Shown piece after piece: positions 1 through 50,215 of a stretch of DNA of 50,215 nucleotides. Source of the DNA: Pseudomonadota bacterium (GTDB taxonomy: Bacteria; Pseudomonadota; Gammaproteobacteria; Burkholderiales; JAKAFK01); assembly GCA_021817985.1 (NCBI GenBank), contig JAKAFK010000022.1, forward strand, positions 1-50,215, read 5' to 3'. Within the stretch, counting starts at the first letter, position 1, and each line of letters begins with the position of its first letter. A program made the translations under genes and the position numbers. The notes beneath the pieces were generated by a model. That model had not been told where the DNA came from. It did no database searches and was given only the letters and a program-made list of their open reading frames with translations.

Positions 1-151
1 ACTAAAGCGCCAAATAGAGGCAAAATTGAAGCTCATCTTCAAACACGTCTCGGTAACATCAATTGCGAGGCAACGTATCTGACCATTCGGTAACATTTAC
101 TTCTGATGCAACGCGCGGCGCAAGCGCGCGCCGGACACGCCGGCGATGCCG

Positions 152-1015
152 CTAATGGAGCGCGCTGGCCAGCAGGCGACGGTAGCGGCTGACGAGTTCG
201 TTCTGGCCGCCCAGCAGGTTGAACAGGGTGAGCATGGTCTTGCGCGCCGCTTCATTGCCAAATTGCCCATCTCTGCGGATGACTTCCAGCAGTTCGTCCA
301 TGGCTTCCGCATAGCGTTGATGCGCCGACAACGCATGGGCGAGATCCAGGCGGGCCTGCAGGTCGTCGGGGTGGGCGCTGACATGCGCCTGAAGGGATGC
401 GGGGTCGCCCACGGCTTCGGCCTGGGTCGCGAGCTGGACCCGCGCGAGGAGCGGGGCAGCCCGCGGATCGTTCTGGCCGGCCGGGGACAGCGCGGCAAGC
501 ATCTGCCGGGCCTCCGGAATCCGGTCGTGGTCGAGCAGGGCGTCCGCGGCGTCGATCCGCGCGGCATCGTTCTTGGGATCGGCCTCCAGCGCCGAGGCGA
601 GCATCGCCAGGGCCTCGTCCGGCTGCCCCTGTGCCCTTAGCCGCAGCGCCTCGCGGCGCATCGTCTCGGCAGGACTGGGAATCAGCCGCTCGAGAAACTC
701 GCGCACGGCCGATTCGGGCAATGCGCCGGAGAACTCATCGACCATCTGTCCGCCCACGAAGGCCTTGACGTTCGGTATGCCCCGTACGCCGTACCGGCTG
801 GCCAAAGCCTGCTCTTCGTCGGAATTGACCTTCGCCAGGATGAATTTGCCCTGGTATTCCGAGGCGAGCTTTTCCAGGATGGGTTTGAGCATGCGGCAAG
901 GGCCGCACCAGGGCGCCCAGAAATCCACGATGACGGGCACCGTCTGGGACCCTTCGATGACCACGCGATCGAACGCCTGCGCACCGACGTCAAAAGAGAA
1001 TTCAGGCATCGCCAT
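152..1015 (-). CDS. cnoX: Thioredoxin-fold co-chaperone with TPR region (CnoX/YbbN family)
   Basis: The 287-residue protein has an N-terminal thioredoxin domain (about residues 5-110) with an intact WCGPC active site at residues 36-40, followed by a helical tetratricopeptide-like region to the C-terminus. This is the architecture of CnoX/YbbN, a chaperedoxin that holds unfolding proteins during oxidative or chlorine stress and passes them to GroEL or DnaK. E. coli CnoX has lost one active-site cysteine; this one keeps both, so thiol-disulfide activity is plausible (inference). It starts MAMPEF, with a GGGGCGGA ribosome site just upstream; the second Met (1009) is an alternative start. It is cytoplasmic and lies downstream of purB on the same strand, 71 bp away. 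Confidence 0.88.
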   Translation of the reverse strand: MAMPEFSFDVGAQAFDRVVIEGSQTVPVIVDFWAPWCGPCRMLKPILEKLASEYQGKFILAKVNSDEEQALASRYGVRGIPNVKAFVGGQMVDEFSGALPESAVREFLERLIPSPAETMRREALRLRAQGQPDEALAMLASALEADPKNDAARIDAADALLDHDRIPEARQMLAALSPAGQNDPRAAPLLARVQLATQAEAVGDPASLQAHVSAHPDDLQARLDLAHALSAHQRYAEAMDELLEVIRRDGQFGNEAARKTMLTLFNLLGGQNELVSRYRRLLASALH

Positions 1016-1086
1016 TCCGCCCCGAACTAAATATTAGGAGGTAATTATATGGTGGCGCTCGCTCGCCCTTCAAGGGCGGCGCACCG

Positions 1087-2487
<1,401 letters not shown>

Positions 2488-2539
2488 CTATTATATCCCA
2501 CAACGGCGGGATGGCTCCGCGGCGCGCGGCGTGCGTGCC

Positions 2540-3721
2540 TCAGGCGAGCCGGAACACCTTCACGGCATTGTCGAGGGCAGCGGCGAGCCGGGTCAGGTCT
2601 TCGGCCTTGGCCGCTCCCTGCTGCGCGCTGTGCACGGTGCCGGAGATCAAAGCGGCAATGCCGCCCACGTTCTCGCCGATCCGCCCGATGTCGCCGGTCT
2701 GCGTCGTGGTGGCCTGGGCAATGTCCTGGACCATGTTCGCCAGCCGCTCGATGCCCACCATGATCTGCTCGAGGGTGGCGCCCGTGGCCCGCACGAGATC
2801 CACGCCGGCCCGCACTTCGCTCGTGCCCGCCTCCATGGTGGCGATGACCTCGCCGGTCTCCCGCTGGATGGTCTGAATCATCTCGGCGATTTCCTGGGTG
2901 GCCTGGGCGGTCTTTTCCGCCAGCTTGCGCACTTCGTCGGCCACCACCGCAAAGCCGCGGCCTTGCTCGCCCGCCCGTGCCGCCTCGATCGCCGCATTGA
3001 GCGCGAGCAGGTTGGTGTGTTCGGCAATCTCCTTGATGACCGCCACGATCGCGCCGATCTGGTTGGAGCTGTGGCCGAGATTTTCAACGGCCTGGGCGCT
3101 TTCGTTGACGACCGCGCTGATCTTGTCCATGCCCGCGATCGCGCGGTGCACGACCTGGCCCCCCTCGGCGGCGGCCCCTGCCGTCTGCTTGGCCTGGGTG
3201 GCGGCTTCGTCGGTGCTCTGGGAGATCTCAGTGACCGTTCGCGACATATGCTCGATCGCATCGCTGATCTGGGCGGCTTTCGCCGACTCCTCGTCGACGT
3301 TCGAGCGGATCGCCTCGATCGCCTCGCGCATGGCGTCGACGTTCTCCCTGACCGCACCGCTCAGGACCCCGCCTTGCCCCAGGACCTCGCGCAGGTTTTG
3401 CGTCATGGTGTTGAAGCTCGTGATGATCTCGCCGATGGTGTCGGCGCTTTGCACGGTGCAGCGCACGGTCAGGTCCTTGCCCGAGACGGCCTGCGCGACT
3501 TCGGAAATGCGCCGCAGCTTCTTGAGCAGGAGCAAGTTGAGCAGCCAGTAGTTGGTCAGCCCGATGACGAGGCCCGCGACCAGGCAGCCCACCACGAACC
3601 AGGCCAGCATGTCGGGCTTCCAGACGACAAAGAAGTTGGCATAGAACGGAAAGGCGGCCGCGACCAGGAACGCGAAGCCCAAAAAGGAAAGGAGCAGCCT
3701 GCGCAGGATGCTGGGTGCCAT
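2540..3721 (-). CDS. Methyl-accepting chemotaxis protein without a periplasmic sensor domain
   Basis: This is a 393-residue chemoreceptor. Two hydrophobic segments (about residues 8-30 and 38-62) are separated by only about 8-10 residues. They are followed by a HAMP domain (about 64-115) and a long cytoplasmic coiled-coil signalling domain. The hairpin tip that binds CheA/CheW is strongly conserved ([20 protein letters not shown] and the following [16 protein letters not shown]). The start MAPSIL is chosen because GGAGAA lies 9 bases upstream and the membrane segment follows directly; the open frame continues far upstream on the antisense strand of acnB, which is a GC-rich shadow. With essentially no periplasmic ligand domain, it probably senses a membrane or cytoplasmic/redox cue (inference). 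No CheA, CheW or flagellar genes are in the window. Confidence 0.9.
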
Positions 3722-3887
3722 GAGTTGCGGTTCTCCAATGCGAATGATCCGTTCTTTTAGATGTCCGTAATACTTACGGCAGCAAACGCCGGAAGCTTTA
3801 ATGTGCCGGGGCGCGGGCGGACCGGCGCCTTTCGATGGCCCGAATCCCTGCGCCGCAGACGCGGCCCGCGGTTCCCGGGATGGCCGG

Positions 3888-3896
3888 TGGTATAAT
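3888..3896 (+). promoter_or_regulatory. Extended -10 promoter for acnB
   Basis: TGG followed by TATAAT fits the extended -10 consensus (TGnTATAAT) and lies 27 bp before the acnB start. No good -35 hexamer is present at 17 bp, as is common for extended -10 promoters. The predicted leader would be only about 20 nt. Confidence 0.6.
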
Positions 3897-3922
3897 TTTT
3901 CAATTTCTAGATGAGATCCCAC

Positions 3923-6463
3923 ATGCTTGCTGCCTACCACGCCCACGTTGCGGACCGTGCCGCCCATGGCTTGCCGCCGCTGCCCCTCGATGCCGAGCAG
4001 ACGGCGCAACTCGTTGCGCTTCTTCAGGAGGCGTCGGCCGCGACACCCGAGTTCTTGCTGGATTTGCTGGAAAATCGCGTGCCTCCCGGGGTGGATCAGG
4101 CGGCGCAGGTCAAGGCGTCGTTTCTGTCCGATTTGGCATGCGGGCGGGCGCGTTCTCCCTGGCTCTCCCCCGAAAGGGCGGTTGCGCTGCTGGGGACCAT
4201 GCTGGGCGGGTACAACGTGAGCGCGCTGGTCGGCCTGCTCGATACCGATCTCGCCGCGCATGCGGCCAGTGCCTTGTGCAAGACGACTCTCGTCTTTGAC
4301 GCCTTCCACGCGGTGGCGGAGAAGATGCATGCGGGGAATGCACAGGCGAGGCGCGTGATCGAGTCGTGGGCCGAGGCGCAATGGTTCACGTCGCGTCCCG
4401 CGCTGCCTGCGGCGTTGAAAGCCGTGGTTTTCAAGGTGCCGGGCGAAACCAATACCGACGACCTGTCCCCGGCCCAGGAGGCCTGGTCGCGGCCGGACAT
4501 TCCGCTTCACGGGCTCGCCATGCTCGCGAACAAGATGCCGGACGCGCTGGCGCGCATCGCGGCGCTCAAGGAGCAGGGCCTGCCGCTCGCGTACGTGGGC
4601 GATGTGGTCGGGACGGGCTCGTCGCGCAAATCGGCGATCAATTCCGTGCAATGGTATCTGGGGCAGGACATCCCCTTTGTGCCGAACAAGCGCACCGGAG
4701 GCATCGTGCTCGGCACCAAGATCGCGCCGATCTTCTTCAACACCGCCGAGGACTCGGGCGCGCTGCCCATTCAATGCGACGTCTCCGAGCTCAATACCGG
4801 CGACGTGATTTCGATTCATCCTTACGAAGGGGAGATCCGCACGGATGCCGGCCGCGTCGTCAGCCGATTCCAACTGGAACCGGTGACGCTTGCCGACGAG
4901 GTGCGCGCGGGCGGCAGGATCCCCTTGATCATCGGCAGGGGCTTGACGCAGAGGGCCCGCCAGCTGCTGGGGCTCGGGCCAACGGATGTGTTCGCGGCCC
5001 CCGCCGCGCCGCAGCGGAAAGTCTCGGGCTATACGCTGGCGCAGAAGATCGTCGGGCGGGCCTGCGGGGTGCCGGGCGTCCTCCCGGGAACCTACTGCGA
5101 GCCGAGGATGACCACCGTGGGCTCGCAAGACACGACCGGCGCGATGACGCGCGACGAACTCAAGGAACTGGCGTGCTTGGGATTTTCCGCCGACCTGGTG
5201 ATGCAAAGCTTCTGTCATACCGCGGCCTACCCGAAAGCCGTGGACATCAAGCTGCAGCACGAACTGCCGACATTCATGACGGCGCGCGGCGGGGTGGTCC
5301 TGCGGCCGGGCGACGGCATCATCCATTCCTGGCTTAACCGGATGCTGCTGCCCGATACGGTGGGCACCGGCGGAGATTCGCATACCCGGTTCCCGATCGG
5401 CATTTCCTTTCCGGCGGGTTCGGGCCTAGTGGCGTTCGCGGCCGCCATGGGGGTGATGCCGCTCGACATGCCGGAGTCTGTGCTGGTGCGGTTCAAGGGC
5501 GAGCTCCAACCCGGCATCACCTTGCGCGACCTGGTCAACGCCATTCCCTATTGCGCCATCCAGGCCGGCCTCCTGAGCACCGGCAAGCAGGGCAAGAAGA
5601 ACGTCTTCTCGGGACGCATCATGGAGATCGAGGGGTTGCCCCAGCTCAAGGTGGAACAGGCCTTCGAGTTTGCCGATGCGTCCGCCGAACGCTCGGCCAA
5701 CGGCTGCACCGTTCGCCTGGGACTCGCCCCGGTCGTCGAGTATCTCAAGTCCAACGTCGCGCTCCTCGAGCGCATGATCGATCAGGGCTATGGCGATGCG
5801 CGCACCCTGCGCCGCCGGGTCGAGGCCATGCGCAGCTGGCTGGATGCCCCGCATCTGGAAGAACCGGATGCCGGCGCGGAGTACGCGCACGTGCTCGAGA
5901 TCGATCTGAACACGATTCGCGAACCCTTGGTGGCGTGCCCGAACGACCCGGACGACGTGCGCCCATTGTCGGCGGTTGCCGGCGATCCCGTCCAGGAGGT
6001 GTTCATCGGCAGCTGCATGACCAACATCGGCCACTACCGGGCGGCCGAGCAGATCCTGAAGGACGCGGGGCATCTGCCCACGCGCCTATGGATCGCCCCG
6101 CCCACCCGCATGGACAAGGCGCAGCTGACCGAGGAAGGCGCCTATTCGACGTTTGGGCGCGTGGGCGCCCGCACCGAGGTTCCCGGGTGTTCCCTGTGCA
6201 TGGGCAATCAGGCGCGCGTGGCCGATGGCGCGACCGTTTTCTCGACGAGCACGCGCAACTTCGACAACCGCATGGGCAAACAGGCCCGCGTCTACCTCGG
6301 GTCGGCCGAACTGGCGGCGGTGTGTGCGGAGCTCGGGCGCATGCCGACCGTGGAGGAGTATTCGAGCCGCATGGGTGACAGGATCGAGCCGCAGAAAGAT
6401 CGCATCTACCGCTATCTCGGTTTCGACCGGATGCCGGAGTATGCGCGCCCCGCGGGCGCGTGA
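3923..6463 (+). CDS. acnB: Bifunctional aconitate hydratase 2 / 2-methylisocitrate dehydratase
   Basis: The 846-residue protein aligns with AcnB from its first residues ([20 protein letters not shown], like MLEEYRKHVAERAAEGIAP in E. coli). The in-frame ATG 12 bases upstream (3911) is therefore less likely to be the start. AcnB isomerises citrate and isocitrate in the TCA cycle and dehydrates 2-methyl-cis-aconitate in the methylcitrate route. The [4Fe-4S] ligands are visible: a Cys in [11 protein letters not shown] (about residue 698) and the pair in GCSLCMGN (about 756 and 759). The domain order is the B type, with HEAT-like and swivel domains first. An extended -10 promoter lies just upstream, and the gene is divergent from the chemoreceptor. 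Confidence 0.97.
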
Positions 6464-6837
6464 GCGCTCCCCGACGCGCAGGGGCAGGATCGACGCGCAA
6501 TCGGGGCTTTTGCCCGTTTGCAATGCGCCGATCTCGATGCTAGGCTAACCATGTTAGCCGGTGGGGGCGAACCGCAAGGGTCTGCGTGCATTCGTGGCGC
6601 CGAAGGTTGCGGTTTGGAACGGTTCGCGGGTCCAGTGTGGCGAGAGCGTCTGGTCACGCGTCGTAGCCCCGGGCACCGCGCGAGACGCCTTCGGGGCATG
6701 GCCCACGGCGACGGAGACTTTGCCGTGTTGCTGCACCGAAACAGGACTCAACCACTGCCGGACCGCCGGCGGCGGGCTGATTCCTTGCCCGTTCGTCAAA
6801 AGCCCATTCGCTTTCGCGGATCGGGGGGTGTCACGCG
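6464..6837. other. Intergenic region with a perfect dyad
   Basis: This 374-bp gap between acnB and the GST-like gene has no convincing coding sequence; the open frames in it lack ribosome sites and family character. The only clear structure is the inverted repeat GGCTAAC-CAT-GTTAGCC at 6543-6559, about 280 bp before the next start. Confidence 0.5.
6543..6559. repeat. Perfect 7-bp inverted repeat (operator-like dyad)
   Basis: GGCTAAC and GTTAGCC are separated by CAT, making a 17-bp dyad. It is too short to be a good terminator and has no U tract. An operator for a dimeric regulator is possible, but nothing identifies the protein. Confidence 0.35.
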
Positions 6838-7443
6838 ATGAAACTACTCTGCTGTCTTTCTAATCCTTATGCGCGCAAAGTGCGCATCGTGATGGCCGAA
6901 AAGCGGATCGACTACGAGCGCGTGGCGACCAGCGCGCAGGATCCTGCAATTTCCCGGCTCAATCCCTTGGGGCAGGTGCCCATCCTCATCATGGATGACG
7001 GCAGCGCGCTCTTCGACTCGCGCGTGATCGTCGAGTACCTGAGCACGGTGACTCCGGTGGGGCGGATCGTGCCGGAGGACTCGCGCCAGCGCATCTACGT
7101 GAAGCGCTGGGAAGCCTTGGCCGATGGGCTGAACGCGGTCGCGGTTTCGCTCAGCCAGGAACGCTTGCGTCCAGCCGATCAGCAGAGCGTCGATTGGATG
7201 GTGGCGCAAGAGCGCATCCTCTTCCGGGTGCTGGAGGCCATGAGCGAGGAGTTGGGGGAGAAGACCTGGTGTGCGGGAGACAATTTCAGCCTGGCCGATA
7301 TTGCGGCGGGCTGCGCCCTCCATTACTTGAGCTTCCGCTTTCCCGAAATCGACTGGTACCGCGCACACCCGAACCTTGCGCACCTGGCCGACAAGCTGTC
7401 GGAACGGCCTTCTTTCAAGGGAGAAGGCTACGCCGAGGACTAG
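6838..7443 (+). CDS. Glutathione S-transferase family protein (YibF-like; SspA-type alternative)
   Basis: The 201-residue protein has an N-terminal thioredoxin-like GST domain (about 1-78) starting MKLLCCLSNPYARKVRIVMAEK, with the NPLGQVPIL cis-proline motif. A helical C-terminal domain carries the GDNFSLADIAAGC motif typical of GSTs. The N-terminus and length resemble E. coli YibF more than SspA, the RNA-polymerase-associated stringent starvation protein, which has the same fold. Substrate is unknown. The gene ends 11 bp from the end of the convergent mnmA gene. I am confident of the superfamily, not of the role. Confidence 0.85.
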   Translation: MKLLCCLSNPYARKVRIVMAEKRIDYERVATSAQDPAISRLNPLGQVPILIMDDGSALFDSRVIVEYLSTVTPVGRIVPEDSRQRIYVKRWEALADGLNAVAVSLSQERLRPADQQSVDWMVAQERILFRVLEAMSEELGEKTWCAGDNFSLADIAAGCALHYLSFRFPEIDWYRAHPNLAHLADKLSERPSFKGEGYAED

Positions 7444-7454
7444 GCGGCGCCGCT

Positions 7455-8998
<1,544 letters not shown>

Positions 8999-9034
8999 GA
9001 TGGGTGGCGTTAGGACTCGCAGACAAGAGGGTGA

Positions 9035-9670
9035 TCAGGACAAGCGGGGAAACAGCTCGTTCAACCCGCGCGCGATGAACTCGACCGCCATGGCCGCGAG
9101 GATGAGGCCCATCAAACGTGTGACAATGTTGATGCCAATGGTTCCCAGGTGGCGGGCGATGGGCCCGGACAGCAGAAAGACGCCCCAGACGACGAGGGAG
9201 ACCGCGCCGATCGGCGCGAGGAGCATCAGGTGGTAGCCGAAGCCCGCTTTGGCGTGGTGCGTGGCGATAATGATGCTGCTGATGGCGCCTGGCCCGGCCA
9301 GCAGGGGAACGCCGAGCGGGACCACGCCGATGGCCTCCTTGTCGGCCGTGGCCTTCGCCTCCTCGGGGGTCTGCCGCATGGGGCTTTCGCGCGCCTGCAG
9401 CATCGACAGGGCGAGCATGAGGATGATGATGCCGCCGCCGACCAGGAAGGAGGAGAGGCTGATGCCGAAAAAGGCGAGAATCCCGTCGCCGAGGAACAGT
9501 GTCGTCGTCAGGACCAGGAATACCGTCGCCGTCACGGTATGGGCGGTGCGCGCGCGGTCCGCGCCGGACCAGTTCTGCGTCGCGCTGATGAAGATCGGGA
9601 TCGCGCCCATCGGATTCACGATGGCCAGCAAGGCAACCGTGATCTTAAACAGACTCGTCAAATCGTGCAT
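9035..9670 (-). CDS. MarC/UPF0056-family membrane protein (YchE-like)
   Basis: This is an integral membrane protein of about 211 residues with six predicted hydrophobic segments. It shows the MarC-family hallmarks: NPMGAIPIFI in helix 1, FGISLSSFLVGGGIIIL, and a second-half repeat with GVVPLGVPLLAGPGAISS. It resembles E. coli YchE more than MarC itself. Transport activity has never been firmly established for the family, and the old link to multiple antibiotic resistance is not supported, so no function is claimed. The ATG at 9679 (adding MVS) is an alternative start. Confidence 0.85.
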   Translation of the reverse strand: MHDLTSLFKITVALLAIVNPMGAIPIFISATQNWSGADRARTAHTVTATVFLVLTTTLFLGDGILAFFGISLSSFLVGGGIIILMLALSMLQARESPMRQTPEEAKATADKEAIGVVPLGVPLLAGPGAISSIIIATHHAKAGFGYHLMLLAPIGAVSLVVWGVFLLSGPIARHLGTIGINIVTRLMGLILAAMAVEFIARGLNELFPRLS

Positions 9671-9792
9671 GCTCACCATGCTGGACCATCGGCATTCAAG
9701 ACACGCGTATTATGGACTTGTTGCGTCGGCCCTGGCTATCCCACGGGCGCGGGTTTGACGGGGCACATCGGGCCTGCGGGGCTGCAGACCAT

Positions 9793-9820
9793 GAAAAAAG
9801 GCGGGTCGGAGCCCGCCTTT
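9793..9820 (-). terminator. Intrinsic terminator
   Basis: Read on the minus strand, AAAGGCGGG and CCCGCCTTT form a 9-bp stem with a 6-nt loop, followed by a T run. It lies 25 bp beyond the stop of the small repeat protein and fits a rho-independent terminator for it. Confidence 0.85.
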
Positions 9821-9844
9821 CCTCATTGCCGAATCGAGACGCGA

Positions 9845-10096
9845 TTACTTCTTGGCCGGCGCCTTCTTGGCATGCTTCTTGACAGCGTGCTTCTTGGCCA
9901 TGTGCTTCTTGACCACATGCTTCTTGACAGCGTGCTTCTTGGCGACATGCTTCTTGACCACATGCTTCTTGACAGCGTGCTTCTTCACCATGTGCTTGGC
10001 GGGCGCCTTGGCGGGAGCCGTTTGCGCCGCGGCCGGGGTGATGAAGGTCACGGCAGCAAAGGCTGCGGCGATCAAGGCGGACAGTAGTTTGTTCAT
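9845..10096 (-). CDS. Small exported Lys/His-rich pentapeptide-repeat protein
   Basis: The 83-residue protein has an N-terminal signal peptide (MNKLLSALIAAAFAAVTFIT, Ala-rich cleavage region AAAQ near residue 25). The mature part is built almost entirely of Lys, Ala, Val and His. Nine histidines fall at exactly every fifth residue (35, 40, 45 ... 75), in the pattern K-K-H-x-x with x mostly Ala or Val. The DNA shows matching 15-bp tandem repeats (about 9865-9990). The mature protein must be strongly basic. Ribosome site GAGGAAA sits about 9 bases before this ATG; the longer upstream frame overlaps rluE and is a shadow. It has its own intrinsic terminator, so it is probably expressed as a single gene. 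I do not recognise a named family; metal binding, polyanion binding or an envelope role are possibilities only. Confidence 0.8.
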   Translation of the reverse strand: MNKLLSALIAAAFAAVTFITPAAAQTAPAKAPAKHMVKKHAVKKHVVKKHVAKKHAVKKHVVKKHMAKKHAVKKHAKKAPAKK

Positions 10097-10138
10097 TTTC
10101 AGCAGTTTCCTCTTCGTTGAACTTGGGTGATGCAACCA

Positions 10139-10158
10139 GGACACAAGCGAGTGTGTCC
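10139..10158 (-). promoter_or_regulatory. Inverted repeat in the leader of the Lys/His repeat gene
   Basis: GGACACA and TGTGTCC flank a 6-nt loop about 45 bp upstream of the ATG, in a 134-bp gap. A related GACACAC/GTGTC segment lies at about 10192-10200. An operator or a leader hairpin are both possible. Confidence 0.4.
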
Positions 10159-10230
10159 CAACCAATAACGCTTGGTGTGTTGCGAGGTTGACACACTGTG
10201 ACAAAAAAATTCCCATGGGGCCGGCTCCGC

Positions 10231-10815
10231 TCATCGCGGGCGCTTCTTGCGCGCCGCCGACACGATGGCGGGCGGTGGCGGGCCTTCTCGCCAGTCCCCT
10301 GGGCCGAGGCCGTCTAGCGTCCAGGGGCCGACGGCGTGGCGGATGAGGCGCAGGGTGGGGAGCCCGACCTTGGCGGTCATGCGCCTGACCTGCCGGTTCT
10401 TCCCCTCGGCGATGACCACTTCCAGCCATGTCGTGGGGATCGCCTTTCGGTTGCGTATGGGCGGCGTGCGGGCCCATAGCCGCGCAGGCTCCTCGATCGG
10501 GCGCACGCGTGCCGGTGCGCAGACGAAGTCGCCGAGATCGACGCCGAGCCGCAGCCGATCGAGCGCCCCGGGCGTCGGAATGCCTTCCACCTGGACCCAA
10601 TACGTCTTGGCGAACTTGTGGACCGGATGCGTGATGCGGTGCTGCAAGCGGCCGTCATCGGTTAGAATGACGAGTCCTTCGCTGTCGGCATCGAGACGTC
10701 CCGCGGGATACACGCCGGGAATCGGCACGAAGTCCGCGAGCGTGGCGTGCCGGCCGTCGGGGCTGAATTGGCAGAGCACGGCGCAAGGCTTGTTGAACAG
10801 AACAATTCGGGTCAT
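10231..10815 (-). CDS. rluE: 23S rRNA pseudouridine synthase (RluE type)
   Basis: The 194-residue RsuA/RluE-family enzyme converts a uridine of 23S rRNA to pseudouridine (position 2457 for E. coli RluE). The catalytic Asp is in [20 protein letters not shown], and the family motif GKNRQVRRM is present in the second half. It lacks the N-terminal S4 domain seen in RsuA and RluB, which fits RluE. It is divergent from icd, as in E. coli, which supports the specific assignment. A basic tail (AARKKRPR) ends the protein. Confidence 0.88.
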
Positions 10816-10986
10816 GGGGCGCGATGCGGCGATCGCCGGGACGCCCCAGGTGGCGCCTGCAGGGCGTGCGGCGGCGCCCAGGCGGCGCGTGAGCGGGTGT
10901 CGTCAGGCGCCCTTGAAAGATCGGGGTGCCGGCGCGCGGCCGGGGGGCAGGGCGCGTCCAATTTTATTTTGAGAGGTGGTTCATTC

Positions 10987-12225
10987 ATGTATCAGCATAT
11001 TGTGGTGCCGGCAGACGGCGACAAGATCCGCGTCGGGGCCGATTTCGCGCTGGAAGTGCCGGAAAGGCCCATTATCCCCTATATCGAGGGTGACGGCACG
11101 GGGGTGGACATCACGCCCGTGATGAGGCAGGTCGTGGATGCGGCGGTCACCCGGGCCTATGACGGACGGCGGGCGATCCGCTGGATGGAGGTCTATGCCG
11201 GCGAGAAGGCGCTGAAAGTCTACGGACCCGACGCCTGGCTGCCCCAGGAGACGCTGGACGTGGTGCGCGAGTATGTCGTTTCCATCAAGGGGCCGTTGAC
11301 GACCCCGGTCGGCGGCGGTATCCGTTCGCTGAACGTGGCCCTGCGGCAGGACCTCGATCTCTACGTCTGCCTGCGCCCGGTCCGTTATTTCCGCGGCGTG
11401 CCGAGTCCGGTGAAGCATCCGGAGCAGGTGGACATGGTGATTTTCCGGGAAAACTCGGAAGACATTTATGCCGGCATCGAGTGGGACGCGGGCACGCCGG
11501 AAGTGCGCAAGGTCTTGGCGTTTCTCCAAGACGAGATGAAGGTGCGGAAGATCCGCTTTCCCGACACCTCGAGTATCGGCATCAAGCCGGTCTCGCGCGA
11601 AGGGACCGAGCGATTGGTCCGCAAGGCGATCCAGTATGCCATTGATCACCAGCGCGCCTCCGTGACCTTGGTGCACAAGGGCAACATCATGAAATACACC
11701 GAGGGCGGGTTCAAGAACTGGGGCTATGCCTTGGCCAAGCGCGAGTTCGGCGCCACCGAGGTCGATGGCGGACCCTGGTGCCGGCTGCCGAACGGCATCG
11801 TCATCAAGGATGTCATCGCCGACGCGTTCTTGCAGCAGATATTGCTGCGCCCTGCGGAATACGACGTGATCGCGACGCTGAATCTGAACGGCGATTATAT
11901 TTCCGACGCGCTGGCGGCGGAGGTCGGCGGGATCGGGATCGCCCCCGGGGCCAACCTGAGCGATTCGGTCGCCATGTTCGAGGCCACGCACGGCACCGCG
12001 CCCCGCTATGCCGGACAGGATTACGTCAATCCAGGCTCGCTCATCTTGTCCGCCGAGATGATGCTTCGGCACCTCGGCTGGAATGAAGCGGCGGAGGCCA
12101 TCATCCGCGGGATGGAAGGTGCGATCGACGCCAAGACGGTGACCTATGATTTCGCGCGGCTGATGGAGGGGGCGACGCAGGTCTCGTGTTCCGGCTTCGG
12201 GCGTGCCATCATCGAACACATATAA
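10987..12225 (+). CDS. icd: Isocitrate dehydrogenase (NADP-dependent type)
   Basis: The 412-residue enzyme of the E. coli Icd family (416 residues) oxidatively decarboxylates isocitrate to 2-oxoglutarate. The substrate loop [13 protein letters not shown] is intact, including the Ser that AceK phosphorylates in E. coli. The coenzyme motif reads [17 protein letters not shown]: Tyr341 matches the NADP-type Tyr, while the usual Lys is Arg340. NADP use is likely because NAD enzymes carry Asp-Ile here. The start is MYQHIV, with GAGAGGTGG about 8 bases upstream; the upstream in-frame codons overlap rluE and lack family similarity. Icd next to rluE and near nudJ-mnmA is conserved gammaproteobacterial order. 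Confidence 0.96.
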
Positions 12226-12242
12226 ACCTCCCCATGACCTAA

Positions 12243-12294
12243 GCCGCGAAAGCGGCCCTAGGGGCGTTCCTGACCGCAACCTCATGCGGTCAGG
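12243..12294 (+). other. Two hairpins behind icd
   Basis: A GNRA-capped hairpin (GCCGC-GAAA-GCGGC, 12243-12256) is followed by a perfect 10-bp stem (CCTGACCGCA / TGCGGTCAGG, 12269-12294, 6-nt loop). There is no U tract. They may stabilise the icd mRNA 3' end or act as a factor-dependent terminator. Confidence 0.5.
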
Positions 12295-12337
12295 CTATGA
12301 ATGGCGCGCCAGGCGCACAGTCCCGCAGGGAACAGCG

Positions 12338-12544
12338 CTACCCTTCGGGGCCAAGGAACTCGGTGCGGATATGGTCGGGGGAGGGCGGTGGCCGCACCCC
12401 CTTCGCGCGCAGCAGCTCGATGAGCTCCTCCGCGATGCTCCCGAGCTCCGCCCGCTGCGCCTCCAAGCCTTGGAGCAGCAAGGCGGCTTCCTCGGGCACG
12501 ACGCCGATCTGAACCTTGCTTTTGTCCGCGGAGAGGGTTTTCAC
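12338..12544 (-). CDS. Small hypothetical protein, second gene of a two-gene unit
   Basis: A 68-residue frame starts with GTG, which overlaps the TGA stop of the upstream 66-residue gene as GTGA, a sign of translational coupling. The centre (about residues 20-50) is rich in Leu, Glu and Ala and probably helical (LLLQGLEAQRAELGSIAEEL). The N-terminal part (SADKSKVQIGVVPEE) gives no known motif. No family recognised. The ends are supported only by the tight arrangement and reasonable amino-acid composition. Confidence 0.5.
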   Translation of the reverse strand: MKTLSADKSKVQIGVVPEEAALLLQGLEAQRAELGSIAEELIELLRAKGVRPPPSPDHIRTEFLGPEG

Positions 12545-12741
12545 GACTCTTTTCCCGGGGGCGCGGGCACCCGAAAATCGTTGCGCGCGTCATACCACGC
12601 TTCGTTGAGATGGTAGGCGAAGGTGAGCAGCGTCGAGCGTGCGGCCTGCGCGTCGTGAATCACTCGCTTGGCCAGTTTTTCGGCGTCCGTGCTCCCCAGT
12701 TCGATGATGAGAGTGCCATCCGAGGCTCGTTCGATCGTCAT
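12541..12741 (-). CDS. Small hypothetical protein, first gene of a two-gene unit
   Basis: A 66-residue frame has an ATG preceded by GAGGA at a workable distance. The sequence (MTIERASDGTLIIELGSTDA, then a helical part with AYHLNEAWYDARNDF) looks like a small globular cytoplasmic protein. I recognise no family. It is followed without a gap by the 68-residue gene. A hairpin resembling insertion-sequence ends lies just upstream (12759-12779). Confidence 0.5.
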   Translation of the reverse strand: MTIERASDGTLIIELGSTDAEKLAKRVIHDAQAARSTLLTFAYHLNEAWYDARNDFRVPAPPGKES

Positions 12742-13019
12742 AGAGTCCTCGCAAGAAACCCGCGACTTAGAGTCGTGGGGGGTGTCGCGTGGGTGCAGCG
12801 GTTTGCCGCCAGAGGGGGCGGGCGACTGACAGGGAACCGCTCCTGTATGTACTTTAGCATATCGGACGCCATGGCCCCGCCGTCACGCCTGCGCAGCGCC
12901 CTGTGGTGTCGGCCGCGGCGCGCCGCATCGTTCCTGCACACCCGTTCGAGGCGTGGGATGCATCTCCCGCTGCCTCCCACGAAAGGAAGGGAACCAAAAC
13001 GCGAGCGGTCGGAGAATAG
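12742..13019. other. Non-coding gap upstream of the two small genes
   Basis: About 280 bp lie between the small operon and the terminator of the first cold-shock gene. The only clear structure is the 9-bp-stem hairpin at 12759-12779. No gene is convincing. Confidence 0.5.
12759..12779. repeat. Hairpin resembling an IS200/IS605-type end
   Basis: CCCGCGACT and AGTCGTGGG pair (one G-T) across a 3-nt TAG loop. Short imperfect palindromes with a GTCGTGGG arm are typical of the ends of IS200/IS605-family elements. No TnpA or TnpB coding sequence is nearby, so a mobile origin is only a possibility. Confidence 0.25.
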
Positions 13020-13050
13020 CAAAAAGACCGGGCGACAGCCTCACCCGGTC
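13020..13050 (-). terminator. Intrinsic terminator of the first cold-shock gene
   Basis: On the minus strand, GACCGGG and CCCGGTC form a 7-bp stem followed by TTTTTG. It lies 9 bp beyond the stop codon. Confidence 0.85.
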
Positions 13051-13059
13051 CAGCGGGGA

Positions 13060-13263
13060 TCAGCTGATTTGAATGTTGGCGGCCTGCTTGCCTTTGGGCC
13101 CTTGCGTGACCTCGAAGCTCACTTTCTGACCTTCCTTGAGCGTCTTGAAGCCAGACATATTGATCGCCGAAAAGTGAGCGAAGAGGTCTTCCCCGCCATC
13201 GTCCGGGCTGATGAAACCAAAACCCTTTGAATCATTGAACCATTTGACTGTTCCAGTTGCCAT
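13060..13263 (-). CDS. Cold-shock domain protein, copy 1
   Basis: The 67-residue CspA-family protein consists of one OB fold with both nucleic-acid-binding motifs, KGFGFI (RNP1) and DLFAHF (RNP2-like). Such proteins bind single-stranded RNA and act as RNA chaperones. It differs from copy 2 at only 8 of 67 positions. It begins [10 protein letters not shown] and is followed by an intrinsic terminator. Its position next to icd and clpS-clpA is where Pseudomonas carries cspD, but short length and sequence fit the general CspA group, so I do not assign a specific symbol. Confidence 0.95.
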
Positions 13264-13323
13264 ACTTGCTTCCTTTTCTCGCTGACAGGCCCTAAGCCCA
13301 GAACTGTTTGAATTCCAAGATCA

Positions 13324-13339
13324 CAACGCGATCGCGTTG
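13324..13339. repeat. 16-bp perfect palindrome in the csp copy 1 leader
   Basis: CAACGCGATCGCGTTG reads the same on both strands. It lies 61-76 bp upstream of the copy 1 start, inside the presumed 5' untranslated leader. It could be a protein site or a leader hairpin. Confidence 0.45.
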
Positions 13340-13348
13340 CGCGGGGGA

Positions 13349-13362
13349 CTTGAACCAAACAC
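13349..13362 (-). promoter_or_regulatory. Leader element shared by both cold-shock genes (copy 1)
   Basis: GTGTTTGGTTCAAG on the minus strand lies 86 nt before the copy 1 start. The identical 14-mer lies 90 nt before copy 2. Conservation outside the coding region suggests a leader RNA element with a role like the cspA cold box, although the sequence differs from that box. Confidence 0.55.
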
Positions 13363-13441
13363 CCAGTATTGAATCTAGCACAGCTTGCGGAAAAAACTAG
13401 AACGGGCGCGGTTCGACGGAAGGGTGGCGTGGCGGAACTTG

Positions 13442-13466
13442 GGGGGGCGAGGCAGGCACGCCCCCC
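13442..13466 (-). other. Hairpin after the second cold-shock gene
   Basis: GGGGGGCG and CGCCCCCC form an 8-bp GC stem with a 9-nt loop, 20 bp beyond the copy 2 stop. There is no U tract on the minus strand, so it is at best a weak or factor-assisted terminator. Confidence 0.4.
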
Positions 13467-13485
13467 GATCCTTGAGTCAGGAGGG

Positions 13486-13689
13486 TCAGGCGGGTTGGAT
13501 GTTAGACGCCTGCTTGCCCTTGGGGCCCTGGGTGACCTCGAAGCTCACCCGTTGCCCTTCCTTCAGGGTCTTGAACCCGGGCATGTTGATTGCGGAGAAA
13601 TGCGCAAACAGGTCTTCGCTGCCATCGTCAGGCGTGATGAATCCGAATCCCTTAGAATCATTGAACCACTTCACGACACCGGTTGCCAT
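13486..13689 (-). CDS. Cold-shock domain protein, copy 2
   Basis: The 67-residue CspA-family protein, [20 protein letters not shown], has the same RNP motifs as copy 1 and 59 of 67 residues identical. The start is fixed by GGAGGAAGG a few bases upstream and by alignment with copy 1; the 33 residues available further upstream are leader. It lies 222 bp upstream of copy 1 on the same strand with its own promoter and leader, so the two are a tandem duplication that are probably transcribed separately. Confidence 0.95.
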
Positions 13690-13778
13690 GGACTTCCTTC
13701 CTCCCAAAATGACTTTGACTGTTGCTCCACGAAGTTTGGGTTTCAAGACCGCACGGGCAAAACCGGTGAAGCGGAAAG

Positions 13779-13792
13779 CTTGAACCAAACAC
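13779..13792 (-). promoter_or_regulatory. Leader element shared by both cold-shock genes (copy 2)
   Basis: Same GTGTTTGGTTCAAG 14-mer as at 13349-13362, here 90 nt before the copy 2 start and just downstream of a good promoter, so at the very 5' end of the predicted transcript. Confidence 0.55.
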
Positions 13793-13798
13793 GGAAGC

Positions 13799-13828
13799 TT
13801 TTTACCCCTCTTCGCCTCTTGCCGTCAA
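13799..13828 (-). promoter_or_regulatory. Sigma70-type promoter of the second cold-shock gene
   Basis: TTGACG and TAAAAA on the minus strand are separated by 18 bp. Transcription would begin just before the shared leader element, giving a leader of about 100 nt, typical for cold-shock genes. Confidence 0.5.
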
Positions 13829-14295
13829 GCAATTTATCGCATGGGCGGGATCGCTCCGCATCCGCGGAAATTTATGCGGCGGGGGCTTGAAAAAATCGCC
13901 GCGATGATCAAAATTAAATCTGCCTGCGGGAATGCCGAGGCGCTGCCGGTGGACGAACACGGGGGCACCGCGCCGGGCACCGACCTTTGGTATAGAATGA
14001 TATCAGTTCGTCTTGTGGCTGCATGGGCAAGCCGGTGCGTCTCCCACGGCGGCCTCCGTCCAGGGCGGATGCACCCGTCGATGGCGCATGGGGTCCTTGG
14101 CAGCCCCCTCGGGCGCCAGGCGTCGGCGGCACCAGACACGCGCCGCGACAGGCGAGACCTTGCCTGTCGCGGTCTTGCATGAACGCAATGGAGCGCAACC
14201 GCCGAGGGTTGCCACGGACGCCTGCCCCGGCGCAGGCCATGTCCGTGCCTGTCCGCTTGCGCCGACGGGGGCGATGCGGCAGATGGGCAGCACCA
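13829..14295. other. Long gap upstream of clpS with a strong hairpin
   Basis: No convincing gene lies between the cold-shock promoter and clpS. A TATAGAAT segment at about 13990 could be a -10 box for clpS, giving a leader of nearly 300 nt. A perfect 11-bp stem with an 8-nt loop sits at 14143-14172. Confidence 0.45.
14143..14172 (+). other. Perfect 11-bp stem-loop upstream of clpS
   Basis: CCGCGACAGGC and GCCTGTCGCGG pair across an 8-nt loop (GAGACCTT). No U tract follows on either strand, so it is not a normal intrinsic terminator. It may be part of a structured leader or a small RNA. Confidence 0.5.
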
Positions 14296-14622
14296 ATGGC
14301 AAAACCTGACGGTATGGCTACGAAGCATCGCGAAGACACTGTCCTAGAGGCTCGGGAGACCAAGCTAAAACCGCCGCCTTTTTTCAAGGTGCTGTTGCTG
14401 AACGACGACTATACCCCTATGGATTTCGTGGTGATTGTGCTGCAAAAGTATTTTGGGATGAACCGAGAACGTGCCACACTGATCATGCTCAAAGTACATA
14501 CGGAAGGGGTTGGGTTGTGCGGCATTTTTCCGAAGGACATCGCGGCCACCAAAGTCGACCAAGTCCTGGCCTTTGCCAGGCAGCATCAACATCCGCTGCA
14601 ATGCGTGATGGAGGAAACGTGA
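14296..14622 (+). CDS. clpS: ATP-dependent Clp protease adaptor ClpS
   Basis: The 108-residue adaptor delivers N-end-rule substrates to ClpAP. The core is typical: [20 protein letters not shown] with the binding-pocket Asn-Asp-Asp, then [20 protein letters not shown] and the C-terminal [14 protein letters not shown]. The N-terminal extension is variable in the family and ribosome sites are weak, so either ATG 14296 or ATG 14314 may be used. The clpA start follows the stop by 1 base, and its ribosome site lies inside the clpS end, so the two are coupled. Confidence 0.94.
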
Positions 14623-14623
14623 A

Positions 14624-16885
14624 ATGATTGCGCAGGAACTCGAAGTCAGCTTACACATGGCATTCATGGAGGCCCGGCAGAAACGCCATGAGTTCATCAC
14701 GGTCGAACACCTGCTGCTCGCGATGCTGGACAACCCTTCTGCGGCGGAAGTGCTGCGTGCCTGCGCGGCGAACATCGAGGACATGCGCAAGTCGCTCGCC
14801 GAGTTCGTGACCGAGCATACGCCTACGGTCGCAGGGGCCGAGGACGTCGACACGCAGCCCACGCTGGGTTTTCAGCGGGTCATCCAGCGGGCCATTCTGC
14901 ATGTGCAGTCGTCGGGCAAGAAGGAAGTGACCGGTGCCAACGTGCTGGTCGCGATCTTCGGGGAGAAGGACTCCCATGCTGTTTATTTCCTGCAGCAGCA
15001 GGGGATCAGCCGCCTCGATGTGGTGAATTTCATCTCCCACGGCGTGAGCAAGGTGCCGCAGAACAATGCCCCCCGGGCCGAAAGCGAGCAGGAAACGGAG
15101 CAGGAGGCGCAGCCTGCGACCGCCCTCGAGAATTTCACGCTGAACCTGAATGCGCAGGCGCTGGCCGGGAAAATCGATCCGCTCATCGGACGCGAGCAGG
15201 AGCTTGAGCGGGTGATTCAGATTTTGTGCCGGCGCCGCAAGAACAATCCGTTGCTGGTGGGCGAGGCCGGCGTCGGCAAGACGGCCATCGCCGAGGGGTT
15301 GGCACGCCGGATCGTGGAGCACGACGTCCCCGACGTGCTCAAGCGGGGCACGGTGTACGCGCTCGATATGGGGGCCTTGCTGGCCGGCACGAAGTACCGG
15401 GGCGACTTCGAGCAGCGGCTCAAGGCCGTGCTCAAGCAACTCATCGACAATCCGAACGCCATTTTGTTCGTCGACGAGATCCATACGCTGATTGGTGCCG
15501 GTGCCGCATCCGGCGGGACCCTCGACGCCTCGAACCTGCTCAAGCCGGCCTTGAGTTCCGGCGTGCTGAAATGCATTGGCGCGACCACCTACAACGAGTA
15601 CCGCGGCATCTTCGAGAAAGACCATGCGCTGTCCCGCCGCTTCCAGAAGATCGACGTGCCGGAGCCCAGCATCCCCGAGACGGTGGCCATCCTGCGAGGG
15701 CTGAAGTCGCGCTTCGAGGCCCATCACAACGTCAAGTACACCGCTTCGGCGCTGACCTCGGCGGTGGAACTCGCCGCACGGTTCATCAGCGACCGGCATC
15801 TGCCGGACAAGGCCATCGACGTGATCGACGAGGCGGGCGCCGCGCAGCGCATTCTTCCCAAATCGAAGCAGAAGAAAGTGATTAGCCGGCGCGAGATCGA
15901 GGAGATCATCGCCAAGATCGCGCGGGTGCCGTCGAAGAGCGTGTCCAGCGACGACCGGGAATCGCTGCGCAATCTCGACCGAGACCTCAAGGCCGTCGTG
16001 TTCGGCCAGGATCCGGCGATCGATGCGCTGGCGGCCGCGATCAAGACGGCGCGCAGCGGGCTTGGCAATCCGTTGAAGCCGATCGGCGCCTTCCTGTTCT
16101 CCGGGCCCACCGGCGTGGGGAAGACGGAAGTCGCGCGCCAGCTGGCCTACTGCATGGGAATCGAACTGATCCGCTTCGACATGTCGGAGTATATGGAGCG
16201 CCATGCCGTCTCCAGGCTGATCGGCGCCCCACCCGGATACGTGGGATTCGACCAGGGCGGGCTTCTGACCGAGGCGGTGACCAAGCATCCTTATGCGGTT
16301 TTGTTGCTCGATGAGATCGAGAAGGCCCATCCGGACATCTTCAACGTGCTGCTGCAGGTGATGGATCACGGCACGCTGACCGACAACAATGGGCGCAAGG
16401 CCGATTTCCGCAACGTCATTCTCGTGATGACGACGAATGCGGGGGCGGAGACGCTCAACAAGGGGGGCATCGGCTTCACCTCGGGCAAGGCCCAGGGAGA
16501 CGAGATGGCGGACATCAAGCGCATGTTCACGCCGGAATTCCGGAACCGCCTGGACGCCATCATTTCCTTTGCCGCGCTGGACCGTGAGGTCATTCTGCGG
16601 GTGGTGGACAAGTTCCTCATCCAGCTCGAGGAGCAACTGCACGAGAAAAAAGTCGATGCGAGCTTCACGCAAGCGCTCAAGGACTATCTGGCCCTGCACG
16701 GCTTCGACCCGATGATGGGCGCCCGGCCGATGGCGCGTCTCATTCAGGACACGATACGCCGCGCCCTGGCCGACGAGCTGCTGTTCGGCAGGCTCGTGCA
16801 CGGCGGGCACGTCATCGTCGATGCGACCGAGGACGGACAAGTCGCCCTGTCTTTCGAAGACGAACCGGAAGAACATCTGGCCTGA
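14624..16885 (+). CDS. clpA: ATP-dependent Clp protease ATP-binding subunit ClpA
   Basis: This is a 753-residue Hsp100 unfoldase of the ClpAP protease. It has the N-domain (about 1-145) that binds ClpS, a D1 AAA+ module with Walker A GEAGVGKT near residue 213, and a D2 module with GPTGVGKT near residue 493. It also has the ClpP-docking loop IGFTSGKA near residue 615 (IGL in E. coli). ClpP is not in the window. Ribosome site GGAGGAAAC overlaps the end of clpS. The gene is convergent with the fisR-like gene, and a 9-bp hairpin without a T run (16895-16916) lies just after the stop. Confidence 0.97.
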   Translation: MIAQELEVSLHMAFMEARQKRHEFITVEHLLLAMLDNPSAAEVLRACAANIEDMRKSLAEFVTEHTPTVAGAEDVDTQPTLGFQRVIQRAILHVQSSGKKEVTGANVLVAIFGEKDSHAVYFLQQQGISRLDVVNFISHGVSKVPQNNAPRAESEQETEQEAQPATALENFTLNLNAQALAGKIDPLIGREQELERVIQILCRRRKNNPLLVGEAGVGKTAIAEGLARRIVEHDVPDVLKRGTVYALDMGALLAGTKYRGDFEQRLKAVLKQLIDNPNAILFVDEIHTLIGAGAASGGTLDASNLLKPALSSGVLKCIGATTYNEYRGIFEKDHALSRRFQKIDVPEPSIPETVAILRGLKSRFEAHHNVKYTASALTSAVELAARFISDRHLPDKAIDVIDEAGAAQRILPKSKQKKVISRREIEEIIAKIARVPSKSVSSDDRESLRNLDRDLKAVVFGQDPAIDALAAAIKTARSGLGNPLKPIGAFLFSGPTGVGKTEVARQLAYCMGIELIRFDMSEYMERHAVSRLIGAPPGYVGFDQGGLLTEAVTKHPYAVLLLDEIEKAHPDIFNVLLQVMDHGTLTDNNGRKADFRNVILVMTTNAGAETLNKGGIGFTSGKAQGDEMADIKRMFTPEFRNRLDAIISFAALDREVILRVVDKFLIQLEEQLHEKKVDASFTQALKDYLALHGFDPMMGARPMARLIQDTIRRALADELLFGRLVHGGHVIVDATEDGQVALSFEDEPEEHLA

Positions 16886-16894
16886 CGCGCTTGC

Positions 16895-16916
16895 ATGGTG
16901 CCCTTATGGGCGCCAT
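16895..16916 (+). other. Hairpin after clpA
   Basis: ATGGTGCCC and GGGCGCCAT pair (one G-T) across TTAT, 9 bp beyond the clpA stop. There is no U tract; a weak terminator or mRNA end-stabilising structure. Confidence 0.4.
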
Positions 16917-17054
16917 GAGGCCGGACGGGCGGGTATCCACGCCGGGCGCGGCTGCGTCGGGTCTTTTGGTGGGACGGGAGGACTCAGGCGCCCGTCATCG
17001 CGGGACGCCGGCGGCTGGGAGAGGCGGTCGGCGCCGCTCAGCCCGTCAAGGGTG

Positions 17055-18419
17055 TCATGCAGGCGTCTCGTCGCAGCTGCCCGCCTTTAGCCCATACCGA
17101 TTGAGTTTCCGATAGAGCGTGCGTTCGCTGATGCCCAGGATCTGCGCGACGGTGCGGCGATGGCCGTTGTGCTGGGCGAGCAGGTCCGCCACGTACTGGG
17201 CCTCGAGCTCGTTCATCGACGGGTGGGCCTGGGGAGCGCGCGAGGGCGGCCAGACGCTTGCTGCGGGCTCGTCCACGGGCAGTGGGCGCGCCTCGTTGAA
17301 CAAGATGTGCTCCTCTCCGATCACGCCATTGCTCAACGCGGCGGCCTTGAGCAGGATGTTCTTGAGTTCGCGGACGTTCCCCGGGTAATGGTAGGCCTTG
17401 AGCCGCTGCAGGGCTTCCTTGGTCAGGCGCAGGCGCCGTGCCCCGGTGTTGGATATTTTTGCCAGCATCGCCTCGGCCAACGCGGGAATGTCCATGCGCC
17501 GCTCGCGCAGGGGGGGAAGCTGGACATCGATCCCCGAGATGCGATAGTACAGGTCGAGGCGAAACAGTCCCTTGTCGACCATGTCCAGCAGCATGCGGTT
17601 GGTTGCCGAGACGACCCGCACGTCGGCCTTGAGGACTTCTCGGCCCCCGACGCGGCGGAATTGCCCGGTTTCCAGCACGCGCAGCAATTTGGGCTGCATG
17701 GACAAGGGGATCTCGCCGATTTCGTCGAGAAACAAGGTCCCATGATTGGCGAGCTCGAATAGCCCGATCTTGCGGCCGACGCAACCGGTGAAGGCCCCGC
17801 GCTCATGACCGAAGAGTTCGCTTTCGAAGAGCGGCTCCGAAATCGAGGCGCAGTCCACCGCCACATAGGCCTGGTCGCGCCGCGCCGACCGCTTATGCAC
17901 ATACGAGGCCGCCAATTCCTTGCCGACGCCGCTCTCACCATAAAGGAGCACCGGCGCTTCAGACTCGGCCGCCGCAGTCAGATTCTCGACGCAGGACAGA
18001 AAGGCCGGGGAGCGGCCGATCATGCGCATGTCGTCGCAGTCGAGCTCTGTGGGAGCGCTCAGCGGGAAGATCATCTCGCCCAGATAGCACGCCTGATCCT
18101 TGCTGAAGATCGGGTAGCCCTTGAGCCGGACGTGTTCGGGCCGGTTGTGGTCGTCGTAATGCGTATGCAGCGCTTCGCAGGCGCGGCCCGTCGAAAACAC
18201 CTTCTGATGAGGGCAGTTCTCGCCGTTTTCGTGGCAAGGTGCCGGCGAATGGTGGGAGACCTCGTGGCACTTGCGCCCAATGATGTCTTCGGCCGCGATG
18301 CCGTATGCGGTGCAATAGGCGCGGTTGGCGGCCACGATGTGGTAGTCCCGATCGATGAGCACGAACGGGTTGTCTTGGATGTCGATCAAGGACTGCAGCT
18401 CGATGTTCAGTTGATGCAT
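17055..18419 (-). CDS. fisR: Sigma54-dependent transcriptional activator, FisR-like sulfide/sulfane-sulfur sensor
   Basis: The 454-residue protein has a PAS-like sensor domain (about 10-120), a sigma54-activator AAA+ domain (Walker A GESGVGKE at 161-168, Walker B LFLDEIGEI near 229) and a Fis-type helix-turn-helix at the C-terminus (about 413-450). The sensor domain contains Cys51, Cys62 and Cys69. Their 11- and 7-residue spacing is exactly that of Cys53, Cys64 and Cys71, which sense reactive sulfur in FisR of Cupriavidus pinatubonensis (established there). The gene is divergent from sqr, and the shared region holds a sigma54 promoter and palindromes. The sigma54-contacting loop reads GAFTGC instead of GAFTGA. 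Activation of sqr in response to sulfide or polysulfide is a strong inference. Confidence 0.9.
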   Translation of the reverse strand: MHQLNIELQSLIDIQDNPFVLIDRDYHIVAANRAYCTAYGIAAEDIIGRKCHEVSHHSPAPCHENGENCPHQKVFSTGRACEALHTHYDDHNRPEHVRLKGYPIFSKDQACYLGEMIFPLSAPTELDCDDMRMIGRSPAFLSCVENLTAAAESEAPVLLYGESGVGKELAASYVHKRSARRDQAYVAVDCASISEPLFESELFGHERGAFTGCVGRKIGLFELANHGTLFLDEIGEIPLSMQPKLLRVLETGQFRRVGGREVLKADVRVVSATNRMLLDMVDKGLFRLDLYYRISGIDVQLPPLRERRMDIPALAEAMLAKISNTGARRLRLTKEALQRLKAYHYPGNVRELKNILLKAAALSNGVIGEEHILFNEARPLPVDEPAASVWPPSRAPQAHPSMNELEAQYVADLLAQHNGHRRTVAQILGISERTLYRKLNRYGLKAGSCDETPA

Positions 18420-18509
18420 GAACCTCCCTTCCCATGCCCTCGGCCATCGCCGGCGGCGTGCGGCTGTCCCAGCTGCGACGAGCCCCGATACTAACGTATT
18501 CCCAGTCCC

Positions 18510-18543
18510 CTGTCAAAATGACAGATTGGCATGACAGACTGTC
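18510..18543 (+). promoter_or_regulatory. Paired palindromes, candidate activator sites upstream of sqr
   Basis: CTGTCA-AAA-TGACAG (18510-18524) is followed by TGACAG-A-CTGTC (18532-18543). Both are built of TGACAG/CTGTCA half-sites. They lie 56-90 bp upstream of the sigma54 -24 element, a normal distance for an enhancer bound by a Fis-type activator. Confidence 0.6.
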
Positions 18544-18598
18544 GCTTGCGCGCCGCCCCTCCTGCCAGAAGCGACGCCGCACCCGGCATCCAGGCTTC

Positions 18599-18614
18599 TG
18601 GCATGACGTTTGCT
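18599..18614 (+). promoter_or_regulatory. Sigma54 (-24/-12) promoter of sqr
   Basis: TGGCATG-ACGT-TTGCT fits the sigma54 consensus TGGCAYR-N4-TTGCW at every defined position, with GG and GC 12 bp apart. The predicted start near 18625 gives a 42-nt leader before the sqr ATG. Confidence 0.8.
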
Positions 18615-18666
18615 AGTGTGGAAACGAAGGGGCGTGGCACGCAAGGCGCTTCCGGAGGGGAACGCG

Positions 18667-19938
18667 ATGGCGCACGTTGTGATTGTCGGTGCGGGGATCG
18701 GTGGCCTGTCGATGGCCTATGAGATGCGCGAGCGCGCCCGGCCGGGAGAGCGCATCACGGTGATTTGTGATGGCGAGACCTTTCAGTTCGTGCCCTCCAA
18801 TCCGTGGTTGGCGGTGAACTGGCGCACGCGTGGCGACATCGAGTTTCCGTTGGCGCCCTATCTGGCCCGGCGCCAGATCGGCTTCATCGCGTGCGGCGCC
18901 AAGCGAGTGCATCCAGGCGACGATGCGGTGGAACTCCTGGATGGACGGCGGATCGGTTATGACATCCTGGTGCTGGCGACCGGCGCACGGTCGGCCTTCG
19001 GCGAAATCGAAGGCCTCGGACCCGGCCAGTACACGGAGTCGGTGTGCCACATCGACCATGCGGCGCAGGCGGGGCGCCGGTGGGAAGCGTTCGTGAAGGA
19101 TCCCGGCCCGGTCGTCGTGGGGGCCGTACAGGGGGCTTCCTGCTTCGGTCCGGCCTATGAATTCGCCTTCATCATGGATACCGACTTGCGTCGGCGCAAG
19201 CTGCGCCACCAGGTTCCCATGACGTTCATCACGCCGGAGCCTTATGTCGGACACCTTGGGCTCGGTGGGGTGGGCGACTCCAAGGGACTGCTCGAGGCGG
19301 CCATGCAGGATCGTCATGTCCGGTGGATCACGAACGCCCGGGTGGAAAGGGTCGAGGCGGGCAAGATCCATGTCGTGCAACTGGACGGGCAGGGCCATGA
19401 GCGAGAGCGGCATGAGGTGCCCTTCCGCTATGGCATGATGCTGCCGGCGTTCAGGGGGGTTGACGCCGTCGCGGGCGTGGAAGGCTTGAGCAATGCGGAG
19501 GGCTTCGTGTTGATCGATCGGTACCAGCGCAATCCTACGTTTCGGAATGTCTATGCAGTCGGGGTCTGCGCGGCCATTCCGCCGGTAGAGGCGACAGCCG
19601 TGCCGACCGGCGCACCCAAGACGGGCTATATGATCGAGACGATGGTGAGTGCCGCAGCCGCCAACATCCGAGCCGTGCTCGATGGCGGGGATCCCTATGT
19701 CAAGCCCACCTGGAACGCCATCTGTCTCGCGGACTTCGGGGATTCAGGCGCGGCCTTCGTCGCGCTGCCCCAGATGCCGCCCCGCAACGTGAGCGCGTTC
19801 AAGCAGGGCAAATGGGTGCACCTGGCGAAGGTCGCCTTCGAGAAATACTTTATTCGCAAGATGAAGAAGGGGACGACCGAGCCGCTGTACGAGAAATACG
19901 TGTTGAGCGCACTGGGCATCACCAAACTGACGGAATAA
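18667..19938 (+). CDS. sqr: Sulfide:quinone oxidoreductase (type I, Acidithiobacillus-like)
   Basis: This 423-residue membrane-associated flavoprotein oxidises H2S to polysulfide and passes electrons to the quinone pool. The sequence tracks the A. ferrooxidans enzyme from MAHVVIVGAGIGG to the C-terminal YFIRKMKKG amphipathic region. All three functional cysteines are present: Cys127, Cys159 (in GASCFGPAYE) and Cys353 (in NAICLADFGD), matching Cys128, Cys160 and Cys356. The dinucleotide-binding glycines are at residues 8-13. ATG 18667 is chosen because GGAGGGG lies 6 bases upstream; the upstream in-frame ATG would lie at the predicted transcript start. It is probably controlled by the divergent FisR-like activator. 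An intrinsic terminator follows. Confidence 0.96.
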   Translation: MAHVVIVGAGIGGLSMAYEMRERARPGERITVICDGETFQFVPSNPWLAVNWRTRGDIEFPLAPYLARRQIGFIACGAKRVHPGDDAVELLDGRRIGYDILVLATGARSAFGEIEGLGPGQYTESVCHIDHAAQAGRRWEAFVKDPGPVVVGAVQGASCFGPAYEFAFIMDTDLRRRKLRHQVPMTFITPEPYVGHLGLGGVGDSKGLLEAAMQDRHVRWITNARVERVEAGKIHVVQLDGQGHERERHEVPFRYGMMLPAFRGVDAVAGVEGLSNAEGFVLIDRYQRNPTFRNVYAVGVCAAIPPVEATAVPTGAPKTGYMIETMVSAAAANIRAVLDGGDPYVKPTWNAICLADFGDSGAAFVALPQMPPRNVSAFKQGKWVHLAKVAFEKYFIRKMKKGTTEPLYEKYVLSALGITKLTE

Positions 19939-19949
19939 ACGGGTCCTCC

Positions 19950-19982
19950 TCGAAGGCGCGCCGCGCGAGTGCGCGCCTTCGA
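19950..19982 (+). other. 12-bp perfect stem-loop behind sqr
   Basis: TCGAAGGCGCGC and GCGCGCCTTCGA pair across a 9-nt loop, 12 bp beyond the sqr stop. It lacks a U tract. With the true terminator that follows, it forms a double hairpin at the mRNA 3' end. Confidence 0.6.
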
Positions 19983-20023
19983 AGCCTGCGGCACGGCGCG
20001 TGCGTCGTGTCGCGATCCCTCTT

Positions 20024-20051
20024 GAGGCAGGTTAACCCTGCCTCTTTTTTT
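20024..20051 (+). terminator. Intrinsic terminator of sqr
   Basis: GAGGCAGG and CCTGCCTC form an 8-bp stem with a 5-nt loop, followed directly by seven Ts. It is a textbook rho-independent terminator. The group II intron-like sequence begins 2 bp after the last T. Confidence 0.9.
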
Positions 20052-20052
20052 G

Positions 20053-20375
20053 GTGCGCCAGGCATGGCGCGTAGCGCCGTGACTGGCGCTGTCGGAACCG
20101 CTGTGGTGGCGGGGAAGACGACTTGGAGATGGAAGTCCTCCACACACCCGGCACGGGGAAGTGTCAGCCGAACGGCAAGGGTGTCCGCCGCAAGGCGGAA
20201 TCTGAAGGCAAAGTGCTGACCTGACGAACAGGAAGCGGATAGAGGCGGCATGGCGGGGCGAGCAGGCCCATATCTGTAAAGCCCGATACTTGCACGGAGC
20301 GCCATGACGTAGATCCGACAGGCATAAGCATGAAGGTCGCGCGCATTGCCCTGGGAGACCTGTCGTCCTGCCTTG
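20053..20375 (+). mobile_element. Truncated group II intron remnant (5' ribozyme part, no reverse transcriptase)
   Basis: The segment opens with GTGCGCC, the expected GUGYG 5' boundary, and folds at once into small hairpins (GCGCCA-GGCA-TGGCGC at 20055-20070). It then carries stretches I recognise from bacterial group II intron domain I, such as GTGTCAGCCGAACGGCAAGG, CCGCCGCAAGGCGG-AATCTGAAGG, CTGACGAACAGGAAG and, near the end, AAGGTCGCGCGCATTGCCC with GGGAGACCTG. Similarity then fades near 20375. No domain V-like hairpin and no reverse transcriptase frame follow before the DUF2784 gene, so this is a 5' fragment that cannot splice by itself. It sits directly behind an intrinsic terminator, the target preferred by group IIC introns, but the class is not decided here. 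Identification is from memory of intron sequences. Confidence 0.6.
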
Positions 20376-20489
20376 TGCTATTGGCACTGGAAGGCGTCGG
20401 GATGGGGCGGCAGAAGGCAGCAAAGATCCTCGTCGCCGCGCGAAGGTGGGCGGATCCGGCGTTTTCCCTCGGGCGCGGCTACCCACGGG
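20376..20489. other. Short gap after the intron remnant
   Basis: This contains no recognisable gene or intron 3' end. With the terminator and intron fragment, it completes the roughly 550-bp non-coding interval between sqr and the DUF2784 gene. Confidence 0.4.
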
Positions 20490-20876
20490 TCATCGGCCGC
20501 CCGGACGGCGGTGACGTGGCGGGATGAGCCAGAAGGCGAGGGCAACGGCGAGCGCAAAGAGGACATAGGCCGCCGTGAAGACCCAGGTTGGGAAGGTGTA
20601 GTAGAGCAACCGGGAGACCCAGTACTGGATGAATCCCTCGCGGGTGGGCCGGGCACCGCGCAGCCACTGTTCCAGGGTCGTCAGCGGACAGCTGAGGCCA
20701 GCCAGCGATTCCAGCGCGACATAGGCGATGGCGGCCAGATGGATCATGCGGAACCAGAGATTGCGAACGAACCCCCAGCCCATGACTGCGCCCAGCATGA
20801 TGGTCGCGAAGCCTCCCACCACGAACAGCACGAACAGGAGATGGAGGATCAGGACCGCATCGGCCAGGGTCTGCAT
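20490..20876 (-). CDS. DUF2784 membrane protein
   Basis: The 128-residue integral membrane protein has about four hydrophobic segments. The motifs ADAVLILHLLFVLFVVGG at the start, the central SLAGLSCPLTTLEQWLR and the later FIQYWVSRLLYYTFP are characteristic of DUF2784. Function of the family is unknown. The ATG at 20876 is preceded by an in-frame GTG (20879), which could also start it. It is the last gene of a probable minus-strand unit behind the Rieske oxygenase and the SpoIIAA-like gene. Confidence 0.88.
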   Translation of the reverse strand: MQTLADAVLILHLLFVLFVVGGFATIMLGAVMGWGFVRNLWFRMIHLAAIAYVALESLAGLSCPLTTLEQWLRGARPTREGFIQYWVSRLLYYTFPTWVFTAAYVLFALAVALAFWLIPPRHRRPGGR

Positions 20877-20916
20877 CACGAGGTGTTGCCGGGGGAGAGG
20901 AGGGCGCCGCCGGCGG

Positions 20917-21264
20917 CTAGGGTGCGCTCACCCAGGAAAGGGCTTCATCGTAATCCTTGAAGACCTGGACGGCCGCCTTGACGAATAGGTTGGACAGCCA
21001 GGCGCTCCAGGTGATCCATTGGTCATCGGTGACGATGGCCATGCGTCCGAGGTCCCGCAGATGCTGTCGGCTGAACTTCAGGTCTTCCCATGCGACATCC
21101 ACCGTGAACCCGATCATGTCGCGCAAGTCGAGCAGCACGTTGCCCCCGGCCTTGCCTTGGAGTCCCGCCGACACGGCCTCCTCGAACTCCTTGAAGTCCG
21201 CGAGGGTGAATTCGCCCAGCACGGCGACGTTGACCAGATGGTTTTCGATCTTTGCGGTAATCAC
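20917..21264 (-). CDS. SpoIIAA-like (STAS/CRAL-TRIO-type) protein
   Basis: The 115-residue cytoplasmic protein has the alternating strand-helix pattern of the SpoIIAA-like family (about 5-110): VAVLGEFTLADFKEFEEAV, NVLLDLRDMIGFTVDVAWEDLKF, RMAIVTDDQWITWSAWL. The family is widespread in Proteobacteria without an established role. The start is GTG, supported by AAGGA 9 bases upstream. It lies 77 bp downstream of the Rieske oxygenase gene and 40 bp before DUF2784. Confidence 0.82.
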   Translation of the reverse strand: MITAKIENHLVNVAVLGEFTLADFKEFEEAVSAGLQGKAGGNVLLDLRDMIGFTVDVAWEDLKFSRQHLRDLGRMAIVTDDQWITWSAWLSNLFVKAAVQVFKDYDEALSWVSAP

Positions 21265-21341
21265 GCTCTTATGTCCTTTTGCGAGGCGATGCGACTCTCC
21301 GCAATATAAGGCATCTGGCCATTGCCGGCAAATGCGGCGCC

Positions 21342-22445
21342 TTACAGGTGGGGCGTGATCTGGGCGCGCAGGAAATCGTGGAAATGCAGCATGCCATCCT
21401 CCATGGGCGACTGATAGGGGCCGACTTCGCCCGTGCCCTGCTTGAACAGCGCGCGCCTTCCCTCCTGCATGCGCAGGCAGATGTCTTCGTCTTCGATGGC
21501 CGTTTCCTTGTAGGCCGCCTGTTCAGCCTCGACGAACTCGCGCTCGAACAGTGCGATGTCCTCGGGATAGTAGAACTCGACCACGTTGACGCAGGTCTCG
21601 AGCGAGGTGGGCCACACCGTGCTGACTACGAGCACGTGGGGATACCATTCCACCATCACGTTGGGGTAGTAGGTGAGCCAGATCGCCCCATGCGGTGGCA
21701 GCTTCCCTTGGTCGTAGCGCAGGAGCTGCTCGTGCCACTTGGCGTAGACCGGGCTTCCCGGGTGGGCGAAGTCGCGGTTGATGCCAACCGTCTGGACGCT
21801 ATGCCAATCGCCGAACTGCCACGCCAGGTCATCGCACGTGACGAAGTGCCCAAGGCCAGGGTGGTAAGGCGCGACGTGGTAGTCCTCCAGATACACCTCG
21901 ATGAAGGTTTTCCAGCCGAAGTCGTAGTGATCGATCATGACGCGGTCGAGCAGATACCCGGAAAAATCCAGGTCGCCGAGCGCGGACAGCGAGGCAAGAT
22001 CGCGCGCGACGTCGCGGCCGCCGCGAAACAGCAGGCCGTTCCAGCTCGAGAGCGCCTGCTTTCCCAGGTGCAGGCAGGGGTTGCCCGGGAAGTGCGGCGC
22101 GCCGAGCAGCGTGCCTTGCGTGTCGTAGGTCCAGCGGTGAATGGGGCATACGATGTTCTGGGCGTTGCCGCGGCCTTTCAGCATGACAGCCTGGCGATGG
22201 CGGCAGATGTTCGACAAGAGCTCGATCCCCGCCGCGTTGCGGACCAGCATTTTTGCGTTGCCCAGCCACTCCAGGGTATAGTAGTCGCCGAGGTTCGGCA
22301 CCATCCGCTCATGGCCGACGTAACCGGGCCCGTTCTCAAAGAGCACCTTCTTCTCGATCTCGAAGATCTGCGGATCGAAATACCAGTCTGTGGGCAACTG
22401 CGATAATGTCTTGCCCAGGGCAGACGTGTTGGCCAGGTCAGTCAC
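21342..22445 (-). CDS. Rieske-type aromatic ring-hydroxylating oxygenase alpha subunit
   Basis: The 367-residue protein has an N-terminal Rieske [2Fe-2S] domain with ligands Cys81, His83, Cys100 and His103 (CRH and CPIH). The C-terminal catalytic domain has probable mononuclear iron ligands His190 and His195 in LEDYHVAPYHPGLGHF. No beta subunit, ferredoxin or reductase gene is nearby, so the electron donor is encoded elsewhere. Substrate is unknown; similar solo alpha subunits include choline- and carnitine-type monooxygenases as well as aromatic dioxygenases. The start is GTG at 22445, with AAGGGG about 8 bases upstream; the longer upstream frame begins in unrelated sequence. Confidence 0.88.
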   Translation of the reverse strand: MTDLANTSALGKTLSQLPTDWYFDPQIFEIEKKVLFENGPGYVGHERMVPNLGDYYTLEWLGNAKMLVRNAAGIELLSNICRHRQAVMLKGRGNAQNIVCPIHRWTYDTQGTLLGAPHFPGNPCLHLGKQALSSWNGLLFRGGRDVARDLASLSALGDLDFSGYLLDRVMIDHYDFGWKTFIEVYLEDYHVAPYHPGLGHFVTCDDLAWQFGDWHSVQTVGINRDFAHPGSPVYAKWHEQLLRYDQGKLPPHGAIWLTYYPNVMVEWYPHVLVVSTVWPTSLETCVNVVEFYYPEDIALFEREFVEAEQAAYKETAIEDEDICLRMQEGRRALFKQGTGEVGPYQSPMEDGMLHFHDFLRAQITPHL

Positions 22446-22614
22446 TGAACACCCCTTGTTGATCCCATTGAGGCACGGCGCCGGTCGCCGGATATTGTCG
22501 TTGCAGCTTCCAAAGCCGAGGCGGATGCTAAGGTAAAAGGAGACTATTCTGTCGCAAATCCGTGGGTCCCGCAATCGTTGGCGTCGGAGGATGGCGAGGA
22601 TGTCCGCGCAATTC

Positions 22615-22623
22615 TGGTAGAAT
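22615..22623 (+). promoter_or_regulatory. Extended -10 promoter for xseB-ispA-dxs
   Basis: TGG-TAGAAT fits TGnTATAAT with one mismatch, about 60 bp before the xseB start. There is no clear -35. Confidence 0.45.
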
Positions 22624-22682
22624 GGAGTGTTGGCCCGGAGCTGCTGTTCCAGGCATTCTGACACATTTTTCTCGTCGAGAAC

Positions 22683-22925
22683 ATGAACCCATCATCTGAA
22701 GGGGCGGTGCCCGAGACCTTCGAGCATGCGCTCGCCGAGTTGGAGGGCATCGTCGCCACCATGGAAGGCGGCACGTTGTCGCTCGAAGACTCGCTCGCCG
22801 CTTATCGGCGCGGCACGCACCTGCTGCGGTTCTGCCAGAAAGCGCTCGAGGACGCGCAGGCGCAGGTCCGGGTGCTGGAAGGCAACACGCTGCAGGATTT
22901 TGCGGGTCCCGACAATGGCGAGTGA
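22683..22925 (+). CDS. xseB: Exodeoxyribonuclease VII small subunit
   Basis: The 80-residue all-helical protein has the XseB pattern: TFEHALAELEGIVATMEGG, LSLEDSLAAYRRGTHLLRFC, then a helix ending in a short acidic tail. Together with XseA (not in the window) it degrades single-stranded DNA. It is the first gene of xseB-ispA-dxs, an order common in Proteobacteria. Its last 11 bases overlap the start of ispA. Confidence 0.95.
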   Translation: MNPSSEGAVPETFEHALAELEGIVATMEGGTLSLEDSLAAYRRGTHLLRFCQKALEDAQAQVRVLEGNTLQDFAGPDNGE

Positions 22926-23808
22926 TTTTGCCGACTGGGTGCGGGATCGGCAGCGCGCCATCGAGGACAGGCTCGCGCGCTGGCTCCCGGGCGCCGACAT
23001 CGTTCCCCAACGTTTGCATGAGGCGATGCGTTATGCCGTCTTGGGCGCCGGCAAGCGGGTGCGTCCCCTGGCCGCGTTCGCCGCAGGCGAGCTCACAGGA
23101 GCGCCCGGCGCCTGCGTGGAGCGTGCGGCGGCGGCCGTCGAGCTGATTCATGCCTATTCCCTGGTCCATGACGACTTGCCCGCGATGGACAACGATACCT
23201 TGCGCCGCGGGCGGCCGACTTGCCATGTCGTCTATGGCGAGGCCACGGCGCTCCTGGTCGGCGACGCGCTGCAGGCGCTGGCTTTCCAGTGGCTTTCCGA
23301 CGCGGCCGCCGGGACGGATGCGTCCACCCAGCTGCAGATGGTGCGCGAGCTCGCGATCGCCGCCGGTTCGAGGGGCATGGCGGGAGGGCAGGCCATCGAC
23401 CTCGCCAGCGTCGACCAGACCCTGTCGTTGCCGGAGCTGGAGGTGATGCACATTCACAAGACGGGGGCCTTGATCCGAGCGTCCCTCATGTTGGGTGCCG
23501 CCTGCGGGGCGCCGCTCGCCGCCGAGGCGCGCGCGAGCCTGGAACGTTTTTCCGGTGCCATCGGGCTCGCCTTCCAGGTGATCGACGACGTCCTCGACGC
23601 CGAGTCGAGCACGGCCACTCTGGGGAAGACGGCCGGCAAGGACGCGATGCAGCACAAGCCCACGTATGTGGCGCTTCTCGGCGCCGAGCGCGCGCGGGCC
23701 CTGGGCCAAGAACTCTATTCGGATGCGCTGCGGGCGATCGAGAGCTTCGGCCCGGAGGCGTTGCGGCTGCGCGAACTGGCTCATTTCATCGTGTTCAGGT
23801 CATTTTGA
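22915..23808 (+). CDS. ispA: Farnesyl diphosphate synthase (geranyltranstransferase)
   Basis: The 297-residue trans-prenyltransferase condenses isopentenyl diphosphate with DMAPP and GPP to give FPP. Both Asp-rich motifs are present: DDLPAMD in the first (HDDLPAMDNDTLRRGRPT) and DDVLD in the second (QVIDDVLDAES). LGAGKRVRP binds the allylic diphosphate. The ATG lies inside the end of xseB; the earlier in-frame ATG is a frame-shadow of xseB. It is followed 6 bp later by dxs. Confidence 0.95.
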   Translation: MASDFADWVRDRQRAIEDRLARWLPGADIVPQRLHEAMRYAVLGAGKRVRPLAAFAAGELTGAPGACVERAAAAVELIHAYSLVHDDLPAMDNDTLRRGRPTCHVVYGEATALLVGDALQALAFQWLSDAAAGTDASTQLQMVRELAIAAGSRGMAGGQAIDLASVDQTLSLPELEVMHIHKTGALIRASLMLGAACGAPLAAEARASLERFSGAIGLAFQVIDDVLDAESSTATLGKTAGKDAMQHKPTYVALLGAERARALGQELYSDALRAIESFGPEALRLRELAHFIVFRSF

Positions 23809-23814
23809 GACGTC

Positions 23815-25668
23815 ATGTACGAGTTGCTTGAGGGTATCGACAATCCCGAGCAGCTGCGCGCGCTAGACCGCCGCGAGCTGCCTTTGCTGGCATCGGAACT
23901 CCGGCAGTTCCTGGTCGAAAGCGTCAGCCAGACCGGCGGACATCTCGCGTCCAACCTCGGGACGGTCGAGCTGACGATCGCCCTCCATTATGTGTTCAAC
24001 ACGCCCTATGACCGCCTCGTGTGGGACGTCGGGCACCAGACGTACGGGCACAAGATCCTGACGGGCAGGCGTGCCCGCATGGGCAGCCTGAGGACGCGCG
24101 AGGGCATCGCGGGGTTCCCGAGGCGCGACGAAAGCGAATACGACACCTTCGGCACGGGGCACTCGAGCACTTCCATCAGCGCCGCGCTGGGCATGGCGGT
24201 GGCGGCGAAGCTCTCGGGCACGAAGCGGCGTACCGTCGCCATCATCGGCGACGGGGCGATGACCGCCGGGATGGCCTTCGAGGCGCTCAACAACGCCGGG
24301 GCCATGGATGCGAACCTGCTCGTCATCCTGAACGACAACGACATGTCGATCTCGCCCAACGTCGGCGCCTTGAACAACTACCTCGCGAAATTGATGTCGG
24401 GACGCTTTTACGCCGCCGTGCGCAAGGGCAGCGGCAAGGTGCTGGGGGCCGTGCCGCCGATCCGGGAGCTCGCTAGGCGGGCGGAAGAGCACGTGAAGGG
24501 GATGGTGACGCCGAGCACCCTGTTCGAGGAGTTCGGTTTCAACTACATCGGCCCGATCGACGGCCACGACCTGGAAGTTCTGGTTCCCACGCTGTCCAAC
24601 GTGAGCCAGCTCGAAGGGCCGCAATTCCTTCATGTCGTGACGCGGAAGGGCAAGGGTTTTCGCCTCGCGGAGGAGAATCCTTGTCTCTACCACGGCGTGG
24701 CGCGGTTCGACCCGGAAGACGGCATCCTGGACACGACGACCGGCAGTGCCGCCAAGATGACCTACACCCAGGTCTTCGGCGATTGGCTTTGCGACATGGC
24801 CGCCCTCGACGAACGCCTGGTCGGGATCACGCCCGCCATGCGCGAGGGGTCCGGGATGGTCCGTTTCTCGGAAGAGTATCCCAGCCGTTATTTCGATGTG
24901 GGCATCGCCGAGCAGCATGCGGTGACCTTCGCCGCCGGGCTCGCCTGTGAGGGCATGCGGCCGGTGGTGGCGATCTATTCGACGTTCCTGCAGCGTGCCT
25001 ATGATCAGGTGGTGCACGACGTGGCGCTGCAGAATCTGCCGGTGACCTTCGCGATCGACCGGGCAGGGCTCGTCGGAGCCGATGGGCCGACGCATGCCGG
25101 CAGCTTCGACCTGTCCTATCTGCGCTGCCTGCCCAACATGACCGTGATGACGCCCAGCGACGAGAACGAATGCCGTCAGATGCTCACGACCGCCTTCCGG
25201 CTCGGAACGCCCGCCGCGGTGCGCTATCCGCGAGGCAGCGGCCCTGGGGCGCCCATCGACCAGGCTTTGCAATCGCTGCCGGTCGGCCGCGGCCAAATCC
25301 GCCGCGAAGGCGCGCAGGTGGCGATCCTCGCGTTCGGAAGCCTGCTCAAGCCCGCGCTCGCAGCGGGGGAAGCCTTGGGCGCGACGGTGGCCAACATGCG
25401 CTTCGTCAAGCCCATCGACCACGCGCTGATCGGGCAACTGGCGGCCAGCCATGCGCTGCTCGTGACGGTCGAGGAAAACGCGGTTCAAGGCGGTGCCGGG
25501 AGCGCAGTCGCCGAATGCCTTCAGTCGCTGGGGCTCGAGGTCCCGGTCCTTCAGCTGGGATTGCCGGATCGCTTTGTCACGCACGGCGACCCGGCTTCCT
25601 TGCTGGCGGAGTGCGGTCTGGACCCGGCGGGCATGGTCCAGGCGATCCAGAGGAAATTAGCCGAGTAG
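23815..25668 (+). CDS. dxs: 1-deoxy-D-xylulose-5-phosphate synthase
   Basis: The 617-residue thiamine-diphosphate enzyme forms DXP from pyruvate and glyceraldehyde 3-phosphate, the first step of the MEP isoprenoid pathway. The thiamine-diphosphate motif [18 protein letters not shown], the transketolase-like [16 protein letters not shown] and the pyrimidine-domain [15 protein letters not shown] are all intact. It forms a unit with ispA, so precursor and prenyl-chain synthesis are co-expressed; ispH, the last MEP step, lies at 43.8 kb. A small dyad (GAGTA-GTA-TACTC, 25663-25675) overlaps its stop codon. Confidence 0.97.
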
Positions 25669-25735
25669 TATACTCAACTATTCGAGATGGCTTATACTTG
25701 CAAAGAATCCAAGACATCTTCTCGAGGAACCCCCA

Positions 25736-26539
25736 ATGAACCGATGCGAAACGGCTCTGATCCCTGACGTGCAAAATACGCCGGACATGCGGCAACTGGC
25801 GATCGACAAGGTGGGGATCAAGGCGATTCGGCATCCTATCCGGGTGGCCGACAAGGATGGCGGCGTCCAGCACACCATCGCGACGTTCAACATGTACGTT
25901 TATCTTCCCCAGCATTTCAAGGGAACGCACATGTCCCGCTTCGTCGAGATCCTCAATGACTATGAACGGGAGATTTCCGTCGAGTCGTTCGAGCACATGC
26001 TGCGCAAGATGGTCAAGCGGCTGGAGGCGGGCTCGGGCCATGTCGAAATGAGCTTCCCGTATTTCATCATGAAGTCGGCGCCGGTGTCCGGCGTGAAGAG
26101 CCTGATGGACTACGATGTCACCCTGGTGGGGGAAGTGCAAGACGGGCACTATCGGCAGACGATCAGGATCGTGGTGCCGGTGACGAGCCTGTGCCCCTGC
26201 TCCAAGAAGATCTCGGACTATGGCGCCCACAATCAGCGATCCCACGTGACGTTGACCGTGCGCACCAACGCATTCATCTGGATCGAAGACTTGGTGCGCA
26301 TGGTCGAGGATCAGGCGTCTTGCGAGCTCTTCGGGCTGCTCAAGCGGCCGGACGAGAAATACGTGACCGAGCGCGCCTACGATCACCCGAAATTCGTCGA
26401 GGACATGGTGCGCGACGTGGCCGCCGTGCTGAACAACGACGAGCGCATCGAGGCGTACGTCGTGGAGTCGGAGAACTTCGAATCGATCCACAACCATTCC
26501 GCCTACGCCCTGATCGAGCGCGACAAGACCCGCGCGTGA
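25736..26539 (+). CDS. folE2: GTP cyclohydrolase IB (FolE2)
   Basis: The 267-residue protein is the alternative, non-FolE GTP cyclohydrolase that makes dihydroneopterin triphosphate for folate. Family motifs are [20 protein letters not shown], with the catalytic Cys and the metal-binding region, [11 protein letters not shown] near residue 65 and the C-terminal [14 protein letters not shown]. FolE2 can use Mn or Fe and in many bacteria is induced by Zur when zinc is low (established elsewhere); I see no convincing Zur box in the 67-bp upstream gap. GAGGAA precedes the ATG. No folE is in this window. Confidence 0.95.
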
Positions 26540-26576
26540 GGGGCAGGGAAGTGAATCGCATCCTGGGGGGGAGGCC

Positions 26577-27293
26577 GTGAGCCACAAGCCCATACTCGTG
26601 CTCCGCCACGCGCCGACGGAAGGCCCTGGCTATCTGGAGACCTTCCTGGCCGGGCATGGGCTGCGGTCCGAACTCGTGCAGCTTGACGAGGGCGTGCCTG
26701 TGCCGCGGCAGGCCGATGCGTTTGCCGGCCTTGTGCTCATGGGGGGACCCATGAGCGTCAACGACGAGCTGCCCTGGATACCGCTTGAACTGTCGCTGAT
26801 CCGCGAGGCGGTGGGGAAAAACATCCCCGTTCTGGGCCATTGCCTGGGGGGGCAGTTGCTGGCCAAGGCCTTGGGTGCACCCGTCGTGCGCAACCCGGTC
26901 AAGGAGATCGGCTGGGCCGACGTCGAGGTGACGGACGAGGCGCTGGCCCGGGAATGGCTCGGGGCAGACTTCAAGGCGCGCCGCTTTCCGGTCTTCCATT
27001 GGCACGGCGAAACCTTCGCGATCCCCGAAGGCGCCATACGGATGCTGAAGAGCGACTACTGCGCCAACCAGGCCTATGTTTTAGGTCGGCATCTGGGCAT
27101 GCAATGCCATGTCGAGATGACCGAAGAGATGGTCGCGACTTGGTGCCGGGTGGGCGCGGACGAGATCCGGCAAAGCCCGGGGCCGGGGGTGCAAAGCGCA
27201 CCGGCGATGATGGAGGATCTCGCGGCGCGGGTTCGTGGCTTGAATGCGATCGCGGCGCGTCTTTATACGCGATGGATTGCGGGAATCGCCTAG
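26577..27293 (+). CDS. Class I glutamine amidotransferase-like protein
   Basis: The 238-residue protein is a free-standing GATase1 domain like those annotated as GMP synthase-like amidotransferases. The nucleophile is Cys89 in GHCLGGQLL, and the His-Glu pair appears as His178 and Glu180 in MQCHVEMT. FHWHGETF (140-147) is typical of this subfamily. No synthase domain is fused, so the ammonia acceptor is unknown; gamma-glutamyl hydrolase activity is another possibility. It starts with GTG behind a GGGGGGGAGG run, 37 bp after folE2. Confidence 0.85.
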   Translation: MSHKPILVLRHAPTEGPGYLETFLAGHGLRSELVQLDEGVPVPRQADAFAGLVLMGGPMSVNDELPWIPLELSLIREAVGKNIPVLGHCLGGQLLAKALGAPVVRNPVKEIGWADVEVTDEALAREWLGADFKARRFPVFHWHGETFAIPEGAIRMLKSDYCANQAYVLGRHLGMQCHVEMTEEMVATWCRVGADEIRQSPGPGVQSAPAMMEDLAARVRGLNAIAARLYTRWIAGIA

Positions 27294-27428
27294 GCGCGTG
27301 ACCCGCTCGCTCCCGATGGACGCACGCCCGCGCGTAGGATAGTCTGCGGCGAGAACTTGCGCTATAGTCGTTTCTAGACGGCCGCCCCGGGGACCCTCGC
27401 GGCGGGATCGTCGATCGAAAGGACCTTC

Positions 27429-27815
27429 ATGCGCTTCGATGACGCCGGTAAACTGCTGCTGCGCCTCTTGGTGGGTGGCCTTCTGTTCCTTCATGGCTGG
27501 CACAAGATCTGGACCGGGCCTCACGAGATCGAGGCCATGCTGGCGGCGCACCGCCTGCCCTGGTACCTGGCGTATGGGGTCTACATCGGCGAGGTGCTGG
27601 CCCCGGTCTTGCTGATTCTCGGGTTCTACACGCGCATCGGCGGTTTTCTGGTGCTGGTCGACCTGATCGTGGCGGTTGCCTTGACGCGGGGGGCCAACCT
27701 CCTCCATCTCAACGCGCACGGCGGGTGGATCATCGAGCTCGAGGCCTTCTACGGATTGAGCGCTCTCGCGATCGTGCTGCTCGGACCCGGTCGCTACAGT
27801 CTCGACGGCGCTTGA
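27429..27815 (+). CDS. DoxX family membrane protein
   Basis: The 128-residue protein has four predicted membrane segments. The family features GKLLLRLLVGGLLFLHGWHK in helix 1, GVYIGEVLAPVLLILGFYTR in the middle and a Gly-rich fourth helix (ALAIVLLGPGRYSLD) are present. DoxX proteins include the small subunit of archaeal thiosulfate:quinone oxidoreductase, but most bacterial members have no known role, and no DoxD partner is here, so a sulfur role is not claimed. AAGGA lies 5-6 bases before the ATG. It is convergent with the cytochrome b561 gene. Confidence 0.85.
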   Translation: MRFDDAGKLLLRLLVGGLLFLHGWHKIWTGPHEIEAMLAAHRLPWYLAYGVYIGEVLAPVLLILGFYTRIGGFLVLVDLIVAVALTRGANLLHLNAHGGWIIELEAFYGLSALAIVLLGPGRYSLDGA

Positions 27816-27844
27816 GGCCGGACCCCTTTTCCCCAACCCTTCGG

Positions 27845-28387
27845 TCAGAGCATGCGAGGCAGCACGTCCGTCGCGCCGCCGCGGTCCTTCAGGCGGTGCG
27901 TGATGGCGCCCAGCGCATGCAGGGCCGCGACGCCGAGCAGGGCATAGGCCAGCGGCGCATGCAGGGTGCGCGCGAGATGGGCGAGGGTGTGGTTGACGCC
28001 GAACAGGCTCGGGAGATCGAACACGCCGAAGACGGAAACCGGATGGCCGCTGGCGACGGAAAGGGTGTAGCCGGCGGCCGGCGCCAGGAACATCAGGGCG
28101 TACAGGATGCCTTGCAATCCCTTGATCAATCGCCGTTCCTGCTTCGAGAACGCGCCCGGCAGGCGCGGTGCCGGACTGATGCGAAGCCAGGCCAGGCGCA
28201 AGACCCAGGCCAGCAGGACGAGCGCGCCGAAGGCCTTGTGCAGCGCTATGATCTGTGCCCGGGCGGGATCGGCCTTGGGCAAATCCGTCATGTACATGCC
28301 CAGCAGAACCAGCACGACGATCATCAACGCCATGAGCCAATGCAGGATTCGGGAAATGGCGCCATAACGGATGGCCGTATTCAACAT
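27845..28387 (-). CDS. Cytochrome b561-family protein
   Basis: The 180-residue protein has four membrane helices and His residues in the right places for two b hemes: His16 in SRILHWLMA, a His in IIALHKAFGALVL, and later ones in HLARTLHAPLAYALLGVAALHALG. Bacterial members (CybB type) oxidise ubiquinol and can pass electrons to oxygen as superoxide oxidase. GGAGACA lies upstream of this ATG; the longer upstream frame overlaps yajQ. It is last in the minus-strand series after yajQ, with a 98-bp gap, so it may have its own promoter. Confidence 0.88.
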   Translation of the reverse strand: MLNTAIRYGAISRILHWLMALMIVVLVLLGMYMTDLPKADPARAQIIALHKAFGALVLLAWVLRLAWLRISPAPRLPGAFSKQERRLIKGLQGILYALMFLAPAAGYTLSVASGHPVSVFGVFDLPSLFGVNHTLAHLARTLHAPLAYALLGVAALHALGAITHRLKDRGGATDVLPRML

Positions 28388-28485
28388 TCTTGTCTCCGAG
28401 TGGGGATGACGGACAAAGCGACAGCCCGGGACCGCGACGGCCCAGAGGGTGCGATCTTTGCCGCGTTGTAGGGAAAAAGACGCCG

Positions 28486-28971
28486 TCAATCCCTGAAATT
28501 GGTAAATTGCAGGGGAAAGTCCGTGATGCTCTTCTTGACCAGGGCGATGGCCTCCTGCAGGGTGTCCCGCTTTGCGCCCTGCACGCGCACCGTCTCGCCC
28601 TGAATGCTGGCCTGGACCTTCAGCTTCGAATCCTTGACGATTTTGACGATGCGTTTCGCGACGTCGGAACCGACGCCCGTCTTGACGGTGACGGCGCGCT
28701 TGACCTTGTTGCCGCTCACCTTCTCGATCTTTTCCAGCTCGAGGCATTTGATGTCGATGCCCCGCTTGATGAGCTTTGCGCTCACGATGTCCATGACCTG
28801 GCCGAGCTTGAACTCGTCGTCCGCGTACACGGTCAGGACATGGTCGGCCTGCTCGATGCGCGCGTCCGAGCCTTTGAAGTCGAAGCGTGTGCCGACTTCC
28901 TTGTTGGCCTGTTCAATGGCGTTCTTGACTTCCTGCTTGTCGACTTCGGAGACGATATCGAACGATGGCAT
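28486..28971 (-). CDS. yajQ: YajQ family nucleotide-binding protein
   Basis: The 161-residue protein matches YajQ throughout: [32 protein letters not shown] and the C-terminal [10 protein letters not shown]-like end ([10 protein letters not shown]). Members bind nucleotides; the Xanthomonas homologue binds cyclic di-GMP and modulates transcription, and the E. coli protein binds GTP. Cytoplasmic. It lies 30 bp downstream of ppnP and is probably co-transcribed with the arg genes. Confidence 0.94.
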
Positions 28972-29001
28972 CAGGGTTCCCGCAGCGGTTGACGCGGCGC
29001 C

Positions 29002-29313
29002 TCAGCCGAAGTGGCAGACATAGTCCAGCGGCTCGAGCGTCTCGATGTCGAAGGCGCTGTTGCCGGGCACGGTGAAGGTCTGTCCGGCGCCATAGAGGGT
29101 CCAGGTCGCCTCGCCTTCGAGGCGCACCTTGCACGTTCCCGCATTGATTTCCATGGCCTCCGGCTCGCCGGTCTTGAACGTGAGGCGACTGGGGAAGATG
29201 ACGCCGACGCTCTTGCGCGTGCCGTCCGGGAACTTCACGGTGTGGCTGACGCACTTGCCGTCGAAATAAATGTTCGCCTTCTTGACCACGGCGACGCCGT
29301 CGAACTGGGACAT
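29002..29313 (-). CDS. ppnP: Pyrimidine/purine nucleoside phosphorylase PpnP
   Basis: The 103-residue cupin-fold protein (former DUF1255) has the motifs [25 protein letters not shown]-like [11 protein letters not shown], and the terminal LDYVCHF. PpnP phosphorolyses several nucleosides to base and ribose 1-phosphate. GAGGAAT precedes the start. It lies 21 bp after argG. Confidence 0.93.
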
Positions 29314-29334
29314 GAGATTCCTCGCGAGTGAGAA

Positions 29335-30549
29335 TTAGCGCGTCTGGCGTCTTGCCGCGATACGCATGCGCAGCGCATTGAGCTTGATGAAGCCGGCGGC
29401 GTCCGCCTGGTTGTAGGCGCCTTGGTCTTCTTCAAAGGTCGCGATGGCCGGGTCGAAGAGCGAATCGCTTTCCGAATCGCGGCCGGCAACGGACACGTTG
29501 CCCTTATAAAGTTTGAGCCTCACCCACCCGTTCACGGTGGCCTGCGAGGCATCGATCATCTGTTGCAGCATCTGGCGTTCCGGGCTCCACCAGTAGCCGT
29601 TGTAGATCAGGGACGCATAGCGCGCCATGAGCTCATCCTTGAGGTGGGCGACTTCCCGGTCCAGGGTGAGGGATTCGATCGCCCGATGGGCCTTCAGCAT
29701 GATCGTGCCGCCGGGTGTTTCATAGCAGCCGCGCGACTTCATGCCGACATAGCGGTTTTCCACGATGTCCAGCCGGCCGACGCCATGCTTCGCGCCCAGT
29801 CGGTTGAGCTCCGCGAGCACACGGGCGGGCGTCATCGGCGTCCCGTTGACGGCGACGATGTCGCCGCCGGCATAGCGCAGTTCCACGTACTCTGCGCCAT
29901 CCGGCGCATGCTCGGGCGCGACGGTCCATCGCCACATCGATTCCTCGGGCTCGGCGGCGGGATTTTCCAGGATGCCGCCCTCGTAGGAGATGTGCAGAAG
30001 ATTGGCGTCCATGCTATACGGGCTGCCGCCGCCTTTCTTCTTCTCCACCGGAATGCCGTGGCGATCCGCATAGGCGATGAGCCGCTCGCGCGAGGTCAGG
30101 TCCCACTCGCGCCAGGGGGCGATGACGCGGATATCCGGCTTCAGCGCGTAATAGCCGAGCTCGAAGCGCACCTGGTCGTTGCCTTTGCCGGTTGCGCCAT
30201 GGGCCACCGCGTCGGCACCGGTCTCGCGGGCGATCTCGATCTGCCGCTTGGCGATCAAGGGGCGGGCGATGCTGGTTCCCAGGAGGTACTCGCCCTCGTA
30301 AATGGCATTGGCGCGAAACATCGGGAAGACGAAGTCGCGCGCAAACTCCTCTTTGAGGTCGTCAATGTAGATTTCCCGGACGCCCAGCCGCTGCGCCTTT
30401 TCGCGCGCCGGTTCGACCTCTTCCCCCTGGCCGATGTCCGCCGTGAACGTGACGATCTCGCAGGCGTAGGTGTCCTGCAGCCACTTGAGAATGACCGAGG
30501 TGTCCAGCCCGCCGGAGTAGGCCAGGACGACTTTCTTGATATCGCTCAT
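29335..30549 (-). CDS. argG: Argininosuccinate synthase
   Basis: The 404-residue class I enzyme condenses citrulline and aspartate with ATP to argininosuccinate. The ATP-pyrophosphatase loop [16 protein letters not shown] is at the N-terminus, and [13 protein letters not shown] near residue 115 is diagnostic. Its length fits the short form (about 400) common in many Proteobacteria, rather than the 447-residue E. coli type. It lies 20 bp after argF in the same direction. ArgH is not in the window. Confidence 0.97.
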
Positions 30550-30569
30550 CTTCGACTTCCGTGAGGGCC

Positions 30570-31490
30570 CTAATAATTGTCTTTGATCTTGCCGACAATG
30601 AGGTACTCGAGCAGGGCCTTTTGTGTGTGCAGGCGGTTCTCTGCCTCATCCCATACGACGCTTTGGGGACCGTCGATGACCGCCGCCTCCACCTCTTCGC
30701 CGCGGTGAGCGGGCAGGCAATGCATGAACAGCGCGTCCGGCCGGGCAAAGGCCATCATTTCCTGGTCGACGCGGAACGCGGCGAATGCCTTCCGGCGTGC
30801 CTCGGCTTCGTCCTCGTTGCCCATGCTGATCCATACGTCCGTGGTGACCAGGTCGGCGCCGCGCGCCGCTTCCAGCGGATCGGTGAAGCATTCGAGGTGC
30901 GACGGGTCGCCGCAATGCTCGGGTGCGACTTCGTAGCCTGCGGGCGTGCACACCCGCAGGCTGAAATCGAAAAGCTGCGCCGCCTGCAGCCACGTGTGGC
31001 AGACATTGTTGCTGTCGCCGACCCAGGTGACGGTGCGGCCGCGGATCGACCCGCGCTTCTCGATGTAGGTGAAGATATCGGCCAGGATCTGGCACGGATG
31101 GTACTCGTCCGTCAGTCCGTTGATGACCGGAACCTGGGAATGCTGCGCAAACCGCTCGACGACATCCTGCTTGAAGGTGCGGATGACGGCGATATCCACC
31201 ATGCGTGAAATGACTTCGGCGACATCCTCGATCGGTTCCCCGCGGCCCAGTTGCGTGTCCCGTGGACTGAGGAACATGGCCGAGCCCCCGAGCTGGTTCA
31301 TGCCGGCCTCGAAGGACACGCGGGTGCGCGTCGAGTTCTTCTCGAAAATCATCGCCAGCGTCTTCGCGCGCAGGGGTTGATACAGCTCGCCCTTGCCCAG
31401 GCGCTGCTTGAGCGTGCGCGCGCGCTTGAAAAGGTATTCGAATTCGGAGAGTTCGAAATCCGTCAGTTGTAGGAAATGCCTAACTTGCAT
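30570..31490 (-). CDS. argF: Ornithine carbamoyltransferase
   Basis: The 306-residue enzyme makes citrulline from ornithine and carbamoyl phosphate. The carbamoyl-phosphate motif is in [12 protein letters not shown] (residues near 53), and the ornithine-side [10 protein letters not shown] motif is near residue 265. AGGTG sits 5 bases before the ATG. It follows argD by 137 bp and precedes argG, so argD-argF-argG supply three successive-branch steps of arginine synthesis. Confidence 0.97.
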
Positions 31491-31627
31491 AAGACACCTG
31501 TGTGCGGACCGTCTAGGCGCCGCTTGCCATCTTCATCTCGAGCCGCCGGCTGCGCGATTCCCAGCCATGGGCCATTATAGGCGTGATTGCCGGCCGGCTC
31601 AAAGTGGCCGAGCACGTGCCGCCCCGG

Positions 31628-32812
31628 TTACGGTCGGGCGGCACCCCGCAGGAAGTCGACGATCAGGGGGGAGAGCCGCGACACGAGTTCCTCGCCCTCT
31701 TCGTTCGTCATGACCAAGGGCGGCAGCAACCGGATGACCGTCTCCGCGGTGACGTTGATCAGAAGGCCGGCGTCGAGCGCGAGCCTGACCAATTCGCCGC
31801 ACGGGCGGTCGAGTTCGATGCCGATCATCAGGCCGAAGGCGCGAATGTGCCGGACGCCCGGGACATCGGCCAAGGCGCGCGCGAATCCCGACTTCAGTGC
31901 CTCCCCGAGCGCGTGGGCATGGGGGATCAGGCCGTCTTGTTCGATGATTTCGATCGTGGCGAGGCCTGCCGCGCAGGCCAGCGGGTTGCCTCCGAAGGTG
32001 GACCCGTGGTTGCCCGGCTTGAAGATCTCCGCCGCCTGGCCTCGCGCGAGGCATGCGCCGATCGGCACGCCGCTGCCGAGGCCCTTCGCCACGGTCATGA
32101 CGTCGGGCGCAAGGTCCGTGTGCTGGAATGCGAACCAGCGGCCCGTGCGTCCCATGCCGGTCTGGATTTCGTCGAGCATGAGGAGCAGGCCCTTGTCGTC
32201 GCAGATGCGGCGCAGCTGGGCGAGGTACTGGGGGTCCGGCACGTGGATCCCGCCCTCGCCTTGCACCGGCTCGACCAGAATGGCCACGACATCCTTGTTG
32301 TGGGTGGCCACTTGCGCCACGGCTTCGGCATCGTTGTACGGGACGCGCGCAAAGCCGCTCACCAGCGGTTCGAAGCCGGCCTGCACCTTGCGGTTTCCGG
32401 TTGCGGTGAGAGTGGCCATGGTGCGGCCGTGGAAGCTTTTCTCCATCACGATGATGGTGGGTGCGTCGACCTTCCGGCCATGGCCGTACAGGCGTGCCAG
32501 CTTGATGGCCGCTTCGTTTGCCTCTGCCCCGGAGTTGCAGAAAAAGGCATTGTCCATGCCCGTCACCGCGCATAGCCGGTCGGCCAGCGCCTCCTGGTGG
32601 AGGACGCGATAGAGGTTCGAGCTGTGGATGAGCGCCTGCGCTTGGCTGCAGATCGCCTGCGTGAGCTTGGGGTGCGCATGGCCCAGGCCGTTGACGGCGA
32701 TCCCCGACAGGGCATCGAGGTAGCGGCGGCCCGCCTCGTCCCATAGCCATACGCCGTCCCCGCGGACGAAGGCGACGGGAAGCCGCGCATAGGTGTTCAT
32801 CAGGTGTGACAT
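31628..32812 (-). CDS. argD: Acetylornithine aminotransferase
   Basis: The 394-residue PLP-dependent class III aminotransferase converts N-acetylglutamate semialdehyde to N-acetylornithine. It often also serves as succinyldiaminopimelate aminotransferase in lysine synthesis. The PLP-binding Asp and Lys regions are clear: LMLDEIQTGMGRTG and VMTVAKGLGSGVPIGA, with the catalytic Lys in the latter. MSHLMNTYARLPVAF matches the usual N-terminus, so 32812 (or ATG 32800) is preferred over the longer frame. The ribosome site is poor. A large inverted repeat lies 31 bp upstream. Confidence 0.95.
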   Translation of the reverse strand: MSHLMNTYARLPVAFVRGDGVWLWDEAGRRYLDALSGIAVNGLGHAHPKLTQAICSQAQALIHSSNLYRVLHQEALADRLCAVTGMDNAFFCNSGAEANEAAIKLARLYGHGRKVDAPTIIVMEKSFHGRTMATLTATGNRKVQAGFEPLVSGFARVPYNDAEAVAQVATHNKDVVAILVEPVQGEGGIHVPDPQYLAQLRRICDDKGLLLMLDEIQTGMGRTGRWFAFQHTDLAPDVMTVAKGLGSGVPIGACLARGQAAEIFKPGNHGSTFGGNPLACAAGLATIEIIEQDGLIPHAHALGEALKSGFARALADVPGVRHIRAFGLMIGIELDRPCGELVRLALDAGLLINVTAETVIRLLPPLVMTNEEGEELVSRLSPLIVDFLRGAARP

Positions 32813-32842
32813 GGCGTCTTTAAGATTTCGCTTGGCCGAAAA

Positions 32843-32887
32843 TAGAAACGCACTCGGCGGCAAGGGTTGCCGCCGAGTGCGTTTCTA
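32843..32887 (-). repeat. Perfect 20-bp inverted repeat (hairpin) upstream of argD
   Basis: Arms 32843-32862 and 32868-32887 are exactly complementary, with a 5-nt loop. On the minus strand the second arm is followed by TTTT. A candidate -10 box (TATAGT) abuts its upstream edge, so transcripts from that promoter would begin inside the 5' arm and keep about 13 bp of stem. It may be a mRNA 5' stem-loop, an attenuator or a protein site. Confidence 0.7.
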
Positions 32888-32946
32888 CTATACACCAAAC
32901 TGGAGGGATGGCGAAATAGCCGTTCTCGCCGTCCGCGAACGCGCGC

Positions 32947-32975
32947 TTGACGGACCGCCCGGCTCAATCTATAAT
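32947..32975 (+). promoter_or_regulatory. Near-consensus sigma70 promoter for the TauE/SafE gene
   Basis: TTGACG and TATAAT are separated by exactly 17 bp. Transcription would start near 32982, leaving a leader of about 200 nt before the ATG at 33183. Confidence 0.8.
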
Positions 32976-33182
32976 CATTCAATAATTCGTTTGAACGTAG
33001 GCCTTGCGGTATCCTCATCGTCCCCCCATGCCGCATCTTGCTTTATCGACCGTTGTCTTGGCCTAAGGGGATGCCGGTGGCTTTTGCGGCTCGACGGGCG
33101 CACGACGACCAGGAGAGCGTGTGCAGCGGCTCTGCGGAAACGCGCGGATCGCCGCGATTCTAGGACCTGGAAGGGGTGCATC

Positions 33183-33974
33183 ATGCTTACCATTGCGGTC
33201 ACGGTGGGCGCCGTCACCGGCGTGATTCTGGGGCTTCTTGGCAGCGGCGGGTCGATCCTCACGATTCCCGCGCTGGTCTACTTGTTGAAGGTCGCCCCTA
33301 AGGAGGCGATCGCCATGAGCCTCGGCATCGTGGCGATCAGCTCGTTCATTTCCGCACTGAACCACTGGAAGCGCGGAAACGTCGATTTCAAGCTGGCCGC
33401 CGTGTTCGGACTTTTCAGCGCGGGCGGCAGCTATCTTGGGACGCGCTTGGGGATCGTCATGCCGCCGGCGCTTCAGCTCACGTTGTTTGCGGTCATGATG
33501 TACGTGGCCGCCTATCAGATGCTCAAACCCGGGACGGCTGCATTCAAGCCCGTCGGGGCGGATGTCGTGCGGCCCGAGTCCGACGCCGTGGCGGGGGGCG
33601 CGGGCCTGACGCGCCGGCCCTGGTATACGGCGCTGGTGGGCTTGTCGGTCGGGGCCTTGGCGGGGGCCGTGGGCGTCGGGGGCGGATTCTTGATCACCCC
33701 GGCGCTGGTGCTGTTGGCTGGAACGCCGATGAAGCAGGCCATCGGCACCACGCTCGTCATCGTGACGTTCAATACCCTGACCGGCTTCATCGGCTATCTG
33801 GGAAGAGTTCCGATCGACTACCCGCTGATGGCCGTGTTCACGGGCGTTATCATCGCCGGCAGCTTCGTGGGCGCGATGCTTTCCCATCGTCTGTCGCACG
33901 AGGCGCTGAAGCGGGGCTTCGGGGTTCTGCTCGTGCTGATCGCCAGCAGCGTCGTGCTGAAGAGTGCGCTCTGA
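33183..33974 (+). CDS. TauE/SafE-family sulfite/anion exporter
   Basis: The 263-residue integral membrane protein is made of two repeats, each with a Gly-rich signature: LGLLGSGGSILTIPALVYLL in the first and GAVGVGGGFLITPALVLL in the second, about eight helices in all. TSUP family members export or import sulfite, sulfoacetate and other organosulfur or C2 anions. In this sulfide-oxidiser context, sulfite or thiosulfate-related export is plausible but not shown. GGAAGGGG precedes the ATG; the longer upstream frame is not coding-like and overlaps the argD 5' region. Confidence 0.88.
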   Translation: MLTIAVTVGAVTGVILGLLGSGGSILTIPALVYLLKVAPKEAIAMSLGIVAISSFISALNHWKRGNVDFKLAAVFGLFSAGGSYLGTRLGIVMPPALQLTLFAVMMYVAAYQMLKPGTAAFKPVGADVVRPESDAVAGGAGLTRRPWYTALVGLSVGALAGAVGVGGGFLITPALVLLAGTPMKQAIGTTLVIVTFNTLTGFIGYLGRVPIDYPLMAVFTGVIIAGSFVGAMLSHRLSHEALKRGFGVLLVLIASSVVLKSAL

Positions 33975-34029
33975 AGGGCGTGTGCGACGCACCCGGGGCG
34001 GTCGCGCGCTCTCCGAGCGCGGCGGACGG

Positions 34030-34047
34030 CTATGATAGCTATGATAG
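34030..34047 (+). repeat. Tandem 9-bp repeat CTATGATAG
   Basis: Two exact copies of CTATGATAG lie head-to-tail about 115 bp before the cupin gene. Each contains TATGAT, so one may serve as a -10 box. Confidence 0.35.
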
Positions 34048-34160
34048 GATGGGCCATCGATTGGCCGAGGCACCAAAGCAGCCAAGCCCGTTCTTGATGT
34101 GCCGGTGGGGAGCGGGCCTGTCCCGCGCCCATTTGACCGACCGCACCGTCCGGAGACCTT

Positions 34161-34643
34161 ATGCCGACCCGTTCCTTTCCACAGGCCATCGTCGCGGCTG
34201 AGGCGGCGCCGCGCACCACCCCTTCGATTTATCCGGAGCCCTTCGCCTCGCGCATGGCGGGCCGCCAGAAGCGCCCCTTGGGCGAGTTCTTCGGCCTGAA
34301 GAATTTTGGCGTGAATCTGACGCGTCTCGAGCCTGGCGCCATTTCGGCGTTGCGTCATGCGCATACCCGGCAGGACGAGTTCATCTATGTGCTCTCCGGC
34401 ACCCCCATCCTGGTCACCGACGAAGGGGAAACGCTGCTCGGTCCCGGACTGTGCGCGGGATTTCGCGCCGGTGCCGGAAGCGCCCACCACCTGGTCAATC
34501 GGGGCGCTGAACCCGTGGTCTATCTGGAAGTCGGCGATCGCAGCCCCGGGGACGAGGCCACCTATCCGGACGACGATTTGCAAGCGACGCTGGGCCCCGA
34601 CGGCAAGTGGCGGTTCGCGCACAAGGATGGCGCGTCTTACTGA
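34161..34643 (+). CDS. Cupin domain protein
   Basis: The 160-residue protein has a double-stranded beta-helix (about 45-130). Cupin motif 1 appears as RHAHTRQDEFIYVLSGTPIL and motif 2 as GAGSAHHLVNRGAEPVVYLEVG. The metal-type ligands His-x-His and Glu of motif 1 and a His in motif 2 are present. The C-terminus (YPDDDLQATLGPDGKWRFAHKDG) is typical of a group of uncharacterised proteobacterial cupins. Substrate unknown. GGAGA precedes the start. Confidence 0.88.
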   Translation: MPTRSFPQAIVAAEAAPRTTPSIYPEPFASRMAGRQKRPLGEFFGLKNFGVNLTRLEPGAISALRHAHTRQDEFIYVLSGTPILVTDEGETLLGPGLCAGFRAGAGSAHHLVNRGAEPVVYLEVGDRSPGDEATYPDDDLQATLGPDGKWRFAHKDGASY

Positions 34644-34727
34644 GCCGACGTCGCGCGCCCCGGTCACAGTCTTGCCCGGCGATCGCGAGATCCCCCCTGT
34701 CTTGCGGCCAATGGGCCCGCCCGACCC

Positions 34728-34756
34728 ATGACAAGGGGCGGGAGAAGGGCTAGTAT
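34728..34756 (+). promoter_or_regulatory. Candidate promoter of the nfeD-slipin pair
   Basis: ATGACA and TAGTAT are separated by 17 bp, about 40 bp before the NfeD start. Confidence 0.4.
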
Positions 34757-34794
34757 AGGGGCAAGCGATCAGATGCTGGGGAGACAGCCACGCC

Positions 34795-36114
34795 ATGCTG
34801 CGCACCGTCGCGCTCTGCCTGCTGCTCACGCTGCCGGGCGTTGCCTGGGGGGCTGCCGTTGCGCCTGTGGTGGTGTTACGCATCGATGGCGCCATCAGTC
34901 CGGGCACGGCCGATTACGTCGTCCGCGCCCTGGCGCGCGCGCCCCGTCTTCATGCGGCCCTCGTCGTGCTGGAACTCGATACCCCCGGCGGGTTGGGCAG
35001 TTCGATGCGCGAGATCATCAAACATATCCTCGCCTCCCCGGTGCCTGTGGCGGCATTCGTCTACCCGAGCGGCGCGCGCGCCGCAAGTGCCGGGACCTAT
35101 ATCCTCTATGCCAGCCCTGTCGCCGCCATGGCGCCGGCGACCAACCTCGGGGCGGCCACCCCCGTCTCGATCGGGGCGTTGCCCGGGGGCAAAATCTCGC
35201 CCCAATCCACCGAGGCGCGCAAGGCCGTCAATGACGCGGCGGCCTATATCCGCGCCTTGGCCATCCTGCGTGGCCGAAATGCGGCATGGGCGGAGCAGGC
35301 GGTGAGGCAGGCGGCCAGCCTGACGGCCACGGAGGCCCTCCACCTCAAAGTGATCAATGTCATCGCGAGCAGCGTGCCCGACTTGCTCGCCCAGGTGAAC
35401 GGCTGGCGGGTGACGACATCGAGCGGCGTCCAGACGCTCGACGTCCGCGGCGCACCGCTCGTGAACCTCGCACCCGATTGGCGAAGCCGGTTGCTCACGG
35501 TGATCACCGATCCCTCCATCGCCTATGTCCTGATGCTGGTCGGGGTGTACGGCCTGCTGCTCGAATTCCTTCACCCAGGTTTCGTGCTGCCGGGCGTGAC
35601 CGGACTCGTGTCCTTGATCCTGGCGCTCTATGCCTTCCAGATGCTGCCCGTGAACTACGCGGGGCTTGCGCTCATTCTTGCCGGGATCGGGTTCATGGTG
35701 GCGGAAGCCTTCATGCCCGCATTCGGCGCCTTGGGAGTGGGGGGGGCGATTGCGTTCATCGTGGGCTCGGTGTTGCTGATCAGACCCGAAGCGCCCGGCT
35801 TCGGCGTCCCCTGGGCGGTCATCCTGCCGCTTGCGCTGTTCAGCGTCGTGTTCGTCGCGTCCATCGTCGGCTTGGCCGTGAAGGCGCGCTCCCGAAGACC
35901 GGTGAGCGGGGCGGAAGAGATGATCGGAAGTCTGGGCGAAGTGTTGGGCGACCTTGAGGGGGAGGGGTTTGCGAGGGTGCATGGAGAGACCTGGAGGATC
36001 CGGAGCGAAACGCCATTGCATCGAGGCGACAAGGTCCGGGTCGTGCGGCGGGAGGGGCTCGTTCTGGACGTCAGGCCGGAGCGTAGCCCGGAAATCCCGG
36101 GGCCGGTGGGCTGA
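34795..36114 (+). CDS. nfeD: NfeD-family membrane-bound serine protease
   Basis: The 439-residue protein has a signal peptide (about 1-20), a ClpP/crotonase-like protease domain, four or five membrane helices (about 240-370) and a C-terminal NfeD OB-fold domain (about 375-439). The catalytic pair is Ser98 in RAASAGTYI and Lys143 in EARKAVNDAA, matching the Ser-Lys dyad of the archaeal 1510-N protease that cleaves its partner stomatin. It is directly followed by a slipin gene, the conserved NfeD-slipin pairing. Role in membrane quality control is inferred from homologues. Confidence 0.92.
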   Translation: MLRTVALCLLLTLPGVAWGAAVAPVVVLRIDGAISPGTADYVVRALARAPRLHAALVVLELDTPGGLGSSMREIIKHILASPVPVAAFVYPSGARAASAGTYILYASPVAAMAPATNLGAATPVSIGALPGGKISPQSTEARKAVNDAAAYIRALAILRGRNAAWAEQAVRQAASLTATEALHLKVINVIASSVPDLLAQVNGWRVTTSSGVQTLDVRGAPLVNLAPDWRSRLLTVITDPSIAYVLMLVGVYGLLLEFLHPGFVLPGVTGLVSLILALYAFQMLPVNYAGLALILAGIGFMVAEAFMPAFGALGVGGAIAFIVGSVLLIRPEAPGFGVPWAVILPLALFSVVFVASIVGLAVKARSRRPVSGAEEMIGSLGEVLGDLEGEGFARVHGETWRIRSETPLHRGDKVRVVRREGLVLDVRPERSPEIPGPVG

Positions 36115-36129
36115 CCTAAGGAGGCGATG

Positions 36130-36885
36130 ATGCAATTCGGTGTGGGGTTGGGCGTGATCGTCGGCATCGTGCTGATGCTGTTGGTCGCATCGTTTCGAGT
36201 GCTCCGGGAGTATGAGCGCGGCGTGATTTTCCTGCTGGGACGCTTCTGGAAAGTGAAGGGACCGGGGATGATCCTCGTGCTGCCGGGGATTCAGCAGATG
36301 GTGCGGGTGGACCTGCGGGTCGTGGTGATGGAGGTGCCCGGTCAGGACGTCATCTCCCGCGACAACGTCTCCGTCAGGGTCGATGCGGTGATCTACCAGC
36401 GCGTCGTCGATCCCGAGAAGGCCGTCATCCAGGTGGAGAACTATTTTGCCGCAACCAGCCTGCTGGCCCAGACCACGTTGCGCTCGGTGCTGGGCCAGCA
36501 TGAACTCGACGAGATGCTGGCCGAACGCGAGAAGCTGAATATCGACATTCAGCGGGCGCTCGACGTGCAGACCGATGCCTGGGGCATCAAGGTGTCGAAC
36601 GTGGAGATCCGGCGCGTGGACATCAACGAGTCCATGGTGCGCGCCATCGCGCGCCAGGCGGAAGCCGAACGCGAGCGGCGGGCCAAGGTCATTCACGCGC
36701 AAGGCGAGCTGCAGGCCTCCGAGACGCTGCTCGAGGCCGCGCAGGTCCTCGCACGCCAACCCCAAGCCATCCAGCTGCGCTATCTGGAGACGCTGGCCGC
36801 GATCGGCGTGGAGAAAAACACCACCGTGGTCTTTCCGGTCCCGCTCGACATGTTCAGGGCCTTCTTCGAAACGACCCAGAAATAA
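36130..36885 (+). CDS. Slipin (stomatin/prohibitin/SPFH family)
   Basis: The 251-residue protein is anchored by one N-terminal hydrophobic segment (about 5-22), followed by the SPFH domain ([39 protein letters not shown]) and a coiled-coil rich in Ala, Glu and Arg (about 170-215). ATG 36130 is preferred over 36127 because AGGAGG would be too close to the latter. It oligomerises at the membrane and is the likely partner or substrate of NfeD. The gap from nfeD is 15 bp. Confidence 0.93.
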
Positions 36886-37003
36886 GGGGGGTATCCCTGC
36901 CGCCGGGAGGGGATTTTTCGCGTCCAGCGCGGCGATCGAGGCTGACGGCCGCGCCAATCCTTGTTAAAATACGTTCACCCCGCTCCACGAAAAAGGTGAC
37001 CGC

Positions 37004-37318
37004 ATGCCGCCCTCCACGCAAATCATCATCCGAGGCCTGACCAAGGAAGGGCGCACGTTCCGGCCCAGCGACTGGGCGGAACGATTGTCGGGCGTGCTGT
37101 CGACCTTTGGCGCCGACCATCGGATGAGCTATTCGCCCTATGTGCGGCCGATGTCGATCGAGGGCGTCAAATGCGTGGTGGTGGATCGGAAGCTCGAGGA
37201 GATCGAGCCCAGGGCCTACCGCTTCCTCCTGGGCTTCGCGCAGGACAACGACTTACAGACGGTCGAGGCGTCGCCCGAGGAGGCGACGCTTCCGCGCGCG
37301 TCGGATGCCAGCCGCTAG
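37004..37318 (+). CDS. DUF3579 protein
   Basis: The 104-residue cytoplasmic protein shows the DUF3579 pattern: [22 protein letters not shown], then [16 protein letters not shown] and the [17 protein letters not shown]-like segment. The family is best known from beta- and some gammaproteobacteria and has no known function. AAGGTGA precedes the ATG. Its TAG stop overlaps the TAG stop of the convergent rpsT gene in the tetranucleotide CTAG. Confidence 0.88.
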
Positions 37319-37578
37319 GCGATGGCCTTGATCGCCGCGGAAAGGCGGCTCTTGTGGCGGGCGGCTTTGTTCTTGTGAACGATCTTCTTGTCGGCAATGC
37401 GGTCAATGGTGCTCATGGCATCGTCATACACGCGCTGCGCCGCGCTCTTGTCGCCGGCGGAGACCGCCTTCTTGACCTTCTTGATTGCCGTGCGAAATTC
37501 GGAACGTTGTGCGGCGTTGTGGGCGCGCTGCTTGTCCGCTTGTCGTGCGCGCTTCCTGGCTTGCGCGGAATTGGCCAT
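37315..37578 (-). CDS. rpsT: 30S ribosomal protein S20
   Basis: The 87-residue, very basic helical protein [21 protein letters not shown] is S20 without doubt; it binds 16S rRNA helices early in 30S assembly. TTAGGAG precedes the ATG and a good promoter lies 40-68 bp upstream. It is divergent from murJ, the usual gammaproteobacterial arrangement. Confidence 0.98.
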
Positions 37579-37617
37579 TTAGACTCCTAAGTCCTGGAGG
37601 GTGACAGAAAACGTGGT

Positions 37618-37646
37618 ATCATACGGCCGCGTCCGATTTTTTGCAA
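37618..37646 (-). promoter_or_regulatory. Sigma70-type promoter of rpsT
   Basis: On the minus strand, TTGCAA and TATGAT are separated by 17 bp, about 40 bp before the rpsT start. Confidence 0.65.
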
Positions 37647-37804
37647 GCAGCGTTGGGCCGCCGATGGGACCTTCGCACGCGCAGCTTTCCGCTGGCCGAC
37701 GCGCGCCTGCCCGGAACGAACGGGGCAGGCCGGACTGGCATGGATTTTCTTGATCACCCGGCAGGCGCCGTTGCCTGCTTCGCACCTGCACTGGTTTATC
37801 CGGC

Positions 37805-39343
37805 ATGAATCTCCTCAAGGCCATGGCGACGGTGAGCGGCATGACGCTCGTCTCGCGCATTCTCGGTTTCGCCCGCGACACCATCGTGGCGCGCGTGTTC
37901 GGCGCGGGGCTCGCGACCGATGCGTTCATCGTGGCCCTGAAGATTCCCAACGTGATGCGGCGGCTCTTCGCGGAGGGGGCGTTCTCCCAGGCCTTCGTGC
38001 CGATTCTCGCGGAATACAAGAGCCGGCGCGGGCATGAGGCCACGCGCGAGCTGGTGAGCCATGTGGCGAGCCTGCTCTCCCTGGTGCTCGTCGTGGTCAC
38101 GGTGCTCGGCATGCTCGCGGCGCCTCTCGTGATTTACGTGAGTGCCCCCGGCTTCCTCGACGATCCGGCCAAATTCGCGCTCACCACGCGGCTTCTGCGG
38201 ATCACTTTCCCCTATATCCTGTTCATCTCGCTGGTGTCGCTGTCCGGCGGGGTGCTCAACACCTATAGCCGCTTCTACGTGCCGGCCTTCACGCCGGCCC
38301 TGCTCAACGTGGCGCTCATCCTCTCGGCCATTTTCCTGGCGCCGCACGTGCATCCCCCCATCCTGGCGCTGGCGATCGGCGTGTTCGCCGGCGGCGTCCT
38401 CCAGCTGGGCTTCCAGCTGCCCTATCTGCGGCGCCTGGGATTGCTGCCGAAATGGGAGCTGCGCTGGCGCGATGAGGGGGTCTGGCGCATTCTGAAGCTG
38501 ATGGGGCCGGCGGTGTTGGGGGTGTCCGTTTCGCAGGTGAGCCTCCTCATCAACAACGTCGTGGCCTCTTTCCTGCCGACCGGCAGCGTGTCCTGGCTCT
38601 ATTATGCGGAACGCCTGATGGAATTTCCCACAGCCCTCCTGGGCGTGGCGCTCGGGACGATTCTGCTGCCCAGCCTGTCCAAGCACCATGCCGAGCGTTC
38701 CCACGAGGAGTATTCGCGCCTGCTCGACTGGGGGCTGCGGCTCACCCTGATCCTCGCGGCGCCGGCCGCGCTCGCGTTGGCGCTGCTGGCGGTGCCGCTG
38801 ATCGTCACCTTGTTCCACTACGGCGCGTTCAATACGTACGACGTGCTCATGACCCGGCAGGCGCTGGTCGCCTACAGCGTGGGCCTGCTCGGCCTCATCC
38901 TCGTCAAGATCCTGGCGCCCGGCTTCTATGCGCGGCAGGACATCAAGACACCGGTGCGGATCGCCATCCTGACATTGGTCGCGACCCAGCTCATGAACCT
39001 CGTGTTCGTCTGGCATTTGAAGCACGCGGGCCTCGCGCTGGCCATCAGCCTGGGGGCCTGCCTGAATGCGAGCCTTCTCTACCGGCAGTTGCGGCGGCGG
39101 GACATCTATCGCCCCCAGCCGGGGTGGGGCGCATTCCTGTTCCGGATTGTCCTGGCGCTTGCCGCCATGGGCCTGGCGATCACGGCCACCATGGGCAGCA
39201 CGCACACCTGGCTGCATGAGGGCTTCCTCGCCCGTGCCACGCATCTGGTGCTGCTCATCGGGCTGGGCGGGGGCACGTATTTCGCTACGCTCATGGCGCT
39301 GGGCCTGCGCGTCCGGCAATTCGCCCGGCGGGCCGCCGAGTGA
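37805..39343 (+). CDS. murJ: Lipid II flippase MurJ
   Basis: The 512-residue MOP-superfamily protein has about 14 membrane helices and flips lipid II for peptidoglycan synthesis. It opens [21 protein letters not shown] and has the conserved [12 protein letters not shown] and [17 protein letters not shown] motifs, with charged residues lining the central cavity. Its ribosome site is weak. It heads murJ-ribF-ileS-lspA-ispH, all on the plus strand. Confidence 0.96.
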
Positions 39344-39451
39344 ACTGGGGCTTTGGCTTTCGCGGCACGCGCAAACCCGTTAGAATTCGATACCTTGAGT
39401 TCACCTCCAGGGCGAAGCCTTACGCCGTGGAGAAGCAGGAAGCGGCAGGTT

Positions 39452-40390
39452 ATGCGGATTACCCATGGCGTTCCCAGGTTTGAGTCTCCCACGGCGGTGA
39501 CCATCGGCAATTTCGATGGCATCCACCAGGGGCATCAAGCGATGCTGCGTCGGGTCGCAGAGGTGGCGCGGCGGCAAGGGCTCGACTCGTGCGTGCTGAC
39601 CTTCGAGCCGCACCCGAGGGAGTTTTTTGCACCCGAGAAGGCGCCTTCGCGCCTGACCTCGTTGCGCGAGAAGCTGGAACGCTTTGCCTGCGTGGGGCTT
39701 GATCGCGTGCATGTCTGCCGCTTCGACGCGACCCTGGCGAGGCAGGCCCCCGATGCGTTCGTCTCCGAGATTCTGGTGCAGGGCCTGCGGGCCCAATGGG
39801 TGCTGGTCGGCGACGATTTTCGGTTCGGCGCGGGGCGGGCGGGGGACTTGCAGCTGCTCCAGGCGATGGGCGCGCGCCTTCGCTTCGATGTGGCGGCCAT
39901 GCACAGCGTCCTCGTCGGCGGACGGCGCGCGTCCAGCACGCTGGTGCGCGAAGCGTTGGCGAATGGGGATATCGAGGGGGCGCGCGAACTCCTCGGCCGC
40001 CCCTACAGCATCAGCGGGCGGGTGGTGGACGGGGACAAGCTGGGCAAGCGGCTGGGTTTCCCCACCGCCAATATCCAGCTCAAGCACAACCGGCCGCCGC
40101 TGGCCGGCATTTTTGCCGTGGAGCTCCATGGGTTGCCCGAAGGCGTGCGGCACGGCGTGGCCAGCCTGGGCCTGCGGCCGACCGTGAAGGCCAATGGCCG
40201 CCCCACGCTGGAAGTGCATCTGTTCGACTTCGCGCGCGAGATCTATGGCAGCCATGTGCGCGTCGATTTTTGGCACAAGCTGCGCGACGAGGCCAAGTTC
40301 CCGAGTCTCGACGCCTTGGTCGCCCAGATCGGCCGCGATTGCGCCGACGGGCGGGAGTACTTTGCAAGTGCCGTGTCGGTCGCCGGCTAG
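39452..40390 (+). CDS. ribF: Bifunctional riboflavin kinase / FAD synthetase
   Basis: The 312-residue protein makes FMN from riboflavin, then FAD. The N-terminal nucleotidyltransferase domain has TIGNFDGIHQGHQAML near residue 17, and the C-terminal kinase domain has GKRLGFPTANIQL near residue 195. ATG 39452 is chosen because MRITHGVPRF matches the family N-terminus and an AGGAAG lies nearby; the frame upstream is not conserved. Confidence 0.96.
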   Translation: MRITHGVPRFESPTAVTIGNFDGIHQGHQAMLRRVAEVARRQGLDSCVLTFEPHPREFFAPEKAPSRLTSLREKLERFACVGLDRVHVCRFDATLARQAPDAFVSEILVQGLRAQWVLVGDDFRFGAGRAGDLQLLQAMGARLRFDVAAMHSVLVGGRRASSTLVREALANGDIEGARELLGRPYSISGRVVDGDKLGKRLGFPTANIQLKHNRPPLAGIFAVELHGLPEGVRHGVASLGLRPTVKANGRPTLEVHLFDFAREIYGSHVRVDFWHKLRDEAKFPSLDALVAQIGRDCADGREYFASAVSVAG

Positions 40391-40465
40391 GCCGCTCAAC
40401 CGGCGCGCGCATGGGCCGGCCGCGAGGCCCGCAAGCCCGCCGCGCTCGGACACGAATTGAACAAA

Positions 40466-43246
40466 ATGCCTGATTATAAAAAGACGCTGAACCTTCCCGA
40501 CACGCCTTTCCCGATGCGGGGCGATCTGGCCAAGCGCGAGCCCCTGTGGCTGCGCGCGTGGACCGAGAAAAAGCGCTACGAGCGCCTGCGCAGCCATGCG
40601 CGCGGCCGGCCGAAATTCATCCTGCATGACGGCCCGCCATACGCCAATGGGGATATCCACATCGGCCATGCAGTCAATAAGATCCTCAAGGACATCATCG
40701 TCAAGTCCAAGGGGCTGTCCGGGTTCGATGCCCCTTATGTGCCCGGGTGGGACTGCCACGGTCTGCCCATCGAATTGCAAGTGGAAAAGACGCATGGCAA
40801 GGACATCCCGGCCGCGCGCTTCCGCGAGCTCTGCCGCGCCTATGCGCAGACCCAGATCGACCGTCAGAAGGCGGATTTCATCCGGCTCGGGGTGTTGGGC
40901 GATTGGGACCATCCCTATCGAACCATGGACTTCGAGAACGAAGCCGGCATCATCCGGGAGCTCGGCAAAATCCTGGCGGCGGGATTCCTGGCGCCGGGCC
41001 AGAAGCCGGTCCACTGGTGCGTGGACTGCGGCTCGGCGCTGGCGGAAGCCGAGGTGGAGTACGAGGACAAGAACTCTCCGGCGATCGACGTCGCCTTCGA
41101 GGTGAAGGACGCGACACGGCTCGCGGCCGCGCTCGAAGAGCCGCTTCCCGAAGGTCCCGTGCGTGCGGTCATCTGGACCACGACGCCGTGGACCTTGCCC
41201 GCGAACCAGGCGGTCGCCGTCAATCCCGACCTGATCTACGACCTCGTGGCGACCCCCGCGGGCACGCTCATCCTCGCCCATGAGCTGGCGGCGTCCGCGC
41301 TGGCGCGCTATGGCTTCGGCAGCGCGCCGGTGATCGGCTCGGTGACCGGGCTCGAGCTCGAGGGCCTCGAACTCAAGCATCCGTTCCATGAGCGGTGCGT
41401 GCCCGTGATATGCGGCAGCCACGTGACGCTGGAGGCCGGCACCGGGCTTGTCCATACCGCGCCCGCACATGGGCTCGAAGACTATGTGGCCGGGACGCGC
41501 TATCATCTGCCCGTCGACAATCCGGTCGGCGACGACGGCCGCTTTTACGCATCGGTGCCCCTGGTGGGCGGGCGCACCGTGTGGGAGGCCAATCCGGTCC
41601 TCATCGACCTTCTGCGAGGCCATGGAGCGCTTCTGCACGAGGCGCGCCTGACCCACAGCTATCCGCATTGCTGGCGCCACAAGACGCCGATCATCTTCAG
41701 GGCTACGCACCAATGGTTCATCGCCATGGATGCGCCAGGGGGCAAGGGCGAGACCTTGCGGCAGCTCGCCGATGGCGCGGTGGCGCGCACCACGTTCTTC
41801 CCGTCGTGGGGACGCGCGCGGCTGGAGGCGATGATCAACAACCGGCCCGACTGGTGCGTGTCCCGCCAGCGCAACTGGGGCGTGCCGATGCCTTTCTTCG
41901 TGCACCGGCAGACAGGCGCACTCCATCCGCGCACGCCCGAGCTTCTCGAGGCCGTGGCCCGGCAGGTGAGTGAGCGGGGGATCGAGGCGTGGTTCGCCTT
42001 GGATCCGGTGACGCTCCTCGGGCGCGAAGCGGCCGATTACCGCAAGCTGACCGACACCCTCGATGTCTGGTTCGACTCCGGCGTCACCCATGCCTGCGTG
42101 CTCAAGACGCGTGCCGAACTTCGCCACCCCGCGGATCTCTATCTGGAAGGCTCGGACCAGCACCGCGGTTGGTTCCAGTCGTCGCTCCTGACGGGATGCG
42201 CAACGGACGGGCGAGCGCCCTACGAGGCCCTCCTCACCCATGGTTTCGTCGTGGACGGCCAAGGCCTCAAGATGAGCAAGTCGCGAGGCAACGTGGTGGC
42301 GCCCCAGAAGGTGATGGACACGTACGGCGCGGATATCCTGCGGCTGTGGGTGGCGGCCACCGACTATTCGGGCGAGCTCGGGATCTCCGACGAGATATTG
42401 AAGCGCGTGGTGGAGAGCTATCGCCGGATTCGCAATACGTTGCGCTTCCTGCTGGCCAACGTGAGCGACTTCGATCCCGTCGCCCACGGCCTGCCGATGG
42501 CGCAGTGGGTGGATCTCGATCGCTATGCGTGCGTGATGATGGCGGATCTGCAGGCCGAAGTGTGCGCGGATTTCGAGCGCTACGAGTTCCATCACGCCGT
42601 TCAGCGGCTGCAGACCTTCTGCTCGGAAGACCTGGGCGGGTTCTATCTCGATATCCTGAAGGATCGGCTGTACACGAGCGCCGCGGGTTCTCGCGCGCGG
42701 CGCTCGGCGCAGCACGCGCTCTTCCACCTCACCCACAGCCTCGTTCGGCTGATGGCGCCGATCTTGAGCTTCACCGCGGAAGAGGCGTGGGCGGTCCTGC
42801 GCGGGACGGACGACGACAGCGTTTTCTTCCATGAGTGGCATGCCGTTCCCCAGCCTGAGGACGCCGAAGCGTTGCGCTCCCGCTGGAGCAGCCTTCGGAC
42901 CCTGCGTGCGCGGGTGCAGAAGGAATTGGAGGACCTGCGCGCCGCGGGGAAAATCGGCTCGTCGCTTGCGGCGGGCGTGGTGGTGCACGCGGGCGCGACG
43001 GATTATGCACGCCTGAAAGCGCTGGGCGATGACCTTCGGTTTGTGTTCATCACCTCCGAGGCTCGCGTCGTCGAGGCGGGAAGCGCGGATCGGGAGCGCA
43101 TCGAGGTGTCCGCCCTCGCGCACGAGAAATGCGAGCGGTGCTGGCACCATGCGGCCGACGTCGGCGCGCACGCGGCGCATCCGACGCTGTGTGGGCGCTG
43201 CGTGTCCAACCTCGAGGGTCCCGGAGAGGAGCGCACCCATGCGTAG
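40466..43246 (+). CDS. ileS: Isoleucyl-tRNA synthetase
   Basis: The 926-residue class I synthetase begins [20 protein letters not shown], matching E. coli [20 protein letters not shown], so the TTG nine bases upstream is not needed. The HIGH motif is in [19 protein letters not shown] is in [11 protein letters not shown], and a C-terminal zinc finger ([20 protein letters not shown], then CGRC) is intact. This is the eubacterial, mupirocin-sensitive type by domain layout. The ribosome site is weak. Its end overlaps the lspA start by 8 bases. Confidence 0.98.
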
Positions 43247-43724
43247 GTTCGCCGGTTGGGTGGTGTTGGCTCTCGGGGTGGTCGGACTCGACCAGATCGC
43301 GAAGCATGCCGTGGTGAGTGCGCTGGGCGGCGGCGGCAGCATCTACGTCGCGCCTTTTTTCAGCATCATCCTGACCTACAATACCGGTGCGGCGTTCAGC
43401 CTGTTGGCCGATGCCTCCGGCTGGCAGCGCGCGTTCTTCACCGTGATTGCCATTGCGGCCTCGGCGGTCATTGTGTATGTCCTGTGGCGCAATGCCCGCA
43501 ACGCGTTCCTGAGCCTTGCGCTGAGTCTCATTCTCGGGGGCGCCCTGGGGAACCTGGTCGACCGGATCACGCTGGGCCATGTGGTGGATTTCCTTTATTT
43601 CCACTATCGGGGCTTTTCTTTTCCGGCCTTTAATGTGGCCGATTCGTCCATCACCTGCGGGGCGTTCCTGATCGCCTGGGACGGCCTCCTGCGAAGATCG
43701 CGGCCGCAGGGGCAGGGATGGTGA
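43239..43724 (+). CDS. lspA: Lipoprotein signal peptidase
   Basis: The 161-residue inner-membrane aspartic protease cleaves prolipoprotein signal peptides. It has four membrane helices. The catalytic Asp residues are in [10 protein letters not shown] and [10 protein letters not shown]. The ATG overlaps the ileS stop (ATGCGTAG), with GGAGAGGA inside ileS as ribosome site. The adjacent fkpB (slyD-like peptidyl-prolyl isomerase) often found between lspA and ispH is missing here. Confidence 0.97.
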
Positions 43725-43788
43725 TGTTCCAATCGAAGCGAGGGCGTTCGCCCATGACGAGGCCCGCGCCGTGAAGGATAGTGAACCG

Positions 43789-44715
43789 ATGGAAGTTCTT
43801 CTCGCCAATCCGCGCGGCTTTTGTGCCGGGGTCGACCGCGCGATCGAGATCGTCGAGCGCGCGCTGAGCGTGTTCGGCGCCCCGATCTATGTGCGGCACG
43901 AGGTGGTGCACAACCGGTTCGTGGTGAATGGCTTGAAGGAGAAGGGCGCTATCTTCGTCGAGGACCTGGCGGCGGTTCCTGCCGGGGCGACGGTCGTCTT
44001 CAGCGCCCACGGCGTTTCGCAGGCGGTTCGCGCCGAGGCGCAGGCGCGCGGGCTCAACGTCTTCGATGCCACCTGTCCCCTGGTGACCAAAGTGCACCTC
44101 GAAGTGGCGCGCATGCGTGCCCAGCGGAAGGAAATCGTGGTGATCGGGCACAAGGGGCATCCGGAGGTGGAAGGCACGATGGGCCAGGCACCCGAGGGCA
44201 TCTATCTGGTGGAGAATCCGGAACAAGTCGCCCTGCTCGAAGTCGAGGACGAGAACAATCTGGCCTTCGTCACCCAAACCACGCTGTCCATTGACGACGC
44301 CGCCAAGGTGATCGAGGCGCTCAAGGCGCGCTTTCCCGGGATCACGGGCCCCAAGAAGAACGATATCTGCTACGCCACGCAAAACCGGCAGGATGCCGTG
44401 AAGCGGCTGGCCACGGCATGCGATCTGGTCATCGTCGTGGGCTCGCCCACCAGTTCGAACTCCAACCGGCTGCGAGAAGTGGCGCGCAAGCGAGGCGTCG
44501 AAGCCCGCATGGTGGACAACGCGGGCGAGCTGGATCCGGACTGGCTTCGCGGCAAGCGGCGCATCGGCGTGACCGCGGGGGCGTCGGCGCCGGAGGTGCT
44601 GGTGCAAGCCGTGATCGCCCGGCTGCGCGAACTCGGTGCGCAGAACATCGAGGAGGCGACCGGGTCGATCGAAGGCATTGTGTTCCCGTTGCCCAAGGCC
44701 CTGGTCCCCGCCTAG
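43789..44715 (+). CDS. ispH: 4-hydroxy-3-methylbut-2-enyl diphosphate reductase
   Basis: The 308-residue iron-sulfur enzyme performs the last MEP step, giving IPP and DMAPP, the substrates of IspA encoded at 22.9 kb. The three [4Fe-4S] cysteines are in [21 protein letters not shown] and [25 protein letters not shown] matches E. coli [15 protein letters not shown], so ATG 43789 is preferred to the GTG at 43771; AAGGAT lies 9 bases upstream. Confidence 0.97.
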
Positions 44716-45537
44716 GCGCAAGGGGGCCTCCGCGCCCATTCTCCTCGAACGACAGACGCCTTCCCTCGTCGGGAGTCCATTGTTTTTCCTGTGTGGTGAT
44801 AGGCGCATGACCATGGGTGGCCCGTGCCTGACCAGCGCTTGAGCATCACCGCGCGCGAGGGGTTCGCCCTCGCCATGGGCGCGGCGCGAATGCGCCATCT
44901 TCTCCAAGGCGCCCTTGTCGCAGGGGCACAGGAGGCCATGAATGAAGATACGCATCGGCAGGTCTCGGCCGAACAGCACAGGTTCGCCGACGTGCTCGGC
45001 AGGCTTTTCTCTCGCCCCTGGATGTTCGCGGTTGAATAATTAGTGATACTTATCGGACTATAAGGTCCGATTATCTCCCGCCAGAGCCATAAAACGCTGG
45101 ACGGCGCGCCGCCGAAGTGTGCTATCATAGCTTTCCACGAAGGAAGGGCGCGTCTGCGCCGAGCTCACTCGACATCTCCTTAGCGTGACAGATTCAGCGC
45201 GTTGTCGGTTTACCCGCGCGCTCCTCGGTTGATGGCTGCAGCGCGTCGGACGCAAGGCGCTGCATGTGGGCGCACTTCTGCATCGCCAAATTCGAATATT
45301 GCTATGTATTGGCGCGCCGTCTTTTCGCGCGCCTGTCGGTGGCCATGGCATTCGCGCTGTGCGCCTCCGAGGCGTGCGTCGTGGGGTGGTGCGGCACATG
45401 GGTGGCATCATCTGGCATTGGGAAACCCATGGCGATCATGGCTAAGAATCGGACGTTCGCCCCGGGGGAGGATACGCAAGGCCTCATCCGGCGCCCCTGC
45501 GGCACCGTGCGAACGGACTCACAGGAGATTGAATCAC
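44716..45537. other. Long gap between ispH and clcB
   Basis: This is the largest gene-poor stretch (about 820 bp). The open frames here have no ribosome sites, no family character and shifting composition. An inverted repeat ATCGGAC-N6-GTCCGAT lies at 45052-45071 in a locally AT-rich segment. No tRNA, riboswitch or insertion sequence is recognisable. It could hold a decayed gene or an unrecognised small RNA. Confidence 0.45.
45052..45071. repeat. Inverted repeat ATCGGAC-N6-GTCCGAT
   Basis: Two exact 7-bp arms around TATAAG in an AT-rich patch, about 470 bp before clcB. An operator or a promoter-embedded dyad is possible. Confidence 0.4.
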
Positions 45538-47007
45538 GTGTTAGCTGAAATGCGAAGCCGTCTCAAGGCATTCTGGATGGATCTCGACCCCATGGTGCCG
45601 ATGGTCATGGGCGGAGCCATCATCGGGTTCGTGGGTTCGATCGCGGTTGAGCTGTTCCGCAAGGCAATGTATGCCATCATCCATCTTTACAGCACGCACG
45701 AGCATCTCGTGGCAGCGGCAGCGGGGCTGCCGCTGTGGGAACGGGCGCTGATTCCCGTCGTTTGCGGCACGCTGGGCGGCGCGATCATGTGGGCCGGCCA
45801 CCGCTGGATCAAGCAGCCCAGTGGACCTGAATACATGGAGGCGGTGCGCGTCGGCGACGGCAAGTTGGCCCTCGGCCCGAATATCACGCGGACGCTATCG
45901 TCGCTGGTCGGCGTGAGCGGCGGCATCACGATCGGCCGCGAAGGTACGATGATTCAGTTCGCGGCACTGATCTCGTCCATGTTTGGACGCCTGGTGCCTA
46001 CCGATGCGGCGCATCGCCGCCTCTTCGTGGCCTGCGGCGCTGCGGCGGGTTTTGCCGGGGCCTACCATGCCCCCATCGCGGGGACGATGTTCGTTTCGGA
46101 AATCGTTCTGGGCGGCCTTGCGCTGCGAGAGGTCACGGCGATCCTCGTTTCGGCGGTCATCGGGGAACTGACCACCCAGGCCCTCTTTGCCACCGGTCCG
46201 CTCTATTTGTCGCATCCGGTCCAGATGGTCGGGTTCTCCGATTTGGTGGATGCGGCGCTGATCGGGATCCTGGCCGGCTTGATTGGGCCCATGTTTCTCA
46301 CGCTCCTCGACACGACGCGCCGGCGTTACCGTAAGATGGTCACCTTTTTGCCGCTGCGCATGGGCTTGGCCGGACTCGCCATCGGCTTGCTGTCGATTGC
46401 ACGGCCCGAGGTCTGGGGCAACGGCTATAGCGTGGTTCAGTCCTTTCTCGTCACCCATTGGGCCCTTTCGACCGTGGTGATTGTGTCGCTCCTGCGTATC
46501 CTGGCGGTCACGGCGGCCAGTGCCGCGGGGATCCCCGGCGGCGTGTTGACGCCGACCCTGACCATGGGCGCGGGATTGGGCCTCATCGTCTTCCATACGC
46601 TCCTGACCTCGACCGCGACCCATTCGCAGGCGCTCTGGGTCCTCGTCGGCATGGGTAGCCTCCTGGCCGCGACCACGCATGCTCCTGCCATGTCGGCCAT
46701 CATGGTGTTCGAGGTGACGCGCAACTATAACGTCGTGCTCGCGGCCATGCCGGCGTGCGTGCTGGCCTCGGTCATCGGAAGCTTGCTGCGAGACCATTCG
46801 GTCTACACCGAAGCGCTGGGACTGGAGGAAGGGCGAAGGAAGCCCTCGCTCCTCGACGCGATCACCGGACGCCGCGTAAAGGAGAGGCACGACGACACGG
46901 GGGGCGGACATGGAGCGCCCCATGACATGGAATGCGTGACCTCCGATGTCGGAGGGGCGGCAGTGCCCGCTACCCACTGCGAGACGGCGGAGAGCTCGCA
47001 TTCCTGA
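45538..47007 (+). CDS. clcB: CLC-family chloride transport protein, ClcB-like
   Basis: The 489-residue membrane protein has the CLC fold. It follows E. coli ClcB at diagnostic places: GPEYMEAVRVGDG where ClcA has GSGIP, SGGITIGREGTMIQFAA with the gating Glu135, WGNGYSVVQSFL, and LLAATTHAPAMSAIMVFEVT. At the intracellular proton-glutamate position (Glu203 of E. coli ClcA) it has Ile189, preceded by Glu188. It may therefore not couple Cl- to H+ like ClcA (inference). The GTG start is chosen because AGGAG lies 10 bases upstream; ATG 45550 is possible. The hydrophilic tail (about 450-489) contains several His and Cys. Confidence 0.92.
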   Translation: MLAEMRSRLKAFWMDLDPMVPMVMGGAIIGFVGSIAVELFRKAMYAIIHLYSTHEHLVAAAAGLPLWERALIPVVCGTLGGAIMWAGHRWIKQPSGPEYMEAVRVGDGKLALGPNITRTLSSLVGVSGGITIGREGTMIQFAALISSMFGRLVPTDAAHRRLFVACGAAAGFAGAYHAPIAGTMFVSEIVLGGLALREVTAILVSAVIGELTTQALFATGPLYLSHPVQMVGFSDLVDAALIGILAGLIGPMFLTLLDTTRRRYRKMVTFLPLRMGLAGLAIGLLSIARPEVWGNGYSVVQSFLVTHWALSTVVIVSLLRILAVTAASAAGIPGGVLTPTLTMGAGLGLIVFHTLLTSTATHSQALWVLVGMGSLLAATTHAPAMSAIMVFEVTRNYNVVLAAMPACVLASVIGSLLRDHSVYTEALGLEEGRRKPSLLDAITGRRVKERHDDTGGGHGAPHDMECVTSDVGGAAVPATHCETAESSHS

Positions 47008-47266
47008 AGGGGGGTGCCCCGAGGAGTGCGGCTTGCCCGAGCCGCCGCGCCGTGCATGCTCGACTTCCCCTTCAGGGATGGTCGGCACGACGCGCGCTCA
47101 CGCGCCGTTAGTCCGTCCCCGACCCGATGACGCACATGCGGCGGTGGCCTGGGTTCATTGAAACCGTTCTGCGCTGCCGTGAGACTCGCATGGCGGGTAT
47201 TACTGGGTGCTGACATACGGGTCGGCTGGATCCATTCGAAGCGATCGGGGCTAGGTTCGATTTTCC

Positions 47267-48580
47267 ATGCGCAGGCATCTCAAACGGCAGGCCCGTTCTT
47301 ATCTTTCCGTCAACGAGTGGCAGATCCGGTTGGTGATGTGGGGGGGCGCGATTTTTCTGGGTGTCGCGGCCACCTTTTTTGCGTACATCAGCGAGAAGGC
47401 GAATGATGTCTTCTACGCCGCGCTCAAGATTTCGCCGTACGCCGCCTTCGTCCTCTCGCCCCTTGGTCTCATGCTTTGCCTGTGGATGACGCTGCGCTTC
47501 TTTCCCGGTTCCGAAGGCAGCGGCATTCCGCAAGCGATCGCGGCTTATGAGGAGGGGGCGCCGAGCGCGCTGCGCGACAAGCTTTTCTCCCTACGCATCG
47601 CCTTCGGCAAGATCCTGGTGGCCGTGTTGAGCCTTTGTGTGGGGGCGTCGATCGGGCGCGAGGGACCGACCGTGCACGTTGGCGCGGCCTTCATGCATTC
47701 CTTCGGCAAGTTGATGCGCTATCGCCCGGAATACATGGAGCGGGCCTTGATTCTGGCGGGAGGTGCGGCAGGCATCGCGGCCGCGTTCAACACGCCGCTG
47801 GCGGGAGTCGTTTTTGCCATCGAGGAGGTCAGCCGGTCGTTCGAGGAAAAGACCAGCGGCGTCGTCCTGGCGGCTGTCCTGGTCGGGGGCATGACTTCGC
47901 TGGTGCTGCTCGGCAACTACACCTACTTCGGGGTGTCGGATGCGGCCTTCACGAGTTGGCACGACTGGCTGATCGTGCCGGTCGCCGGCATCGTCGGGGG
48001 CGGGCTGGGCGGACTCTTCTCGCAGATGCTGGTGGTTGCGGCCCGTCTCGTGGGCCCGATACGCCGGCGTTATCCGATGCGCGTGGCGTTGGCTTGCGGT
48101 CTGGCCCTCGCCCTGGTCGGTCTTCTCTCCGGCAACACGATATTTGGCACGGGCTACGCGCAAGCGAAGAGCCTGGTGACGCTCACCGGAACGATGCCGG
48201 CAACCTACGCGCCCCTCAAGGCGCTGGCAACACTGATTTCGTACTTGGCCGGCATCCCAGGAGGCCTGTTCGCCCCCTCGCTGTCCGCAGGCGCGGGCTT
48301 CGGTTCACTGCTGGGGCACTTTTTTCCGCACGTTCCGCTCGGCGCGCTGGTTATCCTCGGCATGGCGGGGTACTTTACCGGCGTGGTCCAGACCCCCATC
48401 ACGTCATTCGTCATCATCATGGAGATGACGTCCAACCAGGGCATCCTGCTGCCGCTCATCGCCGTCGCGTTCATCGCGCGGGGCGCCTCCCATCTGGTGT
48501 GTCCCGAACCCATCTACCAGGCCCTGGCCGCGTCCTTCCGGCACAAACCCGACACGGCACCGCAGACCGCGCCCGCCTAA
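47267..48580 (+). CDS. clcA: CLC-family Cl-/H+ antiporter, ClcA-like
   Basis: The 437-residue protein has the full antiporter set: Ser85 in GSGIPQAIAAYEE (Cl- ligand), Glu132 in GREGPT (external gate), Glu187 in AIEEVSRSF (internal proton glutamate), and GIPGGLFAPSLSAGAG. In E. coli, ClcA supports extreme acid resistance, which suits an acidophile (inference). No CBS domains. A 259-bp gap separates it from clcB, so it probably has its own promoter. Ribosome site is weak. Confidence 0.92.
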   Translation: MRRHLKRQARSYLSVNEWQIRLVMWGGAIFLGVAATFFAYISEKANDVFYAALKISPYAAFVLSPLGLMLCLWMTLRFFPGSEGSGIPQAIAAYEEGAPSALRDKLFSLRIAFGKILVAVLSLCVGASIGREGPTVHVGAAFMHSFGKLMRYRPEYMERALILAGGAAGIAAAFNTPLAGVVFAIEEVSRSFEEKTSGVVLAAVLVGGMTSLVLLGNYTYFGVSDAAFTSWHDWLIVPVAGIVGGGLGGLFSQMLVVAARLVGPIRRRYPMRVALACGLALALVGLLSGNTIFGTGYAQAKSLVTLTGTMPATYAPLKALATLISYLAGIPGGLFAPSLSAGAGFGSLLGHFFPHVPLGALVILGMAGYFTGVVQTPITSFVIIMEMTSNQGILLPLIAVAFIARGASHLVCPEPIYQALAASFRHKPDTAPQTAPA

Positions 48581-48689
48581 GACGAAAACCCCTTTTTGCC
48601 GGGCGCCCTTGGGGTGCGAAACCGATGCCTTGACCTGCGTCGCACAGGTCGCGCGTAACCGGTACGGGGCGGTCGTGCGCCCACCGGTT

Positions 48690-48698
48690 TGATACAAT
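48690..48698 (+). promoter_or_regulatory. Extended -10 promoter for thiO
   Basis: TGA-TACAAT fits the extended -10 pattern with one mismatch, 31 bp before the GTG start. Confidence 0.5.
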
Positions 48699-48729
48699 GT
48701 CCGGCTGCAGGCTACTCAGGAAGCAATGT

Positions 48730-49800
48730 GTGGACGCCGAAATCATCATCATTGGCGGCGGGGTGATCGGATGCGCCACCGCGTGGGCGTTGACGCGCGA
48801 CATCGCCGGTCGCGACATCCTCATCATTGAGCGCGGCGAGATCGGCCGCGAAGCCTCCTGGGCGGGCGGAGGGATACTGTCGCCTCTGCTGCCCTGGGAC
48901 TACAGCGAGGCCGTGACGAGGCTTACGCTATCGGCCATGCATGCGTATCCCGGATGGGTCGACAGCCTGAAGGCTTGTGGGGGCGTCGATCCCGAATATC
49001 GTCGGACCGGGATGCTGGTCTTCCCGCCCTGCGACCCGGCACAGGCCCGTGCCTGGGCGACGGCTCACGGGATGACTGTCGAGCTTGGCGGAAGCGATCA
49101 GGGTGCGACAGCGCAACCGGTACTCTGGCTGCCCGATGTGGCTCAAGTGCGCAATCCGCGCCTGATGCAAGCACTCTCCAAGGCACTGCGCGGAAAGGGC
49201 GTGGGCATCCGCGAGCACACCGAGATGCTGGGTTTCCTCCGCAATGGGGACCGGGTGGAGGGCATTTCGACCTCGCAGGGCATTTTGCGCGCGCGGCACG
49301 TGATCGTGGCGGGCGGCGCCTGGAGCGCTGGCGTCCTGAAGGCGTATGGACCGGCGCTCGATATCCGGCCGGTGCGTGGCCAGATGCTCCTGTTCAAGCT
49401 CGCACCGGACGTGCTGCCGCATATCCTTTACCGGGATGGGCTTTACCTCATTCCTCGCAGCGATGGACACCTCCTGGTGGGCAGTACCCTTGAGGATGCG
49501 GGTTTCGACAAGACGACGACGCAGGCGGCTGCGCGTGCGCTCCACGAGGCGGCCACAGCACTCGCCCCTATATTGGCGGAGGTGACGCCCATCGCTCATT
49601 GGGCGGGGCTGCGGCCCGGTTCGCCGGGGAACGTGCCCACCATCGCGCGCCATCCGGAAATCGCGAATCTCTATGTCAACGGCGGGCATTTTCGCTACGG
49701 GGTGACGATGGCACCGATGGCCGCGCGATTGATGCGCAACCTGCTCATCGAAGCCGCGCAGCCCTTCGACATGGCACCCTACCGTTGGCCTTCGTGGTGA
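48730..49800 (+). CDS. thiO: Glycine oxidase ThiO
   Basis: The 356-residue FAD-dependent enzyme oxidises glycine to iminoglycine for the thiazole of thiamine. The FAD-binding motif DAEIIIIGGGVIGCATAWAL is at the N-terminus, GREASWAGGGILSPL follows, and the C-terminal HWAGLRPGSPGNVP and NGGHFRYGVTMAP segments are typical of ThiO and related D-amino-acid oxidases. The GTG start has AGGAAG 6 bases upstream; the ATG 33 bases earlier lies within the promoter. No thiS or thiG is adjacent. No TPP riboswitch precedes it. Confidence 0.9.
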   Translation: MDAEIIIIGGGVIGCATAWALTRDIAGRDILIIERGEIGREASWAGGGILSPLLPWDYSEAVTRLTLSAMHAYPGWVDSLKACGGVDPEYRRTGMLVFPPCDPAQARAWATAHGMTVELGGSDQGATAQPVLWLPDVAQVRNPRLMQALSKALRGKGVGIREHTEMLGFLRNGDRVEGISTSQGILRARHVIVAGGAWSAGVLKAYGPALDIRPVRGQMLLFKLAPDVLPHILYRDGLYLIPRSDGHLLVGSTLEDAGFDKTTTQAAARALHEAATALAPILAEVTPIAHWAGLRPGSPGNVPTIARHPEIANLYVNGGHFRYGVTMAPMAARLMRNLLIEAAQPFDMAPYRWPSW

Positions 49801-49838
49801 GAGCGGAGCGGCCGATGGCGCCTCGGATAGCGGTCAAT

Positions 49839-49855
49839 ATTAGACAACGTCCAAT
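49839..49855. promoter_or_regulatory. Imperfect inverted repeat before the Fur-family gene
   Basis: ATTAGAC-AAC-GTCCAAT (6 of 7 positions paired), followed by an AT-rich stretch with TTATTAATATAA. It lies about 50 bp before the regulator start and could be its own operator. Confidence 0.35.
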
Positions 49856-49902
49856 TTTTTTATTAATATAAGAATCGCCCAGCGACCCCGCTTGAGATGA
49901 TC

Positions 49903-50215
49903 ATGGAAGCCTACACCCGAGACAATATGGCTGACGTGCTGCGCAAGCACGGCATCAATCCGACCCACCAGCGCATCGAGATCGCGTACGCGCTCTTCTC
50001 GCGGCAGGAGCATTTGTCGGCGGATCAGATCATGGCTATCGTGAATCTGCGTCACAGCGAGACATCAAAGGCGACCGTGTACAACACGCTCAATCTCTTC
50101 TTGCAGCGCAAACTCATTCGGGAAGTCATCGTGGACCCAAACAAGGTGTTCTATGACCCCAATACCCAGCCCCATCATCACTTCTACGACGTGGTCAGCG
50201 GCCGCCTTACGGACA
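49903..50215 (+). CDS. Fur-family transcriptional regulator, 3' part cut by the window end
   Basis: The first 104 residues are present. The winged-helix domain reads GINPTHQRIEIAYALFSRQEHLSADQIM, then SKATVYNTLNLFLQRKLIREV, and the dimerisation-domain metal site begins as QPHHHFYDVVSGRLTD. These are Fur/PerR/Irr features; the HHHF segment carries metal ligands in the superfamily. Which metal or signal it senses cannot be decided without the C-terminus. ATG 49903 fits the GAG ribosome site better than ATG 49897. Confidence 0.9.
   Translation, partial: MEAYTRDNMADVLRKHGINPTHQRIEIAYALFSRQEHLSADQIMAIVNLRHSETSKATVYNTLNLFLQRKLIREVIVDPNKVFYDPNTQPHHHFYDVVSGRLTD

What the first reader, a model, noticed from the sequence alone, without database searches (positions are those of the whole stretch)
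20053..20375. Truncated group II intron 5' end lodged directly behind the sqr terminator
GTGCG starts 2 bp after the T run of an intrinsic terminator, followed by segments resembling domain I of bacterial group II introns, but no reverse transcriptase, domain V or 3' end. Group IIC introns are known to insert behind terminators. The fragment marks a past insertion next to a key energy gene.
Basis: partly seen in the sequence, partly recalled or inferred. Interest (0 to 1): 0.6.

Follow-up and report, generated by a model that had tools for sequence, protein, structure and literature searches.

The report
Decayed group IIC intron stub
Directly behind the transcription terminator of a sulfide-oxidation gene lies the dead front end of a bacterial retroelement (a group IIC intron) that has lost its enzyme and its rear half; this is an ordinary molecular fossil, whose decay can be followed by comparison with a sister species.

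Summary
A covariance-model scan of the whole window finds one hit, Rfam group-II-D1D4-3, at 20184-20339 (+), 116.6 bits against a gathering score of 32, E 2.5e-23. The intron starts with GTGCG at 20053, one base after the T-run of an 8-bp terminator hairpin (20024-20044). Clear intron homology runs to 20425, about 50 bp beyond the stated end: 91% identity to another copy in the same genome, about 80% to full-length introns on plasmids. No reverse transcriptase, domain V or 3' end follows.

The full-length relatives encode an RT/maturase without an endonuclease domain, and the closest solved relative of the same-genome RT is GsI-IIC RT. Nearly all compared 5' ends sit behind terminator-like hairpins, so this is bacterial class C (IIC). 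A same-genus genome has the same sqr-terminator-stub-DUF2784 arrangement with only about 60 nt of intron left. The insertion therefore predates the split, and the stub has kept eroding. Among 80 genome loci carrying sqr relatives, only that genome shares it, so it is not a conserved host element. [quoted passage not shown] Ordinary; a new instance of a known kind.

The parts
18667..19938 (+). sqr, sulfide:quinone oxidoreductase gene (host gene upstream of the insertion)
   Evidence: phmmer against PDB: sulfide-quinone reductases, 506 bits; Pyr_redox_2
20024..20052 (+). intrinsic terminator of sqr: 8-bp hairpin 20024-20044, T-run 20045-20051, one G; the 5' exon / target site of the intron
   Evidence: terminator scan, fold z -3.3, also present in the sister genome
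20053..20425 (+). 3'-truncated group IIC intron: intact 5' end (GTGCG) and most of the 5' RNA part; ends before the RT reading frame
   Evidence: RF02001 E 2.5e-23; 91% identity to the copy on contig C50 and 87% to the copy on C33 of the same genome; about 80% to a full-length plasmid intron
20184..20339 (+). stretch matched end to end by Rfam group-II-D1D4-3 (domain I); carries a 10-nt internal deletion relative to other copies
   Evidence: and the alignment
20426..20489 (.). region beyond the truncation point up to the stop codon of the convergent DUF2784 gene; no significant intron homology; from 20445 it aligns with the sister species as shared flank
20490..20879 (-). convergent DUF2784 gene, the downstream neighbour, same order in the sister genome
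   Evidence: Pfam PF10861 E 1.3e-27; synteny

Best explanation
This is the dead 5' remnant of a bacterial class C (IIC) group II intron. Shown: position behind an intrinsic terminator, 5' end at GTGCG, domain I similarity, loss of everything after about intron nucleotide 373, and the same insertion in a sister species with only about 60 nt left. Inferred: an intron RNP reverse-spliced into DNA just after the sqr terminator hairpin in a common ancestor of the two species. Because the intron lay beyond the terminator it cost sqr little. The RT gene, domains V-VI and the 3' end were then lost by deletion, and in the sister lineage a second deletion of about 330 bp removed most of what remained. 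The remnant can neither splice nor move, and most likely does nothing.
For: RF02001 116.6 bits, E 2.5e-23. Two further copies in the same genome at 91% and 87% identity. A full-length plasmid relative (L052) has the same 5' end, an ltrA gene and domain V, about 1.92 kb in all. Its protein has RVT_1 and GIIM but no HNH domain, and the closest solved relative of the C50 RT is GsI-IIC RT. Nearly all of 17 compared 5' ends sit about 7-11 nt behind a hairpin. The sister genome keeps sqr, terminator, about 60 nt of intron and then the shared flank starting at window ~20445. Only that genome shares the stub among 80 sqr loci. Literature: class C introns insert behind terminators (PMC4424553, PMC3522654); [quoted passage not shown]
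Against: No empty site and no full-length intron at this exact locus is available, so target-site loss during the deletion cannot be measured. The cause of the truncation at about 20425 (simple deletion or IS-mediated) is not visible; no IS remnant was seen at the junction. EBS1/IBS1 pairing was not tested. The genomes are metagenome-type or draft assemblies, though the sister genome has independently the same order.
Confidence: 0.96

Rival explanations
1. The stub has been kept as a functional host RNA or as part of the sqr 3' processing or termination signal, for example as a structured element stabilising the transcript end.
For: The terminator and the first ~54 nt of the intron are 96% identical between the two species (52/54), like the adjacent intergenic sequence (114/120).
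Against: Identity is no higher than in the flanking non-coding DNA. The sister lost about 330 nt and mutated the GTGCG motif to GTGCC. The window copy has a 10-nt deletion inside domain I. It lies beyond the terminator, so it is transcribed only by read-through.
Confidence: 0.02
2. It is one part of a split (trans-splicing) group II intron whose 3' part lies elsewhere in the genome.
For: The genome holds one domain V match, on contig C33:592-663.
Against: That 3' piece carries the RT C-terminus beginning where the C50 copy's RT breaks off, so it is most simply the other half of the C50 copy. The sister genome's stub at the same site is only about 60 nt and no domain V pattern was found there. 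The stub lies between genes behind a terminator, not inside a gene that needs splicing.
Confidence: 0.01
3. The truncation is an assembly artefact and the locus really carries a longer intron.
For: Multi-copy introns break short-read assemblies: C50 ends inside the disrupted intron region and a G035 contig ends inside an intron 5' end.
Against: The contig passes through the stub into a neighbour region that the independently assembled sister genome has in the same order, and no other contig carries the missing 3' half of this copy.
Confidence: 0.02

Closest known systems
Bacterial class C (group IIC) introns that insert behind intrinsic terminators (Robart, Seo and Zimmerly 2007, cited in PMC4424553)
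   Same: 5' end GTGCG, domain I family RF02001, insertion about 8 nt behind a terminator hairpin
   Different: This copy lacks the RT/maturase, domains V-VI and the 3' end; it is a remnant
Full-length ltrA-bearing intron of Pseudomonas aeruginosa plasmid p30Pae2-KPC (NZ_ON248939.1, L052:4010-5932)
   Same: About 80% identity over the whole stub; same 5' terminus and target type
   Different: Complete (about 1.92 kb with ltrA, domains V and VI); the window copy stops at about nucleotide 373
Group II intron fragments with loss of the 3' terminus (RmInt1 decay in Sinorhizobium, PMC4496777; fragments in Enterobacteriales, PMC3522654)
   Same: Same decay pattern: 5' end kept, 3' end lost
   Different: Class C rather than RmInt1; at a terminator rather than inside an IS element

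Membership tests
Group II intron, bacterial class C (as a complete, working member) | 5' end of the GUGYG type | tested here: met
   GTGCG at 20053, aligned with the 5' ends of full-length introns
Group II intron, bacterial class C (as a complete, working member) | Domain I sequence and structure | tested here: met
   RF02001, full model length, 116.6 bits
Group II intron, bacterial class C (as a complete, working member) | Domains V and VI and a 3' splice site | tested here: not met
   No RF00029 match in the window, none at E<=10 in 19900-20700
Group II intron, bacterial class C (as a complete, working member) | Intron-encoded RT/maturase | tested here: not met
   Homology stops at 20425, before the RT frame of relatives; the only RVT_1 match in the genome is on C50
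Group II intron, bacterial class C (as a complete, working member) | Splicing and retrohoming activity | not testable with these tools
   Needs experiments; impossible in cis without domain V
Remnant of a bacterial class C (IIC) intron | Insertion directly behind an intrinsic terminator | tested here: met
   Hairpin 20024-20044 and T-run; the same geometry at nearly all of 17 compared 5' ends
Remnant of a bacterial class C (IIC) intron | Full-length relatives carry an RT/maturase without an endonuclease domain, nearest to IIC RTs | tested here: met
   RVT_1 and GIIM only; GsI-IIC RT is the best PDB match of the C50 RT, 397.6 bits
Remnant of a bacterial class C (IIC) intron | EBS1/EBS3 pairing with the target site | not tested
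   EBS positions were not assigned in this truncated copy
   Of 80 genome loci with sqr relatives only the same-genus genome has it, shortened

The most novel reading that the evidence does not exclude
In this genus, class C introns decay one-sidedly. Four separate 5'-only stubs behind terminators, and no orphan 3' piece, were seen in two genomes. This could point to a process that specifically removes the 3' side, for example IS capture or broken intermediates, rather than random deletion.
Probability: 0.1. Interest if true: 0.35.

Novelty: new member of a known kind. Interest (0 to 1): 0.15.

Why it matters
It is a clean worked example of how a terminator-targeting retroelement dies: the same insertion caught at two stages of erosion in two species. 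It supports known ideas about harmless target choice and decay by loss of the 3' end. It changes nothing about sqr or energy metabolism.

Tried and rejected
Homology beyond 20425 was tried with local and anchored alignments to full introns and to intron 3' ends; none was significant. The best local score, p = 0.028 among nine targets, is not convincing. An empty site was sought in 60 relatives and in 80 genome loci carrying sqr relatives: in those read, other families have neither this terminator nor DUF2784 next to sqr, so no empty site was found to compare. A 250-genome survey with a full-length intron scored only two candidates per genome, so it could not be used to count 5' against 3' remnants. 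A plasmid stretch fetched as a BLAST hit (L055) happened to carry enterotoxin genes in its flank and was not used further.

Full report
Observation. The sequence at 20024-20058 reads GAGGCAGG TTAAC CCTGCCTC TTTTTTT G GTGCGC. The hairpin folds at -15.2 kcal/mol, z -3.3, and is listed as terminator-like. GTGCG begins at 20053. A scan of the whole window against Rfam gives one match: group-II-D1D4-3 at 20184-20339, end to end, 116.6 bits, E 2.5e-23. With permissive filters on 19900-20700 nothing like domain V appears.

Extent. BLASTN inside the same genome finds two more copies. One is on contig C50 (91% identity, window 20048-20425) and one on C33 (87%, window 20037-20386). In plasmids, 338 records match; a full-length relative is in Pseudomonas aeruginosa p30Pae2-KPC. 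There the intron runs from GTGCG at L052:4010 to ...CCTACCCGAT at L052:5932, with ltrA at 4440-5861 and domain V/VI at 5861-5932. Aligned with these, the window copy is clear up to 20425 and then stops, before the RT frame. Anchored extension beyond 20425 is no better than shuffles (p = 0.58).

Class. The full-length relative's protein has RVT_1 and the maturase domain GIIM and no HNH domain. The closest solved structure of the C50 RT is GsI-IIC RT, 397.6 bits. Nearly all of 17 compared 5' ends, in this genome, in relatives and on plasmids, sit about 7-11 nt behind a hairpin, mostly with a T-run. This is the known target choice of bacterial class C introns (PMC4424553, PMC3522654).

Same site in a sister species. 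In the only same-genus genome held (G001, contig C61; public record JAJYKK010000101.1), sqr is 91% identical at protein level and the terminator is the same. It is followed by about 60 nt of intron 5' end, joined to the sequence that begins at window ~20445, then DUF2784 and the SpoIIAA-like gene in the same order. That allele follows from a window-like allele by one deletion of about 330 bp. Over the shared 54 nt the two species are 96% identical, as in the adjacent intergenic DNA (114/120), and the GTGCG motif itself is mutated to GTGCC in the sister. There is no sign of constraint. Among 80 genome loci carrying sqr relatives no other has the stub.

State of the family in the two genomes. 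C50 carries a 5' end and an RT that breaks off near residue 364 of the reference. The start of C33 carries the RT C-terminus from about residue 365 with domains V-VI. The two halves are complementary, so they are probably one intron split by an inserted element or by the assembly. C33:4042 is another 5' stub, cut off by an IS3-type transposase tail. G001 has further 5' stubs at C24 (a DEDD_Tnp_IS110 transposase frame follows) and at C3. A domain V pattern search finds one 3' end in G000 and none in G001. No intact copy was found. Fragmentation with loss of the 3' terminus is a described course for group II introns (PMC4496777).

Mechanism. Insertion behind the terminator by reverse splicing and reverse transcription is inferred from the class. 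Post-insertion deletion is supported by the nested allele in the sister. The stub has no catalytic domain and no protein, so it cannot splice or move in cis. A retained function is possible but nothing points to it.

Verdict. It is a remnant of a known kind of element at its known kind of target, with a modest extra: two stages of decay of one insertion.

Noticed in passing
G000 C50:1-1640 (L010) and C33:1-663 (L011): Two contig ends carry complementary halves of a class C intron (RT broken near residue 364; the rest with domains V-VI on the other contig), as if an insertion element split the intron and the assembly broke on it.
   Followed up: partly
G000 C33:4042-4388 (L011): Second 5'-only intron stub behind a terminator, ending directly at the tail of an IS3-type transposase frame.
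   Followed up: partly
G001 C24:19182-19301 (L043) and C3:2118 (L044): Further 5'-only stubs of about 120 and 45 nt behind terminators in the sister genome; downstream of the first lies an IS110-family transposase frame.
   Followed up: partly
L045:2656-2820 (G000 C90) and L046:1965-2110 (G001 C7): A related terminator region (79-80% identical to the sqr 3' region) recurs in both genomes, followed by what look like short 5' ends of other intron types (GTGTGCCC..., TGCGCCC...). In G001 a broken RT remnant lies about 1.5 kb downstream (C7:16075-16239).
   Followed up: partly
G000 C17:20628-20734 (L004): 5' end of a different, more divergent group II intron (30.7 bits to RF02001), again directly behind a hairpin with a T-run.
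   Followed up: no
L054:2509-3190 (Aeromonas caviae IncP plasmid pKAM345_1): A short relative of about 680 nt with the 5' end and domain V but no RT gene, between the parB-family and kfrA-like genes; possibly an ORF-less class C intron.
   Followed up: no
L037 around 1380-1450 (G020): An intron 3' end (CCTATCCGAT) is followed directly by another intron 5' end (GTGCGCTCGGCATG), suggesting tandem insertion.
   Followed up: no
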